64,000 bases of DNA from Hymenobacter sublimis. Its GTDB lineage: Bacteria > Bacteroidota > Bacteroidia > Cytophagales > Hymenobacteraceae. Each line of letters opens with the position of its first letter. The first letter of the stretch is position 1. The position numbers and the translations under genes were made by a program. This document shows, piece by piece, positions 1 to 64,000 of this stretch. Under the pieces are notes generated by a model that was given only the letters and a program-made list of their open reading frames with translations, made no database searches and had not been told where the DNA came from. The DNA is taken from contig NZ_CP095850.1 in assembly GCF_023101345.1 (NCBI RefSeq), positions 1 through 64,000 on the forward strand, read 5' to 3'.

Positions 1-190
1 TTTTGCCGCGAAATTCGCTGAACTCGTCGGGGTTGTCGTTCGAGCCGTCGTTGGTCGGGGCCTGGTAGTGGCGGGGCGCGGTGGGGTCGGCGGGGTGGCC
101 GAAGTCGCCGTAGTGCGGGGTGCCATCGTGGGCGGCCGGTTCGGCGGCGGGTTGCGCATCGGTTGGGGCGGGCTGCGGAGTGTTTTCCAT
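1..190 (-). CDS. N-terminus of an unknown protein (partial)
   Basis: An ATG at 190 (minus strand) opens a frame that runs without a stop to the edge of the window, giving about 63 residues. The visible part is rich in Pro, Ala, Asp and His, with no signal peptide and no recognisable domain; it looks like a disordered N-terminal tail. It is divergent from nothing nearby and its function is unknown. Confidence 0.5.
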   Translation of the reverse strand, partial: MENTPQPAPTDAQPAAEPAAHDGTPHYGDFGHPADPTAPRHYQAPTNDGSNDNPDEFSEFRGK

Positions 191-316
191 GAGTATAAGT
201 AAGTCGGGTGAAGATGGGCGAACCACCCGGTCCGCACTACGCTGCAATGGTACGTAAGCTGCTCATAAAGTGGTGCTTTCAGCGGATACCGAATAGTTAT
301 CCAGCATCACCATTTT

Positions 317-1228
317 TTATTTGCCCCCCTTCAGCTGCCCCTGCACGAAGCTCAGGAAGCGCTGCGCCGGCCGGGCCAGCACCTGTCCCTGCACCGATAC
401 CGCCTCGAACTGCCGGGCCAAGTGCAGCCCGGCAATGGGCACGATTTCGAGCAGCCCGGCCGCCAGCTCGCGGTCCAGGGCCCGGCGCGACACGAAGCCC
501 AGGGCGGTGGGCGCGGCTTCGAGGTAGCGCTTGATGGCCTCCGTATTGTCCAGGTAAATGGCCACGGGCAGGGCGCTGAGCTTGATGTGCTGCGCCCGCA
601 GGGCAAATTCGAGGATTTCCAGCGTGCCCGAGCCCCGCTCGCGCAGCACCAGCGGGTGGGCCAGCGCCTCGGCCAGGGGCAGCGGGGCGGCGGGCGGGCC
701 GCCGGGTGTGGCGCGGCGCACGGCCACCAGCTCGTCGGGCAGCAGCAGCTCGTAGTGCAGGTCGTGGCTCTTGGTGCGGCCCTCCACGAAGCCTAGGTCC
801 AGCTCGCCGCGCAGCAGGGCCTCGGCAATGCGCTCGGAGTTGGCGTTCAGAAACGAGAGCTGCACCTGCGGGTAGCGGGCCTGGAAGGCGGGCAGCAGGC
901 CCGGCAGCACGTACTGGGCCAGCGTGGTGCTGGCCCCCAGGCGCAGGCGGCCGGCGGCCTCGTCGGGGTCGCGCAGGGCCAGCAGCTGGTCCTCCAGCTG
1001 CTGCTGAGCGGCGGCGGCGGCATCGGCGTGGGCGTGCAGCAGGCGGCCGGCCTCGGTGAGGGTCACGCGGTTGCCGCGCCGCTCCAGCAGGCGCTGGCCG
1101 TACTGTGCTTCCAGCTCCCGGATGTGCTTGGTAACGGCCGGCTGGCTCACAAACAGCTCCTGGCCGGCCTTGGTCAGGCTCAGGTGCCGGGCCACAGCGG
1201 CAAATACGCGCAGACGGAAATCGGACAT
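317..1228 (-). CDS. LysR-family transcriptional regulator
   Basis: A 303-residue LysR-type regulator. The start MSDFRLRVFAAVARHLSLTK at 1228 is chosen because it puts the winged HTH (about residues 1-60, with the typical SQPAVTKHIRELE recognition segment) at the N-terminus; the open frame extends 32 codons further upstream but that part is not LysR-like. Residues 90-300 fit the periplasmic-binding-like effector domain. LysR proteins usually control a neighbouring or divergent gene and respond to a small ligand; the divergent side here holds only resolvase debris, so the target is unknown. The length is normal and no damage is visible. Confidence 0.85.
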   Translation of the reverse strand: MSDFRLRVFAAVARHLSLTKAGQELFVSQPAVTKHIRELEAQYGQRLLERRGNRVTLTEAGRLLHAHADAAAAAQQQLEDQLLALRDPDEAAGRLRLGASTTLAQYVLPGLLPAFQARYPQVQLSFLNANSERIAEALLRGELDLGFVEGRTKSHDLHYELLLPDELVAVRRATPGGPPAAPLPLAEALAHPLVLRERGSGTLEILEFALRAQHIKLSALPVAIYLDNTEAIKRYLEAAPTALGFVSRRALDRELAAGLLEIVPIAGLHLARQFEAVSVQGQVLARPAQRFLSFVQGQLKGGK

Positions 1229-1320
1229 GGCGGCAAAGTACGCAGATGTGACATTTTGATATGGACAACTAAAGGTCGCGGGCGTAGACCGCCTGATTTG
1301 GGAAAAAATCAGCGGCACGC

Positions 1321-1599
1321 TCACAGCGCCCGGTGCTCACCGAGCGGCTGGCCACGTTGCGTGCCGGGGACACGGTGACTTTAGCCCGCCTGAACCGGCT
1401 GGGCCGCAACAGCACCCACATCATGTAGGTGGTGGCCGCTCTGCACGCCCGGCAGGTCCGCTTCGTCGCTCTGGACCTAGGCATCGATACGGCCACCCCG
1501 GCCGGGCGGGCGGTCTTGGGCCTCTTCGCCGCGCTGGCTGGGTATGGCCGCGAGAGTATCCATGAGCGGGCGACGGCGGGCATGCGACCACCCACGCAA
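1321..1599 (+). pseudogene. Decayed serine resolvase fragment
   Basis: Translation shows a resolvase core: a segment ending ARLNRLGRNS (the conserved DRLGRS region) and, further on, GIDTATPAGRAVLGLFAALA and a YGRESIHERATAG helix typical of the E helix. An in-frame TAG at 1426-1428 interrupts it. The N-terminal catalytic serine region and the C-terminal HTH are both missing. It lies inside the DNA just left of the 34-bp junction repeat at 1858 and may be what is left of the transposon that made that junction (inference). Confidence 0.7.
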
Positions 1600-1705
1600 G
1601 CAGGCCCTTGCAAACGGCTGGTGCAGAACGTAATCGTCTGTTGGAATTGCCTTTGTCCCAACCAGTAGCTGCTTCATGCCCCGGCGGCCGAGCGCTAGTC
1701 CGTGG

Positions 1706-1755
1706 CAGATTGATGTACTGCCAGCTCACGGGCGAGCTGGCAGCACATCAATCTG
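1706..1755. repeat. 22-bp inverted repeat (hairpin)
   Basis: Arms 1706-1727 and 1734-1755 pair over 22 bp with one mismatch around a 6-base loop; each arm starts CAGATTGATGT. There is no T-run, so it is not an obvious terminator. It may be a miniature element or a hairpin of the decayed transposon next to it. Confidence 0.6.
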
Positions 1756-1863
1756 AACGGCGAGTTCGATTTCTCGGACGACGCCCTAAAAGATTCACTC
1801 CCCTTCGATTTGGAGGCCCTTTTTGCCTTCGACTGGGAGTCTCCTGCGGCCCCGCCCGTTTAA
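1741..1863 (+). pseudogene. Possible 3' end of a lost gene
   Basis: In this frame the sequence reads as an acidic tail ending FAFDWESPAAPPV and a TAA that lies inside the 34-bp junction repeat. Upstream the frame closes at a TGA near 1711, so only about 40 codons remain. The composition looks protein-like, but I recognise no family. It could equally be a chance open stretch. Confidence 0.25.
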
Positions 1864-1891
1864 CCTTTGTACCAAACTTTTAACCAAGGCC
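1858..1891 (+). repeat. 34-bp junction repeat, left copy
   Basis: The sequence begins GTTTAACCTTTG and ends TTTTAACCAAGGCC. Its exact reverse complement is at 59837-59870. Both copies touch the broken ends of the same recombinase gene, and diverged copies occur at 3430-3457, 3475-3506, 38363-38394 and 51886-51919. It behaves like a transposon terminal repeat whose outer end is GGCC. I cannot name the transposon family. Confidence 0.75.
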
Positions 1892-2068
1892 AACCTTGGC
1901 CAGCAGCTCGGGCAGGCGGCGCTGCCCGGCGGTGCGGCGGGAAGACATTTCTACTTCAATCCACTCGTCGAGGGTCCAGCGGTGCTCGACCAGATAGCGG
2001 GCGATGAGGCTCTTCTGGCTCTCGGCCGATTGGGCGCTCGTGGAGACGCGGACGTAGCCAAATAGCAT
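1892..2068 (-). pseudogene. Serine recombinase, N-terminal half (split gene)
   Basis: From ATG 2068 the translation MLFGYVRVSTSAQSAESQ carries the catalytic serine of the resolvase/invertase fold (VRVST). It continues to RLPELLAKV, where the 34-bp repeat cuts in and a stop follows within a few codons. The missing part, starting AAGDTVIVSELSRLGRSL, is at 59836 and downstream. A codon for TTG at 2074 would add two residues. The half alone cannot be active: it lacks the E helix and the DNA-binding domain. Direct repeats at 2145-2197 lie upstream and may be its res site or promoter. Confidence 0.85.
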
Positions 2069-2144
2069 GGGCAAAACGGGCAGGTTAGCGATAAGGTAAA
2101 TGCGCTTCGTAAAGGTACCGGTTTTCGATGCCTTTACATGGACG

Positions 2145-2197
2145 TTAACGCTATCATTGGTGGGTAGAAATAACGGTCATTAACACTATCGTTTTGG
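2145..2197. promoter_or_regulatory. Direct repeats upstream of the split recombinase
   Basis: TTAACGCTATCATTGG at 2145-2160 and TTAACACTATCGTTTTGG at 2180-2197 are near-identical and start 35 bp apart. Their place just upstream of a serine recombinase start suggests subsites of a resolution site or an operator. This is inference from position. Confidence 0.35.
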
Positions 2198-2260
2198 TCA
2201 CATACCGGGTAACACACTGTCAAACAGAATACTAATCATGAAAACCAGATAGCTGTGCGC

Positions 2261-2299
2261 CTGGGTCGGAGGTTTTCCCCTATTTGTTTAACAACACCC
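2261..2299. repeat. Terminal remnant of the GGGTGTTGTT element
   Basis: The stretch ends AACAACACCC at 2299 and shares GGAGGTTTTCCCCTATTTG with the right end of the 81-bp element at 7417-7497. Related ends are at 26152, 53769 and 59327. It directly truncates the resolvase fragment that follows. No transposase of this element is present in the window. Confidence 0.65.
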
Positions 2300-2300
2300 C

Positions 2301-2540
2301 ACCCACGCCGGGCTGCAAGCGGCCCGGGCCCGCGGGCGGCAGGGCGGCCGCCCGCCGGGCCTGGCCCCGCGCTACCAGAAAATTGCACCCGCCGTCAAGG
2401 AACTCTACGAAGCCGGCCAGCAATCCACGCGCCAGCTCATGGCCTACTTTCAGATTGGCTCCCGCCGCACCCTCTACAAAATCTTGCGCTTCGCCGGCTG
2501 CCAGATTAACGAAAAGCCCACACCCCTCAAAGCCAAGTAG
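2301..2540 (+). pseudogene. Serine resolvase C-terminal fragment
   Basis: The frame reads AGLQAARARGRQGGRPPGL, the conserved arginine-rich linker after the resolvase E helix. It is followed by a helix-turn-helix containing STRQLMAYFQIGSRRTLYKI, and ends at TAG 2538-2540. Everything N-terminal to the linker is missing and is replaced at 2299 by an insertion-element end. The next gene starts 1 bp after its stop. Confidence 0.75.
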
Positions 2541-2541
2541 C

Positions 2542-3411
2542 ATGGCCATCCCTTCTCAGCCAGACCTGACTGCGGCGCTGCACCGCTACAACGACACGCC
2601 GCAGCCGGATTTCTGCGGCTTGAGTCCGGTGCAGATGCACGCGCTGCTTTACCAGCCGCTGGGGCCGGCCAGCGTGGTGCAATTGCGCACCAACGTGCCG
2701 AACGACGTGCTGGACCAGGTCCCGTTTCTGCGGCTGACGGAGGCCTTTTTGCGCCTGTTGCAGCGCGAAACCCCGCTGCGGCTGACGCCCTTAGGGTACC
2801 TGCCGCGCAAGTACCTGCGCGAACTCTACGCCCACGGCTTCCTCCTCGAAGAAGGACTGGAAACGGGCCTGTTCACCCTGAGCCGGGAAATTGATTCGCT
2901 GGCCATCACCACGCTGCACCAAACGACTCGGCTGGCGGGCCTGGCCCGCCTGGTACGGGGGCAATTGCTGCTGACCAAAAAAGGCACCCAGTTGCTCGAC
3001 CCAGCCCAACGCCCGGCCCTTTGGGCGCTTGTGTTGGACACCTTTACCAACCGCTTCCTGTGGGCCGCGCACGACGGCTACCCCTCGCAGACGGTGGGGC
3101 AAACCGGCTGGGCGTATTCGGTCTACCTGCTCGCCCGCTTCGGCGAGCAGCCGCACCCCGTCTCCTTTTACGCCGAGCTTTATCAGCGGGCGTTTCCGTT
3201 CGTGCTGGCCGAGTTCACCGACCCGGCGTACCGGACGCCACTGGAACAACTCACCCACTGCTATGGGGTGCGCACGTTTGAGCGGGGGCTCAACTGGTTT
3301 GGCTTGCTTGGTCCCGAACCCCAGTCGGCGGTACTGCACCGACCGGACCAGCAACTGCGGGCATCTCCGCAGCTGGCCCAGCTCTTTGACGTGCTGCAAG
3401 GGCCTGCGTAG
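2542..3411 (+). CDS. Conserved unknown protein (pRiA4b ORF-3-associated type)
   Basis: A 289-residue soluble protein with no signal peptide or membrane segment. The pattern of GLSPVQMHALLYQPLGP near the N-terminus, a LTPLGYLPRKYLRELY segment and a later LTKKG motif recalls a family often found with the plasmid pRiA4b ORF-3 or SEC-C domains, whose function is not established; this comparison is from memory and moderate. The ATG at 2542 is preferred because the frame upstream is an out-of-frame reading of the resolvase fragment. The gene may once have been resolvase-transposon cargo. Confidence 0.6.
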   Translation: MAIPSQPDLTAALHRYNDTPQPDFCGLSPVQMHALLYQPLGPASVVQLRTNVPNDVLDQVPFLRLTEAFLRLLQRETPLRLTPLGYLPRKYLRELYAHGFLLEEGLETGLFTLSREIDSLAITTLHQTTRLAGLARLVRGQLLLTKKGTQLLDPAQRPALWALVLDTFTNRFLWAAHDGYPSQTVGQTGWAYSVYLLARFGEQPHPVSFYAELYQRAFPFVLAEFTDPAYRTPLEQLTHCYGVRTFERGLNWFGLLGPEPQSAVLHRPDQQLRASPQLAQLFDVLQGPA

Positions 3412-3429
3412 GTCTTGCTCGCCAGATGC

Positions 3430-3506
3430 GACTTTCGGACCACCCTTTTAACCAAGGTCAGCACTGGTAGCCATGTAACATTTGGACCAAACTTTTAACC
3501 AAGGCC
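3430..3506 (+). repeat. Two diverged copies of the 34-bp junction repeat
   Basis: Copy one is at 3430-3457 and copy two at 3475-3506. Both contain GGACCA and TTTTAACCAAGG and point the same way as the copy at 1858. Nothing else recognisable lies between 3412 and 3867 except a weakly coding-like open stretch upstream of the dehydrogenase start. Confidence 0.6.
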
Positions 3507-3867
3507 GGCGGTGAAGGATAGACGGGTGGTAAAGAATTGCTGGTCACGCATCGGTGCTACGACTTCGGTTTAAGGGTTTTTGTGGTTTGTCAACTTACCC
3601 ATTCACCGTTGGATTACGGGGGGGCAAGGTAGGTAAATCCGGTGTCTGCCGCGCGCTATGCACCGGATTAAATGGACTCTATCAAGCGCCCTGCGAGGGG
3701 TGGTAGCGGGAGCCAACGTTCAGCAAAAGGGCCCTCCGGCAAAGTGGTTAGTAGTCCAGCCGTCACGCGCGATATTTTCCACGGATTTGGGCGGTGGAGG
3801 CAACTTTAAGAACGCGATGGGAGTACTACTGACCAGTCATTCTTTGCACTTTTTAAAGCGTCTTCCC

Positions 3868-5025
3868 ATGTTAGCAATGGATTTCCGGGGCCCCAGAAGG
3901 GTCCGCGCCGTTCAAAAACCCATGCCCGAAATTTTGCATCCCGAGGATGCGATTGTGAAGGTTTTGCGCACGTGCATTTGCGGGTCCGACCTGCACTTGT
4001 ACAACGGCAATGTGCCGGACACCCGCGTCGGCATGACGTTTGGCCATGAATTCATTGGGGAAATCGTGGAGATTGGCTCCGAGGTGACCGAGGTGAAAGT
4101 GGGCGACCGGGTGATGGTGCCGTTCAACATTGCCTGCGGGCGGTGTATCTGCTGCAAGCAGGGCATGTACGGCAACTGCTACGAATCTAATTCTGAGTCT
4201 ACGGCCGGTGGCGGCTTTTTGGGGTATTCGCATACCGGGGGCGGCCACAACGGCGGCCAGGCCGAATACGCCCGGGTACCCTACGCCAATTTCGGCCCCA
4301 CGGTGATTCCGGCGGGCATGGACCTCGACGACGCCGTGCTGCTCACCGACATCACGCCAACCGGCTACCAGGCCGCCGAAATGGCCGGCATTCAGCCCGG
4401 CGATACGGTGGTGGTGTTTGGCGCGGGGCCGGTGGGCATTATGGCGGCGCGGTGCTGCTGGCTGTTCGGCGCAGGCCGCGTCATCATCATCGACCAGTAC
4501 GACTACCGGCTGGAATTTGCCAAGAATTTCGCCAAGTGCGAAGCCTACAACTTCCGGACCGACATGGACGACCCGGTCATGTTCCTGAAGAAAATCACCG
4601 ATTGGATTGGCCCCGATGCCTGCATCGATGCCGTGGGGGCCGAGGCCGAAGGCAACGTCATGCAAACCATCACCGGGCGCAAGTTGCTGCTCCAGGGCGG
4701 CTCGGCTACGGCGCTGCACTGGGCCATCAACGCGGTGCGGAAAGGCGGCGTAATTTCCATTGTGGGCGTGTACGGCCCGACCGACAACCTCATCCCCATC
4801 GGCAACGTGCTCAACAAGGGCCTGACCATTCGGGCTAACCAGGCCTCGGTGAAGCGCCACCTGCCCCGCATGATTGACCACGTGATGAACGGCATCCTCA
4901 AGCCCAGCTTGTTAATAACCCACCGCATTCCCTTGGAGGAAGTCGCCGAAGGCTACCACATTTTTTCGGCTAGGCTTGACAATTGCATCAAGACGGTCCT
5001 CATCCCCCCCACTGCTAATCGCTAA
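3868..5025 (+). CDS. Zinc-dependent alcohol dehydrogenase (formaldehyde dehydrogenase-like)
   Basis: A 385-residue medium-chain dehydrogenase. Catalytic zinc ligands are visible as C38 in CGSDLHLY and H60-E61 in GHEF. The structural zinc lobe is C90-x2-C93-x2-C96-x7-C104, and a Rossmann motif GAGPVG binds NAD(P). It should oxidise an alcohol or aldehyde hydrate; the substrate cannot be read from sequence. The open frame starts at 3658, but family members begin close to the MLAMDFRG start at 3868, so that ATG is used; ATG 3877 is also possible. The next gene starts 10 bp after its stop, so the two are probably cotranscribed. Confidence 0.85.
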   Translation: MLAMDFRGPRRVRAVQKPMPEILHPEDAIVKVLRTCICGSDLHLYNGNVPDTRVGMTFGHEFIGEIVEIGSEVTEVKVGDRVMVPFNIACGRCICCKQGMYGNCYESNSESTAGGGFLGYSHTGGGHNGGQAEYARVPYANFGPTVIPAGMDLDDAVLLTDITPTGYQAAEMAGIQPGDTVVVFGAGPVGIMAARCCWLFGAGRVIIIDQYDYRLEFAKNFAKCEAYNFRTDMDDPVMFLKKITDWIGPDACIDAVGAEAEGNVMQTITGRKLLLQGGSATALHWAINAVRKGGVISIVGVYGPTDNLIPIGNVLNKGLTIRANQASVKRHLPRMIDHVMNGILKPSLLITHRIPLEEVAEGYHIFSARLDNCIKTVLIPPTANR

Positions 5026-5035
5026 GCCGCGCCTC

Positions 5036-5542
5036 ATGAAAAAGACCGCACAAGATTTTGCCCACATCCCCGGCTGGGGCATCGATGCCGACCCCAAAAA
5101 CGACCCCACGTATCCAAACCGGCATCGCACCGGCGAGGAACACGACGGCCGCTCCTGGGAGCGGCCCACCCAACAGGTCCTCGACCGGGAAGTGCTGCAC
5201 TCCATCGAGCGGCCCGATTACACGGCCGTGGTCGGCAACTCAGTGCCCCCTTCGGGCCTGAGCGGCATGATTCGGCGCTTCGCCTTCAAATACAGCGAAA
5301 ACAGCTACCTCCACTGGCTGCCCCTGGTAATGGCCGACAAGGTGAATGTGGTGGAAGGCCTGCTGGATGACCTGGCGCATGGCACGGTGCCCAACATCTG
5401 GGCCGAGAAGGGGTACAACTCCGAATGGAAACACGACAAGAAGAGTCTTTTCATTAAGCTCGGTACCGTGGCCGCCCTGACGGCCGGCGTGGTGTACTTA
5501 ATGACCTCAAATAACAAGGGTTCAAAGCCAAAGCGGGGCTAG
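5036..5542 (+). CDS. Conserved unknown protein with a C-terminal membrane segment
   Basis: A 168-residue protein. The first 100 residues are hydrophilic and rich in Asp, Pro and His, starting MKKTAQDFAHIPGWGIDADP. A single hydrophobic segment with KLGTVAALTAGVVYLM near residues 143-160 is followed by a short basic tail, which suggests a tail-anchored protein with most of its mass in the cytoplasm. It sits in an operon with the dehydrogenase upstream and is followed by a strong terminator. I recall no functional assignment. Confidence 0.65.
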   Translation: MKKTAQDFAHIPGWGIDADPKNDPTYPNRHRTGEEHDGRSWERPTQQVLDREVLHSIERPDYTAVVGNSVPPSGLSGMIRRFAFKYSENSYLHWLPLVMADKVNVVEGLLDDLAHGTVPNIWAEKGYNSEWKHDKKSLFIKLGTVAALTAGVVYLMTSNNKGSKPKRG

Positions 5543-5606
5543 CGCGTGGTCCGCTCGGGCGACCACCACAACCGAAACCGTGGATAGTAATCCTTGCGAT
5601 TGGTGA

Positions 5607-5650
5607 GAAAACAGAAGCGCCGGCCCCAAAGGACCGGCGCTTCTGTTTTC
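5607..5650. terminator. Bidirectional terminator
   Basis: A perfect 17-bp stem (5607-5623 with 5634-5650) has a 10-base loop, with A-rich and T-rich outer ends. It ends the dehydrogenase operon and could also stop transcription from the right. Confidence 0.85.
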
Positions 5651-5772
5651 ATGAAGTCAGGTTTATCCGTTTAGTAAAACGAGGGTGGCTGTTGCAGAAC
5701 TCTTGGCAATGACCTAAAAAGCCGACTAAGGGGGCGGCAAGCGAATGGAAAGGCCCAGGCAGGGCTCTTTTT

Positions 5773-5801
5773 GGCCTTCTTATAGCAGCGGGGGGATAAA
5801 A
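5773..5801. repeat. Solo insertion-element end, shared with 33572
   Basis: A 29-bp stretch containing TATAGCAGCGGGGGGATAAAA differs at two positions from 33572-33600, which opens an IS3-like remnant. No transposase is found here, so it is a solo end or the edge of an old deletion. The rest of 5651-5879 shows no gene. Confidence 0.55.
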
Positions 5802-5879
5802 TTACTCTAAGCCTACTGCCTGTTGAAATAGGTGTCCATCAATCTTGGTCGTCACGCTACTGAGTAACAGTCGCCAGGT

Positions 5880-7416
5880 TCAGAAACTGCGTTCATAGCT
5901 GAGGGCTGGCAGAATGGGAAACAAACTCAGCTGATAAAGCCGCCGCTGCCCCTTTGTGAAATAGCTGTCGTTCTCGCCTGAGCTGTAGTAGATGTAGTAC
6001 GAATTGTGCCGGCTGTAGGCATTATAGGCCCCCACCCGCCAGATTCGTTCCCCGTACTTGACGGACTTGGTAAAGGTGGCGCCCAGGTCCAGGCGGTGGT
6101 AGGCCCGCAGCCGGTAGCTGTTTTTGTCGCCGTACACCTCGGCTTCGGGGTAGAGGTAACGGTCCGATGGGGCCCCGGCGATGAGGCCGTAGCTCTGGTC
6201 GATGACCTGGTAGTTGCCCTGGGCCAGCGTTAAGGCATTGCCAGTCCCATAGGTCCACGTTGCCGAGAGGGTGCTATGGGGCCGCACCTGGTAAATGAGC
6301 ACCACGGACGCGTCGTGGCGGCGGTCGTACTTGTAAGGGTACCACCGGCTCTGGTTGAGCTGGTCGAATTGCCGCTCATTACGGGCCAGCGTGTAGCCCA
6401 CCCAGCCCGTGAGGCGGCCGGTTTTGCGCCGCACCAGCACCTCCAGCCCCTGCACCCGGCCCTGGCCTCCGGTCACGACCTTGTCCTGCTAGTTCTGGGA
6501 GCTGTTGTAGAAGGTTGCGCCCTCCCGAAACTCAATCAGGTCTCGCATCGACTTCTGGAAGGCTTCCACGCTGACTTCCAGCCCCCACTCGGGGAGCGTG
6601 TGGGCCACGCCCAGCGCCAGCTGCTGCGCCCGCTGCGGCGCCACGCGCCGGGTGGCGGGCACCCACAAGTCCGTCGGCAGGCCGGCCCCGTTGTTGGAGA
6701 GCAGGTGCAGATACTGCTGCATGCTCGCGTAGGAGGCCTTCACGGCGGTGTGCTCGCCCACCAGGTACGTGGCCAGCACCCGGGGCTGTAGCCCACCGAA
6801 CCCCTGCCCCTCCACCCAGTAGCGGACGACCCGCAACCCCAGGTTGGCCGACAGGCGGGCGGTCAGCCGGATTTCATCCTCGCCGTAGAGGGCCACTTCC
6901 CGGGCTCCCACCCGCTGGGAGCCCAACGTCGTATCGAGCGCCGCCACCGGGGTGCGGCTCGTGAAGAAGTTGCTGCCGGGGGTGAAGGCGTGCTGCACGG
7001 CAGTTGCCCCGAATCGTATCTGATGGGCGGGGCTGGGGTAGTACTCGAAGTCCGCCTTCACCAGCACGTCCTGCACGCCGGAGGTAAAGCTGGCGCGGCT
7101 GTCCTCACTCAGCTTACCGGCCGGCGAGCGGTCCTCCAGTTCGAAGGTCTGCTCATTGGCGTAACGAAAACGAGTAGCGGCCAGCGTCGCGTTGCCGAAC
7201 AGCTGAGGGGTCAGGGTTCGGTTCCAGCGCAGCGAGGCCAGGGCGTTGCCGTAGCGCAGGTTGCTGGCGTTCTGGTAGCGCAGCTCGCCCTGCGGGCCGG
7301 CAATGGTTTGGGGCTTCTGCGTCACAAACAGCCGGTCGCCGCCCAGGTAAACGGCGGCAAAGAGCTGGTCGCGGGGCGTGAGCTGGTGGCTGACCTTGGC
7401 GCTGGCATCGTAGAAA
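5880..7416 (-). pseudogene. TonB-dependent receptor, truncated and with a nonsense codon
   Basis: One continuous frame of about 510 codons gives the C-terminal beta-barrel part of an outer-membrane TonB-dependent receptor: alternating aromatic strands, RDQLFAAVYLGGDRLF near the upstream edge and a final strand ending in Phe (ALSYERSF). It is broken by an in-frame TAG at 6489-6491, where the frame resumes with QDKVVTGGQGRVQG. The signal peptide, plug and first strands are missing because an 81-bp element abuts the frame at 7417. The gene is therefore dead in two ways. Its former ligand is unknown. Confidence 0.8.
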
Positions 7417-7497
7417 GGGTGTTGTTAAACAACACCCATAAATCAAGTAGCTATCTGCCTGACTCGGAGGTTTTCCCCTATTTGTTTAGCAACACCC
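7417..7497. mobile_element. 81-bp miniature element with GGGTGTTGTT ends
   Basis: It begins GGGTGTTGTTAAACAACACCC and ends TTTAGCAACACCC, so its termini are inverted repeats. The interior shares GGAGGTTTTCCCCTATTTG with the remnants at 2261, 53769 and 59327. It is too short to code and appears to be a deleted insertion sequence. It cuts the receptor gene on one side and supplies the first base of the stop codon of the hydrolase gene on the other. Confidence 0.65.
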
Positions 7498-8261
7498 TAA
7501 AAACTGTTCACACGCCCTAGCCACTTTTGCGCGGCCATCATGCCGCTGGCCGTTACTTCGTGCCCGCCTTCGAAGGCTTCGTAGTGCGGGGTGATGTTCA
7601 GGGTCTGGAGAAACGTCACGGCCTCATCGGCATAGAAAGCGGGCAGCTTGTCGTCGTGGCGGCCGTGGCTGAGGAAGAAGTGCACCTTCCGGATATCGGC
7701 CGCTGGGGCGTGGTGCTGGCGCGACTCAATCAGCATGCGGCCGCTGAAGGCCAGCACGCCGCGCACCTGGGCCGGGTGGGTCAGGGCCACGTCGTAGGCC
7801 ATGATGGCGCCCTGGCTGAAGCCCAGCAGGTACACCTGGCCGGCCGGGATGCCGTACCGCGCCGAAGCCTCGCGGATAAAGGTGAGCAGCAGGCGTTGCC
7901 CATCGAGCTGCTGGGCTTGGTTGAAGACGGGCTTGCCCGACGAGAAATCAACTTGGTAGAACCCGAAGCCCATCGGCCCGAACACCAGCGGGGCGCGCAC
8001 CGTGAGCACCAGCGTGTGGCCGTCGGCCAGCTGCTCGCCCACGGGCAGCAGGTTCAGCTCGTTGCCGCCCACGCCGTGCAGCAGGAGCAAAAGTCGTTTG
8101 GCGCCGGTGGCCTGGGCCGGGTTCACCAGGCGGTAGCCCAGGGATAAATCGGTGAGCAGCGCGGGCTGCGTAGCGGATGCAACGGTCATGGAAGTAATTA
8201 GATAAAACGGGAGAAAAAAGGCCAGCCACGCCCAGCGTGGGCGTTTCCGGTGGCAGTTCAT
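7497..8261 (-). CDS. Alpha/beta hydrolase, phospholipase/carboxylesterase type
   Basis: A 254-residue esterase-like protein. With numbering from the 8261 start, the nucleophile is S149 in GFSQG, the acid is D203 or D204 in HGRHDD, and the histidine is H234 in GGHEV; an LHGVGGNE oxyanion loop is present. It probably cleaves small esters. ATG 8261 overlaps the stop of the upstream VOC gene (ATGA), which supports this start and would add a signal-peptide-like segment (WAWLAFFLPFYLITS). ATG 8189 (MTVASATQP) would give a cytoplasmic enzyme of usual length. The 3' end abuts the 81-bp element, so a few C-terminal residues may be lost. Confidence 0.85.
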   Translation of the reverse strand: MNCHRKRPRWAWLAFFLPFYLITSMTVASATQPALLTDLSLGYRLVNPAQATGAKRLLLLLHGVGGNELNLLPVGEQLADGHTLVLTVRAPLVFGPMGFGFYQVDFSSGKPVFNQAQQLDGQRLLLTFIREASARYGIPAGQVYLLGFSQGAIMAYDVALTHPAQVRGVLAFSGRMLIESRQHHAPAADIRKVHFFLSHGRHDDKLPAFYADEAVTFLQTLNITPHYEAFEGGHEVTASGMMAAQKWLGRVNSF

Positions 8262-9205
8262 ACTGCTGGCTGCGTCTCAGCCCCCAGCAGCACCCGGATG
8301 CCCCACGGGTCGGTGGCAATGGGGCCTTCAGGCGTTGGCTCCACGGCGTAGCCGGCCGCTTGCAGGCGGGCGGCGGCCGCGTCGCGGGAGCCGGCATCGG
8401 GCAGCCACAATTCCCAGCGCAGCAGGCGGGCATCGGCCGCCGTGGCCACGGGCGAGCCGGCGGCCCACACGTTTAGACCCAGGTGGTGGTGGTAGCCCCC
8501 GGCGCCCACGAACAGGGCCCCCGACAAGCTCCAGGTTTCAATGTCGAAGCCCAGCGCCTGGTGGTAGAAAGCCGCCGCTGCGGTCAAACTGCCGGTATAA
8601 AAGTGCAGGTGACCGATGGTCGTGCCCGCGGGCAGACCCTCCCAGTGGGCTTTGCCGGCCGCCTGCAGCACCCCGGTCTCGTCGAGCGGGTCGAGGGCCG
8701 ACTGGATTTCGCCTTCTGAGCTCACCTGCCACTCCGAGCGGGGCCGGTCGCGGTATACCTCGATGGTAAAGCCGTCGGGGTCGGTCAGGTAAGTGGCTTC
8801 GCTGTAATTGTGGTCGGAGGAGCCCAGGTAGACCCCCAGGGAATGCACGTGCTTGATAAAGCAGCCCAAGTCGGCGCGGGTGGGCAGTAGCACCGCCAGG
8901 TGATAGATGCCCAACCGGCCGCGCCGGGGGATGGGATTCGCCCCCGGCTGCTCCTGCAGGCGCACCAGCACCTGGGGGCTGCCGGCTACGCCCAACTCCG
9001 CCCCAGCGGACTGGCCTTCGGTGGCCAATGTTTGACTAAGCAGCGCAAACCCAAGCACGCGCTGATAGAAGTCCAGCGAGCGAACCAGGCTGGCTACCGC
9101 TAGGTGCACCGTGCCCAGGCGAATGGTCGTTGGCAATTCTGTCGGCGGGTGCACGCCGATGCGTTCGGCGGGCAGCGAAGAATAAGGAAGCAGGGCAGTA
9201 GTCAT
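8258..9205 (-). CDS. VOC family two-domain dioxygenase-like protein (CatE type)
   Basis: A 315-residue protein with two vicinal-oxygen-chelate modules, at about residues 30-145 and 185-310. Metal-ligand candidates lie in TVHLAV, YHLAVL and IGHLHFY, and IEVYRDRP supplies the typical Glu after DPDGFTIE. Catechol 2,3-dioxygenases and related ring-cleaving enzymes share this layout, so a role in breaking down an aromatic diol is plausible but not shown. The start MTTALLPYSS at 9205 is preferred to a Met 10 codons upstream. The stop overlaps the hydrolase start, indicating translational coupling, which fits a ring-cleavage enzyme followed by a hydrolase. Confidence 0.8.
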   Translation of the reverse strand: MTTALLPYSSLPAERIGVHPPTELPTTIRLGTVHLAVASLVRSLDFYQRVLGFALLSQTLATEGQSAGAELGVAGSPQVLVRLQEQPGANPIPRRGRLGIYHLAVLLPTRADLGCFIKHVHSLGVYLGSSDHNYSEATYLTDPDGFTIEVYRDRPRSEWQVSSEGEIQSALDPLDETGVLQAAGKAHWEGLPAGTTIGHLHFYTGSLTAAAAFYHQALGFDIETWSLSGALFVGAGGYHHHLGLNVWAAGSPVATAADARLLRWELWLPDAGSRDAAAARLQAAGYAVEPTPEGPIATDPWGIRVLLGAETQPAV

Positions 9206-9259
9206 CAGAAGCGGGGAGGTAGCGGTTGAGAGCAATTGAAGCGGCGGCAGCGGGATTCC

Positions 9260-9784
9260 TTACTTGGCCAGCCCGAGTTGCGTCATGAAGGATTGGTTGT
9301 CCCAATAGAGGTATTCTTCCACCATTACACCATTTTTCCACACGCCGACGGTGGACATGGGCAGGCTGAATTTCTTGCCTGTGGGCTGAATGAACTTGCC
9401 ATCGCCGGTGGGCATGGGCTTGGTGAAGGTGCCGGTCATGATGCCCGATACCGACGTCAAATTGCCCTGGCCCAGCTTGAAGGGGTGCTGCTTAATTTGG
9501 GTATCGGGGGCGTACACGAACATGGCTTTCAGGTCCGAAATGTGGCGAGCGATGCCGGTGGTGGTGTGGCCATCGGGCCAATGCACCAGGATGTTCTGGG
9601 CGTGGCTTTCGTGCAGGCGGTCCCACTTCGCGTTGCTGAACACGTCGTAATCCAGCTCATCGAAGGTTTTCAGGTGCTGGGCCACGAGGTCGCCGGATTT
9701 GGCGGCGGGCTTGGCGGCGGGTTTCTGGGCGGCAGCAGTCAGCGAGGCGGCGAACAGGGCGAGGGGAAGCAGGATTTTTTTCAT
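9260..9784 (-). CDS. Secreted SnoaL-like (ester cyclase family) protein
   Basis: A 174-residue protein with a clear signal peptide (MKKILLPLALFAASLTAAAQ) and an Ala/Lys/Pro linker, then a SnoaL/NTF2-like domain with NILVHWPDGHTTTG and a C-terminal WDNQSFMTQLG. Such cone-shaped folds act as small-molecule isomerases, cyclases or binders; the ligand is not known here. It is the first gene of a minus-strand group with the VOC protein and hydrolase, separated from the VOC gene by 54 bp. A short palindrome related to the nearby AraC sites lies upstream at 9864. Confidence 0.75.
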   Translation of the reverse strand: MKKILLPLALFAASLTAAAQKPAAKPAAKSGDLVAQHLKTFDELDYDVFSNAKWDRLHESHAQNILVHWPDGHTTTGIARHISDLKAMFVYAPDTQIKQHPFKLGQGNLTSVSGIMTGTFTKPMPTGDGKFIQPTGKKFSLPMSTVGVWKNGVMVEEYLYWDNQSFMTQLGLAK

Positions 9785-9863
9785 CGGGAAGACAACTACT
9801 TGTCAGGATTCTCTCCCAGCGAGAGAACATGACAAAGGTCCCCCAGGGCCTACCCCCGGCACA

Positions 9864-9877
9864 TTATCCTAGGATAA
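9864..9877. promoter_or_regulatory. 14-bp palindrome TTATCCTAGGATAA
   Basis: A perfect palindrome about 80 bp upstream of the SnoaL-like gene. It shares TATCCTAG with the 15-bp direct repeats at 10092 and 12036, so it may bind the same regulator. The rest of 9785-10070 shows no gene. Confidence 0.4.
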
Positions 9878-10070
9878 GAAACGCGGGCGATGAGCCTAAA
9901 AACAAAGTGCCGGCCCAGGGGCTGGCGCTTCACAGTAAGCACGTAGAATTAGCCCCCGAAGCATTTAGTTGAGTGCCAGAAAGGCGTCGGACTAAGATTT
10001 CGTTACAGTTGCCGCCGCACCCGGCGGTATAAGCTTTCGGGAACGGCCAGCCCCAAACCAGGGGGCACTA

Positions 10071-10106
10071 GCACTATCCTCGCAAAGTGCTGCAGTATCC
10101 TAGCAA
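10071..10106 (+). promoter_or_regulatory. Probable AraC operator: two 15-bp direct repeats
   Basis: GCACTATCCTCGCAA (10071-10085) and GCAGTATCCTAGCAA (10092-10106) start exactly 21 bp apart, two helical turns, as in the tandem half-sites of AraC-type activators. The second is identical to 12036-12050 upstream of the AraC gene. They lie about 100 bp before the GlcG-like gene, a usual activator position. Confidence 0.65.
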
Positions 10107-10207
10107 TCACGGGATTTCGCGTAACCAGCTAGCGGGAAGCGCGGTTCACACAGCGGCCTGCTACTCCGGCTGGTCAGTTTTCATACCTTCCTTACCCCTC
10201 CAAACCC

Positions 10208-10615
10208 ATGGGCATTTCCCTCGAACAGGCGCAAGCTGCGGTGCAAGCAGCCCACCAAAAATCGCTCGAAATCGGCGTCAAGATGAACATTGCCATCGTC
10301 GATGCCGGCGCCAACCTTGTGGCGTTTGCGCGCATGGACGACGCGTGGCTTGGCTCGCTCGACATTTCGATTAAAAAGGCCAAGACGGCCCGCTACTTCG
10401 ACATGCCCACCGGCGCCATCGGCGGCTTGTCGCAGCCCGGCGGCCCGCTCTTCAACATTGAGGTGTCGAACGGCGGCCTCATCACCTTCCCCGGCGGCCT
10501 ACCCATTAAGGACGGCAGCGGCAAAGTCATCGGCGCCATCGGCGTATCGGGTGACACGGTCGAGAACGACCACACCGTGGCTGAAGCGGGCTTGAACGCC
10601 GTGGCTGGCAAATAA
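10208..10615 (+). CDS. GlcG/HbpS family protein
   Basis: A 135-residue single-domain protein of the GlcG/HbpS (DUF336) family. Visible family features are [20 protein letters not shown], a [11 protein letters not shown] loop and [15 protein letters not shown] near the C-terminus. Members bind haem or cobalamin-like ligands or accompany dehydrogenases; here it is followed by a formaldehyde dehydrogenase, and both may be under the AraC regulator through the repeats at 10071-10106. A terminator follows the stop, so the dehydrogenase is reached by read-through or from its own promoter. The length is normal. Confidence 0.85.
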
Positions 10616-10638
10616 GCAGTGTTCTACATTTTCAGGAC

Positions 10639-10674
10639 AAAGCGTCGGGCCCGGCTGGCTGGGCCCGACGCTTT
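10639..10674. terminator. Terminator after the GlcG-like gene
   Basis: A perfect 14-bp stem AAAGCGTCGGGCCC (10639-10652) pairs with 10661-10674 around an 8-base loop and is followed by a T-rich stretch. Confidence 0.8.
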
Positions 10675-10704
10675 ATTCTTTCATTCTCTAAAACCATTCC
10701 CATT

Positions 10705-11934
10705 ATGGCTAGCAACAGAGGCGTTGTGTACCTGGGCCCCGGCAAAGTCGAGGTGCAGAGCATTGATTTTCCCGAACTGAAAAACCCCAAGGGCAAGAAG
10801 ATTGTCCACGGCGTGATTCTGAAGGTCGTATCCACCAACATCTGTGGCTCCGACCAGCACATGGTGCGCGGGCGCACCACCGCCCCCGCTGGCCTGGTGC
10901 TGGGCCACGAAATCACGGGCGAAGTCATCGAAGTAGGGGCCGACGTGGAGTTCCTCAAGGTGGGCGACCTCGTGTCGGTGCCCTTCAACGTGGCTTGCGG
11001 CCGTTGCCGCACCTGCAAGGAACAGCAAACCGGCATCTGCCTGACCGTAAACGAAGGCCGCGCCGGTGGCGCCTACGGCTACGTAGACATGGGCGGCTGG
11101 GTCGGTGGTCAGGCCGAGTACGTCATGGTACCCTACGCCGATTTCAACCTGCTCAAATTCCCGAACAAGGACCAGGCGATGGAGAAAATCCGCGACCTGA
11201 CGATGCTGAGCGACATTTTTCCGACCGGTTTCCACGGGGCCGTGAAGGCGGGCGTGGGCCCGGGCACGACGGTGTACGTGGCCGGCGCTGGCCCCGTGGG
11301 CCTAGCCGCCGCTGCTTCGGCGCAGTTGCTAGGGGCCGCCGTGGTGATAGTAGGCGACATGAACAAGGCGCGCCTGGCGCACGCCCGCTCGTTCGGCTGC
11401 GAAACGGTGGACCTAAACGAGGACGCCAGCTTGGCCGACCAGATTACCCAGATTTTGGGCGTACCTGAAATCGACTGCTCCATCGACTGCGTGGGCTTTG
11501 AGGCCAGCGGCCACGGCTCGCAAGCCAAAGTAGAGGTACCCGCTGCCGTGCTCAACTCGCTCATGGAAATCACCCGCGCGGGCGGCTCCATCGGTATCCC
11601 CGGCCTGTACGTGACCGACGACCCCGGCGCCACGGACGCCGCGGCCAAATCCGGCAACCTGAGCATCCGCTTCGGCCTGGGCTGGGCCAAGAGCCACTCT
11701 TTCCACACCGGCCAAACGCCCGTGATGAGCTACAACCGCCAGCTCATGCAGGCCATTCTCTACGACAAAATTCAGATTGCCAAGGCCGTCAACGTGGAAA
11801 TTATTAGCCTTGACGACGCCCCGAAAGGCTACGCGGAGTTTGACAAAGGCGTGGCGCGCAAGTTTGTGATTAACCCCCACAACCTGATTCCAAGCGCTAA
11901 ACCAAAAGCCAAAACTGAAACAGCTACTGCCTAG
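10705..11934 (+). CDS. fdhA: Glutathione-independent formaldehyde dehydrogenase-like
   Basis: A 409-residue zinc dehydrogenase close in plan to Pseudomonas putida formaldehyde dehydrogenase. Catalytic zinc ligands are C47 (CGSDQH) and H68-E69; the structural zinc site is C98-x2-C101-x2-C104-x7-C112. GAGPVG marks the NAD site, and the long insert after the Rossmann core with SHSFHTGQTPV is typical of this subgroup. It should oxidise formaldehyde to formate with tightly bound NAD, without glutathione. A basic tail (KPKAKTETATA) is extra. It is related to the dehydrogenase at 3868 but not a recent copy. Confidence 0.85.
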   Translation: MASNRGVVYLGPGKVEVQSIDFPELKNPKGKKIVHGVILKVVSTNICGSDQHMVRGRTTAPAGLVLGHEITGEVIEVGADVEFLKVGDLVSVPFNVACGRCRTCKEQQTGICLTVNEGRAGGAYGYVDMGGWVGGQAEYVMVPYADFNLLKFPNKDQAMEKIRDLTMLSDIFPTGFHGAVKAGVGPGTTVYVAGAGPVGLAAAASAQLLGAAVVIVGDMNKARLAHARSFGCETVDLNEDASLADQITQILGVPEIDCSIDCVGFEASGHGSQAKVEVPAAVLNSLMEITRAGGSIGIPGLYVTDDPGATDAAAKSGNLSIRFGLGWAKSHSFHTGQTPVMSYNRQLMQAILYDKIQIAKAVNVEIISLDDAPKGYAEFDKGVARKFVINPHNLIPSAKPKAKTETATA

Positions 11935-11957
11935 GTAGCCTCGCCTCCTCAGCTTTC

Positions 11958-11987
11958 AGCCGGACTACCCGCAGGGGTGGTCCGGCT
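11958..11987. terminator. Terminator after fdhA
   Basis: The stem AGCCGGACTACCC (11958-11970) pairs with 11975-11987 with one G-T pair around a 4-base loop, followed by GTTTT. Confidence 0.75.
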
Positions 11988-12014
11988 GTTTTGGTGATGC
12001 GAAAGCGGGGGGGT

Positions 12015-12050
12015 GCACAATGCTAGCAATCGGTGGCAGTATCCTAGCAA
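12015..12050 (+). promoter_or_regulatory. Probable AraC operator: two 15-bp direct repeats
   Basis: GCACAATGCTAGCAA (12015-12029) and GCAGTATCCTAGCAA (12036-12050) again start 21 bp apart. The arrangement matches 10071-10106, so the AraC protein encoded just downstream probably binds both and regulates itself. Confidence 0.6.
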
Positions 12051-12109
12051 AGAACATTTTTAGCCTGCTGACAGGTTGTTAGGGCATCTGCCGTTGAGTT
12101 AGCTTCGCC

Positions 12110-13072
12110 TTGGTCGCTGCTACCCGCCCTCTTTTCCCGCCTGTTTTTCGCCCCGCTCCCTTGCTGCCTTCCATTCCGCTCACCGACCCTCACGAGCTGA
12201 CCACGCTCATCGACCACCGCCGGGTGCAGACGCTGGAGAAGTACGAGTTGAGCATTCTCGAAACGCTGGCGCCCGGCGACCAGGTGGCGCAGTCCTACAG
12301 CGACCTGGTGCTCACCAACATGCTGCGCGGCAAGAAGGTGATGCACCTGCGCGACCAGCAGGCGTTCGCCTACCTGCCCGGCCACACCATGGTGGTGCCC
12401 CCGAACCTGAAGATGCTGATTGACTTTCCTGAGGCCTCGGACGAAACCCCAACCCAGTGCGTGGCCCTGGCCATCGACCAGCTTCAAGTCATCGACACGG
12501 TCAACTACCTCAACGAGTTCTACCCGCGCACCGAGGGCGAAAAGTGGCACCTTGGCCTCAGCCAGCACGCTTTTTATAACAACGAGGATATTACGGCCCT
12601 CATCTACAAGCTGGTCCGCATTGGCTTCGACGACTCGCAGAACAAGGACATGCTGGCCGACTTCGCGGTGAAGGAGCTATTGCTGCGCCTCATGCAGCTG
12701 CAGCGGCTGCATACCATCGAGCACAACACGGCCGTGTTGGCCACCTCCAACCGCTTTGCCCATACGCTGCACTACATCAAGGAGCATATGGCCGAGAAAA
12801 TCAGCGTTGAGAAGCTGAGCGCGCAGGCCTGCATGAGCCAGGCCAATTTCTTCCGCGCCTTCAAACAGGAGTTTGGCCTCTCGCCCATCGACTACATCAT
12901 CAAGGCCCGGATGCGGCTGGCCAAGCGCTGCCTGCAAAACCCCGCGCTCAGCATCACCGAGATTTGCTTCAAGTCCGGCTTCAGTAACCTGGCGTATTTC
13001 ACCCGCATGTTCCGGCAGCTGGAGCACATGACGCCCACCGAGTATCGGGCGCTCTGTCAGGGGCAAGCGTGA
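12110..13072 (+). CDS. AraC-family regulator of the formaldehyde dehydrogenase region
   Basis: About 310 residues. An N-terminal AraC_N-type ligand domain (from DPHELTTLIDHRRVQTLEKY to about residue 190) is followed by two HTH motifs: QACMSQANFFRAFKQEFG and EICFKSGFSNLAYFTRMF. There is no ATG at a suitable place; the frame opens with TTG at 12110, and a TTG about 17 codons later or another non-ATG codon may be the real start. Related regulators in other bacteria activate alcohol or aldehyde metabolism genes when a substrate is present. The operator repeats at 12015-12050 and 10071-10106 are its likely targets. Confidence 0.8.
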   Translation: MVAATRPLFPPVFRPAPLLPSIPLTDPHELTTLIDHRRVQTLEKYELSILETLAPGDQVAQSYSDLVLTNMLRGKKVMHLRDQQAFAYLPGHTMVVPPNLKMLIDFPEASDETPTQCVALAIDQLQVIDTVNYLNEFYPRTEGEKWHLGLSQHAFYNNEDITALIYKLVRIGFDDSQNKDMLADFAVKELLLRLMQLQRLHTIEHNTAVLATSNRFAHTLHYIKEHMAEKISVEKLSAQACMSQANFFRAFKQEFGLSPIDYIIKARMRLAKRCLQNPALSITEICFKSGFSNLAYFTRMFRQLEHMTPTEYRALCQGQA

Positions 13073-13124
13073 TATTGCCCCATCTTACGTTAAGCCGCGA
13101 GCTGATTGCCAGCTAGTGACGTTG

Positions 13125-13730
13125 CTAAAGCTGCCGACGCACCCGGCTCAACGACTCAGGCGTCAGGCCCAGGTAGGAGGCAATAACGTGCTGGGGCACC
13201 CGCTGCACGATGGTGGGATACTTACGGAGAAAGTGCTGGTACTTTTCCGCTGCCGTCTGGCTCAGGGCAGCATTCACTCGCTCCTGCAGCACCACGTAGC
13301 GGCTCTGCATCAACAGCCGGAAGTAGCGCTCGAACACGGGGCACTGGGCGTATATGGTTTCCAGGTCGGCCTGGTCGAGTAGCAGCAACTGCGAATCTTC
13401 CAGCGCGTCGATGCTCATGGTGCTGGGCTGCTGCGTAAGCAGGCTGTAGAGGTCCGATATCCACCAGTCTTCGGGCGCAAATTGCAGCGTGTGCTCGTGC
13501 CCTTCCGCCGTGAGCGAGTAGCTGCGCAGGCAGCCCTGGGTTACGAAAGCGTAGTAGTTACACACCTCGCCGGACTGGAACAGGTGCTGGCGCTTGCGTA
13601 AAGCCAGCGGGCGCAGGTAGCCCCAGAACGTGGTAAAGTCGGCGTCGGTCAGCGGCACGCGCACTTGCAAGTGGGCCCGGAGCAGTTCGTAAGGGGGGCT
13701 ATGGTCGTGTGGGGGAGGGCTGACAGTCAC
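13125..13730 (-). CDS. Crp/Fnr-like transcriptional regulator
   Basis: A 201-residue protein with an N-terminal cyclic-nucleotide-binding beta-roll (GEVCNYYAFVTQGCLRSYSL near residue 52) and a short C-terminal HTH ending PQHVIASYLGLTPESLSRVR. This compact form is common in Bacteroidota, where the ligand is often unknown. The Arg-Ala pair used by true Crp to hold cAMP is not evident. It converges with the AraC gene and lies beside a miniature element at 13761. Confidence 0.8.
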   Translation of the reverse strand: MTVSPPPHDHSPPYELLRAHLQVRVPLTDADFTTFWGYLRPLALRKRQHLFQSGEVCNYYAFVTQGCLRSYSLTAEGHEHTLQFAPEDWWISDLYSLLTQQPSTMSIDALEDSQLLLLDQADLETIYAQCPVFERYFRLLMQSRYVVLQERVNAALSQTAAEKYQHFLRKYPTIVQRVPQHVIASYLGLTPESLSRVRRQL

Positions 13731-13760
13731 GGTTCGTGAATCTTGGCTGAACTGGTGGAA

Positions 13761-13853
13761 AGCATCAAAAAGTGTGGGGCACCTCTACAGTGTAGGTGAC
13801 CCAAAGGAAGATGCAGTAACCCGTTGATGAGGTGCCCCACACTTTTTGATGCT
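13761..13853. mobile_element. Miniature inverted-repeat element, left of the hip cassette
   Basis: A 25-bp perfect inverted repeat, AGCATCAAAAAGTGTGGGGC plus ACCTC (13761-13785) with 13829-13853, encloses 43 bp with no coding capacity. A diverged relative lies at 20651-20755, at the other side of hipB-hipA-STAND. Either both are the same kind of miniature element or they are leftovers of a unit that carried the cassette. Confidence 0.65.
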
Positions 13854-13913
13854 CTCTCCCTATCGGTAAACGGATCCTCAGGCAAGTTGCTATGCATTTG
13901 CTGTATCATTCAT

Positions 13914-13994
13914 CTGACCTTTAAAGCCAACGATGTACTGAGTGCGGCAGTGAACGCGGGCCTGTTGGCCCAAACCAATATTGATTACCGGTAG
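13914..13994 (+). pseudogene. Possible gene tail between element and hipB
   Basis: A 26-codon open stretch ends in TAG (FKANDVLSAAVNAGLLAQT in the middle) and looks protein-like. It lacks a start and abuts the miniature element. It may be the 3' end of a gene cut by the insertion. The remaining 13995-14085 holds nothing I can name. Confidence 0.2.
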
Positions 13995-14085
13995 GCATTA
14001 TGCTAATACAAACATCGAGCTGGCTAGCTAATGGCATGAATACAGGGTTCTACTGCTACTAGGGCAAAATGATTAGCTATATCAT

Positions 14086-14144
14086 TGTTGTATAAGCGCA
14101 ACAAATTGGCTATATTCCCCCATATTTGTTGCGCTTATACAACA
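14086..14144. promoter_or_regulatory. hipB operator: 21-bp perfect inverted repeat
   Basis: TGTTGTATAAGCGCAACAAA (plus T; 14086-14106) and its exact reverse complement at 14124-14144 are separated by 17 bp. Each arm is itself a partial palindrome (GTTG...CAAC), as expected for two HipB dimer sites. The right arm ends on the A of the hipB start codon, so bound repressor would cover the promoter and start. Confidence 0.75.
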
Positions 14145-14479
14145 TGAATTGGTACTCACTCTCAGATTTAGCCATCCTACGCGAACTCGGTAGCAGCCTG
14201 CGGCAGATGCGCGTTAACCGCAACCAATCCCAGCAGTCCGTGGCGGATTCCGCCGGCATTGACCGGGCCACCCTGAGCCAAGTAGAACACGGCCGGCCGA
14301 CGTCATTGCTTACGTTCATTCAACTGCTGCGCACGCTGGAGCATCTAGAGCTGCTGGAGCCCCTGGTGACCAAAGCGGAAGTTAATCCGGTCACCTTGGC
14401 CCGGCTGACGCAGAAACAGCGCCGCAACGCCTACCCCACTGCTCCTGACTCCACTACTCCCCCGCCTGCTGAATGGTAG
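14144..14479 (+). CDS. hipB: HipB-like antitoxin (XRE HTH)
   Basis: A 111-residue XRE-type DNA-binding protein. The HTH spans about residues 12-65, with LGSSLRQMRVNRNQSQQSVA and ATLSQVEHGRPTS. HipB proteins bind and inhibit the HipA kinase and repress the operon. ATG 14144 is chosen over an upstream TTG because it follows the operator directly. The Pro/Thr-rich tail may be the kinase-binding or protease-sensitive part (inference). Its TAG overlaps the hipA start (ATGGTAG), so translation is coupled. Confidence 0.85.
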   Translation: MNWYSLSDLAILRELGSSLRQMRVNRNQSQQSVADSAGIDRATLSQVEHGRPTSLLTFIQLLRTLEHLELLEPLVTKAEVNPVTLARLTQKQRRNAYPTAPDSTTPPPAEW

Positions 14480-15765
14480 AACTCGCCGTTGTCCGTCTCT
14501 GGGGTAAGCCTGTGGGCGCCGTCCGTTGGGATGCTGGCCGCGCGCTGGCCACGTTTGCCTACGACCCCGACTTTATCCGGTCGGGCCTGAATGTGGCCCC
14601 GCTGCTCATGCCGCTGCCCGCGCGCGCCGATCAGGTATACTCGTTTCCGCAACTCAACCCGGACACCTACCACGGGCTGCCGGGCCTGCTGGCCGATGCC
14701 CTGCCCGACCGGTTCGGCAACCAACTCATTGACGCCTGGCTGGCCACGCAGGGTCGCGCCCCGGCCGATTTCTCGCCGGTGGAGCGCCTGTGCTACATTG
14801 CCAACAGGGGCATGGGCGCCCTGGAGTTTGAACCGCGCGTGGGCAATGTGTCTGGGGCAGGGGCGGAATCCCTGGAAATTGCGGCCCTCGTCGATCTGGC
14901 CCAGCAGGTGGTGGGCCAGCGCGAAGCCTTCCACGTCAAGATGGGCGACGACGCCGAAGGGCTGGCGGCCCTGTTGGCCGTGGGCACTTCGGCCGGCGGC
15001 GCCCGTCCCAAGGCCATCATCGCCTTCAACGAGGACACGCGGGAAGTACGCTCCGGCCAAGTGACGGCGCCCCCCGGCTTTGGCTACTGGCTCCTTAAGC
15101 TGGACGGGGTGCAAGACCGGGCTCTGGGCGACCCGCAGGACTTTGGCCGGCTGGAGTACGCTTACTACCGCATGGCCGTGGCCAGCGGACTGGACATGAT
15201 GGAGTGCCGCCTCTACGAGGAGGGCCCGCGGGCACACTTCATGACTCGGCGATTCGACCGCACGGCCGCGGGCGAAAAACTCCACGCCCAGACGCTGTGC
15301 GCGCTGGCCCACTACGATTACAACCAGCCCGCCGCCTATTCCTACGAACAGGCGTTCCAGGTGATGCGCCAGCTACGCCTGCCCTACACGGCGGCCGAGC
15401 AGTTTTACCGGCGCATGGTGTTCAACGTGGTGGCCCGCAACCAGGACGATCACACCAAGAACATCTCCTTTCTGATGGATGCCACCGGGCAGTGGCGGCT
15501 CGCGCCCGCCTACGACGTGGCCTACGCCTACCAGCCGGGGAACCGTTGGACCAACCAGCACCAGATGGCCCTCAACGGCAAGCGCGACGGCTTCACGCGG
15601 GAGGACCTGCGGGCGGTAGCCCGGGAAATGAACATCAAACGGGCGGACGATTTGGTTGATGAGGTCGTGGCGCAGGTAACACGCTGGCCCGAGTTTGCCG
15701 CGGAAGCGGGCGTAAACGACGCGCGCACCGCGGCAATCGCCGCGGCCCACCGGCTGCTGCAATAG
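14473..15765 (+). CDS. hipA: HipA-like Ser/Thr kinase toxin
   Basis: A 430-residue full-length HipA. The N-terminal HipA_N domain includes GLPGLLADALPDRFGN (about 68-83). A glycine-rich loop GTSAGGARPK spans 171-180, a conserved lysine K209 lies in LLKLDG, the catalytic loop NQDDHTKN spans 323-330, and the metal-binding D348 lies in LAPAYDV. Key residues are intact, so it should phosphorylate a target; E. coli HipA acts on glutamyl-tRNA synthetase, and the target here is unknown. The STAND gene starts 27 bp after its stop, so hipB, hipA and STAND form one operon. Confidence 0.9.
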   Translation: MVELAVVRLWGKPVGAVRWDAGRALATFAYDPDFIRSGLNVAPLLMPLPARADQVYSFPQLNPDTYHGLPGLLADALPDRFGNQLIDAWLATQGRAPADFSPVERLCYIANRGMGALEFEPRVGNVSGAGAESLEIAALVDLAQQVVGQREAFHVKMGDDAEGLAALLAVGTSAGGARPKAIIAFNEDTREVRSGQVTAPPGFGYWLLKLDGVQDRALGDPQDFGRLEYAYYRMAVASGLDMMECRLYEEGPRAHFMTRRFDRTAAGEKLHAQTLCALAHYDYNQPAAYSYEQAFQVMRQLRLPYTAAEQFYRRMVFNVVARNQDDHTKNISFLMDATGQWRLAPAYDVAYAYQPGNRWTNQHQMALNGKRDGFTREDLRAVAREMNIKRADDLVDEVVAQVTRWPEFAAEAGVNDARTAAIAAAHRLLQ

Positions 15766-15792
15766 CCGCCGTTAATTACTTGACCGACTATT

Positions 15793-18700
15793 ATGAGTGG
15801 AAGAGCTACTTTTTCCGGAACATCCTTTCAATCCGAAGTTGCGGCCTGTATCGCGGGGTTATTGCTGACGGAGCGTCCCCTATCGCGGCTGGGGGGACGC
15901 CTGCCCGGGACGCCGCAAAAGATCTACGCCGAAATTCCCGCCGGCGGTGTTGATGACATTGTGGTCGATACCGACTTAGGCCAAACCTACATCCAGGCCA
16001 AAAACACCGTTCCGCTTTCGGATAATGCCACAGGCGAATTAGCCTCCGTGGCGGCGCAGTTCGTGCGCCAGTTCCGGGCCGGGGTGCTGGAAAACGGCAC
16101 CCGGCGCCCGCTGGTGCCGGCCCGGGACCGGTTAGTACTGGCCGTCAGCACGGGAGCCACCGGGACAATTAAGGAGCATCTGCAGGAAGTGCTGGACCGC
16201 AACCGCACGGGGGCTGCGACGGGCTTGCCTGCTAATCAGCAGCATGCCCTGGACGTGTTCACCGGGCTATTGGATGCAGCGTGGCTTGCAGAAGCCGGGA
16301 CGGCTATTACGGCTGCGCAGCAGCAGGCGCTGCTGGCCGTGTGCTCGGTAATCGTGGTGGGCAGTCCCCAGCACCAACTGGTTACGGAGGCCCTGCTGAG
16401 TATTGTGGCCCCCGGGTTGGAAGACACCCTGCTTATTCTACTAGACCATTGGGCACACCAGGCGGCCCGGCAGGGAACCGGCGGTGACGCGGCCGCCATT
16501 CGGCTGGCCTTACGTGGCCGGATTCAGCTGACGGAACCGCCAAGTTTCCGCCAGGACATAGCGCGGCTTCACACGTATAGCGCCGCCACGCTGGCAGAAT
16601 TGGCGCGTTTCACAACCATTGACGTAGTGGAAGGCACGATTACGGTTTCCCGGCCCGTCGTCAACGATGTGGTGGATGCTGCCCTGGGTGGTTCGCTGGC
16701 CATCACGGGCGAACCGGGGGCGGGTAAATCCGCCATCCTGCACACAGCGGCCAGCATTCTTGGCCAGCAACACCCGGTATTCTGTTTCAAAGTTGAAAAC
16801 GGTCCGGGTACGCTCGACGAGCTGCGCCGGGAGATTGGTCTAGAGCATCCCCTGCTGGAGGTACTCCGGCAAGTACCGGGCGACCGCCCGGCTTTCGTGC
16901 TGCTCGATGCTCTGGACGCATCCCGGGGCAATCAGGCAGAAACCACGTACAAAAAGCTGCTGCGGGAGGTGGCCGCCCTGCCCGGCTGGCACGTGGTGGC
17001 CTCGGTGCGCACGTTTGATTTGCGCGTGGGCAAGGAGTGGCAGCAACTGTTCCACGGCCTGCCCCCGATGCCGCAGCACGCGGACCGAAGCTTTGGCCGG
17101 GTGCGCCACCTGCACATCGGGCTGCTGGACGCCGGGGAACGGGCGGATCTGGCCCGCCAGTCGCCCAGCCTGCACACGGCCCTCGCTGCCGGTGGACCCA
17201 AGATGGAGGCGCTGGCGTTGAACCCGTTCAACCTGGCCTTGCTGGCCGACTTGCTGCGGGGCGGCACTCCGCCCGAATCGTTGGCGGGCGTGAGCACCCA
17301 GGGGCAGCTGCTGGATCGGTACTGGCAAGAGCGGGTAGGTGACTCAACCCCGGTGATTGTGGGCCTTACCCGGCTGGTGGAGCAGATGCTCGACGCCAAG
17401 GCCCTGACCATTGCGCAGGGCCGCATTGACGCGGCTACGGGCACGGCGGTGGATGAAATGCAGGAAAACGGCGTGCTGCTGCTGGAACAACCCCGCCGGG
17501 TGCTGGGCTTCCGGCACCACGTGCTGTTCGACTATGCCGTCGCCTGCCTGGCCCTGTTGCCCGACGTGGCCAGCGCCCGGGCGCAGTTGGTCAAGAGCAA
17601 AGGAGCGGGGTTGCTGCTGGCGCCCTCGCTCAACTACTGGATCGACGGCCTCAAGCACAACAGCGGCCTGTCCACTGACGAATTCTGGGGGTTTGTTGGG
17701 ACGCTGGTGGCCGATGAGGGCATGGATCCCATTGTGCGGGTGGAAGTCGCCCGCCTGTCCGTGGAAACGGTACAAGCGGACGAAGATCTGATGGGTCTGG
17801 TGCGAGTCTTCAACCAGGGAGACGCCGCGGCCACCCGCAGCTTGCGGCATTTTGTGGTAGCCCTGGTGATCAAAGCCCAACGCCACCAGCCTTTCCAGGC
17901 CGGACCCTGGGCACGGGTGGTGGCTGAACTACGTGCCGGCGCCGACCAACTGGGCCTGCACCAAACGCTCGTGGAAACCCTTCTGGACGGCAACCCGACC
18001 GCGGATGCCCTACCCTTGCTGAGCCAGGCGGCGCGTCAAGTACTGACTAGCGTGATGGCCGCTGCCTTCCTGAACCGCTGGCAGGTGCGTTCCGCCATTG
18101 CCAGCGTGGTGCGTACCTACGGCACTAATCCGGCTGCGTCGCGGCAGCTGCTGACCCAACTGCTGGAACCAGAACGCTTCCGCCGGTATGGACACGTGGA
18201 AATCCCGGCGCTGGCCGAGCACCTGGATTTGCTCGCGGGCCAGGATGAGGCGCTGGCGGTGCAGTTGGTGTACTGCGTTTTCGGGTCGCATGAGTTTCGC
18301 CATGACCAGGCCACGCCCATGGTATCAAGCTTTATCCTGGGAATGCAATCCAATGCGGCCCAGGATTTTGAGCTGGCCCGGCATAAGGTGGAGAAGCATT
18401 TTGCCGCGTTACTGGCCGCCTACCCCCGCACGGCCGTGCGGGTGCTGGCTGCCGCCTTGCGCGGGGCCCGTGACCGGAAGGAATGGTCCTCGCCAGAGCC
18501 GCGGGTTGAAAACCTGACCGTCGGCACTACTTCGTACCGCTTTGAGGACGATAGCAGCGCGTATTGGGCGCATGATCTGGAGACAAGCCGCAGCGATGAC
18601 CACGCGGAAATGTACCAGCGGTTTCTGCAGTGGATTCCCGGCGTGCAAGACCCGGCTCTGCTGGCGGATATGCCGGGCCTGCTGCTAGAGCACACCAGCG

Positions 18701-20532
18701 CCGCTATTGTGTGGCGGACGCTCTTTGAAGCAGGCGCCCGGCAGCCCCAGTTGCTCGGCCGCCAACTGTGGGCGGCCGCGTCCAGCCCCCTGGTGCTGCA
18801 GTGCCAGAGCACGCGCAAAAGTACCATTGAACTGCTGCAGGTACTTTACCCACTGGTGCCTGCGGAAGCCCGGCAGGAGGCGGAACGGGCCTGGCTGGCC
18901 TGGGGCTTTGCTGATTTTACCGAACCTGAATGGATGCGCACCTCCGTCATTGGCACCGTGCTGAAGACGCTGGGCGCGCAGCAACTAGCCACCGACGAAG
19001 CGCGTGAGTTTTTGCAGGTAGCCATAGCAAGCGGCGAGGCGCTGGTCAACAGCAAGCCGCTGGAAATCCACAGCACGTTCATTGAGAGGGAACCCTTTGA
19101 AGCAGAGAACAACGCTGGAACAGCTACTGCCGACTCGGTGCCGGGACTTGCCCGAGCGGTTCACCACACGCAGCAGGCCGTCAGAGCAGCCCCCACCGAA
19201 GAAATCCTCCGCCACCTGCAGGAAGCGCTGCTGGCCTTCGACGCCGCCGTGTCCCCAGCCGGTGCTCTGCCCGAAGCGGAAGCCGCTGCCGTGCTGTCTG
19301 AAGGACTGGGCGTGCTGCTGGCTTACGCACCGGCATCTGCCACCAGCTACCCCGAGGCCCTCACGCGCCTGCTGGAGCTAACCCATCATCCGGAGCCGTT
19401 CACCGGACCGGATACGGAGGAAGACTTTGCTCAGTCCGTACCATGGGGCTACTCTGCCGCCCGGATAGAGGCCGCCAAAGCCCTGGCCCATCTGCTAGAA
19501 ATCTCCTCTCTGTGGCCGCTGATACAAGACCGGGTGGAGGAGTTGCTGCTGCGCGACCCGCATCCGACCGTGCGCTTTGTGTTGATCACCGCGCTCTACA
19601 AGCTGAGCTGGCACAACACCGAGGCCACTTGGGAACTGGCCGAAAAGTTTGCGGAGCAGGAGATCAATCCCCAGGTTATTAACCACGCTACCGCTGTTCT
19701 CCGCAACCTGGCGCACGAGGATGCAGCCCGCTTGGAACCGCTTCTGCTGAAACTACTGACGAAAGCAAGTGGCCCCGGCGAGGGAAGCAGGATAATGGTG
19801 GAGCTGCTGCTGCGCCTGGCGCTGGAACGACAACTGCCGGCATCCCAGGCACAGTTGCGGGAGTGGGTAAGCGCGTATTCCGCACACAAGAAGCAGCTAG
19901 GGAGCGTAATGGCGGTTTTACGGGTCTACTTGTCTATGGGCTACGACCGAGCGCAGGATCCACAAGAGGACGCCATTCGGCAACGGTCCCAGGTATTGAT
20001 GCAGGAACTGGTGGATGCAGTGGAGCCTGCAGTTCGGAATTGGACTTCCGATAACCACCAGCCCACCGAAGAAGAAGAAGAAGCGCACTGGATTTTCAAC
20101 GAACTGGCCGGCCAACTCTTTTACGCTATCGGCCATGACTTACCAGAGAACATCGGCACCCTAGAGGCGAAGCGCCAATGCCTGACGGAGTACGCGCCGT
20201 TTATTTCTCGGTTCGCCACTTTGGGCACGCCCGGTACGGTGCACCACATGCTCGACATCCTACTCAAGTTCGTAGCGGTTAACCCAACCCAATGCTTTGA
20301 CCTATTTGCTGAAGCGATGCTGCGCACAACCGGTGTGGCCAAGTACGAGTATGAATCGCAGGGAGCCAAACGCTTCGTGGAACTAGTTGAAGAGTATCTA
20401 GCTGATCACCGCGCCCTCTTTGCGAAAGAAGACCGCCGAACGAAGCTGATCGATTGCTTGGCAATTTTCTCCGATGCGGGCTGGCCCGAAGCCTGGCAGC
20501 TTTTCCAGCAGCTACCAGACCTATTCCGGTAA
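15793..20532 (+). CDS. Large STAND-type NTPase with N-terminal Cap4-like nuclease
   Basis: A 1579-residue protein. Residues 1-165 resemble the Cap4/Mrr-type endonuclease found on Avs and related defence proteins: E15, D54-D55 in GGVDDIVVD and Q68-x-K70 in YIQAKN form a PD-(D/E)xK-like site. An NTPase follows with Walker A GEPGAGKS (306-313), Walker B VLLDALDA (369-376) and a sensor-like VVASVRTFDL (401-410). The rest, about 900 residues, is alpha-helical and repeat-like, as in sensor regions of STAND proteins. By family logic the C-terminus would sense a phage product, the NTPase assemble and the nuclease cut DNA. No paper assignment is claimed. Confidence 0.75.
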   Translation: MSGRATFSGTSFQSEVAACIAGLLLTERPLSRLGGRLPGTPQKIYAEIPAGGVDDIVVDTDLGQTYIQAKNTVPLSDNATGELASVAAQFVRQFRAGVLENGTRRPLVPARDRLVLAVSTGATGTIKEHLQEVLDRNRTGAATGLPANQQHALDVFTGLLDAAWLAEAGTAITAAQQQALLAVCSVIVVGSPQHQLVTEALLSIVAPGLEDTLLILLDHWAHQAARQGTGGDAAAIRLALRGRIQLTEPPSFRQDIARLHTYSAATLAELARFTTIDVVEGTITVSRPVVNDVVDAALGGSLAITGEPGAGKSAILHTAASILGQQHPVFCFKVENGPGTLDELRREIGLEHPLLEVLRQVPGDRPAFVLLDALDASRGNQAETTYKKLLREVAALPGWHVVASVRTFDLRVGKEWQQLFHGLPPMPQHADRSFGRVRHLHIGLLDAGERADLARQSPSLHTALAAGGPKMEALALNPFNLALLADLLRGGTPPESLAGVSTQGQLLDRYWQERVGDSTPVIVGLTRLVEQMLDAKALTIAQGRIDAATGTAVDEMQENGVLLLEQPRRVLGFRHHVLFDYAVACLALLPDVASARAQLVKSKGAGLLLAPSLNYWIDGLKHNSGLSTDEFWGFVGTLVADEGMDPIVRVEVARLSVETVQADEDLMGLVRVFNQGDAAATRSLRHFVVALVIKAQRHQPFQAGPWARVVAELRAGADQLGLHQTLVETLLDGNPTADALPLLSQAARQVLTSVMAAAFLNRWQVRSAIASVVRTYGTNPAASRQLLTQLLEPERFRRYGHVEIPALAEHLDLLAGQDEALAVQLVYCVFGSHEFRHDQATPMVSSFILGMQSNAAQDFELARHKVEKHFAALLAAYPRTAVRVLAAALRGARDRKEWSSPEPRVENLTVGTTSYRFEDDSSAYWAHDLETSRSDDHAEMYQRFLQWIPGVQDPALLADMPGLLLEHTSAAIVWRTLFEAGARQPQLLGRQLWAAASSPLVLQCQSTRKSTIELLQVLYPLVPAEARQEAERAWLAWGFADFTEPEWMRTSVIGTVLKTLGAQQLATDEAREFLQVAIASGEALVNSKPLEIHSTFIEREPFEAENNAGTATADSVPGLARAVHHTQQAVRAAPTEEILRHLQEALLAFDAAVSPAGALPEAEAAAVLSEGLGVLLAYAPASATSYPEALTRLLELTHHPEPFTGPDTEEDFAQSVPWGYSAARIEAAKALAHLLEISSLWPLIQDRVEELLLRDPHPTVRFVLITALYKLSWHNTEATWELAEKFAEQEINPQVINHATAVLRNLAHEDAARLEPLLLKLLTKASGPGEGSRIMVELLLRLALERQLPASQAQLREWVSAYSAHKKQLGSVMAVLRVYLSMGYDRAQDPQEDAIRQRSQVLMQELVDAVEPAVRNWTSDNHQPTEEEEEAHWIFNELAGQLFYAIGHDLPENIGTLEAKRQCLTEYAPFISRFATLGTPGTVHHMLDILLKFVAVNPTQCFDLFAEAMLRTTGVAKYEYESQGAKRFVELVEEYLADHRALFAKEDRRTKLIDCLAIFSDAGWPEAWQLFQQLPDLFR

Positions 20533-20650
20533 ACCTGCGTGGCGGCCTAGACTACGGGGAGTAACCGCGCTGCCAAATCTGCCGTGACTTAGACCTGGTA
20601 AGCCGAGCCAGATCGTAGAGTTGCGCCCAGTAGCTTCCTTCTTGTTGAAG

Positions 20651-20755
20651 AGTATCAAAAAGTGTGGGGCCGTCCGATTGGGGGCTTAGCAACGGGTCGC
20701 GTTATTTCCGTTCAGGTTGGCTGAGAAGTAGGGCTGCCCCACACTTTTTTACGCT
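20651..20755. mobile_element. Miniature inverted-repeat element, right of the hip cassette
   Basis: Arms AGTATCAAAAAGTGTGGGGC (20651-20670) and 20736-20755 match with two mismatches and share AAAAAGTGTGGGGC with the arms at 13761. The 65 bp between them does not code. 20756-20863 shows nothing further. Confidence 0.6.
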
Positions 20756-20863
20756 CTCCTCATTGAACTGATTACTAGTTAGCATTTACGGCATTTCGGA
20801 TTCATCTGAGACTTATTTATTAAGTGCGTCGACAGCGGTTGCAGGGCCACTATCATGATCCAT

Positions 20864-22162
20864 TCAACTGTCTGGATATTCTTTCAGGGAGTAGTGTTTT
20901 ATCTGTGGACTTTTGAACCACCCAAGTTTGTCTAAATCATGCCTGAGGTGCATTTCCTCCTCTTCACCCAGAACCTTGATATCCTGCATGTAGCCAAATT
21001 TGAACTGCGTCAGCCAATTATTGGCGGCAATCAAGATTGATTTACTCGTCTGGTAGCCTTCAAACGAGGAGTATCCCTGCAAAGCCACTTCCAGCATTGT
21101 ATCAACCACTTCTGGCTTCATATCACTGCCATAGATAATGAAGGACACTAATAGGTCAGCAACCTTGCCGTGCCTTCTCGCCATGTACCAACCACTCTTG
21201 TGCTTATTCTCCTCGAATAGTCCGAAGAAGCCCTGCCCGATTATCCTTCTTTCGAACCTGGTTAACGAGAGTAATTCTTTGGCAAGGTCGAGCCTCAAAT
21301 CATTCACATCAACCAAGATTTCATTCCGCACAAACTCATCGACAAAGTAGCTGTACCGGTCGTGTTTCCTTTTCAAGATCACCTCTTCCCGCTTTTGATA
21401 AAAGTCCCAGGCGCCGTCAATGTCGAACCAAGCACCATTGTATTCTGAGGAAGAAAAGAGTTCTGGAAATTTCTTGTCATTTTCCAGGTACTTGGCCAGC
21501 AAATCGTATTCGGTTCCTGAAATCAGAATGGACGTTTTCTCTGCTGGATTACGGTTTTCTGCGCTGTATTTAAAGAATTGCTTCCCCGTATTATTGTCAA
21601 ATAAGTGCTCTTCGCCGGGTAGGATCAGCACATCCTTGTCAGTAAACACCCTTTCTCGTTCCTGCAGATAATTCACCAAATCAGGTATCGTGTCAAGCTC
21701 CTGCATAATGGCCTTGAAAGCCTCTTTATCTAGGACATGAACAAACTTTCCGGCTTTGGTCAACGAGCCCGACGGATAGAACTGCACACTCTCTCCCAGG
21801 TTGACTATTATCCGATGAATAGCAGTATAATCGGCTGGTATAACCTGCTCCTGCTCCCTGTCTGGGTGCTTAATAAACACCTCGTGCTTGCTCGCTAGCA
21901 GCTTTCTTTCAGCTCCGTATATCTGGCTGGCTGCTTTGTCAAGCGTTCTTCTGAAATACCGGTCGTACTGCCCCTTAAATTCGTAGTTTTTGACCGACAG
22001 AATCAGCAGTGTGTTTTTAAATAATATTAGCAGGTCAGCTATCTCCTTCTTATCGCCACGCTCATCTTTGGGGCCCGGATAACACCAGAATTTGAGCAAG
22101 GACGAGTAGGCCAGTTCGTTCACAAATTCTTCCCCTTGTAGGCCTTTGTCTTGCGCTTCCAT
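20864..22162 (-). CDS. Unknown protein with a PD-(D/E)xK-like nuclease N-terminus
   Basis: A 432-residue protein from ATG 22162 (14 codons inside the open frame). The first 70 residues fit a NERD/restriction-like fold: G10-E11-E12-F13, then D43 in EIADLLILF and S56-V-K58 in LLILSVKN, a D...SxK variant of the nuclease signature. The remaining 360 residues are charged and alpha-rich with no motif I know. It is the last gene of a minus-strand set with a small protein and a DnaB-like ATPase upstream. A DNA-processing or defence role is inference. Confidence 0.55.
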   Translation of the reverse strand: MEAQDKGLQGEEFVNELAYSSLLKFWCYPGPKDERGDKKEIADLLILFKNTLLILSVKNYEFKGQYDRYFRRTLDKAASQIYGAERKLLASKHEVFIKHPDREQEQVIPADYTAIHRIIVNLGESVQFYPSGSLTKAGKFVHVLDKEAFKAIMQELDTIPDLVNYLQERERVFTDKDVLILPGEEHLFDNNTGKQFFKYSAENRNPAEKTSILISGTEYDLLAKYLENDKKFPELFSSSEYNGAWFDIDGAWDFYQKREEVILKRKHDRYSYFVDEFVRNEILVDVNDLRLDLAKELLSLTRFERRIIGQGFFGLFEENKHKSGWYMARRHGKVADLLVSFIIYGSDMKPEVVDTMLEVALQGYSSFEGYQTSKSILIAANNWLTQFKFGYMQDIKVLGEEEEMHLRHDLDKLGWFKSPQIKHYSLKEYPDS

Positions 22163-22212
22163 ATGTGTAGTAGGTATCAGATTAAAAGGCTTTGGTAGTA
22201 GCAACTGATGCG

Positions 22213-22554
22213 TTATTGGTACCAGTCGTCCACTTTAAAGACTTTATAAGTGGGATTTTCGGCCAGGAAGTCTCGGGTAGCTTGCGCTTTGCTCACGTTC
22301 TTGACCTCCTTTCCATAGATGCCATCGTCATCTGGCTTCCCAAAAACGAGGTTGTAGGGTTTTAGCTTACGTACCAGTTGCTCCACTGCCACTACAGCGG
22401 CTTCTGGAAAAGCCGGGTTAGGGGGCAACTGCGGGTTGACCTTTTTTAATGCCTCTGCCCAATACACCATTAATTCCTTGCCGCCTGCTTGTGACCGTAC
22501 CTGTTGCGTCAGAATTTCCCGCATAGGGGCCGAGTACTCGCTGAAATGTCTCAT
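22213..22554 (-). CDS. Small unknown protein
   Basis: A 113-residue hydrophilic protein starting MRHFSEYSAPMREILTQQVR; a second Met at residue 11 is a possible start. No domain is recognised. It lies 50 bp upstream of the nuclease-like gene and 100 bp downstream of the DnaB-like gene, all on the minus strand, so the three may work together. Confidence 0.5.
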   Translation of the reverse strand: MRHFSEYSAPMREILTQQVRSQAGGKELMVYWAEALKKVNPQLPPNPAFPEAAVVAVEQLVRKLKPYNLVFGKPDDDGIYGKEVKNVSKAQATRDFLAENPTYKVFKVDDWYQ

Positions 22555-22654
22555 AGATTGAATTTAAAAAGCATAATTTCTGGTGCGTGCCGCACTAGCA
22601 CCGACTCCGCCAGCGACTGCAGCAGCAACTGCACCTGTCCAGCCCGCACCTTAC

Positions 22655-23716
22655 CTAGAATGGCGGCGGTCCATCATCAAAATTGCTACGAGGAAAAGGC
22701 TGGGGAGCTTTTTTCCCTGACGGTGAGGTATTCAGTCTACTGGCCAACCGGATGGTGTTTGGGGCGAAACCTCCTTCCTCGTCAAAAGAGCTTTCACCAA
22801 AGCGGGGCTGCTCCTGATTGCTGAATCGACCACAAGCCGATTTAAATTCCACTTGGACAGTTTCAGTGCGGCCAAAAGCATTCTTGGCCACGATCAGCTC
22901 CGCCGTGTTGTAGGTGGGATTGCCCATCTCGTCTTCCGTCTGCTTATAGTACTCCGGACGGTGAAGCAGGATAATCACGTCGGCCTCGTATTCCACCGTT
23001 CCGGAATCCCGCAGGTCACCTAACTGCGGCCGATAGAAGGAATAAGATCTTTCGCGCCCCGACCGATTCATGTGAGATACCACGATGACGGGAGCGTCTA
23101 ACTCCCGGGCCAGTGATTTCAGGCAACGGATAATGTGGGAAACCTCCTGTTCCCGGTTCGGACAAAAGGCGCGAGACTCCTTGCCCAGCGTAATCCGGCT
23201 CAAATTGTCAATTAGAAATAGACTAACTCCTTCCTCCCGTAGTCGCCGGCAGTCGTCCATTACCTTTTCAATCGTTGGATTAGCATCATCCAGTACCCGG
23301 ATAAACGCCTCCGCGTGGCTGGTCCAGAGAGCAGTGCTGGTATTGAGCTTCAACCACTCGTGGTCATGAAGATTTCCGGATTCGATCTTCCCGTACGGAA
23401 TCTCTGTTTCTGCACTCAACCACTTGGTTAGCAACTGCTCGCGGGACAGTTGTAAAGAGAAGAGTGCCGTGGTCTTTTTAAACTCCACCACCGCATTGCG
23501 CAGGAAAGCCAGCAGTAAGGACGTACATCCCATAGAGGGAGGGCCGGCTATAACCGTCAGCGTAGAGCCTTTCCAGCAGTTGGTTACTCTGTCGAGGTCT
23601 ATAAATCCGCTGGGCACTCCAGGCAGCCCCTTTTCCTCTGCTTTCGTGATGATTTGCTGGATAGCCCTGCTGTCAAGCAAGGTATCGTACGGTGCTTGCT
23701 GCGCCTCTTGCGACAT
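22655..23716 (-). CDS. DnaB-like RecA-fold ATPase with altered Walker A
   Basis: A 353-residue protein matching only the C-terminal motor of replicative helicase DnaB; the primase-binding N-terminal domain is absent. DnaB landmarks are GVPSGFIDLDRVTNCW, ALFSLQLSREQLL, Walker B FLIDNL, VVSHMNRS and LGDLRDSGTVEYEADVIILL. The P-loop reads GPPSMGCTS (58-66), where cysteine replaces the catalytic lysine of GRPSMGKTS. The change is clear in the DNA (TGT). ATP hydrolysis may be lost or use another residue. The start at 23716 (MSQEAQQ) removes 32 non-conserved codons. It could be a plasmid replication factor or a loader or sensor subunit. Confidence 0.75.
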   Translation of the reverse strand: MSQEAQQAPYDTLLDSRAIQQIITKAEEKGLPGVPSGFIDLDRVTNCWKGSTLTVIAGPPSMGCTSLLLAFLRNAVVEFKKTTALFSLQLSREQLLTKWLSAETEIPYGKIESGNLHDHEWLKLNTSTALWTSHAEAFIRVLDDANPTIEKVMDDCRRLREEGVSLFLIDNLSRITLGKESRAFCPNREQEVSHIIRCLKSLARELDAPVIVVSHMNRSGRERSYSFYRPQLGDLRDSGTVEYEADVIILLHRPEYYKQTEDEMGNPTYNTAELIVAKNAFGRTETVQVEFKSACGRFSNQEQPRFGESSFDEEGGFAPNTIRLASRLNTSPSGKKAPQPFPRSNFDDGPPPF

Positions 23717-24048
23717 AGTACCTGTCTGTAAGATGATAAATCTACTGTAAATGAATAGCCAATCTACGAGTGCGCGGCGGAACACCATCCAGCAAATAGG
23801 CGAATTATCCACCAGCTTAGAAGGAGGAAGAAACAGGATTGGGCAGGCAGTGGGGGAGAGAGTAGTGTACCCCGAGCCTCGGTTTTATCCCTTAATCTAT
23901 TATGGAGTATAATAGCCTATTGGAATCCGTGCGGTTTCTCGCCCCACGGCCCTTACATGCGGAATGTGACACTTTTCCGCTGATAAGGTTACTATTCAGC
24001 CTCCTGGAATATTACCTTTATCGCCATTCATGTCCCTCTTGACTTTCT

Positions 24049-24396
24049 ATGGCCACCACTTTTAAGAGCCTCATCCCAAACGACTATAATTACGCGTTGA
24101 GCAAGCTTTACGAGGGCATTGCGCGTGATTATCCCTTGGCTCGCATGAACTTTGACCGCATTAAAGGTGCGCACGACAAGATTCAGCAAGAGTTAATTGC
24201 CCGTTATGGGAGTCTTCAGGCAGCACCTGGATCTGATGTTGTAAATAGCATCAGATATATTCTGGACCGTTTCGCCGGCTGGTTTAACCAAAATGATATA
24301 GCGGGCAATGAAGATGCGTACGTGTTCCGTGACGCGCTCGACTTCCATAGCCAAGAGTTGTTTCAGATACTGCAGGAGCTGGACATCAAAAAATAA
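24049..24396 (+). CDS. Small unknown protein
   Basis: A 115-residue, mostly helical acidic protein starting MATTFKSLIPNDYNYALSKL and ending LQELDIKK. There is no motif I can assign. It is divergent from the DnaB-like gene across about 330 bp and is followed 21 bp later by another small gene, so the two form an operon. Confidence 0.55.
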   Translation: MATTFKSLIPNDYNYALSKLYEGIARDYPLARMNFDRIKGAHDKIQQELIARYGSLQAAPGSDVVNSIRYILDRFAGWFNQNDIAGNEDAYVFRDALDFHSQELFQILQELDIKK

Positions 24397-24417
24397 AGAA
24401 CAGACTACCAGAATATT

Positions 24418-24666
24418 ATGCCCAAAGTATGCTTGATGGAGTTTGACCGCGAAGCGCGGCATTTCCAGTTTTTAGCAGAAGTCGAATTATCCTCCGTGCC
24501 TACCAAGGGGGACAAGGTGACTCTTAATATTGGAGAAGAGCAAGAAGGATTCGTATTTGAAGTCTACGACGTTCATTACACCGACCATTCTCTGACGGAT
24601 GTCAATATCATCCGAATCAGTAATGTCAATGACTACTTTTCTTCCCGCTTTCCCGACATCGTTTAA
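24418..24666 (+). CDS. Small unknown beta-rich protein
   Basis: An 82-residue protein with alternating strands (FQFLAEVELSSVPTKGDKVT) that resembles small beta-barrel proteins of unknown role common in Bacteroidota. It is second in an operon with the gene at 24049 and converges with the gene at 24682, whose stop is 15 bp away. Confidence 0.55.
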   Translation: MPKVCLMEFDREARHFQFLAEVELSSVPTKGDKVTLNIGEEQEGFVFEVYDVHYTDHSLTDVNIIRISNVNDYFSSRFPDIV

Positions 24667-24681
24667 CTAAACGCCTGGCGT

Positions 24682-25278
24682 TTAGAAAACTTGAAAGGCA
24701 TTTCCCGATTTGCGCGGGGTATCCTCATTGGCCAATGTCAGTGCTTTGTCTAGGATGTGGGCCACTAAGGCCTCGTTGGTCAGATTTGAGGGCGCATGGG
24801 CACTTGGGCTGAAAACGGCTGCTCTGACCCGTGGGGCAGAACCTCCTTCGTACTTCCACTGCCACAGCTCTTTGTTATCCAGTTCAAGCCGGTACCGTCC
24901 GTGGTCCTGGCTGGCGCTCTCTTCGCGCATTCGCGGGTTGTTCTGGGCCGCGAGGTTGTACACGTCCAGCGTAACGGCTAGCCCGCTAAATCGAACCGTC
25001 AGCAACCACTTGTCCCGTACCACGATTTCAATCTCCGCGCCCTTTTGAGAGTGTGCAGGCAAGGAGAAAATCCGACCTACTGCCTCTATTTGCGCTTTAA
25101 CCTGCTGAGCAATCTCGGCGGTTAGTTGCTGGTAGATGGCAGAGCTTTCAGCGGCTAACCGTTCCCGGCGACGCTCCGCCGTTTCATGCGCAGCTGCTTC
25201 TTTGGCTTTTTCTGCATCTTCTTTAGCGAACATTGCGCGAGCTTTCTCCGCGAAGGAGCCGGTATTAGAATCACTCAT
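24682..25278 (-). CDS. Unknown protein with a coiled-coil N-terminal half
   Basis: A 198-residue protein from MSDSNTGSF at 25278. Residues 8-70 are highly charged with a heptad-like Ala/Glu/Lys pattern (EKARAMFAKEDAEKAKEAAA), predicting a coiled coil. The C-terminal part is mixed alpha/beta with EIVVRDKWLLTVRFSG. The open frame continues 119 codons upstream, but that part is basic and antisense-like. No function is known. Confidence 0.5.
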   Translation of the reverse strand: MSDSNTGSFAEKARAMFAKEDAEKAKEAAAHETAERRRERLAAESSAIYQQLTAEIAQQVKAQIEAVGRIFSLPAHSQKGAEIEIVVRDKWLLTVRFSGLAVTLDVYNLAAQNNPRMREESASQDHGRYRLELDNKELWQWKYEGGSAPRVRAAVFSPSAHAPSNLTNEALVAHILDKALTLANEDTPRKSGNAFQVF

Positions 25279-25443
25279 CTGTCTACTTTTTAAATAACTA
25301 AGACTTACCTGCTCTCGTCGGTCCCGCACACCTGTAAAGGCCGACAGGACGAAGATAGAAGTCCTTTTACTCAATAACTGGCTAGTGAACATAATCATTG
25401 GATACGCCTTACGTATATATATCCATTCGATAGCGAAAAACCT

Positions 25444-25626
25444 ATGAACCAGCATTTTGAGGGCGAACCAGAAGACGCAGGCCTGATTCAGTCCAAGCCG
25501 CCAACCAAGCAGGAGTTGCAGGAAATTTCGCGCTTTATTGCCCAGAGCAAGCAACGGAACACGGGCCAGCTCAACGGATTGTCGCCATCCGTTGAGCACC
25601 AACAGTCTCAAGAAAAAGAGTCGTAG
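25444..25626 (+). CDS. Small hydrophilic protein
   Basis: A 60-residue Gln/Glu/Ser-rich protein starting MNQHFEGEPEDAGLIQ with no membrane segment. It has an ATG start and starts after an A/T-rich stretch that could hold a promoter. Being short and unmatched, it may be spurious. Confidence 0.35.
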   Translation: MNQHFEGEPEDAGLIQSKPPTKQELQEISRFIAQSKQRNTGQLNGLSPSVEHQQSQEKES

Positions 25627-25703
25627 CCTAGCCAAAACCCGCCTGTTACTTAGCTCTTGGCTACACCCAGCCTTGAATCAGCCCATGAGGGCTAGCCAAG
25701 CAG

Positions 25704-25904
25704 CTACCAGTCGATGGTTCGGGCCTTTACGTGTCCGCTGCTGATGCGCGCCACGACGCTTTCAACGGATTGGTCATACTCGGCTTCTGAAGCGAATATG
25801 GGGTGCTGAAAAGGGTGCGAGGAACCAGCAGGCGAACACGCTTCCGGAGCCGGTTTCCTTCCGATGCCAACGACCCGAAGACGCTTTCTGGTTGCCTTTT
25901 TCAT
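25704..25904 (-). CDS. Small basic protein
   Basis: A 66-residue protein with a basic start (MKKATRKRLRVVGIGRKP) and acidic end, ATG at 25904. It has no recognisable motif. The basic N-terminus could bind nucleic acid; this is a guess. Confidence 0.35.
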   Translation of the reverse strand: MKKATRKRLRVVGIGRKPAPEACSPAGSSHPFQHPIFASEAEYDQSVESVVARISSGHVKARTIDW

Positions 25905-26151
25905 TGCTTGAGCTGCCTGAGGCGCTAGGATTCAGAAGTGAGTGATGTATATAGAGAGCCCCCCAGTTGATGGAACAACCTGGGGGCCTGCAGCGGGTGC
26001 TGGTACACCCTGGCTCCTACTCACTGAAATGGGAGTATCCAAAGATAACCCGCATTTTCAGATTCGGTTAAAGCGTATCTGGAAGCCTCAGTGTCTACTC
26101 CAATGGGGGGAAGTATCGCTTCACCAGCTTCGTGGTTGCTCGTGCATCCTT

Positions 26152-26173
26152 GGGTGTTGTTAAACAGATAGGG
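26152..26173. repeat. Solo end of the GGGTGTTGTT element
   Basis: GGGTGTTGTTAAACAGATAG matches the left end of the 81-bp element at 7417 and the copy at 53769, but no second end is nearby. Confidence 0.55.
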
Positions 26174-26377
26174 CCGTAGGGCTGATATACGCGGCGGTGG
26201 GCTAGGCCGGCAACATCCAGTGCTAGTGCGTTGCGGCACGAAGTCGCCCGTCAGTTGGACCTTGGCCCAGGGGTAGAGGTTGGTTGAAAACAGCAGAGCA
26301 GATTGTTGGCGGGTGGTTAGTGGTAAGGCAGTTGCTGCAACCTTTCGTCCGCTTTGCCACCCCGTCCACCCACTAGC

Positions 26378-26414
26378 GTAGCGTGTAAATCCGCCCTTTT
26401 GGGAGAAGTTCCTC
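26378..26414. repeat. Solo Tn3-type terminal repeat
   Basis: The sequence contains GCGTGTAAATCCGCCCTTTT and ends with a diverged outer part (AGTTCCTC in place of GAACCCC). It matches the right terminal repeat of the 793-bp elements at 54572-54609, in the same orientation. No partner end is seen nearby. Confidence 0.6.
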
Positions 26415-26780
26415 TAATAAGGCCCGAACCCAGTGCGGCTCAATGGTTCTGAGTGTGGGGTAGGGCAAGAGAAGGAACAGAAATTTCCGTTAGGGCCGGG
26501 TCGGCGAATCCTGGCGCGGGTTAGAGCATCTCAGAATACAGGTGAGGATTACATCCGGTAGGATGTGGCTCGCATCGCGCGAACACAGTGATATGTTGGG
26601 CCGCTACGATTTCACGCTGCCCGAAGCCAGTGCGGCGGGTCAGGTACGCCCACTATGTATCCTAACAAATCGGGAAACGTCGCTCAGCGAAGTAGCCTAG
26701 CGATACTTTCCGTTCCTACTCTTGTGCTACCACTTATGCTACGAACGATTGAGGCTGGTTCCGCTCGAGCACTGTAGCAT

Positions 26781-27032
26781 TTACGGTTGCGGTGCAGACG
26801 GCGAACTGGCAAAGTCGAAGAGTTCGCGCACATCCACCTGTAAGGTGTCAGCCAGGACAAACACGGTACTCAGGCTCGTATTAATGATGCCCCGTTCAAT
26901 GCGGCCGATCTGACTAAACTCGAGTCCTGCCTCAGCAGCGAGCGCTTCCTGGGTAAGACCCTGCGCAAGGCGAAGGTGCCGTAAACGCGCCCCGAACCGG
27001 TTAAGCTTTTCCTGATCGCGCACATACTTCAC
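26781..27032 (-). CDS. XRE-family repressor
   Basis: An 83-residue protein, almost all HTH: RLRHLRLAQGLTQEALAAEA and FSQIGRIERG at about residues 15-50. The start is GTG at 27032. An 18-bp perfect palindrome 34 bp upstream (27066-27083) is its likely operator, so it probably represses itself and perhaps the genes to its right. Phage or plasmid control genes often look like this. Confidence 0.75.
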   Translation of the reverse strand: MKYVRDQEKLNRFGARLRHLRLAQGLTQEALAAEAGLEFSQIGRIERGIINTSLSTVFVLADTLQVDVRELFDFASSPSAPQP

Positions 27033-27065
27033 CCAGCAAAGGAGGAAGTCTTTTGCACTCCACAG

Positions 27066-27083
27066 TAGGGCAAATTTGCCCTA
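27066..27083. promoter_or_regulatory. 18-bp palindromic operator
   Basis: TAGGGCAAATTTGCCCTA is a perfect palindrome in the divergent region. On the plus strand TATCTTCG at 27089-27096 resembles the Bacteroidota -7 box TAnnTTTG. A tiny frame starting ATG 27125 (35 codons) follows but cannot be supported. Confidence 0.6.
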
Positions 27084-27369
27084 TTATGTATCTTCGTGTT
27101 GCGTGGCCGGTAAATCTTGAGCGATGGCCGGGCGTATTGATTGGGTACTGTCGTTCTACCTCAACTCCATGGCTCCGAGTGTGCCCTATGAATCTGTTGC
27201 GCCAGCGTCCTGCCTATCCGCCCGCAACTAATCACCCCACCGGTCTATTTGTAGAAGATAAGCCTGGCCTATTTCGAGATGATTCTGCTCACTATGCTCC
27301 CTACAAGGTCGCTTCCTAGATCTGCCTCACGACGCCTCATTCCACATATGCCTGCTTCATTCTTTTCTT

Positions 27370-27879
27370 ATGCAACCCGCTCCTGCTAACCGTCTTGACC
27401 TCCGCGCCATTCCCTACCGTTGGGCCACGCCCAGCCAACACGCCCAGGCCGTGCTCTGGGTGCAGCAACAACTCCACGACCACTTTCCCACCCTATCCAT
27501 GACCGAGTTGTCGGAGGCCTTCCACCAGTTTCAGCCCGACCTGTGGGAAAGCCGCGCGGGAATCGACCTTGACTACGTGGATCTGGCCCGACTGACCCAG
27601 CGCCTAGCTCACTCGCCGCGGGTGCCCGAACTCGATCCACCGATCTATTGCGGCGACGCGTGCTACCTGGCTGAGCTCGTTGACCGCCTACAGCAGGTAG
27701 CCAGTAGCCTGCGCCCCGAACTGGAAGCCGGCCCCCTGGCCGGTCACTCCCGGTTGATGGCGTTGCTGGAGCAGCTGGCAATCGGGAATGCAGTCGCCGA
27801 ACGCGTGCTGCGGGAGACTAGAAACAACCCGCAGCGGGCAACTATTGACCCGGATCAATCTGCGCCGGCACGCGTCTAG
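27370..27879 (+). CDS. Unknown soluble protein
   Basis: A 169-residue protein with Leu/Gln-rich helices (HAQAVLWVQQQLHDHFPTLS) and no membrane segment, signal or motif. ATG 27370 follows T-rich sequence. The gene is intact and has codon use like its neighbours. It probably belongs with the plasmid genes at 28139 and 29086. Confidence 0.5.
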   Translation: MQPAPANRLDLRAIPYRWATPSQHAQAVLWVQQQLHDHFPTLSMTELSEAFHQFQPDLWESRAGIDLDYVDLARLTQRLAHSPRVPELDPPIYCGDACYLAELVDRLQQVASSLRPELEAGPLAGHSRLMALLEQLAIGNAVAERVLRETRNNPQRATIDPDQSAPARV

Positions 27880-27959
27880 CCCCTTCCTCAGTTCTCATCC
27901 TTATTAGCATCACCTCTGCCTGCCGTTGTAACGAGAGTCCCAACTGGAAAGGGGAATGT

Positions 27960-28097
27960 GTGCTGGTGGTGGACTTCGAAAAGCTGACATCTCTGGTGCA
28001 GTGCCAATTGGAAGTGTACAGCAAGTCGCTGCTGGTCGTGAAGCAGGCGAAGCAGCGCGCGCAACTATACGCAGATAACGAGGTGTGCAAGCCCTAG
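27960..28097 (+). CDS. Possible 45-residue protein
   Basis: From GTG 27960 the frame gives a charged helical peptide (VLVVDFEKLTSLVQCQLEVY at the start). The frame is open further upstream without an ATG. It could be a real small gene or a remnant. The stop lies 41 bp before the start of the HTH protein. Confidence 0.25.
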   Translation: MLVVDFEKLTSLVQCQLEVYSKSLLVVKQAKQRAQLYADNEVCKP

Positions 28098-28138
28098 TAA
28101 GGGGCCGTACGGTTTTAGAGTTTCGCGTTTTCCTCCTT

Positions 28139-28891
28139 ATGAACTCAGTACATATTGGCGAACGTCTCACCCAGCTCCGGGCGATGCTGGCTGCGGAGGC
28201 CCTTGCATCCGGTGCTTGGCCCCGCACACGGCTGGCCCGGGAGGCCGAGGTCTCGCTCGCTGCGCTCACTCGGCTGGAAAACACGGGCCGGGGGAGCACA
28301 GAAGTTCTGACGGCAGTACTTCACTTTTACCAAGGCATGGGGTTTAACATGGCCTGGGTGCTGACTCCCGATAACGCGGACATTCCTCTGCAAGGGTTCC
28401 GCGACATCTTCCAAGACGAGAAACTGCCCCGGGCCAGGCAGCCGCTTTCCGACCTGCACCGGCTCCTACAGCCGGTGATGGCCGGACTTGACGCGGGCCA
28501 GTCGCCTTCTGCTGACGCCCTGCGCCCGCTGCTGATGCAGGTCCGACAGGGAGTTCTCCACGCGCTCAATCACTTGCTGCCTCCCCGGCGGCTGGTGCTG
28601 AGCGAAGCGGACCTGCGCGCGTTCCAACGGCAATTGCCCCCGGTACGGGCACAATCATCTGGTTGGCGCTCGGCGTCGCTCTATACGGTGCCGTACCACT
28701 ACTACGAAGCGGGCGATTCCCTCCCCCGGTGCGGCGACCCCGTTTCCTACCTGGCGTATGACCCGGGCCTGGCAGAGGCTTCTACCCTGGAAAAGACTTC
28801 CGATAGCGACAAATGCGGCGCCTGTAAGCACCGGTTGAGCATGGCTTCTTCCGCTGCGCCTTCGGATACTCCCGGTGCTGCGTCGCGATAG
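28139..28891 (+). CDS. HTH protein with C-terminal CxxC
   Basis: A 250-residue protein from ATG 28139 (MNSVHIGERL). Residues 5-60 form an XRE-like HTH with LAREAEVSLAALTRLENTGR. The middle is helical with no known domain. A CGACKH motif near the C-terminus and an upstream Cys could hold a metal. It is probably a plasmid regulator; its targets are unknown. Confidence 0.6.
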   Translation: MNSVHIGERLTQLRAMLAAEALASGAWPRTRLAREAEVSLAALTRLENTGRGSTEVLTAVLHFYQGMGFNMAWVLTPDNADIPLQGFRDIFQDEKLPRARQPLSDLHRLLQPVMAGLDAGQSPSADALRPLLMQVRQGVLHALNHLLPPRRLVLSEADLRAFQRQLPPVRAQSSGWRSASLYTVPYHYYEAGDSLPRCGDPVSYLAYDPGLAEASTLEKTSDSDKCGACKHRLSMASSAAPSDTPGAASR

Positions 28892-29085
28892 CCCACCGCC
28901 CTGGCTACCTTGCTTCAACCCGTTTCTCCCACTTCCTGTCTGCACGCCCCCACTCTACTTCCGTTCGCGTCTTCAGGCAGACCTTACGGGCTTACTGCCT
29001 AGCGGGTGTATCCCCTGTGGGCGCGAAGGCCCGCACCCCAGGGCACGAATTGATTTAACGGTTACTATTCCTGTTCTCACCATGA

Positions 29086-29511
29086 ATGCTCCCAAGTCAA
29101 GCGCCGAGCACGCTGCGCTTCCAAGCGATTTGCTCGTTCGCTGCCCGCAAGCCCCCCAGCAGGTGGAAGCCCGCCTTTTTTATCCAGGCCCTGAGTTTCC
29201 TGCACCAAGATGCCCAACGGCTTACCTTCGAGATTACGTTTGATGACGTTCTGTGGGATGGGGACGCGGACAGCCGCTACGCCCAGCTGGAGGAAGCTCA
29301 GACACGCCTCACGCAACCCATCAAATACGAGACGCTGCGCTTAGGTAAGCGCCACAGCCAATACATCCCCATTTTCACCGATCTGAGTATCGACCAGAAG
29401 ACTGAGCTGATAACAGGCGTGTTCAACTATTACTTGAAAGACTATTTGCTTGACCTGAGCAGCAAGCTTACCATAGATGAACTGGAATCGTTGCTCATGA
29501 TGCGCCAGTAG
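29086..29511 (+). CDS. Unknown protein
   Basis: A 141-residue protein with a basic start and a mixed alpha/beta body (LTFEITFDDVLWDGDADSRY; YIPIFTDLSIDQKTELITG). ATG 29086 is the second of two overlapping ATGs; the other lies 4 bp upstream in a different frame with a shorter product. No family is recognised. Confidence 0.5.
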   Translation: MLPSQAPSTLRFQAICSFAARKPPSRWKPAFFIQALSFLHQDAQRLTFEITFDDVLWDGDADSRYAQLEEAQTRLTQPIKYETLRLGKRHSQYIPIFTDLSIDQKTELITGVFNYYLKDYLLDLSSKLTIDELESLLMMRQ

Positions 29512-29944
29512 GCTCAGCACAAAGGCGTTCTTTGAATGCTACCTTGCTGCAGGCCTCCCCTAATCGAGGTGATGTCATCTCTTGATCTCACCTCAGGTTC
29601 ACTTGCTGCCGACTTCCGGCAGCAAGCGAAGAGAAGCCAGCCGCGGATTTTCAGTTCCTCTTGGAAGGGTTGGTAGCTCTCCCGCCGCCCGTATGCCGGC
29701 GCTCTTGGCTTGGTACGGAGCTGGAGCGCGGGCCGCAGGTGGAGCGTCGACTATCAAATCTAACGCCATAGGGCATACTGCTTGATCTTCCAAGGTTTTT
29801 GACGACTCGACCTACCCTCACGAGTCTATAGCCAATGCGCAAATCGGCCGGTTCATTGCCTGGCTTAACGGACGTATGCAGTGGATTTGTAAGCATCGCT
29901 ACACTATGATGCTCCACTATGCCTTGTTCAGGGGCTTCCCTAAA
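29512..29944. other. Non-coding stretch
   Basis: About 430 bp with no gene I can support; short open frames here lack a start context and have odd composition. Some local inverted repeats (for example around TGCCGACTTCCGGCA at 29604) are present. It may hold the end of the Tn554-like element to its right. Confidence 0.4.
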
Positions 29945-32239
29945 TCAAGCAGCGTCGTTTGCTTGATTTTCTTCGTTACGCCGCAGAATAGCTTCCATCT
30001 TTTCATTCAGCGCTATAGCCTCTTCAATGGCCTGGCGAATTTCTTTCGATATCGGTAGGTGGTGCAGCATGCGTACAAATTGACTCTTTACTTCATGCAG
30101 TTGGCTTAAAAGCGATGATTTTGGCTTATAAAACGAGCAACCCGTGCATGGCTTTCGCTGACCGCATTGGTCGAAGAAAGCATACGTGCAAAAGCCATGG
30201 CCAAGATCGACAGAGGGCATCAACTTGCCTTCGGTTGGCAACTTACCCTCATTCGTAGCAGGTTTTTTTAACTGCTCAAGCTGACGTTTGTCAATACTAA
30301 CGTGATTCGCCGCAGCATAGGCTTCCTCAAGCTTGCGAATATTTATTCCAAGGTACCAGCGGAGGGAGTCTTCGGAGAGTTGTCCAAGCCAATCCTGCAA
30401 GTCGGAATCACTCATTGGTGTTGGCGCATTACTCAACAGGTAAGCAAGGGTATGTCGAGCCCGGTGGCTGTTGAATTTCCCCAAGACGTCTTCGTTGGGA
30501 ACGCCGGCTTTTCGGCATAACATCGGAATAATTATATTATTTAAACTTCTAGGCCCTACTTGTTTCCCCTTCCAGACAAATAAAAAGTTGACTGCTTCAG
30601 CTGTTTTATAATCCCAATGTTTGGGAACAGCAGGACGAATTTTCTCCCAATTCTTAATAGCCTCTCCTACCACACTAGGGATTGGCTTTGTAAAACCAGA
30701 ACCTGACTTGCCCACGGGCACGGTCAAATCACAGATGGTGGGGGGTGACGAGGAATTGTTCTTGTTTTCTTCCCCGAGTGCAGATCGTATGCACCCTACT
30801 TGCAGCCGACGGATTTCATCAGATCGTAACCCGGTAAAGAGCCAAGCAAGCGCCATCGCGCGCACCATTTCCAGCGGATACGACTTGTAGGAAGTTGCGT
30901 TGTTTCGCTTGACCAATGCTAAATTAGAAATTGGCAAGTCTTCCTGCGTGAGCGACAATCCGGCTTCCTCCAATCTGGTCCATTCGGCCGGAGCAATCGG
31001 CCGGGGCCTTCGCATCCGATTACGCAAAACGGAGTTGGGGCTAGCCAAGGCGTCGTTTGGGTTGAAGGGCAAAGAAAACCAATCCCATTTGCGACAGTCT
31101 ATGAAAAACGCCCGCAGGGCAAACAGCAAGCGGCCCTGATAAGTAGCTATTAGCGGCTTGCCCCATTTGGGGGTTGGAGTAGCTTTCGGATGAAGCCATT
31201 GTCCCACTTTCATTCTTGTCACAGCCGCTACATAGGCAACAGCCATGTTTTTGGTCCATTGCTGAGGACTTGCCGCGTTGGGATACTTTTCAGCCGCCCA
31301 CCTTGCCGCTTTGGCAACCAAACTTTGTATTTGATTACGCACGAACGCCGGTTTAGGCGAAGTGTCATGCCATGCCTGAAGCCATTTTATCCAATCAGCG
31401 GATAAAGTGTCGTCTATTCCGGTTACCCATTTCTTCCTCGTATGAGGAGTGGGTAAACAATTCGGTACTGCTTTCAGATTATATAATAATTCTGAAATTA
31501 AAATATAATCTCTTTTAATATGTTTTTTACTTGAATTCGTTTCGTATAGCTTCTCTAAAGCAGGTAGGGTGAGCTTTTTTACCTCTGGGCTTCGATTGGC
31601 TAGCAGTGCGTAGCAGGTGGCCGTGCGCACCAGCCGGGATACGCCCCCTCCGATTCGCACGTTCTCGGTCGTAAGGACCTTCAGTGCTTTCTCAACTGCG
31701 ACTCCTCCAAAAATATGCTGAGCGGAATTGTATGCCTGATAACCAGCAACTAATTGATAAATGGGAATTTCACCCACTAGATACGCGCAGGCTAAAACGT
31801 ACTGCCGGTAAGTAAGGCTTGAAATTTGATGGGCGTCTTCGAAAACACGGTGGGTGCTTTTAAACTCCTTGTTCGTGTGACCAACTATTTCTACCCAAGC
31901 GCTCTCGTCCCAAGCCCAAAGACTTGTTTGCCGTCGATGCATCTCGTGCAGCAGCAAGGAAATGCACGCTCGCCGGCTGCCTTCATCTACTTTCCCTGTC
32001 GGAATTCCCCAGTGCAGCAGGGCGGCCTCGATGGGTTGAACAAGCCGATTCAACGGCTGCTTGATTCTGCTTTTGAGTGCGTTTGCCCCGCTCTCCCAGG
32101 GGCCTTGCGTTTGTGCGAAGTGCAGCGCAACCTTCTCCAAAGGACTTAAGCTAAATTTCCTGTTTGACGGGGGAAGGACAAAGGGCCAGTTTCGAACAGA
32201 ATTTTTGTTTCTGTCCATGCGTGATTCACCCTTGCTCAT
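29945..32239 (-). CDS. Tn554 TnpB-like tyrosine recombinase
   Basis: A 764-residue integrase-type protein. Catalytic landmarks lie in the second half: FTGLRSDEIRRLQ (first Arg), HRARHTLAYLL (His-x-x-Arg) and GQLSEDSLRWYLGI, where the Tyr is the nucleophile. A Cys-rich patch follows (CTYAFFDQCGQRKPCTGCSF), as in TnpB of Tn554, and the tail is helical. Its ATG overlaps the stop of the smaller recombinase (ATGA), so the two are translated together, the arrangement of tnpA-tnpB in Tn554. A TnpC-like third gene is not evident downstream. Confidence 0.8.
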   Translation of the reverse strand: MSKGESRMDRNKNSVRNWPFVLPPSNRKFSLSPLEKVALHFAQTQGPWESGANALKSRIKQPLNRLVQPIEAALLHWGIPTGKVDEGSRRACISLLLHEMHRRQTSLWAWDESAWVEIVGHTNKEFKSTHRVFEDAHQISSLTYRQYVLACAYLVGEIPIYQLVAGYQAYNSAQHIFGGVAVEKALKVLTTENVRIGGGVSRLVRTATCYALLANRSPEVKKLTLPALEKLYETNSSKKHIKRDYILISELLYNLKAVPNCLPTPHTRKKWVTGIDDTLSADWIKWLQAWHDTSPKPAFVRNQIQSLVAKAARWAAEKYPNAASPQQWTKNMAVAYVAAVTRMKVGQWLHPKATPTPKWGKPLIATYQGRLLFALRAFFIDCRKWDWFSLPFNPNDALASPNSVLRNRMRRPRPIAPAEWTRLEEAGLSLTQEDLPISNLALVKRNNATSYKSYPLEMVRAMALAWLFTGLRSDEIRRLQVGCIRSALGEENKNNSSSPPTICDLTVPVGKSGSGFTKPIPSVVGEAIKNWEKIRPAVPKHWDYKTAEAVNFLFVWKGKQVGPRSLNNIIIPMLCRKAGVPNEDVLGKFNSHRARHTLAYLLSNAPTPMSDSDLQDWLGQLSEDSLRWYLGINIRKLEEAYAAANHVSIDKRQLEQLKKPATNEGKLPTEGKLMPSVDLGHGFCTYAFFDQCGQRKPCTGCSFYKPKSSLLSQLHEVKSQFVRMLHHLPISKEIRQAIEEAIALNEKMEAILRRNEENQANDAA

Positions 32240-33291
32240 AGCAGAGAGATTCTCATCGTCTCCTGCCGCTGGTCTAGAATCGAATTAAGCGTTTGACGGT
32301 ACCGTTCGTTTAACTCACGTCCGCTCAGGTGGATGTAGCGCATCGTCGTGGCTACGCTCCTGTGCCCTGCAAAGGCCGAAATTATAGGCAGTTCCCAGTT
32401 GGCCCTGGCTAAATCAGTTAAGCGCAAATGCCGTAGCGTGTGCGTCGTCAGCATCGGCAGGCCAACTCGTTTCCCCAAGGCTTGAACGGTCTTGGACCAA
32501 CTCCAGATAGTGATGGGTTGCCCTGGGTTACGCCGGGACTCGGATAAGAAAAGAGGGCCTAGCGGTTGGCCGAATCTCTGGCGATACTCCAGATAAGTTG
32601 CGAATAGTTCGGCCGTTACATCCGAATAAGGAACCTCCCGTGCGACACCCGTTTTAGTGGTTTCTGGCCGCAACTTAATTAATTTGCTAGAAGGGTCTAT
32701 ATCGCGGATTTGGAGGGCGCACAACTCTGCCCGACGCAGGCCTGCGTCGTACGCCAACGCCAGCATGAACCGGTTCCGAATGGGTTCGGATGACGCCGCG
32801 TCCAGAATTGACTGCCACTCCCTTGTATTCGGAAGCCAGAATTCCTTTTCCTGGCGGGCAACCCAGCCGCGACGTGCCTTCCTGTACCTTTTCCCCCATC
32901 CGTATACTCCTTCTTCAACTGGATTCGTGGCTCTTACTTCTTCTCCCTTCAGGTATTTATAATAGAGCCGGACAGTTGCTATTCTCAAACGCACAGTGGC
33001 ATTAGCAAATCCCTCGTGCGTGGTGCTTCTCACGAAGCCAAGGCGCTTACCAGGCATAGCAGGAGCAGCTGATTTGGAACGCTCGGAGAGGTCTCTGACG
33101 TAAGCCACGACCTGGGCCCGCTTGGCACTGATAGGGTTAATGGCGTGAACCGCACAAAACCGGAAGTAGTCCACCAACGCGTAGCCGTAGGCGCTGACAG
33201 TGTTGGGTGTTCGAAGAGATTCTTGCTCGGTGAGCCATTCACCCGCGTGGGGCTGCTCAAACAGGGTAGGAAATCGAGTTTGTAGGGTCAT
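32236..33291 (-). CDS. Tn554 TnpA-like tyrosine recombinase
   Basis: A 351-residue phage-integrase-type enzyme. The N-terminal SAM-like DNA-binding domain spans about 15-110. Catalytic parts are DAGLRRAELCAL (Arg), HTLRHLRLTDLA (His, Arg), GHRSVATTMRYIH (His and Tyr). It should cut and rejoin transposon ends together with the TnpB-like partner. The first gene of the pair; A/T-rich DNA with direct repeats (33416-33499) precedes it and may hold the promoter and the recombinase sites. Confidence 0.85.
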   Translation of the reverse strand: MTLQTRFPTLFEQPHAGEWLTEQESLRTPNTVSAYGYALVDYFRFCAVHAINPISAKRAQVVAYVRDLSERSKSAAPAMPGKRLGFVRSTTHEGFANATVRLRIATVRLYYKYLKGEEVRATNPVEEGVYGWGKRYRKARRGWVARQEKEFWLPNTREWQSILDAASSEPIRNRFMLALAYDAGLRRAELCALQIRDIDPSSKLIKLRPETTKTGVAREVPYSDVTAELFATYLEYRQRFGQPLGPLFLSESRRNPGQPITIWSWSKTVQALGKRVGLPMLTTHTLRHLRLTDLARANWELPIISAFAGHRSVATTMRYIHLSGRELNERYRQTLNSILDQRQETMRISLL

Positions 33292-33415
33292 TAGACACGG
33301 ACATGTAGTGGGGAAGAGAGATTACGCCATTATTTCACGCAATATTACTTTACCAATTTAAAGCCCGCAAATTAAGACCACCCATAAACTGCTATAAATA
33401 TTTGATATTAATGTA

Positions 33416-33499
33416 GTTAAATACGCACAATCAGAGCTATTCGACGACTATAATAATTGCATCTATTTACGCACAAAGACTGAGTTTAAATACGCACAA
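33416..33499 (+). repeat. Direct repeats upstream of the recombinase pair
   Basis: Three copies of a TTTAAATACGCACAA-type repeat occur at 33416-33430, 33461-33476 (variant ATTTACGCACAA) and 33485-33499, in A/T-rich DNA. They may be arm-type binding sites at one end of the Tn554-like element. Confidence 0.5.
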
Positions 33500-33571
33500 G
33501 GATTGTGTTTAAAACGGTTAAAATGTAATTCCACATAATGTGGGTTATGTGGAATACGCTGAGTGATAATA

Positions 33572-34160
33572 GGCCTTCGTATAGCAGCAGGGGGATAAAA
33601 CGAACTGTTGAGGTGCTACAGGGAAGGCGGGCAGAAAAGGATGTGTATTCCTTCTGCCATGACAGCTAAAAAGAACAGGGCATCGCCCGAAAAATAGCGT
33701 AAGTACGATGAGGCTTTTAAAGCGGAGGCCTTGGACCTAGCCAGTGAAAACCGCTGCACTCAAATTTTTAAAAAAAGTTTTGGTCATCCTCCTTCAGCCG
33801 ACTGCACGAGTACCTATCAGGAAGTTGCATAGCGCGCTGATTAACTACCCGTGCGCCAGCTCTGTCAGGTGCTACGCATGGTCCCGGCATCCTACTGCAA
33901 CGTACAATGCCGCCGGCAGCCATCGTGGAACTGGCCTGGCAAGTAGCCATGCAAGCAGCATTTGCCGCGCACCGCTCACGCGATGGCACCCGACGACTTG
34001 GCGCCGAACTGTAATTGCAGGACCACCATGTGGGCAGCTGGTGTATCCGTCGGGTGCTTTAGTCCCACGGCCAGCAGGGCCAGCAGCCGCGCTCATTTGT
34101 TCCGCGCACCGCTGATTTTGATCCACCAGTACATTTAACAGCGGGTATAGGATGCTATCG
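33572..34160 (+). pseudogene. IS3-family insertion sequence remnant
   Basis: An element end (33572-33600) is followed by an OrfA-like start at 33659: MTAKKNRASPEK, an in-frame TAG at 33695-33697, then RKYDEAFKAEALDLASE, typical of IS3 OrfA. OrfB scraps follow in several frames: LPVRQLCQVLRMVPASY and RDGTRRLGAEL. Stops and frameshifts rule out function. 34161-34445 holds no convincing gene. Confidence 0.65.
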
Positions 34161-34445
34161 GCGTGCACCTTGGAGGCTTAGAAGCCCAGCAAGCGAACAT
34201 GACCATTCCCACGCTGCTCATCCTACGTCGCTATCATGGCATCAAGGGCTGTACATTATACTCAAAGCGTGAGACCAGTGCCATACCAGATGCCTTGCCC
34301 AGGGGCCTAGCGGCGCTTTCCGGTGGTGCGCTATCTACCGTGCTGCCGGGCGATCTGTCTTCTCCGCCCTTTCGGAAACTGGAGCATCAGGCAATGCCCT
34401 TTCTGCTACTCTACTATTTTTCGTTGAAGTAATCCCGTTATCCGG

Positions 34446-34487
34446 TTTGTAACAGATCATAAACGCCCGTTTATGGTATGTTACAAA
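34446..34487. promoter_or_regulatory. Nested inverted repeat before the serine recombinase
   Basis: TTTGTAACA (34446-34454) pairs with TGTTACAAA (34479-34487), and inside it CATAAAC pairs with GTTTATG. A TATCTTCG box at 34494-34501 resembles a -7 element. The site may be a recombination (res) site or operator for the gene at 34602. Confidence 0.5.
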
Positions 34488-34601
34488 ACCATGTATCTTC
34501 GTACTTCCCTTGCCCCACCGCCCTACTCAGTTGCCTGCCGACTTCATCTTTCCACAGCACAATGACGGTAGGCTCGGTGATTCACCTATCCTTATAGTAG
34601 T

Positions 34602-35303
34602 ATGCGTACCTATATTGCGTATTACCGCGTGAGCACCGCCCGTCAGGGTGCCAGCGGTCTAGGGCTGGAATCACAGCAGTACCTGGTCCAATCGTATGTA
34701 CCAGCCGGCGCGCGGTTGCTGCAGGAATTTATCGAAGTAGAGTCCGGCAAGAAAAACGATCGCCCTCAACTGAAGGCCGCGTTGGCCGCCGCTAAGCAGC
34801 AAGGCGCCACGTTGCTCATCGCCAAGTTGGATCGCCTGAGCCGCAACGCTGGCTTCATCTTCGCGTTGCGTGATTCCGGAGTCGACTTTCTTGCCTGCGA
34901 CATGCCCGATGCCAATACGCTCACGGTTGGCATCTTTGCCGTGATTGCCCAGCACGAGCGGGAAACCATCAGCAAGCGCACGAAGGACGCGCTGCAGGCG
35001 AAGAAGGCGCGGGGCCAACAGCTAGGCAGCCCCCAGAACCTAACGCAGGAAGCCCGGCTGAAAGGGGCTGCCGCTCGCCGGCAGCAGCGCCAGCACATGC
35101 CGCAGAATCAACAGGCAACCAGCCTCGTGGTTCTATTACGCGCCCAAGGACTGACATTCCGTCAAATCGCAGCGCACTTAAATGCGGCCATGTTTCGTAC
35201 AGCCGCGGGAAAAAAATATGCTGCTATGACGGTTCAGCGACTCTTTCGTTATTCATCAACAATAGCAGCCGGTCAGCCTGGAACTATTAGTAACCCACTG
35301 TAA
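34602..35303 (+). CDS. Serine recombinase (resolvase/invertase type)
   Basis: A 233-residue enzyme. The catalytic serine is in YYRVSTARQG near residue 10. DRLSRN, a CDMPDANTLTVGIFAVIAQ E-helix region and ERETISKRTKDAL follow. The C-terminus is a short helical DNA-binding domain with FRQIAAHLN. As a plasmid gene beside parA it may resolve multimers of the plasmid, a stability role; invertase activity is also possible. It is intact, unlike most recombinases in the window. Confidence 0.85.
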   Translation: MRTYIAYYRVSTARQGASGLGLESQQYLVQSYVPAGARLLQEFIEVESGKKNDRPQLKAALAAAKQQGATLLIAKLDRLSRNAGFIFALRDSGVDFLACDMPDANTLTVGIFAVIAQHERETISKRTKDALQAKKARGQQLGSPQNLTQEARLKGAAARRQQRQHMPQNQQATSLVVLLRAQGLTFRQIAAHLNAAMFRTAAGKKYAAMTVQRLFRYSSTIAAGQPGTISNPL

Positions 35304-35344
35304 AATAGATGAATATCTAATTTGACGAACGACCAAGTATAACC

Positions 35345-35525
35345 TATTAACTTCCTGAACTTCTTCAAGAAGTCGAAGAAGTTCAGGAACTCTTAATTAT
35401 TGAACTTCTTCGACTTTCTAAACATGTGTAACTTTTTCAAGAACTTGAACATGTCTAACTTCTTATACTTCTTTAACTTCCTCAGGAAGTTTAGCAGGTG
35501 ACAGAAGTTGAGGAAGTTTTAATGT
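35345..35525. repeat. Probable plasmid centromere: clustered AACTTC repeats
   Basis: Many copies of AACTTC(T/C)T in both orientations fill about 180 bp just before parA. The largest dyad is TTCCTGAACTTCTTC (35352-35366) with 35375-35389, perfect over 15 bp. Others include AACTTCCTCAGGAAGTTT. Such a repeat tract next to parA is the usual place for the site bound by the partition adaptor. Confidence 0.6.
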
Positions 35526-35561
35526 TTTATTATTGCTGTCAGATCAAGCCTTTGCTGCACC

Positions 35562-36323
35562 ATGAAGATTATTGTATTTGCCAACCACAAGGGGGGAGTC
35601 GGCAAAACTACCTCCACGCTTAGCGTGGCTCAAACTTTGGCACGTGACGGCTACCGCGTACTCTTAATTGACTGTGACGCCCAGCGTAATCTTTCCCTTG
35701 CCTTCCGCTTACCGGCAGGCTATCCAGATCTAGGATTGGTTTTAGAGAAAAAAGCTCAGCTGACCGACGTTGTCCTGGCGATAGAGGAACACTTGCACTT
35801 AGTGGCCGCTACTCCGGATCTGGACTATCTGGAAAAAATGGTTGGCCAGCAATTAGGCTACGAGAGTATCCTGCGGAAGGGGTTGGCACCTCTGCAGGAC
35901 CAGTATGACTATTGTCTGATTGATACCCCGCCTTCCTTGTCCGCCCTTACGTACATGGCGCTGGTAGCTTGTAACGCGGTATTTATTCCGTGTCAACCAG
36001 AGTACTTCGGGTACGAAGGGCTCAATAAGCTCATGCAAGCCTGCGAGCGGGTGAAAGACCTCTATAACCCCAACCTGATTATAGGAGGTATTTTCTTCAC
36101 CAAGTACAGTAGTCGGTACCGTAAAAAGCTTCATCACGACGTTGTAGCCCTGATTGACTCCAAGTATTCTGAGGCCAAGCTGCTCATGGAAACAACCATC
36201 CGTGAAAACGTTTCGCTGGCGGAAGCTCAAATTAAAAAGCAAAGCATTTATCGGTGGGCGCCCGAAAGCAATGGCGCCACTGATTACGAATCGCTTACCC
36301 AAGAAATCATTGCCCGAGTATGA
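35562..36323 (+). CDS. parA: ParA-type partition ATPase
   Basis: A 253-residue Walker-type ATPase with the deviant Walker A KGGVGKTT (10-17), LLIDCDAQRN, and CLIDTPPS as Walker B. There is no N-terminal HTH, so it is the short ParA form. It moves plasmid copies along the nucleoid together with an adaptor and a centromere. The repeat tract upstream and the small gene overlapping its stop complete a partition system. Confidence 0.9.
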   Translation: MKIIVFANHKGGVGKTTSTLSVAQTLARDGYRVLLIDCDAQRNLSLAFRLPAGYPDLGLVLEKKAQLTDVVLAIEEHLHLVAATPDLDYLEKMVGQQLGYESILRKGLAPLQDQYDYCLIDTPPSLSALTYMALVACNAVFIPCQPEYFGYEGLNKLMQACERVKDLYNPNLIIGGIFFTKYSSRYRKKLHHDVVALIDSKYSEAKLLMETTIRENVSLAEAQIKKQSIYRWAPESNGATDYESLTQEIIARV

Positions 36324-36688
36324 GCAAGCAGAGCAAGAAACCAACTTTTGGGGATGACTTGGATGCCCCAGCACCATCGCTTACGAATGATGCACTCTTG
36401 TATGGGGTGAACCGTAGCATCCTACCGCAGGTAGCCTCAACGCCTGCTGTTTCGGCTACCCCGGAAACTCCCGCTGCCTTTGCAACGGAAGAAGAATGGT
36501 TGAAATTCAGCAGCTTTCTGCGACGCAGCACCTACGTTCGCTTAAAGCAAAGTGAGTACTGGGACCGACTGGTGCTGAAGAAAGCAGTTGATTCAGCACT
36601 TTGTGCTTTTCTAGACACGATGGAAGGGGCTGACCGGCCGCTGCCAGAAGGCGAACAGTATCGACTAAGTGGCAAGAAACTCAAATAG
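36320..36688 (+). CDS. Probable ParA partner (centromere-binding adaptor)
   Basis: A 122-residue protein whose ATG overlaps the parA stop (ATGA). The N-terminal 60 residues are Pro/Ala/Thr-rich and probably disordered; the C-terminal half is helical (EEWLKFSSFLRRSTYVRLKQ). No ParB domain is present, but small adaptors of short ParA systems rarely look alike. The role is inferred from position. Confidence 0.6.
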   Translation: MSKQSKKPTFGDDLDAPAPSLTNDALLYGVNRSILPQVASTPAVSATPETPAAFATEEEWLKFSSFLRRSTYVRLKQSEYWDRLVLKKAVDSALCAFLDTMEGADRPLPEGEQYRLSGKKLK

Positions 36689-36772
36689 TTACAGTATAAA
36701 AAAGCACAAAAAGCGCCGCAAAAAATCTCGGCGTAATACTTTTTTTTGCTTTTAAGATACTCTTCATTTCAT

Positions 36773-36985
36773 GCCTACAAAGTCGCCCTAAACAAGCTAG
36801 CTAATTACTTATACTATATTAGTAATTACAGGATCTGTAACTGCCTGATTACATGTGTCATGGAATGGAATAAGCCTACAAAATCGCCTTTTCATGCCTA
36901 CAAAATCGACGATTAACGCCTACAAAATCGCCCCTTGACGCCTACAAAACCGCCTTGCTGCCTTCCATATGCCTACAAAATCGCC
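36773..36985 (+). other. Iteron-type plasmid origin of replication
   Basis: Repeats of GCCTACAAAATCGCC start at 36773, 36874, 36896, 36918, 36940 and 36971. Four of them are spaced exactly 22 bp. The first reads GTCGCC, the third ends CGAC and the fifth has CCGCC. A/T-rich DNA with a TAATTACT/AGTAATTA dyad (36802-36828) lies among them and could be the melting region. The last iteron begins inside the repA start codon. Confidence 0.85.
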
Positions 36986-38195
36986 CTTGGTCCCGATTGT
37001 TGACAAAACGGTTGCCCAGCACAATGCACTCATCAACGCAAGGTTCAGTTTTGTACCTCTGGAGATGCGACTCTTCATCTCTTTACTCACGCGTATCGAG
37101 CCGGGAGATGAGCAGTTTCGGGAGCATTTCGTACCGATGGCTGAAATTATCCACGAGCGCACGGGGGGATCTGCGTATGATGAGGTAAAGCAAATGTGCA
37201 ATAACATTACCTCCCGACGGCTTTATATCGAGAAGCTAATCGACACGCAGCAGGGTACTCGGAAGCGGAGCAAAAAGCCTGACTTCGAATTCATCCCCTT
37301 AATGGCAAAGGCAGCTTACGAGAGCGATAGGGGAGGGGTGGTTGCTTCATTCAACCCCCTGATTATGCCTTATTTACTGCAGTTGCGGGAGAGTGGCAAC
37401 TTCACCCTCGCGCAACTGGAGCAGCTTAACAAGCTGAAGAGCTTCTACTCCTACCGCATTTACTGGCTGCTGAAAGAGTATGCCACCTTCAAGGAACGTA
37501 CCATCACAATTGCCCAACTCCGTTTCTTACTAGATCTACAGGAAGGCGAGTACCCACGCTTCAACAATCTACGCACCCGCATTTTGGACAAGGCCCAGAC
37601 CGAGATGCAACAGACGGATATGCCATTCACGTACGAGCTGCAGAAACAAGGCAAAGTTGTGTCGGAGGTGAAATTTCTGCTGGCTGCTCCTCATGACGGA
37701 GAAGTCATGCCTACAAAATCGCCCTTGGCCGAAGTGCCCGCCTGGGCTCGAACTTTAGCAGAAATTGGCGTCGGAGAAAGAAGCCTGGCAGTAGTCCACC
37801 GACAACTGGAAGCCGGCGAGTATGAAGTAGACTACATTGCCTACGTAATACGCATCGTAACCAACCAGTTCCGTAAGGGCAAGATCAAGAAGCCCGCAGG
37901 CGCTATTTATAAGGCCTTGATAGAGAAATACCTGTTGGTGGATTATCAGCAAGCGAAAGCTGCCGCTGGAACGAAAAAAAAGGCATTGACTCAAGCGCCT
38001 TCCGCTGCCGCTACAGTAACCTACCGTCTAAGTGAGGTGCGAAAAATGTATGATAACCCTGGGCCTTACGCCCAACGGCAGAAGCAAGCCGATACTTTCG
38101 AACAACATCTGCAGCAAGTATATCTACGTGACGGCTTCACAATTGAAGATCGAGATGGAGAACAGTGGCTGGTCAAATATGACGAGAAACGGTAA
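36969..38195 (+). CDS. repA: Rep_3-type plasmid replication initiator
   Basis: A 408-residue initiator with two winged-helix domains in about the first 240 residues (ALINARFSFVPLEMRLFISL; LEQLNKLKSFYSYRIYWLLK), as in iteron-binding Rep proteins. The first codons, ATGCCTACAAAATCGCCC, are an iteron, so binding of the protein to its own gene start would block transcription or translation. A second perfect iteron lies inside the gene at 37709-37723, in frame, again giving MPTKSPL; it marks the end of the Rep domain and could serve as an internal start. The C-terminal 160 residues are helical and basic. Confidence 0.9.
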   Translation: MPTKSPLVPIVDKTVAQHNALINARFSFVPLEMRLFISLLTRIEPGDEQFREHFVPMAEIIHERTGGSAYDEVKQMCNNITSRRLYIEKLIDTQQGTRKRSKKPDFEFIPLMAKAAYESDRGGVVASFNPLIMPYLLQLRESGNFTLAQLEQLNKLKSFYSYRIYWLLKEYATFKERTITIAQLRFLLDLQEGEYPRFNNLRTRILDKAQTEMQQTDMPFTYELQKQGKVVSEVKFLLAAPHDGEVMPTKSPLAEVPAWARTLAEIGVGERSLAVVHRQLEAGEYEVDYIAYVIRIVTNQFRKGKIKKPAGAIYKALIEKYLLVDYQQAKAAAGTKKKALTQAPSAAATVTYRLSEVRKMYDNPGPYAQRQKQADTFEQHLQQVYLRDGFTIEDRDGEQWLVKYDEKR

Positions 38196-38279
38196 CGTAC
38201 TTTAAAGTGCTACATTAGCTTGCGCCCGTTAAAATCAAGCTATAGCCAGCTTAATGAATGGCCAGTACAGCATACTGCG

Positions 38280-38485
38280 ATGGAAAGCTACCATCTGGCT
38301 GACATGTTTATCTCTTTGATCCCTAAGGAATGGCCGCTTGGTAGCCATCAGGACAGAATATCGGCCCTGGTTAAAAGTTTGGTCCAAAAGTCGCATTTAG
38401 CTGATGCGTGAAACTGCACCAGCAAGAGGAGCGGATTTACCCGTTTTTAAAAGATCAGCTCAACTCAGAAATCATGGAACAGTAA
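38280..38485 (+). pseudogene. Gene fragments either side of a junction repeat
   Basis: MESYHLADMFISLIPKEWPL begins at 38280 and runs into a diverged copy of the 34-bp repeat (38363-38394). Beyond it, in another frame, a tail containing QQEERIYPFLKDQLNSEI ends at TAA 38485. The two may be remains of one gene broken by the repeat. 38486-38886 holds nothing I can support. Confidence 0.35.
38363..38394 (-). repeat. Diverged copy of the 34-bp junction repeat
   Basis: It starts GGCCCTGGTTAAAAGTTTGG and continues TCCAAAAGTCGC. It has the same orientation as the copy at 59837. Confidence 0.6.
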
Positions 38486-38886
38486 TCCTGATGCTGGTCT
38501 ATTATCCTTGCTAAGTCATTTTAATTGAAATCATTACATTATTCGACTACCTCGTCCGGGGCTAGGCCCAGTGTGGCATGCCTTTGAGCACCCTACTACA
38601 GAGGACGGTATTGAGAATACCCATTGCAGGCCTTCACCAAGAGAACTTCCAGACGGGTTGTTTGAATCTTACACTCATTCGTTTGATTCTTATTGTGTGC
38701 CCAGAATTGGTAGGCAGAACTTTGCCTTTATCGAACGTGACGTGATTCACGCATACTTTTTTCTCTAGTCTAACCTTACTAGGAACTGAGATACTGAACA
38801 CCGCTTGGGGTAGTTGCAGCGGCGACCGCCTGCGCATGCTATTGACTTGTGCTACTCGATGCAGCTTGACTACCACTTCCTTACTT

Positions 38887-39447
38887 ATGAAAGGCTTTAA
38901 GGTCTACCCGATAGACACCACCACGGATCTGCCAGCGACTTCTGGTCGCCGCGACCTGCATAGGATTTGTCTGCTTACCGGCCCCCACCACCTGCAGTGC
39001 GCCGACCAGGAAATTGCGCAGGACGGTACCTACTTGTTCGTTAGCAATCCGCAGGAGGGGAATGGTTTACTGCCGGGCACAACGCAGGAGAGCACCACGT
39101 GCCAGACGGGCTACGGCTGTCTGTTCACGGAGGAATTTGTGCAGGAGAACAGCCTGGCCGGCAGCTCGAAGCCCTGGGCCTTGCTCAGCGGTAGCCGCCC
39201 ACGCATTTTCTCACTCGGTGACACCCAGGCCACCTACCTTACGGGCCTGTTTCAGCGGATGCTGGCTGAGCAACAGTCCGCGTACTGCTATAAACACGAG
39301 CTGCTTCGCAGCTACCTGCAGCTGGTCTTGCACGAGGCTGCGCGCCTGCGCCAGCCGGTATCCAACCGTCTTTTTCGGTATTATTTCCAGGGGCCGGGAC
39401 CAACCGGGGCCTTAGCTTCCGCCTGGGGTGCTCGGCGGCGGGAGTGA
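38887..39447 (+). pseudogene. AraC-family regulator lacking its DNA-binding domain
   Basis: A 186-residue protein. From MKGFKVYPID to HEAARLRQP it follows the N-terminal sensor domain of the AraC proteins at 47485 and 48493 in this window. After about residue 160 the match stops, and a short unrelated Gly/Ala/Arg tail ends it. The two HTH motifs are missing, so it cannot act as a normal regulator. It could be a dominant-negative partner of its paralogues, but a broken gene is the simpler view. Confidence 0.6.
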
Positions 39448-39541
39448 TTCTCTTCGCCTCTGCCGCGGTTGCAGGCGAGGTGCAGCCACCGCCGTGCACT
39501 TACCATGCTGAGAGCACACCTTCCACCTTACACTCTTTTCC

Positions 39542-40042
39542 ATGCGCAAACGACATTTTTGCACGGTCCTAGGGCTGCAAGTTCTCGCTACTGCCGCTGC
39601 TTTGCCCAGCCGCGGTCAGACGTCTTCGCCGCCGTCCACTAGCAGCGTACCGGGGCCTATCTTCGCCAAGGGCCAACCGGCGCCAGCGGCCAACTTCACC
39701 GGCCAAGTGTGGGTGCAGGGGCTGGTGGGCAAGGAGGACCAGTACCCGTGCGGGGCGGGCAGCGTGCAGTTTGCCCCCGGCGCCCGCTCACACTGGCACC
39801 AGCACCCGGCCGGGCAAATTCTGCTGATCGTAGAAGGCACGGGGTATTATCAGGAGAAAGGCCAGGCGCGGCGAGTGCTCCGCAAAGGCGACGTCATCAA
39901 GGCTCCCGCCGGCGTCGAGCACTGGCACGGGGCCGCGCCCACCACGGCCATGACCCACGTCGCCATCACCCCCGATTTAGAGGCCGTGCCCGTGGTGTGG
40001 GGCCGGGCCGTGACGCAAGCGGAGTATCTGGGCAAGCCGTAA
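39542..40042 (+). CDS. Secreted cupin protein
   Basis: A 166-residue protein with an N-terminal signal-like segment (VLGLQVLATAAALPSRGQ) and one cupin barrel. Metal ligands are visible in HWHQHPAGQ (cupin motif 1) and a His in EHWHGAAP (motif 2). Cupins next to carboxymuconolactone decarboxylase-like proteins are common; they may act on the same small oxidised compound. The next gene starts 50 bp downstream. Confidence 0.8.
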   Translation: MRKRHFCTVLGLQVLATAAALPSRGQTSSPPSTSSVPGPIFAKGQPAPAANFTGQVWVQGLVGKEDQYPCGAGSVQFAPGARSHWHQHPAGQILLIVEGTGYYQEKGQARRVLRKGDVIKAPAGVEHWHGAAPTTAMTHVAITPDLEAVPVVWGRAVTQAEYLGKP

Positions 40043-40092
40043 GCCGGGCGGCAGCTGCAGCCCACAGGGGACTAATCCCTCAGCATTCTAAT

Positions 40093-40458
40093 ATGAATGG
40101 CATGACTCGGTTTTCAACGCTCCTACTGGTTCTTCTCGCTATGCTTCCCCTGCTGGCCCATTCCACCAGCCCACCGGCGGAGGCCCTGTCGCCCCGTCAG
40201 CAAGCCATCGTTTCCATCTCCGCGCTCACGGCAAAAGGCGACCTGCCGCACTTGCACGATGCACTAGCCAAGGGGCTCGAGGCGGGCCTCACGGTGAATG
40301 AAGAAAAAGAGGTGCTGGTACACCTGTACGCCTACTGTGGTTTTCCGCGCAGTATCCAGGGCCTCAACACCCTGCTGAAGGTGCTCGATGAGCGCAAGGC
40401 CCAAGGCAAAAGGGGTAGCACAAGAGTAGGAACAGAAAGTATCGGTAGGGAAAGCTGA
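40093..40458 (+). CDS. Carboxymuconolactone decarboxylase-like protein, short form
   Basis: A 121-residue protein with a hydrophobic start (STLLLVLLAMLPLLAHS) that looks like a signal peptide, and one CMD/AhpD-like domain with LTVNEEKEVLVHLYAYCGFP. Related proteins at 44087 and 46682 have two domains, so this one lacks the second half; its odd tail (GSTRVGTESIGRES) suggests truncation. The Cys-x2-Cys of AhpD is not present. Confidence 0.7.
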   Translation: MNGMTRFSTLLLVLLAMLPLLAHSTSPPAEALSPRQQAIVSISALTAKGDLPHLHDALAKGLEAGLTVNEEKEVLVHLYAYCGFPRSIQGLNTLLKVLDERKAQGKRGSTRVGTESIGRES

Positions 40459-40607
40459 GCAGGTAGGCTGTCTCGCGAAACGGCCGTTTTAGCGGCCCAC
40501 CTGCCTCGGCTGCTTAGCGCCCTGAAAAGCTACCACAGATTGTCTCATTTCCTGTTCTCAGTAATCAACGACTCGCTATCTTCGCCCTCGTTGACTTCTT
40601 GAGAAAA

Positions 40608-41210
40608 ATGGCGATGATTTTCGGCTATGCCCGCGTGAGTACCTCCGACCAGCACCTGCATCTGCAGACTGATGCCTTGCAAGCCTACGGCTGCGTGGAG
40701 GTGGCCCAGGAAAAAGTGTCCTCCGTGAAAGAGCGCCCGGCCCTGCAGCACCTGCTGACGCGGCTGCGGCCCGGCGATACGCTCGTCGTCTGGAAACTCG
40801 ACCGCTTAGGCCGCTCACTCAAAGACCTAGTCACGTTGGTGACGGGCTTTCAGGACGCAGGGATTCACTTCGTCAGCCTGCAGGACCATTTGGACACGAC
40901 CACCGCCCAAGGCCGGCTCATGTTCAACCTGTTTGCCTCGCTGGCTGAGTTTGAGCGCGACCTTATCCGCGAGCGCACCAAAGCGGGGTTGACTGCGGCA
41001 AGGGCCCGGGGCCGGCAGGGCGGGCGGCCCAAAGGCCTCTCCAAAGAAGCCCTGTCCAAAGCCCAGGCGGCCAAAACGCTGTACCTGCAGCAGGACAAAA
41101 CTGTCGCGGAAATCGCCCAGTTGCTCGGGGTCGGTCGGGCCACCATTTACCGCTACCTGGGGCAGCTGGGCGTACCGACGGGCACGCAGGCGGCGCACCA
41201 AACGACCTGA
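40608..41210 (+). CDS. Serine resolvase (Tn3 type)
   Basis: A 200-residue intact resolvase. Catalytic Ser in GYARVSTSDQ, DRLGRSLKDLV, LMFNLFASLAEFERDLIRER as E helix, the RGRQGGRPKGL linker, and a C-terminal HTH with VAEIAQLLGVGRATIYRYL. ATG 40608 is used; an in-frame TTG lies 9 bp earlier and ATG 40614 is also possible. It is closely related in its linker to the fragment at 2301. It may resolve Tn3-type cointegrates. Confidence 0.9.
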   Translation: MAMIFGYARVSTSDQHLHLQTDALQAYGCVEVAQEKVSSVKERPALQHLLTRLRPGDTLVVWKLDRLGRSLKDLVTLVTGFQDAGIHFVSLQDHLDTTTAQGRLMFNLFASLAEFERDLIRERTKAGLTAARARGRQGGRPKGLSKEALSKAQAAKTLYLQQDKTVAEIAQLLGVGRATIYRYLGQLGVPTGTQAAHQTT

Positions 41211-41223
41211 TACGCGCCTCGTG

Positions 41224-42156
41224 ATGAAGACTTGCTCCCCACCACCGGCTGCCGCTATTTCCCTGCCCGAGTTTGAGCACCGCTACTTAGGAAAGGTGCC
41301 GTCGGCGAGCGGGCTGCAGGCGGGCCAGTTTGCGGCCTATTCTCGCGCTGACTTCGGGCAGGTATCCCTGCCCTACCAGCGGCGCGACTTCTACAAGCTC
41401 TCCTTGCTGACGCGGGGCACCAGCCAGCTGCACCAGGCTACGCGGGGCTGGGCCATTGCCGGGCCGGCCGTAGTGCTCTCGCATCCGCTGGTGCCGCACG
41501 CCTGGGAAACCCTATCGGACGAGCAAAGCGGGTTGTTTTGCCTGTTCACGCCTGAGTTTCTGCACGGCGGGGCGACGGCCGACCAGGCCCTAAGCCCACT
41601 GCTGGCCCTGGGGCGCGACCCGGTCTATGTACTGGAGCCCGGGCAGCTGCCGGCATTTGAATCGTTGTTTAGCCAGCTGCTCACGGAGTTGGGGACCGAT
41701 TACCCGCACCAGGCCACCGTCGTGCGCCACTACCTACACCTGCTGTTGCACCAGCTCCAGCGCCTGCGGGCGCCCGCGCCCAACTTCGTGCACCCTACCG
41801 CCGCCGACCGGCTCGCCGCCCTGTTTCTGGAGCTGCTGGCCCGGCAGTTTCCGGTAGCCCGGCCCGACCAGCCACTGCAGCTGCGCGCCCCCCAGGATTT
41901 TGCCCCACTGCTGGGCGTACACGTCAACTACCTCAACCGGGCCGTGCGGGCCGTGACGGGCAAAACCACTACCGCCCACCTGGCCGAGTGGCGGCTGGCG
42001 GAAGCGCGGCGCCTGCTGCAGCACACGCCGTGGTCCTTGACCGATATTGCCGAAGCGCTCGGCTTTGCGTACCCCACGCACTTTCACAATTTCTTCAAGC
42101 ACCACACCGGCCTCACCCCGCAGCAAGTCCGTCAGCCCCAGGCCCTGGTGGTTTGA
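41224..42156 (+). CDS. AraC-family regulator
   Basis: A 310-residue protein with a cupin-like sensor domain (to about 190) and a C-terminal double HTH: LGVHVNYLNRAVRAVTGKTT and DIAEALGFAYPTHFHNFFKH. It starts 13 bp after the resolvase stop and precedes an aldo/keto reductase on the same strand by 97 bp, which it may control. It belongs to the same subfamily as the genes at 47485 and 48493. Confidence 0.85.
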   Translation: MKTCSPPPAAAISLPEFEHRYLGKVPSASGLQAGQFAAYSRADFGQVSLPYQRRDFYKLSLLTRGTSQLHQATRGWAIAGPAVVLSHPLVPHAWETLSDEQSGLFCLFTPEFLHGGATADQALSPLLALGRDPVYVLEPGQLPAFESLFSQLLTELGTDYPHQATVVRHYLHLLLHQLQRLRAPAPNFVHPTAADRLAALFLELLARQFPVARPDQPLQLRAPQDFAPLLGVHVNYLNRAVRAVTGKTTTAHLAEWRLAEARRLLQHTPWSLTDIAEALGFAYPTHFHNFFKHHTGLTPQQVRQPQALVV

Positions 42157-42253
42157 ATTTCGTAGCCCTTGGGTGCAAATCGGTTATGTAGCCCCTGCGG
42201 GTGCGCCGGACCTTTGCACGGCCGGGTGCTACATTTCCCCGGCGCTACGTCGT

Positions 42254-43276
42254 ATGCAGTATCGCTTGCTGGGCCAGACCGGCTTGAAGGTGTCGGCCCT
42301 GTGCCTGGGCACCATGACCTTTGGGGGCAAAGGCCGCTCGGCCGTCACCGGGGCCCTCGACCAGACGGCCGCCGATGAGTTGCTGCGCCGGGCCGTGGCC
42401 GCTGGGGTCAACTTTATCGACACGGCCAACGTGTACTCCGAGGGCTTGTCGGAGGAAATTACCGGCCAGGCCATCCGCAACCTGGGCCTGGACCGCGACT
42501 CGTTGGTGCTGGCCACTAAAGTGCGGGGCAAAATGGGCGAAGGCCCCAACGAGGTAGGACTTACGCGCAAGCACATCATGCAGCAGGCCGAAGCCAGCCT
42601 CAAGCGCCTGCATACCGACTACCTCGACCTCTACCAGCTGCACGCCTACGACCCGCTCACGCCGCTGGACGAAACCTTGCGGGCGCTCGATGACCTCGTG
42701 CGCCAGGGCAAGGTGCGCTACATTGGGGCCAGCAACCTGGCCGCCTGGCAGCTGATGAAGGCCCTGGCCACGGCCGATAGCCGCCAGCTGGAGCGTTTCG
42801 CCTCGCTGCAGGCCTACTATACCATCGCCGGCCGGGACCTGGAGCGCGAAATGGTGCCGCTGCTACTTGACCAAAAGGTGGGCCTGCTGGTATGGAGCCC
42901 GCTGGCCGGCGGCCTGCTCTCAGGCAAGTACACCCGCGATGGCCAAAACCAGGAAGGCGGCCGCCGCGACCGGCTCGACTTTCCCCTCGTCGACCGCAAC
43001 CGGGCCTTCAATGTCCTCGACGTGCTACACCCGCTGGCCGAAACCAAAGGTGCCACGGTGGCCCAACTCGCCTTGGCCTGGCTGCTGCACCAGCCGGTAG
43101 TAAGCAGCGTCATCATGGGGGCTACCAAGCCCGAGCAGCTCGACGCCAACCTGGCCGCCGTGGACGTGACGTTCACGCCGGAGGAGTTGCGCCATCTCGA
43201 AGAGGTCAGCCAACTGCCGGCTGAATACCCCGGCTGGATGCTCAACTACACCACCAGCGACCGCACCATCAGCTAA
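42254..43276 (+). CDS. Aldo/keto reductase
   Basis: A 340-residue NADPH-dependent reductase. The AKR tetrad is visible: Asp in NFIDTANVYSEG with its Tyr, Lys in LATKVRG, and His in LYQLHAYDP. GASNLAAWQ and the C-terminal VIMGATKPEQL phosphate-binding segment complete the fold. It likely reduces aldehydes or ketones. The start MQYRLLGQTGLKVS is typical of the family. Confidence 0.9.
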   Translation: MQYRLLGQTGLKVSALCLGTMTFGGKGRSAVTGALDQTAADELLRRAVAAGVNFIDTANVYSEGLSEEITGQAIRNLGLDRDSLVLATKVRGKMGEGPNEVGLTRKHIMQQAEASLKRLHTDYLDLYQLHAYDPLTPLDETLRALDDLVRQGKVRYIGASNLAAWQLMKALATADSRQLERFASLQAYYTIAGRDLEREMVPLLLDQKVGLLVWSPLAGGLLSGKYTRDGQNQEGGRRDRLDFPLVDRNRAFNVLDVLHPLAETKGATVAQLALAWLLHQPVVSSVIMGATKPEQLDANLAAVDVTFTPEELRHLEEVSQLPAEYPGWMLNYTTSDRTIS

Positions 43277-43447
43277 CGGGCAGGCCCGGTGCCGGTTGCC
43301 TCCTGACACCTGTCGGTCTGGGGCGAACAATGAAAAGGGCCGGCCGCTTATTTCACCCTGGATTCGGTCAGGTTACCAGACCGAGCGGGAAGCGAGCGGC
43401 TGGCCCGAATAGGGCCGCCGCCAGCGGGGACACGCGACTACAGGACA

Positions 43448-43822
43448 ATGCCGGTAGAATTTCTGAGCGACGAGCAGGCGGCCCGCTATGGGCGCTACCA
43501 GACGGACCTTAGCCCGGAACAACTGGCCCGTTTCTTTTACCTGAGTCCGCAGGACCTACAGTTTCTGGCCGACTACCGCCGGGCGTACACCCAACTCGGG
43601 TGTGCTGTGCAGTTGTGTACACTCCGGTTTTTAGGCACGTTTCTGCCCATCCCTACCCAGGTGCCGGCCGTCGTGGTGGCCACCTTGGCGCAGCAGCTTC
43701 AGGTAGGCACTGACGCGTGGCCTGCGCGGTATACCCGCCCAAATACGCTCTCGGACCACCAGGCCCGCATTGTGGCGTACCTGGGCTTTGCGGCCTATGG
43801 GGGCCGGCAAGCATTCCGCCTC
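43448..43822 (+). pseudogene. Tn3-family transposase, N-terminal fragment
   Basis: MPVEFLSDEQAARYGRYQTD and LGCAVQLCTLRFLGTFLP match the N-terminal DUF4158 domain of Tn3 TnpA. After about 125 residues of a roughly 1000-residue protein, homology ends where an oxidoreductase fragment on the other strand begins. A possible terminal repeat, starting GGGGCGAACAATGAAAAGGG at 43320, lies upstream and shares the GGGG start and AAAAGGGC core with the 793-bp elements. Confidence 0.75.
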
Positions 43823-44027
43823 ACGCGCTGTCTACCTGAAGCACGGCCCCGCTGCGGGGCATGGCGCTGCCGCGCTCTACCAAGGTAACGCGCAAGCCGG
43901 CCCGCGCCAGTGCCAGACTGGCCATCAGGCCCGCCAGCGACGCGCCAACCACAATGGCCGTGCCCGTTGTAGGAGTAAACGCCTTGGAGGGTATTGCTGG
44001 GAAGCTAACTTGTTTTGTCTTCTTCAT
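43823..44027 (-). pseudogene. FAD-dependent oxidoreductase, N-terminal fragment
   Basis: From ATG 44027, TAIVVGASLAGLMASLALAR is the FAD-binding GxGxxG-type motif (here VGASLAG), and RVTLVERGSAMPR is the strand ending in the ribose-binding Glu. The frame stops after 68 residues at the border with the Tn3 fragment; a full enzyme would have about 380 residues. The junction is an old transposon-linked deletion. Confidence 0.7.
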
Positions 44028-44086
44028 TATTGCTTTTCAAGCTGTTGACCTCACGTGCAAGGGCAATTTCCCAGGGCGAAGTCCCA

Positions 44087-44749
44087 TTAGTTAGCTGGGG
44101 AGGCTTGGCGGGCAGCCAGCACCGTTTCCAGCAACTGCTGCCCCGTTGTAGCAGCTTGGGTGCCCACGGCGCCTTCGACGACAACCAGCAGTTCACGCAG
44201 CTGCGCCTCGGATATGCCCACGTTGAGGGCGCCATGGTAGTGGGGCAGCGCCAAGGGCTCCTGCATGCTGGTCAGGGCGGCTACCGTCACCAGCTCACGT
44301 TCCTGGAAGCTGAGCACGTCACTGCCGAAGAGGTCGGCAAACAGGTGCTCTTTCAGAAAGCCGTCCAGTACGGGATTGAAGGAAAAGGCGGCGGTGAGCT
44401 GCTCCGGACTCATGCCGGTCACCACTACCTGGTTTTGCTCGCCCCGCGCGTACTTGCTCGCCGTATCGGTTATGGGGGTGGCTGCCCGGCCCTGGGTGTC
44501 CTGAATTCCCCGGGCGCGGCGTTCCTGCACCACGTCCCGGAAGAGGTTTGTGCCCCGCACGCTGGCCGCAAAGCCGCAGTAGGCGTACAGGTGCGCCAGC
44601 TCTTCGTTGATTTCATTGATGGTCAGGCCGGCCGCCAGCCCGTCGGCTAAGGCACCTTTTAATTTGGCCACGTTGCTGGTCGCCGTAAGGGCCGATATCG
44701 TGACGAGATGGCGCTGCTTGGGCGTCAGGTGCTCCGCGTTATGTTCCAT
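44087..44749 (-). CDS. Carboxymuconolactone decarboxylase-like protein, two domains
   Basis: A 220-residue protein with two CMD repeats: ALTATSNVAKLKGALADGLA with LAHLYAYCGF (N-terminal) and RELVTVAALTSMQEPLALPH (C-terminal). There is no AhpD-type CxxC, so a peroxidase role is unlikely; decarboxylase or isomerase activity on a lactone or a quinone-like compound is possible. It has its own promoter region with 21-bp-spaced repeats at 44859-44887. Confidence 0.8.
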   Translation of the reverse strand: MEHNAEHLTPKQRHLVTISALTATSNVAKLKGALADGLAAGLTINEINEELAHLYAYCGFAASVRGTNLFRDVVQERRARGIQDTQGRAATPITDTASKYARGEQNQVVVTGMSPEQLTAAFSFNPVLDGFLKEHLFADLFGSDVLSFQERELVTVAALTSMQEPLALPHYHGALNVGISEAQLRELLVVVEGAVGTQAATTGQQLLETVLAARQASPAN

Positions 44750-44858
44750 GTTAACAGGGGGGTAGTAGGTGGATAAACGAGCTGCCCAAGCGTCTTGCCA
44801 AGGGCTTCATTTACACTAGCAAAGTTCCGGTCAGATTCCCCCTGGCCGTTAAAGACAT

Positions 44859-44887
44859 TCAAACCAAAAACTATGAAATGCAAACCG
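44859..44887 (-). promoter_or_regulatory. Probable AraC operator pair
   Basis: TCAAACCA at 44859-44866 and GCAAACCG at 44880-44887 start 21 bp apart, about 110 bp upstream of the gene at 44749. ATTCAAACCAAAAA (44857-44870) is exactly repeated at 51443-51456 before another reductase gene with the same spacing. Confidence 0.55.
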
Positions 44888-44945
44888 AAAGCACGCCGCA
44901 ACTTTTCTGCTTTGTGCAGACTAATGGCATCGCCCAACGCGCAAA

Positions 44946-44973
44946 AAAGGCGTGGTCAACCGACCACGCCTTT
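44946..44973. terminator. Bidirectional terminator
   Basis: AAAGGCGTGGTC (44946-44957) pairs perfectly with 44962-44973 around AACC, with A-runs and T-runs at the outer ends. It ends the gene set that finishes with the SDR gene at 45001. Confidence 0.85.
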
Positions 44974-45000
44974 GTCTTGGCAGGTAACTACCCCGGTTGC

Positions 45001-45777
45001 CTAAGCCTTCGCGGGAAAGACTACCCCGGTAAGCCGGCCGCATTCCGCTAACAGCTGCTCCTGTACGGCCACGTCACTGGCTTGGGCATGGGTGCTGCTG
45101 GGCCGCTGGTGGTGCAGGTACTGCCCGGTGATGCGGGCCGCCGGGTCCTCGCCAGCCGCCAGCCAGGCCTGGGTTTCGGCCCCTTTGGTCAGGTTGTCGG
45201 GAGCACCCGCCCCGCCCATTTTCGTGGGTACCCAGCCGGGGTCGACGGCGTTGGAAAGCACGGCGGGCCAGTGCCGCGCCACGGCATTGGAAAGCAGCAA
45301 GTCGTGCAATTTGGAGTCGCAGTAGGCCTGGGTCGTGTTCCAGGGCCGCTGCTGCCAGGTCAGGTCGTGCAGGCTGGCGTCGCCCTGGCGGTGCATGCCC
45401 GAGCTCAGGTACACCAGCCGGGCGGGGCGCTCAATGAGACAGGTCAGCACGTAGGGGGCCAGCGTATTGACGGCCAGCAGGGGCGGCCACCCATCGGCCG
45501 TGGGCACGAGCTGGGGCACCTGGTAGAGGCCCGCGTTGTGAATGATGGCGTCGAAGTGACCGAGCTGATTGACCTGCTGGGCCACCTGCTGCATGCCGGC
45601 CAGGGTAGAAAGGTCGCCCACTACGGCCGCTTCGGCCTGCGGCACGGCTGCGCGGGCTTGGTGGGCTCGTTCGGCGTTGCGGCCGTGCAGCACGACCTGG
45701 TGGCCCTGCGCGACTAGCTGGCGGGCAGCTAGCTGGCCCAGCCCATCAGCCGAGCCGGTGATGAAAATACGCGCCAT
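45001..45777 (-). CDS. Short-chain dehydrogenase
   Basis: A 258-residue SDR. GSADGLG near the start is a variant of the TGxxxGxG nucleotide-binding motif, IIHNAG matches NNAG, and the active site is SSG plus AYCDSK (Tyr-x3-Lys). It probably reduces or oxidises a small carbonyl with NADP. It is last in a run AraC (48381), CMD, AKR, SDR on one strand with short gaps, so all four are likely one operon. Confidence 0.85.
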   Translation of the reverse strand: MARIFITGSADGLGQLAARQLVAQGHQVVLHGRNAERAHQARAAVPQAEAAVVGDLSTLAGMQQVAQQVNQLGHFDAIIHNAGLYQVPQLVPTADGWPPLLAVNTLAPYVLTCLIERPARLVYLSSGMHRQGDASLHDLTWQQRPWNTTQAYCDSKLHDLLLSNAVARHWPAVLSNAVDPGWVPTKMGGAGAPDNLTKGAETQAWLAAGEDPAARITGQYLHHQRPSSTHAQASDVAVQEQLLAECGRLTGVVFPAKA

Positions 45778-45794
45778 AGTGAGAGGGTGGTAGG

Positions 45795-46643
45795 CTAGAT
45801 GTTGAAATGCGCCTGGCTGATCATCTTTACGAGGGCCGGGTTGTGGTGGTCGAAGATGGTGGTCTTCTTCGTGTCCAGCGTTTTAATGGCGGCTAGGTCT
45901 TCGGCCGCCAGCTCGAAGTCGAAAATCTGACTGTTCTCGATGATGCGCTCCTTCTTCACCGACTTAGGAATGACCACGATGCCGCGCTGCGTAAGCCAGC
46001 GCAGGATAATCTGGGCCACCGAGCGCTGGTATTTGGCCGCGATGGACTGGAGCAGCTCGTTGTCGAAAATGGTGGGGTCCTGGGCAAACGGGCTCCACGA
46101 TTCCAGCACGATGCCGTGCTCCCGCAAAAACTGCTGCGCTTCCTCCTGCTGCCAGTAGGGGTGCGTCTCAATCTGATTGACGGCCGGCACGACCTCGTGG
46201 TGCAAGATGAAGTCCATCAGGCGATCAGGGTAAAAGTTGCTGACACCGATGGCCCGGATGCGGCCGGCTTTGTACAGCTCTTCCATGGCCCGCCACGAGC
46301 CGTACAGGTCGCCGTAGGGCTGGTGAATCAGGTACAAGTCCAGGTAATCGAGGCCGAGGCGCTGCAACGACTTCTCGAACGCCACTTTCGTAGACTCGTA
46401 GCCGGCGTCCTGAATCCAGAGCTTGGTCGTGATAAACAACTCCTCACGGGGCACGCCGCTGCGCTGGATGCCCTTACCGACGGCCTCCTCATTCTGGTAG
46501 GCGGCGGCCGTATCAATCAGGCGGTAGCCGGCCTGGATGGCTTCGAAGACGGCCGTTTCGCATTCGGCGGCATCAGGTACCTGAAAGACGCCGAGGCCGA
46601 AGATGGGCATTTCTACCCCGTTGTTCAATTTGATGGTTTGCAT
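45795..46643 (-). CDS. Aldo/keto reductase, diketogluconate reductase type
   Basis: A 282-residue AKR with all family landmarks: GYRLIDTAAAYQNEEAVG (Asp, Tyr), TTKLW (Lys), LIHQPYGD (His), GVSNFYPDRL and IPKSVKKERI for the NADPH phosphate. This branch reduces aldehydes and alpha-dicarbonyls such as methylglyoxal. It lies 17 bp upstream of the SDR gene, in the same operon. Confidence 0.9.
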   Translation of the reverse strand: MQTIKLNNGVEMPIFGLGVFQVPDAAECETAVFEAIQAGYRLIDTAAAYQNEEAVGKGIQRSGVPREELFITTKLWIQDAGYESTKVAFEKSLQRLGLDYLDLYLIHQPYGDLYGSWRAMEELYKAGRIRAIGVSNFYPDRLMDFILHHEVVPAVNQIETHPYWQQEEAQQFLREHGIVLESWSPFAQDPTIFDNELLQSIAAKYQRSVAQIILRWLTQRGIVVIPKSVKKERIIENSQIFDFELAAEDLAAIKTLDTKKTTIFDHHNPALVKMISQAHFNI

Positions 46644-46681
46644 GAAGGTAAGTGTAAGTAGGGGGTGTAAGGAGTCGCCTA

Positions 46682-47482
46682 CTAGGCGGGCGGTAAAATC
46701 TCGTTCAGACAGGCCACGGCGTTGAGCGTGCGCGGGTAGCCTACGTAGGGCAGCAGCTGCGTGAGGACGTTGATAAGGGTCTGGCGGTCATTGCCCACGT
46801 TGGCATTCCCTTGGATGTGGCCCTTCATCTGGGGTTCGGTACCGCCCAGCGCAATCAGGGCCGACAGGATGACGATTTCGCGGGTTGGGTGGTCCAGCCC
46901 CGTGCGGGTGAAGTAGTCGCCGAAGCAGTTAGCCGACAGAAAGTGCTGAAAGTGCAGCAGGTCCTGGGGCGCGTTTTTGTGCAGGTCGTCCAGCTTGGGT
47001 CCCACCACGATGCGCTGCACGGCATAGCCCTCAGCAAACCGGGTTTCGGGCGTGGTCGTCGACTGGCTTTCCAGCGGCAGTTCAATTCCTTTCTCAATAA
47101 ACCGCTGATTGGTGGTTTGTAGGAAGTCCCCCACCCGGGCCATACCCACGTAGGGCACCACCTGGTAGAGCACTTCCTTGATTTCAACCGGCGTGACGCC
47201 TGCCGTCAGCGCCGCGTCTAGCAGCTGGCGGTATTGGGAGAGGGCCTGCCCGCCAACAGTCGCTGCCAGCAGGGCTAGTAGCCGCTTTTTTACGTCCAGC
47301 TCGTCGTGCTGGACCACGTCGCCAAACGCAAAGTTGTGAAACACCGCTACCAGGTCGGGGTCCGTGGCCTGGGCCGCGGGCTGTTGGCCTGGCCAGAGCT
47401 GCTCGTAGGTGCGAACGGCGGCTTCGCTCAGCTGCAAATACTCGTTGGGCGGCTGGGTGCCCGGGTCGGTTAAGGAGGTCAT
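46682..47482 (-). CDS. Carboxymuconolactone decarboxylase-like protein, two domains
   Basis: A 266-residue protein with two CMD domains: RLLALLAATVGGQALSQYRQ and REIVILSALIALGGTEPQMK, each followed by a helix of the type VLTQLLPYVGYPR. It is the second gene of the AraC-CMD-AKR-SDR operon and starts 2 bp after the AraC stop. It shows clear family likeness to 44087 but is not a recent copy. Confidence 0.85.
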   Translation of the reverse strand: MTSLTDPGTQPPNEYLQLSEAAVRTYEQLWPGQQPAAQATDPDLVAVFHNFAFGDVVQHDELDVKKRLLALLAATVGGQALSQYRQLLDAALTAGVTPVEIKEVLYQVVPYVGMARVGDFLQTTNQRFIEKGIELPLESQSTTTPETRFAEGYAVQRIVVGPKLDDLHKNAPQDLLHFQHFLSANCFGDYFTRTGLDHPTREIVILSALIALGGTEPQMKGHIQGNANVGNDRQTLINVLTQLLPYVGYPRTLNAVACLNEILPPA

Positions 47483-47484
47483 GG

Positions 47485-48381
47485 TCAGAGGGCAGGAGTT
47501 GACCGCTCCGCGTCCTGGCGAAAGGCCAGAGGCGTGCGGCCAGTCTGCTGTTTAAAGAAGTGGCGGAAGGTGTCCGGCTGCGCAAAGCCCAGGCTGGCGG
47601 CAATGGCGGCCACGCTCCAATCGGTGTATTCGAGCAATGCCTGTGCTTCGTGGCCGACGCGGTGGGCAATGTGCGCCGCCGGGGATAGGCCGGTGGTGGC
47701 CTGCACCGCCCGGTTTAGCTGGCGGACGGCAATGGCGAGCCGGTCGGCAAAGGCCGCGGCTGTTTTCAGGCACAGCCCCTGCTCGGGGCTTTCAATGGGA
47801 AACTGCCGTTCCAGCAGCTCCAAAAAGAGGGCCGTAATGCGGGCCGCCGCGTTTTTGGGCCGGTCAAAGTGGGTGGATGGCTGCAGTCGCCGCACCTCGT
47901 GCAGTAACAAGTGGAGGTAGCTGCGAATCAGCTCGTCCCGAAACAAGTACGTGGCCTGCTGCTGCGCCAGTATCTTCTGGAACAGGTCTTCCACGTAGGC
48001 CGCCTGCGCCTCATTCAGCTGAAACACCGGCGTGCCCCCGCTGGCAAATACCGGCGACTGCTGCCAGCTGGTCGCCGCGTCGTGGTTGCCCATAAACTCC
48101 TCGCTGAACAGGCAGGCGTAGCCGTGCTGCTCGGCCGAGCGCAGTTCCATGGAACACGGAATGAGCGGGCTGGCGAAGAACAGGCACGTACCGCTCAGCG
48201 CAATGCTTTTGTCGGCGTAGTGAATGGTGCTTTCGCCCCGCAGCAGGCATACTTTGTAGAAATCCCGCCGGTTGAAGGACGGTACCGAATGCTGCACCAG
48301 GTCTATTTCGTAGGCCTTGAAGCCTTTCAGCTGCCGCGCACCGGCCTGGTGGTCGGCGGCAGCCAGCACTTCCTTGTTCAT
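47485..48381 (-). CDS. AraC-family regulator
   Basis: A 298-residue regulator. The N-terminal cupin-like domain contains RRDFYKVCLLRGESTIHYAD and CSMELRSAEQHGYACLFSEE. The C-terminal double HTH has LAIAVRQLNRAVQATTG and AAIAASLGFAQPDTFRHFFK. It heads the operon with CMD, AKR and SDR genes and probably controls it in response to a substrate. It is a paralogue of 48493, 41224 and the truncated 38887. Confidence 0.9.
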   Translation of the reverse strand: MNKEVLAAADHQAGARQLKGFKAYEIDLVQHSVPSFNRRDFYKVCLLRGESTIHYADKSIALSGTCLFFASPLIPCSMELRSAEQHGYACLFSEEFMGNHDAATSWQQSPVFASGGTPVFQLNEAQAAYVEDLFQKILAQQQATYLFRDELIRSYLHLLLHEVRRLQPSTHFDRPKNAAARITALFLELLERQFPIESPEQGLCLKTAAAFADRLAIAVRQLNRAVQATTGLSPAAHIAHRVGHEAQALLEYTDWSVAAIAASLGFAQPDTFRHFFKQQTGRTPLAFRQDAERSTPAL

Positions 48382-48492
48382 GAGATAAGGGGGTAAACCA
48401 ACTCCGCCCGCGCACGCCGCCGCATACCCGGTGGTGTCCGGGCAGGGTGGGAGTACGAACAGTCAGTGTTGGGGACGCTGGCAGCGGTAGCG

Positions 48493-49383
48493 CTACGCGG
48501 CGGAAACTGCTTTGCGGCAGGCCAGGGGGGTGCTGCCGGTGTGCTTCTTGAAGAAGTTGTTGAAGTACGTGGGGTACTCAAAGCCCAGGCTGTAGGCAAT
48601 GTCGGCCACGCTCCAGTCGGTGTGTTGCAGCAGAGCCTTGGCCTCGTCCAGAATGCGGCCGGTGATGTGCGCACTCGTGGGCTTGCCGGTGATTTCCTTC
48701 ACCGCCCGGTTCAGGCTGTTGACGTGCACGGCCAGCCGGTCGGCAAATTCCTGGGGCGTTTTGAGCGCCAGCCTCTGCTGGGGGCTTTCCAATGGAAACA
48801 GGCGCTCCAGCAGCTCCAGAAAGAGCGAGGCGATGCGGGCCGCTCCATTTTTGGGCTGAAAGGAATGCTCGTAGGGCTGCAGGTGCAGCGTCTCGTGAAT
48901 CAGCAGCTGCAGGTAGGTGCGAATCAGCTCCCCTTTAAAGGGGTAATCCGTGTTCTCCTCGGCCTGCATCTTCTGGAAAATGCTGGTCAGGTAGGCCGCC
49001 TGCGTTTCATCGAGCTGGAACACCGGGGTGCCTCCCAGCTGAAACAAGGGCGACTGCTGCAGGCTCTCCGACCGCTCGCCGCTGCCTTTCACGAACTCCT
49101 CGCTGAACAGGCAGGCGTACCCCTGGTGCTGGTCCGTGCGCAATTCCATCGAATACGGAATGTGCGGGTTGGAGAAGAACAGGTAGGTACCGTCCAGCTC
49201 GATGCTCTTGTTGGCGTAATGAATCACGCACTGCGTGGTCATGATGCTCACCTTGTAGTAGTCCCGCCGGCTGTAGAGCAGGGGCGTCTGTTGGGGCTGA
49301 CGTACTTCGTACAGCTTAAAGCCGCGCAGCTTTAAGTCGCTTGTATTCAACTCCACCGGGGAAACGCCGCTGCCAGTACTCAT
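48493..49383 (-). CDS. AraC-family regulator
   Basis: A 296-residue paralogue of the previous regulator (RRDYYKVSIMTTQCVIHYAN; DIAYSLGFEYPTYFNNFFKK). It lies 111 bp upstream of the 48381 gene and 54 bp downstream of an SDR gene on the same strand. It may be the regulator for the SDR at 49438 and the AKR at 50328, whose promoter carries AraC-like repeats. Confidence 0.9.
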   Translation of the reverse strand: MSTGSGVSPVELNTSDLKLRGFKLYEVRQPQQTPLLYSRRDYYKVSIMTTQCVIHYANKSIELDGTYLFFSNPHIPYSMELRTDQHQGYACLFSEEFVKGSGERSESLQQSPLFQLGGTPVFQLDETQAAYLTSIFQKMQAEENTDYPFKGELIRTYLQLLIHETLHLQPYEHSFQPKNGAARIASLFLELLERLFPLESPQQRLALKTPQEFADRLAVHVNSLNRAVKEITGKPTSAHITGRILDEAKALLQHTDWSVADIAYSLGFEYPTYFNNFFKKHTGSTPLACRKAVSAA

Positions 49384-49437
49384 GCTAGGAACTTACGGAA
49401 TTCAAGAAAAAAGTGCCGGACAGCGGCGTGGCATTAC

Positions 49438-50211
49438 TTAGTTTTTACCGGCGTATACGCGGGTCTGGCCCCCGTCGACGATGAGGTCAATGCCGGTGAT
49501 GAAGCTGCTCGCATCCGAGGCCAAAAACACAAGCGCGTCGCCAATGTCTTCCACCGTGCCCACGCGTCCTACCGGAATTTCGGACGCGACCCGCGCCACG
49601 TAGTCGTCCACCTGCTGCTGGGTCATCTTCTGCTCGTGGCTGTAGCCCTCCGTGGGCACCACGCCGGGGCTGATGGTATTGACCCGGATCTTGCGGTCCT
49701 TCAGGTCCGTGGTCCAGCTGCGGGCCAAGGAGCGCACGGCCGCTTTGGTGGCGGCATACACCGCGAAGCCGGGCAAGCCCATGTCGGCCGTGATGGAGGC
49801 GTTGAGGATGACGGAAGCGCCGTCTTTCAAGACGCCCAGCAGGCTCTGCACGGTGAGCACGACGCCCTTGACGTTGATGCTCAACTCGCTGTCAATCTGC
49901 TCTTCGGTTAGGTCGGCGAGCGGGGTGGCGTGGCCGCCGCCGGCGTTAGCAAACAGAATGTCGAGCTGGCCGTGCGCGGCCTTGATGGTGTCGGCTACGC
50001 GCTGAGCATCGCTTTTGCTGGCCGCGTCGGCCTGAATACCGTGGGCGGAAGGCCCTAATTTGGCAACAGCCTCATCGAGCACCTGCTGCCGGCGGCCCGT
50101 GATGTAGACGATAGCGCCGGCTTCAATGAGACGCTTCGCAGAACCAAAACCAATGCCGGTGGTGCCACCGGTTACCAGGGCAACGCGCCCTTTTAAAACT
50201 TGTGTTTCCAT
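49438..50211 (-). CDS. Short-chain dehydrogenase
   Basis: A 257-residue classical SDR: VTGGTTGIG cofactor motif, ILFANAGGG in the NNAG position, catalytic Ser in NASITAD, Tyr-x3-Lys in YAATKAAV, and a C-terminal DLIVDGGQTRVYAGKN typical of this oxidoreductase group. It probably acts on a small carbonyl. It is 54 bp upstream of the AraC gene at 49383 and 116 bp downstream of the AKR gene. Confidence 0.9.
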   Translation of the reverse strand: METQVLKGRVALVTGGTTGIGFGSAKRLIEAGAIVYITGRRQQVLDEAVAKLGPSAHGIQADAASKSDAQRVADTIKAAHGQLDILFANAGGGHATPLADLTEEQIDSELSINVKGVVLTVQSLLGVLKDGASVILNASITADMGLPGFAVYAATKAAVRSLARSWTTDLKDRKIRVNTISPGVVPTEGYSHEQKMTQQQVDDYVARVASEIPVGRVGTVEDIGDALVFLASDASSFITGIDLIVDGGQTRVYAGKN

Positions 50212-50327
50212 GTTATTATAGGAAAAAAACCTAACTCCCAGGCAACGGGGCGCCTGCCCGGCGGCCCGGGAGCAAAGTCAAATGAAGGAGGAATGAGGGG
50301 CGCAAGCCCGCTCGGGGTCTCGCTACC

Positions 50328-51401
<1,074 letters not shown>

Positions 51402-51444
51402 CTATACAAAGGTCCCCTACCCCCAACGCGGCGGAAAACGCGAT

Positions 51445-51473
51445 TCAAACCAAAAAGTAAGAATATCAAACCA
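51445..51473 (-). promoter_or_regulatory. Probable AraC operator pair
   Basis: TCAAACCA occurs at 51445-51452 and again at 51466-51473, exactly 21 bp apart, upstream of the reductase gene at 51308. The flanking 14-mer ATTCAAACCAAAAA is identical to that at 44857. Confidence 0.6.
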
Positions 51474-51477
51474 GATG

Positions 51478-51509
51478 CAAAAGAGAGGCTACTCCTAGCC
51501 TCTCTTTTG
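51478..51509. terminator. Bidirectional terminator-like hairpin
   Basis: CAAAAGAGAGGCT (51478-51490) pairs perfectly with 51497-51509 around a 6-base loop; A- and T-rich arms suit either direction. Confidence 0.75.
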
Positions 51510-51885
51510 AAAAGTATCATTGAAATTGACTTGGAGTGGTCTAGTCACGCTAGACAGTTCAGAGTACTGGTATCGGGCAACTTGGTCACAGCCGCTTTTG
51601 TACTGTGTTTTTTATATACCAGCTGATTCCAGTTGGTTAAACATGAAGTATTGATGAAAATAGGGCTTAGGTGGCATTCTAAGAAAGCTGCATCTTACCA
51701 TGCCACCTGATTTCTCTACTTTAGTTTGGTCTAGTTTGATGGGAGCAGGTCAGTTGCCGAAGCGATACGCAACAGACTGCGTCGCCACCCGCGAACTGGA
51801 ATGCGCTCGAGAATGCTCCTCATGACTGACATGTATTGACCGGGCCTTGTCACGCCGGTGATGCTCAGCACGAACTGGCCAGCCC
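51510..51885. other. Non-coding stretch
   Basis: About 375 bp with no supportable gene. A hairpin AGGTGGCAT/ATGCCACCT lies near 51669-51706. It ends at a copy of the junction repeat. Confidence 0.4.
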
Positions 51886-51919
51886 GTTTAGCTTTTGTGC
51901 CAACCTTTTACCCAAGGCC
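51886..51919 (+). repeat. Diverged copy of the 34-bp junction repeat
   Basis: It begins GTTTAGCTTTTGTGCC and ends TTTTACCCAAGGCC, the same length and orientation as 1858-1891 with six differences. Confidence 0.65.
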
Positions 51920-51925
51920 AAGTTT

Positions 51926-52023
51926 CGGACGCGGTGCTCGATGCGCCGGGCTCACTTATCATTCAGGAAGCGGGCAACCGGACGTTCTCGATGCAGACCG
52001 CGCTGCACGAGCTGCTAAAATAG
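51926..52023 (+). pseudogene. Gene tail abutting the junction repeat
   Basis: The frame SDAVLDAPGSLIIQEAGNRT, then ending TALHELLK and TAG, looks like the 3' end of a real gene cut by the repeat just upstream. I cannot assign a family. Confidence 0.35.
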
Positions 52024-52042
52024 CCAGCCTACCTACTATATT

Positions 52043-52140
52043 AAAGCGCCTGTCAGGCTGAGCTGGCGCAGCATTTTTTCGCGTGAGAAATCATATTTCT
52101 AACGGAAGATGCTGCGCCAGCTCAACCTGACAGGCGCTTT
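52043..52140. mobile_element. 98-bp miniature element with 32-bp inverted ends
   Basis: Arms 52043-52074 and 52109-52140 pair with one mismatch in 32; each starts AAAGCGCCTGTCAGG. The 34 bp between do not code. It could also fold as a strong hairpin that stops transcription between the gene tail and the SDR. Confidence 0.65.
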
Positions 52141-52165
52141 GAGCTACCAGATATGGACGACGTGC

Positions 52166-52906
52166 TTAAAACTCCTGCACCGTGGGGCGTAGCACAATTT
52201 CGTTGATATCTACCTCGGCGGGCTGCTCGATGGCGAACGCAATGGCCCGGGCCACTGACGACGCTGGAATAGCCTGTTTGTAGAACTCTACCACGCCCTT
52301 GGCACTTTCCTCGTGCGAGCTGCCGTGCTGTAGCTCCGACTCTACCGCGCCGGGCTCGATGCTGGTGACGCGAATGCTGCCGCCTACTTCGTGGCGCAGC
52401 CCGTCGGATATAGCCCGCACGGCGTATTTGGTGCCGCTGTACACGGTGCCGCCGGGGCTGAACACTTTGATGCCCGCCACCGACGAGATATTGATAAAGT
52501 GCCCGGACTTTTGCTGCTCGAACACGGGCAAGGCGGCCGCGATACCGTAGAGCACGCCTTTGATGTTGATGTCAATCATGCTGTTCCACTCGTCCACCTT
52601 GGTGGCACTCATGGGCGCAATGGCCATCAGGCCGGCGTTGTTGATGATAACGTCGAGGCGACCAAACGCTTCTACAGCCTTATCAACCAAGGCTTTTACT
52701 TCTTCGGCTTTGGTTACGTCGGTTTGCAGAATCTCTACCTTTCCGCCTGCGGCGCGAATATCGGCAGCAATTTTTTCCAGGTTTTCGAGGCGGCGCGCGC
52801 CTAGCACTACGGCGGCACCTTTGCTGGCCAAATGGCGAGCCGTAGTTTCGCCCAGCCCGCTGCTAGCGCCCGTGATGACGACTACTTTATTTTCGATATT
52901 CTCCAT
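52166..52906 (-). CDS. Short-chain dehydrogenase
   Basis: A 246-residue SDR of the YdfG/serine-dehydrogenase-like group: TGASSGLG, IINNAG, catalytic Ser in NISSVAG and YSGTKYAV, then a C-terminal EIVLRPTVQEF that is typical of this group. It probably handles hydroxy acids or small carbonyls. It stands alone between a miniature element and an IS1-like remnant. Confidence 0.9.
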   Translation of the reverse strand: MENIENKVVVITGASSGLGETTARHLASKGAAVVLGARRLENLEKIAADIRAAGGKVEILQTDVTKAEEVKALVDKAVEAFGRLDVIINNAGLMAIAPMSATKVDEWNSMIDINIKGVLYGIAAALPVFEQQKSGHFINISSVAGIKVFSPGGTVYSGTKYAVRAISDGLRHEVGGSIRVTSIEPGAVESELQHGSSHEESAKGVVEFYKQAIPASSVARAIAFAIEQPAEVDINEIVLRPTVQEF

Positions 52907-52983
52907 GATGTTCCTCGTTTGGCCTCGCTTTACTTAAGGCGATGTAGGGGAGAACCGGTAGCTACAGCAGTTGTTTCTTGGGT

Positions 52984-53708
52984 GGTGGTCTAATTTAAGG
53001 TGAGAGTGTAGTTATCGATAACGATTTTAATGCGGGCAGTATGGATTGCCAAACTTTTGCTAAAGGAGCAGGATTTGCGCACCAGCATACCGCACCGCTG
53101 CCGTAAGGAGCAATTACTAGCTTCGACAATACTGGTTTGCCCTTCGCCTTTCAGATACGGGCGGTGTCGCCAGCGGGGCAGCACGTTTGTATAGGCATTC
53201 CAGCGGTCGGTAAAATACCAGCAGTGGCGGCGGTAGCGACGCGGCAAGGCTTGCCACAGCCGCTGCGCCGTTTGAGCACTGCGGTTGCCCAAAACCCACG
53301 CCACGATGCGCCGACTGGCGCGTTCGACCGCAAGCAAGAGCCAGACCTTATGCGCTTTACAGCGTTTTTTCTAAAACTTCTTCCGCCGCAGTCGGGGCAG
53401 CGGGGGCGAAGCTGCCCGCGCTTTTTTTAGCAGCTTAGCCACCGTCACGCGCGCCACGCCCGTGGCGTGCACAATGCTACGTTGGGAGTTGCGTTCTACT
53501 TAACAGTTTTTCCACCTGGGCATATTGGGCGGCTTTGGCGACAGCAGCGGGCGTAAAACGCGCTTGGTAGCCACAGGCTTTACACTGATATTCGGCATGC
53601 CCTTGGCTCGGACCATTGCGCCGAATAGGTTCGCTGCCACATTGGGCACATAGATGTTGCGTGTAAACCATAATCCCTCCTACGCTTTTCACCTCTTAAT
53701 AGACCACC
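52984..53708 (-). mobile_element. IS1-family insertion sequence, inactive
   Basis: About 725 bp bounded by related ends GGTGGTCTAATTTAAGGTGA (52984-53003) and, inverted, CACCTCTTAATAGACCACC (53690-53708). An InsA-like zinc-ribbon gene lies at 53477-53671 (CAQCGSEPIRRNG, CKACGYQARF). The DDE transposase part at 52990-53340 reads VERASRRIVAWVLGNRSAQT and HCWYFTDRWNAY. A TAG interrupts the frame near 53370, before KKRCKAHKVWLLLAVE, and the first acidic residue region is lost. The element cannot move by itself. Confidence 0.75.
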
Positions 53709-53768
53709 GCCCAGAAATTCTTCCTTGTCGGGGGGGAGGTGACTGGTTACACTCCAGTCAGCTAGGTA

Positions 53769-53805
53769 GGGTGTTGTTAAACAAATAGGGTAAAACCTCC
53801 GAGTC
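53769..53805. repeat. Solo end of the GGGTGTTGTT element
   Basis: GGGTGTTGTTAAACAAATAG followed by TAAAACCTCCGAGTC. It matches the inverted right end at 7417-7497 and the copy at 59327, and lies 11 bp from the 793-bp Tn3-type element. Confidence 0.6.
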
Positions 53806-53816
53806 CATGGCTAAAA

Positions 53817-54609
53817 GGGGTTCTTCTTCCCAAAGGGCGGATTTACACGCTAAGCACTTTTTAGCTTCTGGGCGTAATTGTAGACGGTGCCATAGGCCAG
53901 GTCTAACTGCTTGATGACTTGATTCATAGATAAGCCATTGCGCAGAAGCTGCGCAATGGCCTCCTGCTTAGACTGGGCCAGTGGCGGCCGGGCCACATGC
54001 TTGCCCTGGGCTTTGGCCCGGGCCATGCCGGCGCGCACGCGCTGGCTGATGAGCGTGCTCTCAAACAGGGCCAGCGAAGCCATGACGTGGAACACCAACT
54101 CGCCCGTGGGCGTGGTGGTGTCGATATTTTCCTGGTAGGAGACGAAGTCCACCCCTAGGCTCTGGAATTCCTTCGGCGCGTTGACCAGCGCCTGGGTCGA
54201 GCGGGCAAAGCGGTCGTAGCGCCGGACCAGCACCGCGTCGAGCTACCGGTTCTTGGCCGCCGCCATCATCCGTTTGTACTGAGTTCATTCCTCGCTGGTA
54301 CCCGAGGCCTAGTCCACGTATTCATCGACAACGGCAAAGCCGCGGCGCTGGGCGTACTCGCGCAGGGGGCGCAGCTGCGTCTCCGGGGCCTGCCCTTTGT
54401 CGAGGGTGGAGACGCGGGCATAGAGCGCCACGCGGGTGGGCTGGTCGGTCGGGTTGGCGGGCATCGGAGGTTATCAAAAAGGAGTTCCTTGTTGATAGGC
54501 AGCACGCACCCGCTCTACAGCGTAGAATCAGTCTTTCTCAGGCAGTACTATAACCCTCTTTGATAACCGGGCTTAGCGTGTAAATCCGCCCTTTTGGCAA
54601 AAGAACCCC
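53817..54609. mobile_element. Tn3-derived miniature element, copy 1
   Basis: 793 bp bounded by 38-bp inverted repeats of Tn3 type. The left one (53817-53854) begins GGGGTTCTTCTTCCC and ends ACACGCTAAG; the right one (54572-54609) is its near match. It carries only a dead resolvase gene and no transposase, so it would need a transposase in trans. Copy 2 at 56825-57617 appears identical. Flanking 5-mers (TAAAA and TATGT) do not match. Confidence 0.85.
53850..54464 (-). pseudogene. Resolvase with three in-frame stops, copy 1
   Basis: From ATG 54464 the frame reads MPANPTDQPTRVALYARVST, a resolvase start with its catalytic Ser, and ends with VIKQLDLAYGTVYNYAQKLK at 53850. In between, TAG, TGA and TAG fall near 54314, 54287 and 54242. 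At each the expected family residue would be Gln or Arg, so single C-to-T changes explain them. Only the part from 54233 (MLVRRYDRFARS) is open. A protein cannot be made without suppression. Confidence 0.8.
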
Positions 54610-54696
54610 TATGTACCCTAACCGGGAGCCGGATGAGGAAATTGAAATCGACGACTACGAATAGCCAGCGGGTGCCAAAGTAGCGCCACTGGCACA

Positions 54697-54729
54697 AAAA
54701 AGCCCGAGGCATTGATGTCCTCGGGCTTT
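54697..54729. terminator. Terminator
   Basis: AAAAGCCCGAGG pairs with 54718-54729 (12-bp stem, 9-base loop) with A- and T-runs. It lies at the 3' end of the 54750 gene. A short tail MYPNREPDEEIEIDDYE (54611-54663, plus strand) precedes it and may be a gene cut by the Tn3-type element. Confidence 0.75.
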
Positions 54730-54749
54730 TCGGTTCAAGAGTAGCTCAT

Positions 54750-56099
54750 TCAGCCTGCTGAACTGAGCTGCTCAGCTAGCTGCTTGAAAATTTCAAAGGC
54801 CGCGTGCCCACCTATGCTGCCGACACTTTCCTTAGTCAACTCCTGTAACGCGTCAAGGGAGCGCAGTAAAATCCCTTTCTTGGGTTCACTGCGTTGTAGC
54901 TGCGCATCGACTACCTGCAGTTGATCGTCAATATCTTCTCGTTGCGTCGCAAAAGTTTCAGTGGCCAGTATCTCACGGAGCTGCTTAACCAGCTCTTTCA
55001 GCTGCTGAAGCTGCGTACCTGAAATGACCTGCTTCACTGAGTCGCCACTGGCTACATTCACCTGAGCCCCCTGCCCGGTATTCGTCGTTTGCACAGAATT
55101 AGCACCCGTAGAAACTGCGTTGGTGCTGTTGTCGCCAAAATTGAAAATCTGGCTCGTTTGAAAGGGAAACGCCGCTTCCACCTTATCCAGCCTTTTTTCT
55201 TCCTGCTGGATGAAGTAAATCGTCTCATGCATGCCTAGATCAATCGGGCACGCTTCAATTTTTCCCTGAAAAGTGCATTTGAGCTTGTGGGCTGCCAGTT
55301 CTGTATTCAGTAGCTGAACGACTTCTTGGAGATACAGTTTTTTCTCACTCTTCTCATGGAATTGGTGGGTGCCAGCAATCAGGATACGGCGCGTTTCACT
55401 TAGGCCGTTCGGGGTGTTGAATGGGTACCGTTGTGCAGTCGCTTTGTCAAAAGCAACCTGTGCCTGCCGACGGACAATATCTTCGTGTGTCATTACGGAA
55501 GTAGTTAACTGATGTGGACGTATCCTGTTAGCTGCCGCTTTCTCTCCGGCCTCGGTTAGATGTACATCGAAATAGTGAGTACGCCGACCATAGGGCCACT
55601 CGTTGAGCGTGTCGTTTGGCTTGTCATATTCCAGGAGGCCGCGCCGTACGCATTCCTCCAGAATAAGATGAAACTCCACCTCATCTTTGGCAGCTGCTAA
55701 GGGAAAGTCATTGTGGATATTGATGTCGCGTGTTTTGTACGCCGGCACATCCACATCATACAGCACCTGTAACAAGTGGTCCCGCTTTTCCTGCAGTGAC
55801 TCCGAAGTGCCCTGGGCGTCGTGGAAGGCCTGGCTGGTGATGTGAAATGGCTCTTGTCCTTTCTCCGAAGCCTCCCGGCAAAGCCCAGCCAGCTTGCTGC
55901 TGGGGGCATGGTTGCCGGCTACCGTACTATGGTACAGCCCTATCAAAAAATTAAAATCGAAGATGGCCTTACCGATGGGTGCAAATTCATACAGCACCAG
56001 CTTATTGTTACCTCTGTACGGTGAGAAAACAGCACTGCCTTTGATGGGGAGACCAGTTAGGGGACACGTGGCCAAAGCATTGAATAAGGAGTCAGGCAT
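54750..56099 (-). CDS. Unknown 449-residue protein, cargo between Tn3-type copies
   Basis: A soluble multi-part protein. The N-terminal 210 residues are mixed alpha/beta with winged-helix-like character (EFHLILEECVRRGLLEYDKP then LTEAGEKAA). A middle domain around 240-330 contains ETRRILIAGTHQFHEKSEKK. A Thr/Asn/Gly/Val-rich low-complexity strand segment with repeated Ser/Thr-Asn pairs (about 335-370) is followed by a coiled-coil-like C-terminus (QLQQLKELVKQLREIL). This layout, with a Gly/Asn linker before a helical tail, occurs in some defence effectors, but I cannot assign a function. Confidence 0.6.
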   Translation of the reverse strand: MPDSLFNALATCPLTGLPIKGSAVFSPYRGNNKLVLYEFAPIGKAIFDFNFLIGLYHSTVAGNHAPSSKLAGLCREASEKGQEPFHITSQAFHDAQGTSESLQEKRDHLLQVLYDVDVPAYKTRDINIHNDFPLAAAKDEVEFHLILEECVRRGLLEYDKPNDTLNEWPYGRRTHYFDVHLTEAGEKAAANRIRPHQLTTSVMTHEDIVRRQAQVAFDKATAQRYPFNTPNGLSETRRILIAGTHQFHEKSEKKLYLQEVVQLLNTELAAHKLKCTFQGKIEACPIDLGMHETIYFIQQEEKRLDKVEAAFPFQTSQIFNFGDNSTNAVSTGANSVQTTNTGQGAQVNVASGDSVKQVISGTQLQQLKELVKQLREILATETFATQREDIDDQLQVVDAQLQRSEPKKGILLRSLDALQELTKESVGSIGGHAAFEIFKQLAEQLSSAG

Positions 56100-56168
56100 T
56101 TGACCAATGTATTAGGCAGTTAGCACCAGTGTAATGTCAGCTTACAGTAGGCACGAAGCTACTAAAAA

Positions 56169-56194
56169 GCCCCTGACTGTTATCCGTCAGGGGC
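56169..56194. terminator. Terminator
   Basis: GCCCCTGAC (56169-56177) pairs with 56186-56194, flanked by AAAAA on the left and CTTCT on the right; it serves the minus-strand gene at 56230. Confidence 0.65.
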
Positions 56195-56229
56195 CTTCTA
56201 GTGGGCATTTTGCTGTCGTCAGGCTCCAC

Positions 56230-56646
56230 TCAGGCTTTCTGGGCCAGCAGCTGCAGGGCGTAGGTGCGGTGGGATAGCTCCAGCTCGTCCGGATTTATCG
56301 TGGCCCCGGCGGCAATGCACACCCCAATGGCCTGCTTGATCATCCCTTGCCCGACGCCCCGAAACTTGTCTAGTTCCGTCAGTGTATCGGCCAACTCGCC
56401 TATAGTATGAATACCGGCAGTCCGGCAGCAGCTCAGCAGCCGGCGGGGAAAACCGGGCACGTCCGCCAGGCTCTTAGCCAAGCCATCGCCGGAGGGTGCC
56501 GACTCAAAGTAGGGTACGGCTACGGCCGCCAGAATAGTAACCCCTGGCAGTACTTCTTCCGACTTCTTCCAGCGGGAAACAATGCTATTTTCGGTAAGCG
56601 TGTCGTCGGTTACTTCAAGGTCGATTACAAGCTGAAATCTTCTCAT
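56230..56646 (-). CDS. Unknown protein with an RpoA-CTD-like helical region
   Basis: A 138-residue protein from MRRFQLVIDLEV at 56646. Residues 75-120 (CRTAGIHTIGELADTLTELD, FRGVGQGMIKQAI) look like the helix-hairpin-helix of RNA polymerase alpha C-terminal domains, which bind DNA or protein. It is divergently placed to nothing and shares its transposon-flanked segment with the 54750 gene, 130 bp away. Confidence 0.5.
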   Translation of the reverse strand: MRRFQLVIDLEVTDDTLTENSIVSRWKKSEEVLPGVTILAAVAVPYFESAPSGDGLAKSLADVPGFPRRLLSCCRTAGIHTIGELADTLTELDKFRGVGQGMIKQAIGVCIAAGATINPDELELSHRTYALQLLAQKA

Positions 56647-56824
56647 ATGGAGCAAAAACAAGATAAAATAGGAACAGGGCGGCCTTGCCCAACGGAAAGA
56701 TACTACTCCTTTTGTTACTTACTACTCCTACCCTTGCTCCGCGATTTCTTGGAATGTTTTCTCCAGCTTATCGGCCATATTCATCACCTCTATACCCAGC
56801 CCCACTAAGTTCTCCGGCAGGGTA

Positions 56825-57617
56825 GGGGTTCTTCTTCCCAAAGGGCGGATTTACACGCTAAGCACTTTTTAGCTTCTGGGCGTAATTGTAGACGGTGCCA
56901 TAGGCCAGGTCTAACTGCTTGATGACTTGATTCATAGATAAGCCATTGCGCAGAAGCTGCGCAATGGCCTCCTGCTTAGACTGGGCCAGTGGCGGCCGGG
57001 CCACATGCTTGCCCTGGGCTTTGGCCCGGGCCATGCCGGCGCGCACGCGCTGGCTGATGAGCGTGCTCTCAAACAGGGCCAGCGAAGCCATGACGTGGAA
57101 CACCAACTCGCCCGTGGGCGTGGTGGTGTCGATATTTTCCTGGTAGGAGACGAAGTCCACCCCTAGGCTCTGGAATTCCTTCGGCGCGTTGACCAGCGCC
57201 TGGGTCGAGCGGGCAAAGCGGTCGTAGCGCCGGACCAGCACCGCGTCGAGCTACCGGTTCTTGGCCGCCGCCATCATCCGTTTGTACTGAGTTCATTCCT
57301 CGCTGGTACCCGAGGCCTAGTCCACGTATTCATCGACAACGGCAAAGCCGCGGCGCTGGGCGTACTCGCGCAGGGGGCGCAGCTGCGTCTCCGGGGCCTG
57401 CCCTTTGTCGAGGGTGGAGACGCGGGCATAGAGCGCCACGCGGGTGGGCTGGTCGGTCGGGTTGGCGGGCATCGGAGGTTATCAAAAAGGAGTTCCTTGT
57501 TGATAGGCAGCACGCACCCGCTCTACAGCGTAGAATCAGTCTTTCTCAGGCAGTACTATAACCCTCTTTGATAACCGGGCTTAGCGTGTAAATCCGCCCT
57601 TTTGGCAAAAGAACCCC
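56825..57617. mobile_element. Tn3-derived miniature element, copy 2
   Basis: As far as I can compare by eye, an exact copy of 53817-54609 in the same orientation, offset by 3008 bp, with terminal repeats at 56825-56862 and 57580-57617. Flanking 5-mers (GGGTA and AGAAT) match neither each other nor those of copy 1. The identity implies recent duplication or gene conversion. Confidence 0.85.
56858..57472 (-). pseudogene. Resolvase with three in-frame stops, copy 2
   Basis: The same dead resolvase as in copy 1, with the same three stops, so the damage came before duplication. The open part starts at 57241. Confidence 0.8.
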
Positions 57618-57914
57618 AGAATTCTCAAGGCAGCTCAGCAACTACGTATAATAGTTACTGAGCATAGATGAACGGCCTGCTCATGTTCTTTTCTAGCCTG
57701 GCTCGAAGCCTCAAGCCCTTCACGTTTTGCATCGTGCCGAGTTCTGCAACAGCCACTGCACCATTCGGGGCCAGGTAAACCAGGATACACGAGCTCACAT
57801 ACTGGTTTGAAGCGGCCATGGTCTTTTTGTCCAGCCACTAGTTGCGTCCGTCCATGTTAATCCTTTCGGAGAGGCAGCACCTTTGTTATATCAATTCACC
57901 TAACCCCCACTTCC
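57618..57914. other. Stretch without a confident gene
   Basis: On the minus strand two overlapping frames exist: 57635-57838 (Cys-rich, EWCSGCCRTRHD) and 57655-57819 (MAASNQYVSSCILVYLAPNG, 54 codons, preceded in frame by a TAG). Either could be a small gene or a fragment; neither is supported by context. Confidence 0.3.
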
Positions 57915-58208
57915 ATGAAGAATGTAGGATTGCTGGTCCGGCTCGAAGCGAAGCCCGGTAAAGAGCAGGCAGTACTCGAATTTTTGACGGGCGCTCTGCC
58001 CCTGGCTCAGCAAGAGCCGGCTACCATAACCTGGTATGCTATTCAGCTGGCGCCGGCCACCTTCGGTATCTTTGATACCTTTCCGGATGAAGCGGGCCGG
58101 CAGGCGCATCTGAACGGCCCTATTGCCGCTGCGTTGATGGCCCATGCAGCCGACTTGCTGGCCGTGCCGCCTGTCATTGAACAAGTAGCTATCTTGGCTG
58201 CCAAATAA
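57915..58208 (+). CDS. Antibiotic biosynthesis monooxygenase (ABM) family protein
   Basis: A 97-residue ferredoxin-fold protein with NVGLLVRLEAKPGKEQAVLE at the start and TFGIFDTFPDEAGRQAHLNG in the middle, both typical of ABM dimers. Such proteins oxidise or bind quinols and aromatic compounds, and often accompany SDR and AKR genes. A very strong terminator follows. Confidence 0.85.
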   Translation: MKNVGLLVRLEAKPGKEQAVLEFLTGALPLAQQEPATITWYAIQLAPATFGIFDTFPDEAGRQAHLNGPIAAALMAHAADLLAVPPVIEQVAILAAK

Positions 58209-58211
58209 TTA

Positions 58212-58261
58212 CCAGCCCCTAAAGCGACCTATGCCCAGGCATAGGTCGCTTTAGGGGCTGG
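58212..58261. terminator. Long perfect hairpin terminator
   Basis: A 24-bp perfect stem (58212-58235 with 58238-58261) starts CCAGCCCCTAAAGCG. It separates the ABM gene from the AraC gene. There is no strong T-run. Confidence 0.75.
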
Positions 58262-58304
58262 CGGGCAGTTAGTCCGGTTGGCTAGCTGCTATTCTTCTCA
58301 CGCA

Positions 58305-59186
58305 ATGGCGATTGACTGTCTCCTGCTAACTCATCCGCACACGGGTGAATTAGCGTTTCGAAGCTACTCCTTTAGCGACGACACCCCGTTTAACTACTTG
58401 CAACGCAATAATTATTACTCCCTCATTCTGCTTACGCAGGGCAGCGGCGAGCTACGCGCCAACTTTGCCACCTACCTGTTTGCTGGCAGTACGCTGTGTT
58501 GTTTTGGCCCTTACCAACCCTACACTATCCAAGCCAGCACCGCTGTAGCGGGCCTGGTCCTGGATTTTCATGCCGACTTTTTCTGCATCTACCGGCATCA
58601 GCAGGAGGTAGCTAGCAATGGCATCTTGTTCAACACCATTTTTGAGCCGCCCTTCTTCCCGGTTACAGCAGAGGCGGTGCGTGAATTTGCGGCCCTGGCA
58701 GCTGTGATGCAAGAGGAAGTACGGCGCCAAGAGGTAGCACAACAAGAGTCCATCGTATTATATCTGAAGCTCTTTTTGCTGAAAGCTATCCGTATTCGTA
58801 CTGCACAGCCCGCGTTAGGCACCGAGCAGAACCCGTCTGGCCGGGAGCCCTGGCTCCTGCAGCAACTTCAAGAGGCCATTAATACGCACTACCGCCACCT
58901 GCACACGGCCGGGGAGTATGCCGACCTGTTACGAGTTCCCGCCCGAAGCCTAACGCGCCTAGTCAAGTCCCATTATCAGAAGACGCTCAGCCAACTCATC
59001 ACGGAGCGAATCATTATGGAGGCCAAACGCGAACTGTACCTAACCAGTCAATCCGTCAAGGCTATCGCCTTCGCGCTGGGCTTCGGGGATGAATACTATT
59101 TCAGCCGCTTCTTCAAGAAAAATACGGCCGTATCGCCGCAGTTTTTTCGTGAATCAGTTGGGTTCGCAAAAGCAGAAGAAAGCTAG
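58305..59186 (+). CDS. AraC-family regulator
   Basis: A 293-residue protein from MAIDCLLLTHPHTGELAFRS (ATG 58305; an in-frame TTG lies 9 codons upstream). An N-terminal AraC-binding cupin with RNNYYSLILLTQGSGEL is followed by a double HTH (LLRVPARSLTRLVKSHYQKT; AIAFALGFGDEYYFSRFFKK). It is of a different branch from the AraC proteins at 41224-49383. It may control the ABM gene beside it. Confidence 0.9.
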   Translation: MAIDCLLLTHPHTGELAFRSYSFSDDTPFNYLQRNNYYSLILLTQGSGELRANFATYLFAGSTLCCFGPYQPYTIQASTAVAGLVLDFHADFFCIYRHQQEVASNGILFNTIFEPPFFPVTAEAVREFAALAAVMQEEVRRQEVAQQESIVLYLKLFLLKAIRIRTAQPALGTEQNPSGREPWLLQQLQEAINTHYRHLHTAGEYADLLRVPARSLTRLVKSHYQKTLSQLITERIIMEAKRELYLTSQSVKAIAFALGFGDEYYFSRFFKKNTAVSPQFFRESVGFAKAEES

Positions 59187-59326
59187 CGCTGTTGAGCTGC
59201 CAGCGGTTGGCTGGAGAAATCGTTTTTCTCAACCAGACCGCAGGCTTTCTTCTATAGGCTGCTGGCTCCCAAAGAGACCCCATACGGCGCATAGTATATA
59301 AAAAATATAATTATATAGGTAATTTA

Positions 59327-59362
59327 GGTGTTTTTGAACAAATAGGGTAAAACCTCCGAGTC
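59327..59362. repeat. Solo end of the GGGTGTTGTT element
   Basis: A diverged end with GAACAAATAGGGTAAAACC and CTCCGAGTC, matching 53769-53805. It lies 30 bp beyond the 3' end of the recombinase half. The A/T-rich 59290-59320 shows nothing else. Confidence 0.5.
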
Positions 59363-59392
59363 GTCCGGTTAGGGGGCGGCATTTTGGCTCGG

Positions 59393-59836
59393 TTACCGCT
59401 GCAGTTTGGCTAGGTAGTTTTTCAGGGAGAGGTACTTGCCGTACTTCAGGTGCACGTCCACGATGGTGGTGAGCGGTACGCCCAGCGCGTGCAGGTGCAG
59501 AATCCGCTCGCGGTCGGCGTCGTACATGGAGGGCTGCACCACCCCCTTGGGCTTGCCAAGCACGATGCCCTGCTCGCGCCGCGCCCGCAAGCCTTCCTTC
59601 GTGCGCTCGGAAACGAAGTCCCGCTCCAGCTCGGCCAGCATGGCGAAAATGGTGAGCAGGATTTTGTGGGTCATGTCGCGGTGATTCTGCGGGTCCAGGT
59701 CCAGGCCCTGCTTGACCAGAATCAGCCGGCACCGCTTCTGGTGAATCAACTCTTCAATCAGGCCCAGCACTTCGCGCAGCGAGCGGCCCAGCCGGGAGAG
59801 CTCGGAGACGATGACCGTATCGCCGGCAGCAACCTT
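59393..59836 (-). pseudogene. Serine recombinase, C-terminal half (split gene)
   Basis: The frame from AAGDTVIVSELSRLGRSL through LLTIFAMLAELERDFVSERT (E helix) and GIVLGKPKGVVQPS to a C-terminal HTH-like end (LHALGVPLTTIVDVHLKYGK) is the exact continuation of the half at 1892-2068. Upstream the open frame runs on into the 34-bp repeat and foreign DNA, up to an ATG at 59935, so a hybrid protein without the catalytic serine could be made but not work. Together the halves give about 205 residues, a normal resolvase length. Confidence 0.85.
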
Positions 59837-59870
59837 GGCCTTGGTTAAAAGTTTGGTACAAAGGTTAAAC
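59837..59870 (-). repeat. 34-bp junction repeat, right copy
   Basis: It begins GGCCTTGGTTAAAAG and ends AAAGGTTAAAC and is the exact reverse complement of 1858-1891. The 203 bp from 59871 to 60073 shows no transposase and no gene. Confidence 0.75.
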
Positions 59871-60073
59871 AGGCTAGTGAGAATTGTCTGACTCTCGGTG
59901 GGAGGCCCGCGCCTGCTACGGCTAACCTTTTTCACAAACTTCCCGTGCGCTTAGCCCCGGCGGGGTAATCGAGCTCGCCCAATACCGGCCCGAAGGCCCA
60001 TTGGCCCGCCAAAAAGGCCATTCTGAATGCCAGGACGGCGCGGTGGCGGTGGGTTTCGCTACCTTTAAAGCGC

Positions 60074-61189
60074 ATGAGCACGACCGCAGGGCCCTTGAAA
60101 ACGCCGCAGAAGACCCCGCCCCTGGTGAGCGGCGCCACCATTGCCCTGGCGTGGCTGCTGTTCAGCGGGTTCATGGTGCTGCTGATTTTCGTGCAGAACC
60201 TCTCGGCCGGTACGCCCACCGACTGGCGCGAGGCCCTGGGCGGGCGCCTGCTGCACGGCCTGATTTGGGGGCTGCTCACGCCGGTGGTGTTTGCCCTGGC
60301 GGCCCGCTTCAACCTCCTCGAGAGCCGCCACCGGCTGCGGCACCTGCTGGCCCACGCGGCGGCCAGCTACGTCCTCACGCTTGCTTACCGCCTCGTGTAC
60401 GCCGCCGTGATGCACGGCAGCGGGGCCGTGCCGGGCCGGGTTTCCCTCGCCGAGGTCGTGGCCAACGCCAACAGCTGGGTGCCCATTTACTGGATGCTGC
60501 TCTGCATCGCCTACGCCGTGCAGTACCGCGAGCGGTACCGCGAAGGCCGGGTGCGGGCCGCCCAGCTCGAAACCCAGCTGGTGCAGGCCCAGCTGCAGGC
60601 CCTGAAAATGCAGCTCCAGCCGCACTTTCTCTTCAATTCCATGAACGCCGTCTCGGCCCTGATGAGCCAGGACGTGAAGGCCGCCCGGCGCATGCTGGCC
60701 CAGCTCAGCCAGTTTCTGCGGCTGGTGCTGGAAGGTACCGACGAGCAGGAAGTGACCCTGGAACAGGAGCTGCGCCTCACCCGGCTCTACTTGGAAATCG
60801 AGCAAACCCGCTTCCCTGACCGGCTGGCCGTGCGCTACAATATTGCCCCCGATACCGAAGGGGCGCTGCTGCCCGCCCTGCTACTGCAGCCAGTGGTGGA
60901 AAACGCCGTGCGCCACGGCCTGGCGCCCCGCGCCGGGGCCGGCGAGCTGGCCGTGCGGGCCGAAAAACAGGGCGACCGGCTGCTGCTGCAAGTGCAGGAC
61001 AACGGCCGGGGCGCGGCCGACACCGCCGCGCGGGGCATCGGCCTGCGCAACCTGGAAAGCCGGCTGGCCACGCTCTACGGCCCGGACTATGCCCTGGCGG
61101 TGGAGTCGGCCCCGGCGTGCGGCTACTGCCTGCGCTTGTCCATCCCGTTCCGGCGGGCGGTGGCCGGCGTTACCCCAGAGCCCGCATGA
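60074..61189 (+). CDS. LytS-type sensor histidine kinase
   Basis: A 371-residue membrane kinase. Four hydrophobic segments (about 22-41, 58-78, 93-113, 134-150) form the sensor part. The dimerisation region has the phospho-acceptor H184 in QLQPHFLFNS, and a compact ATPase follows with VVENAVRHGL (N box) and DNGRGA (G box). It phosphorylates the LytTR regulator encoded next; the genes overlap by ATGA. Such pairs in Bacteroidota sense envelope or unknown signals. Confidence 0.9.
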   Translation: MSTTAGPLKTPQKTPPLVSGATIALAWLLFSGFMVLLIFVQNLSAGTPTDWREALGGRLLHGLIWGLLTPVVFALAARFNLLESRHRLRHLLAHAAASYVLTLAYRLVYAAVMHGSGAVPGRVSLAEVVANANSWVPIYWMLLCIAYAVQYRERYREGRVRAAQLETQLVQAQLQALKMQLQPHFLFNSMNAVSALMSQDVKAARRMLAQLSQFLRLVLEGTDEQEVTLEQELRLTRLYLEIEQTRFPDRLAVRYNIAPDTEGALLPALLLQPVVENAVRHGLAPRAGAGELAVRAEKQGDRLLLQVQDNGRGAADTAARGIGLRNLESRLATLYGPDYALAVESAPACGYCLRLSIPFRRAVAGVTPEPA

Positions 61190-61968
61190 GCCCCATCCGC
61201 ACGCTGCTGGTCGACGACGAGCCCCTGGCGCGCAGCCTGCTGCGCGAACTGTTGGCCGATTTTCCGGCGCTGGCCGTAACGGGCGAAGCCGCCAACGGCA
61301 CCGAGGCCCTCACCGCCCTGCACACCGGCGCATACGACGTCGTTTTCCTTGATGTGCAGCTGCCTGACCTTGATGGCGTGCAGGTGCTGCGGCGGCTGCA
61401 GGCGGCCGGCCAGCCGCTCCCGCTGGTGGTGTTCGTGACGGCCTACGACCAGTACGCGGTGCAGGCCTTCGCCCTGCACGCCGTCGATTACCTGCTCAAA
61501 CCGCTGGACCCCGACCGGTTTGCCGACTGCGTGGGCCGGCTGCCGCCGCAGTTGCTGCTGCGCCAAAGCCCGGCCCCCGGCCCCGCGCTGGCGGCCCTGC
61601 TGCACAGCTGGACCGCCCCGCCTGTGCCCGACTATCAGGACCAGTTTCTGGTGAAGCTGCCCGAGCGCAGCTTCTTCGTGCCGGCCGCCGAGGTGTGCTA
61701 CTTCGAAGCCACCGGCAACGGCGTGCTGCTGCACGCGGCCGGCAGGCACTACCCGCTGCGCACGGCCCTGGGCCAGCTGGCCGAGCGGCTCGACCCGGCC
61801 GTGTTCCTGCGCATTCACCGCTCGTGCATCGTCAACCCGGCCCACATCGTGGATTTTAAGCATTGGTCGCACGGCGAGTACCTGTTTCGCATGGCCAACG
61901 GGCAGCACGTCACCTCCTCGCGCAGCTACAGCGCCGGGGTGCAGCAGCTGCTCAAGCGCTTCGCCTGA
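61186..61968 (+). CDS. LytTR-family response regulator
   Basis: A 260-residue regulator from MSPIRTLLVDDEP. The receiver domain has D10-D11, phospho-acceptor D56 in VVFLDVQLPD, Thr in FVTAYDQYA and Lys in YLLKPLDP. The LytTR DNA-binding domain (about 155-258) contains FLVKLPERSFFVPAAEVCYF and FLRIHRSCIVN. It forms a coupled pair with the kinase. The ATG overlaps the kinase stop. Confidence 0.9.
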   Translation: MSPIRTLLVDDEPLARSLLRELLADFPALAVTGEAANGTEALTALHTGAYDVVFLDVQLPDLDGVQVLRRLQAAGQPLPLVVFVTAYDQYAVQAFALHAVDYLLKPLDPDRFADCVGRLPPQLLLRQSPAPGPALAALLHSWTAPPVPDYQDQFLVKLPERSFFVPAAEVCYFEATGNGVLLHAAGRHYPLRTALGQLAERLDPAVFLRIHRSCIVNPAHIVDFKHWSHGEYLFRMANGQHVTSSRSYSAGVQQLLKRFA

Positions 61969-62097
61969 GCCGGGCCGGGCCGCAAAAGGCCGGTTCACCC
62001 CGGAATAGGTCCAGTTGGCCCGTGTCGGGCGTTCATCTTCTGGAGTTGCCCGTTAGCGCACCAGCCCCCCGCTCATGAGGTGGCAACGGCGCACGAC

Positions 62098-62541
62098 ATG
62101 ACCAAACCCTTCCTCTTTTTACTAGCACTCACCTTCATCGGAGCCCTGACAGCCCACGCCCAACATAACCCGGCGGGCACGAAACCGATGCCGGGCATGG
62201 CCGGGATGGCCGGCATGCACATGAACCACGGCATGGCCGCCCCGGGCACCCCGGTCGCCGCCTTCCAGCACGGCATGGATTCGGTGATGGTGGTGATGGA
62301 CGAGGGCATGCGCCGCATGACCGGCGCCAACCCCAACGACATCGACGCCAGCTTCGCGGCCATGATGCTGCCCCACCACCAGGGTGCCGTGGACATGGCC
62401 CGCCTGCAACTGCTATACGGCAAAGACCCGGCCCTGCGCCGCCTCGCCCAAAGCATCATCGCCGAGCAGCAGGTCGAGATTCAGCAGATGGCCGCCTGGC
62501 TGAAGCAGCATCCGGTGGCGAGCCAGAGTTCTGGCAAATAG
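62098..62541 (+). CDS. Secreted DUF305 protein
   Basis: A 147-residue protein with a signal peptide (MTKPFLFLLALTFIGALTAH) and a Met/His/Gly-rich linker (GMAGMAGMHMNHGMA) that could bind copper, then a DUF305 helical domain with MLPHHQGAVDMARL. Related proteins occur with copper or silver resistance genes, but no such genes are seen here. ATG 62098 puts the signal at the terminus. Confidence 0.8.
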   Translation: MTKPFLFLLALTFIGALTAHAQHNPAGTKPMPGMAGMAGMHMNHGMAAPGTPVAAFQHGMDSVMVVMDEGMRRMTGANPNDIDASFAAMMLPHHQGAVDMARLQLLYGKDPALRRLAQSIIAEQQVEIQQMAAWLKQHPVASQSSGK

Positions 62542-62560
62542 CGCCCAATCAATCAGAACC

Positions 62561-62617
62561 GTCATGCTTCGACTACGGCTGCGCTCCTGGCTTGATGCGC
62601 CACATGCTCAGCATGAC
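62561..62617. repeat. REP-like intergenic inverted repeat
   Basis: GTCATGCT (62561-62568) and AGCATGAC (62610-62617) bracket a GC-rich interior that mentions CTACGGCTGCGCTCCTGG. Repeats of this kind are, from memory, common between genes in Hymenobacter genomes. Confidence 0.45.
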
Positions 62618-62637
62618 GTTCTTTTCCCCAATCCCAA

Positions 62638-64000
62638 ATGAAATTTCCCCTTCTCCCCGGCCTGCTGCTTATTACCAGCGCCGCTGCGGCCCAGGCCGTG
62701 AGCCACCGCGACCGGGTGTACACCGCCGACCAGATTTCCAACACCGTTTCGGTCATCGACCCCGCCGACAACCAGCTGCTGGGCCAGATTGTGCTGGGCA
62801 AGCCGCAGCCCGATTTGCTGTCGGCGCTCTACAAAGGGCAGGCGCTGGTGCACGGCCTGGGCGCTTCGCCCGACCACAAATTGCTGGCCGTGGTGTCGGT
62901 GGGCTCCAATAACGTCACTTTCATCGAGACGGCTACGAATGCCATCCGGGGCAGCGTGTACGTGGGCCGCGCCCCGCACGAAGCTACGTTCCGGCCCGAC
63001 GGCAAGGAGGCCTGGATAACGGTGCGCGGCGAGGACTACCTCTCCGTCATCGACGTGGCCACGCTGCGCGAAACCCGCCGCGTGCCCGTGCCCAACGGCC
63101 CCGGCCAGATTGCCTTCAGCCCCGACGGCCAGCGCGCCTTCGTGTGTTCCAGCTTTTCGCCCGAGCTGGCGGTGGTGGACGTGGCCACCTACAAAGTCAT
63201 CAAAAAGGTCCCCGTGGTGAGCCCCTTCTCGCCCAATATCTTCCCTACCCGGGACGGCCAGCAAATCTGGTTCACGCACAAGGACGTGGGCAAGGTGTCG
63301 GTGCTGGATACCAAGACGCTCACCATCAGCGGCGTGCTGACGACCGGCCCCATCTCCAACCACGTGGCCACGGTGGACGTGGCCGCCGGCAAGCTGGCCT
63401 ACGTGACGGTGGGCGGCGAGGACGTGGTGAAGGTGTACAGCCGCGCCCCCGGCTTCCGGCAGCTGGCCACCATTCCGGTGGGGGCGCTGCCGCACGGCAT
63501 CTGGCCCTCGGGCGATGGCAGCCGGGTGTACGTGGGCCTGGAAAACGGCGACTCGGCCGTGGCCATCAGCACCGCGAGCAATAAAGTGCTGGCCAAAATA
63601 AAAGTCGGGCAGGCCCCGATGGCCCTGATGTACGTGCCCAACGCCGTGCCGGCCGGCGCGGCCGGCGCCACCGGCCTGGGCCGGCAGCTGGTGGACCAGC
63701 CCGCCATCGTCCGCACCCTGAAGCCGCCCACGCCCGGCCCCGCCACCGGCACCATGACGCTGCGCTCGGAAGGGCTGGTGGATTTGGCCACTTTCGCCCT
63801 GCGCGGCCTGACGCCCAACACCGACTACGACATCTTCCTGACCAGCGGCACCAAGGCACCCTACCCCCGTGACTACGCCCTGACCACCGTGCGCACCGAC
63901 GCCAAAGGCGGGGCCATGGGCCAGGCGCTAGGGCCGGTGCAGCGCATCGCGGGCGGGGATTTGAATACATCCGGCAAAACGTTTTCGCGGGTAATCGTGG
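62638..64000 (+). CDS. YVTN beta-propeller protein (partial)
   Basis: At least 454 residues, open at the window edge. A signal peptide (FPLLPGLLLITSAAAAQA) is followed by repeated beta-propeller blades with NTVSVIDPADNQLLG, YLSVIDVATLRETRRVPVPN and SVLDTKTLTIS units, so it should be an exported protein. From about residue 365 a different, fibronectin-like or CHRD-like domain begins (TMTLRSEGLVDLATFALRGL). Many such proteins bind partners or metals; the role here is unknown. ATG 62638 lies 97 bp after the DUF305 gene. Confidence 0.85.
   Translation, partial: MKFPLLPGLLLITSAAAAQAVSHRDRVYTADQISNTVSVIDPADNQLLGQIVLGKPQPDLLSALYKGQALVHGLGASPDHKLLAVVSVGSNNVTFIETATNAIRGSVYVGRAPHEATFRPDGKEAWITVRGEDYLSVIDVATLRETRRVPVPNGPGQIAFSPDGQRAFVCSSFSPELAVVDVATYKVIKKVPVVSPFSPNIFPTRDGQQIWFTHKDVGKVSVLDTKTLTISGVLTTGPISNHVATVDVAAGKLAYVTVGGEDVVKVYSRAPGFRQLATIPVGALPHGIWPSGDGSRVYVGLENGDSAVAISTASNKVLAKIKVGQAPMALMYVPNAVPAGAAGATGLGRQLVDQPAIVRTLKPPTPGPATGTMTLRSEGLVDLATFALRGLTPNTDYDIFLTSGTKAPYPRDYALTTVRTDAKGGAMGQALGPVQRIAGGDLNTSGKTFSRVIV

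Follow-up and report, generated by a model that had tools for sequence, protein, structure and literature searches.

A plasmid-borne hipBA pair of Klebsiella michiganensis has been described as a plasmid stabilisation system (PMC11487325). A HipA-like kinase is also part of a defence system, HipAD/DS-6, in which it is paired with a DUF3037/DUF1829 protein that does not resemble HipB (PMC13092281). Avs (AVAST) proteins, such as Avs3, Avs4, and Avs5 (PMC12931631), share their domain order with the large protein described below. The PDC (phage defence candidate) families of PADLOC-DB are putative candidates obtained from guilt by embedding, and validation is pending for most of them (PMC12988326). 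The locus analysed here shares with the Klebsiella pair its two genes and its plasmid-borne position, and with HipAD/DS-6 a HipA-like kinase. It differs from the former in belonging to the Bacteroidota, in that its role is predicted, and in the STAND gene, which follows hipBA only here among the loci checked. It differs from the latter in having a HipA of the usual HipBA type, with HipB and a STAND nuclease nearby.

The window, i.e., the whole stretch of DNA that was analysed, is 64,000 nt long and corresponds to positions 1-64000 of a 75,134-bp Hymenobacter contig. This contig looks like a plasmid and was read as one since it carries Rep3 and ParA genes, two integrases, and one resolvase. Three ORFs of the window, hipB, hipA, and a 1579-aa gene, are collinear on the + strand, as seen in Table 1. 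The initial annotation had described a 7-bp overlap between hipB and hipA, a 27-bp gap to the third gene, and a single strong inverted-repeat operator, and it had proposed from these a three-gene system. The packing was found at the coordinates claimed, and the operator, with fully complementary arms, was found upstream of hipB. The arrangement is therefore real and its parts were correctly read, but the idea connecting them is not supported. We read the locus as two independent plasmid-borne modules that lie side by side by local accident, with a probability of roughly 0.85, because the two were found separately in those relatives for which a check was possible. What the locus adds is one more member of a candidate defence family that was already catalogued, next to a plasmid hipBA of the ordinary type.

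Table 1. Features of the hipBA-STAND region (window coordinates)
Feature	Position	Strand	Remarks
MITE-like hairpin, 28-nt arms, ISKra4-family terminal repeat	13758..13856		Left of hipB
Predicted hipBA operator, perfect 21-bp inverted repeat	14086..14144		In 12 hipBA relatives, arms conserved through paired changes
hipB, antitoxin/repressor	14144..14479 (ATG) or TTG start at 14126	+	HTH_3 2.5e-7
hipA, Ser/Thr kinase toxin, 430 aa, intact	14473..15765	+	HipA_C 3.1e-52, Couple_hipA 1.2e-15
Intergenic gap between hipA and STAND gene, 27 bp	15766..15792	+	DNA common with H. latericoloratus starts inside, at 15769
PDC-M54A-type STAND nuclease, 1579 aa	15793..20532	+	PADLOC profile, conservation, structure models
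Second MITE-like hairpin, same ISKra4 terminal repeat	~20648..20757		Diverged copy at the corresponding site in H. latericoloratus
Convergent gene, 446 aa	20864..22204	-	No family match

Judged by its sequence, the upstream pair is an ordinary predicted plasmid HipBA toxin-antitoxin. As in type II HipBA modules, an HTH gene lies directly upstream of, and overlaps, a kinase gene with N- and C-terminal HipA domains, and a palindromic putative self-operator is found at the promoter. The Pfam matches in Table 1 bear out the earlier hipB and hipA calls, and hipB also matched the couple_hipB subfamily model TIGR03070 at 3.8e-7, which is below the cut-off of that model. HipA contains the stretches GTSAGGARPK, NQDDHTKN, and LAPAYDV, which we take to be kinase loops. 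The dN/dS ratio was 0.12 for hipA against the copy at locus L073 (genome G427) and 0.10 for hipB, from one sequence pair each, and by this measure both genes are under purifying selection. In the mechanism that we propose, HipB would repress its own promoter via the palindromic operator and hold the HipA kinase. Loss of HipB would free HipA to phosphorylate a target, e.g., an aminoacyl-tRNA synthetase, and growth would stop. On a plasmid, hipBA would most likely serve maintenance (compare the available part of PMC11487325).

The operator arms (14086-14106 and 14124-14144) are 21 nt each and 100% complementary, with a 17-nt spacer between them, and the last base of the right arm is the A of the hipB ATG at 14144. 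The palindrome has 17 to 21 of 21 complementary positions in the 12 relative loci, compared to 21 of 21 in the window, and both arms change symmetrically in relatives, e.g., in L080 and L081. The spacer reads TATATTCC in the window versus TATATTTG in 8 of the 12 relatives. Since hipBA relatives preserve the palindrome through paired changes, it is assigned as the predicted self-operator of hipBA at its promoter and not as that of a three-gene unit. The covariation of the arms also strengthens the earlier proposal of an operator for hipBA.

The 1579-aa protein matched the PADLOC profile for subunit A of PDC-M54 (PDC-M54A, PDLC04702) at full length, with residues 2-1579 on profile positions 13-1621 of 1621 and a score of 1125.6 bits. 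The STAND part was thus already catalogued, contrary to the suggestion that no described system had this make-up; a literature search by the family name PDC-M54A found no paper. Pfam gave weak AAA matches, among them AAA_22 at 1.5e-4, below the curated cut-off, in agreement with the earlier ATPase call. Residues 1-246 form a PD-(D/E)xK nuclease, residues ~250-636 a NACHT ATPase with a winged helix, and residues ~640-1579 a helical solenoid. The nucleotide-binding, helical, and winged-helix fold with Walker A and B motifs is that of NACHT/NLR-type STAND proteins. In the structure models, the nuclease is followed by the STAND ATPase and then by the helical-repeat sensor, which is the domain order of Avs proteins and agrees with the earlier Avs-like reading and its long helical C-terminus. 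The domain model for PDC-M54A is accordingly a predicted LmuA/Cap4-like nuclease joined to a NACHT ATPase and a helical sensor.

Conservation was examined in an alignment of the window protein and 110 homologues (n = 111), after a homologue search that found 150 proteins, 120 of them listed, from Bacteroidota, rhizobia, and others. The nuclease residues D54, Q68, and K70 are present in 111/111 sequences and D55 in 110/111. G306, G309, G311, K312, D372, and D375 are found in 111/111 each, at the positions correctly given before for Walker A (306-313) and Walker B (369-376). The Cap4-like residues first proposed had also included E15; D54-D55 and Q68-x-K70 hold up as near-invariant, but position 15 is E in only 47/111 and was ruled out as a catalytic residue. 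E47, found in 107/111, is the better candidate for the acidic active-site residue. The dN/dS ratio of the STAND gene was 0.17 in one sequence pair, which suggests purifying selection and argues against decay. The database copy of the window protein (P0001) has 1556 aa and is 23 residues shorter, presumably due to a later start. G3, G9, and F12 are conserved in 86-88% of the 111 sequences, which favours the ATG at 15793.

The PADLOC matches, taken up to an E of 1, included no Avs family, in a search in which HMMER filters drop most weak matches, and Avs4 (PDB 8dgf) is a weak sequence match (E 0.027). Among proteins of solved structure, the best sequence match is a 1523-aa 'AAA family ATPase' (PDB 9n00/9n01/9yix; E 1.6e-16). 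The alignment with it is weak and piecewise, and covers the DD...QxK stretch (0.2 bits alone), the ATPase, and a HEAT-like stretch; searching by entry code found no paper for these structures. LmuA of Lamassu stands as a subunit of its own, whereas the nuclease of the window is fused to the NACHT ATPase. The large protein is probably an antiviral nuclease sensor and a member of an already catalogued candidate family. Its C-terminal solenoid would sense a ligand, most likely a phage protein, and the NACHT domain would then undergo ATP-driven assembly and switch on the N-terminal PD-(D/E)xK nuclease, which would cut DNA and abort the infection. The architecture in this scheme comes from models and conservation, while its trigger, the cutting, and the outcome are what we infer from Avs and NLR proteins.

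Next, we consider whether hipBA is linked to the STAND gene. The STAND gene of Hymenobacter latericoloratus is 95% identical to that of the window, and no HipA or HipB match was found in the 8 kb upstream of it. The DNA common to both covers 15769-21829 of the window at 94.7% identity and starts 4 bp past the hipA stop. In G437, taken as the H. latericoloratus genome, a 59% HipA is on contig C11 and the STAND gene is on C12. HipA matches were found in 92/204 family genomes, and 13 genomes besides the window's own reach a HipA identity of 75% over at least 400 residues. Twelve of these 13 hipBA relatives were compared with segment 13600-21900, within which their DNA aligns only to 14082-15754. 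None of these 12 fetched loci contains a STAND relative at E 1e-3; the sequence past hipA is 8.0-10.3 kb long in 11 of them and only 1.3 kb in L080. In L084 (G506) and in G472, HipA matches in two separate pieces (residues 1-32 and 23-429), which points to a frameshift or an error of assembly in these copies.

Conversely, the 18 fetched loci that contain relatives of the large protein showed no HipA or HipB with seven queries, of which five found the window as a positive control; two pairs of these loci are the same or nearly the same, and some of the relatives are remote. A conserved hipB-hipA-STAND order was not found in the relatives whose contexts were read, only one of which has more than 50% identity. 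A subclade with hipBA may exist among the relatives outside the contexts read, namely P0003-P0061 (59 listed, 37-54%) and P0002 (91%, on a 10.7-kb contig). The initial annotation had itself held that the link would be accidental if the adjacency occurred only in this window, and this is what was seen as far as contexts were readable. Among the loci checked, hipBA and PDC-M54A abut in one genome only. One conserved hipBA-STAND system was rejected on the evidence of the 95% relative, the 12 hipBA loci, and the 18 STAND-relative loci.

A three-gene system, in which HipB sets the levels of both HipA and the STAND protein and infection releases two growth-stopping branches together, would fit the collinear and tightly packed genes, which look like a real operon, and the single operator upstream. 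It would also fit the result that no Bacteroidota-type promoter was recognised within 500 bp upstream of the STAND gene, by an insensitive scan that also missed the hipBA promoter in the window. However, this gene order was seen in one genome only among the loci checked, which makes such a system very improbable. The short gap and the lack of a recognised promoter suggest that the STAND gene is here read from the hipBA transcript, and this co-transcription would be a local, probably recent accident of module shuffling. Another reading is that hipBA serves Hymenobacter plasmids as a docking point where defence genes are exchanged, by which the STAND nuclease would have come under HipB control. 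The downstream slot would hold PDC-M54A here, and the upstream slot holds a 1249-aa Cap4-nuclease protein without Walker A in L075 (sp. DG01) and a 618-626-aa gene in five loci (L073, L074, L076, and L077, which are near-identical, and L078). The L073 copy of this gene, the only one scanned, matches DUF4209 and PDC-S39. A 416-467-aa gene is found upstream of hipBA in 8/12 loci, and two scanned copies gave a weak match to a type II restriction model (E 5.4e-6 and 8.8e-6). Mercury and arsenic genes lie downstream of hipBA in APR13 and DG01, and no upstream defence slot was recognised in L080 and L082-L084. These are too few independent loci for a hotspot claim, and we consider the docking reading quite unlikely. 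If it were true, depletion of HipB would raise the kinase toxin and the nuclease sensor together.

Within the module itself, the A and B names and the arrangement in L105-L107 (Sphingobium and Rhizobium plasmids) suggest that subunit B should be adjacent. In those loci, PDC-M54B matches (E 5.6e-140 to 1.2e-188) follow the A gene with a 4-bp overlap, whereas the window has A without a recognised B. By tblastn with the three B proteins, the 64-kb window gave nothing credible (best E 2.4), and no B relative was found in H. latericoloratus or seven other loci (the loci searched being L002, L069-L072, and L108-L111). Two of PADLOC's four B models gave 0/3 each across the window's own genome (G000), G437, and G110, a search by which a divergent B could be missed. 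One control genome matched PDLC04706 and none matched PDLC04703, so the zero with PDLC04703 is not proof of absence. The window gene could thus be an orphaned half of PDC-M54, either inactive or with a partner that was not recognised. The low dN/dS ratio and the fully conserved active-site residues speak against an inactive gene, and the B search could have missed divergent partners. In all three of these Bacteroidota genomes, A is present and no B was recognised, which suggests that A may act alone and lowers the weight of the orphan-half possibility, which we regard as unlikely. The window PDC-M54A may act alone or with an unrecognised partner. In L108, the gene immediately upstream of PDC-M54A encodes a Shedu nuclease, in place of the B arrangement. 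Instead of sensing phage proteins, the STAND nuclease might protect against foreign DNA or other plasmids, or act in plasmid competition. This would suit its position on a plasmid-like contig and the relatives on 14 plasmid records (Rhizobium, Agrobacterium, Sinorhizobium, Streptomyces, and others), but we think it rather improbable.

Reading the locus as two abutting modules removes a false positive, an apparent toxin and nuclease immune operon, and gives the catalogued candidate family PDC-M54A a domain model. The data also suggest that some PDC-M54A members lack a B partner, so that tests of the single gene would be of value. Should an exchange of defence genes at the hipBA slot prove real, scanning the addiction modules of plasmids could point to defence cargo.

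Two hairpins flank the hipBA-STAND stretch (Table 1). The exact terminal-repeat motif occurs in the window's own genome only at these two places, in four arms, and in 49/120 genomes of the genus. Four copies of full ISKra4-family elements read in other Hymenobacter are 2.85-2.88 kb long, and the one transposase scanned, that of the L113 copy, matched NF033572 (ISKra4) with 326.5 bits versus a cut-off of 205. A MITE-bounded composite carrying hipBA and the STAND gene as a moving unit was rejected because the block shared with H. latericoloratus does not run from hairpin to hairpin; its start falls between the two hairpins and its end beyond the right one. In the one comparison made, with H. latericoloratus, synonymous divergence is 0.46 in STAND codons 1-165 (15793-16287) and 0.08-0.20 further on. 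This suggests that the 5' end of the STAND gene came as if from another donor, a mosaic origin that fits shuffling. The C-terminal part of the convergent 446-aa gene is inside the common block, and the ORF in H. latericoloratus is N-terminally shorter (339 aa). The first 110 residues of the 446-aa gene product look nuclease-like by eye.
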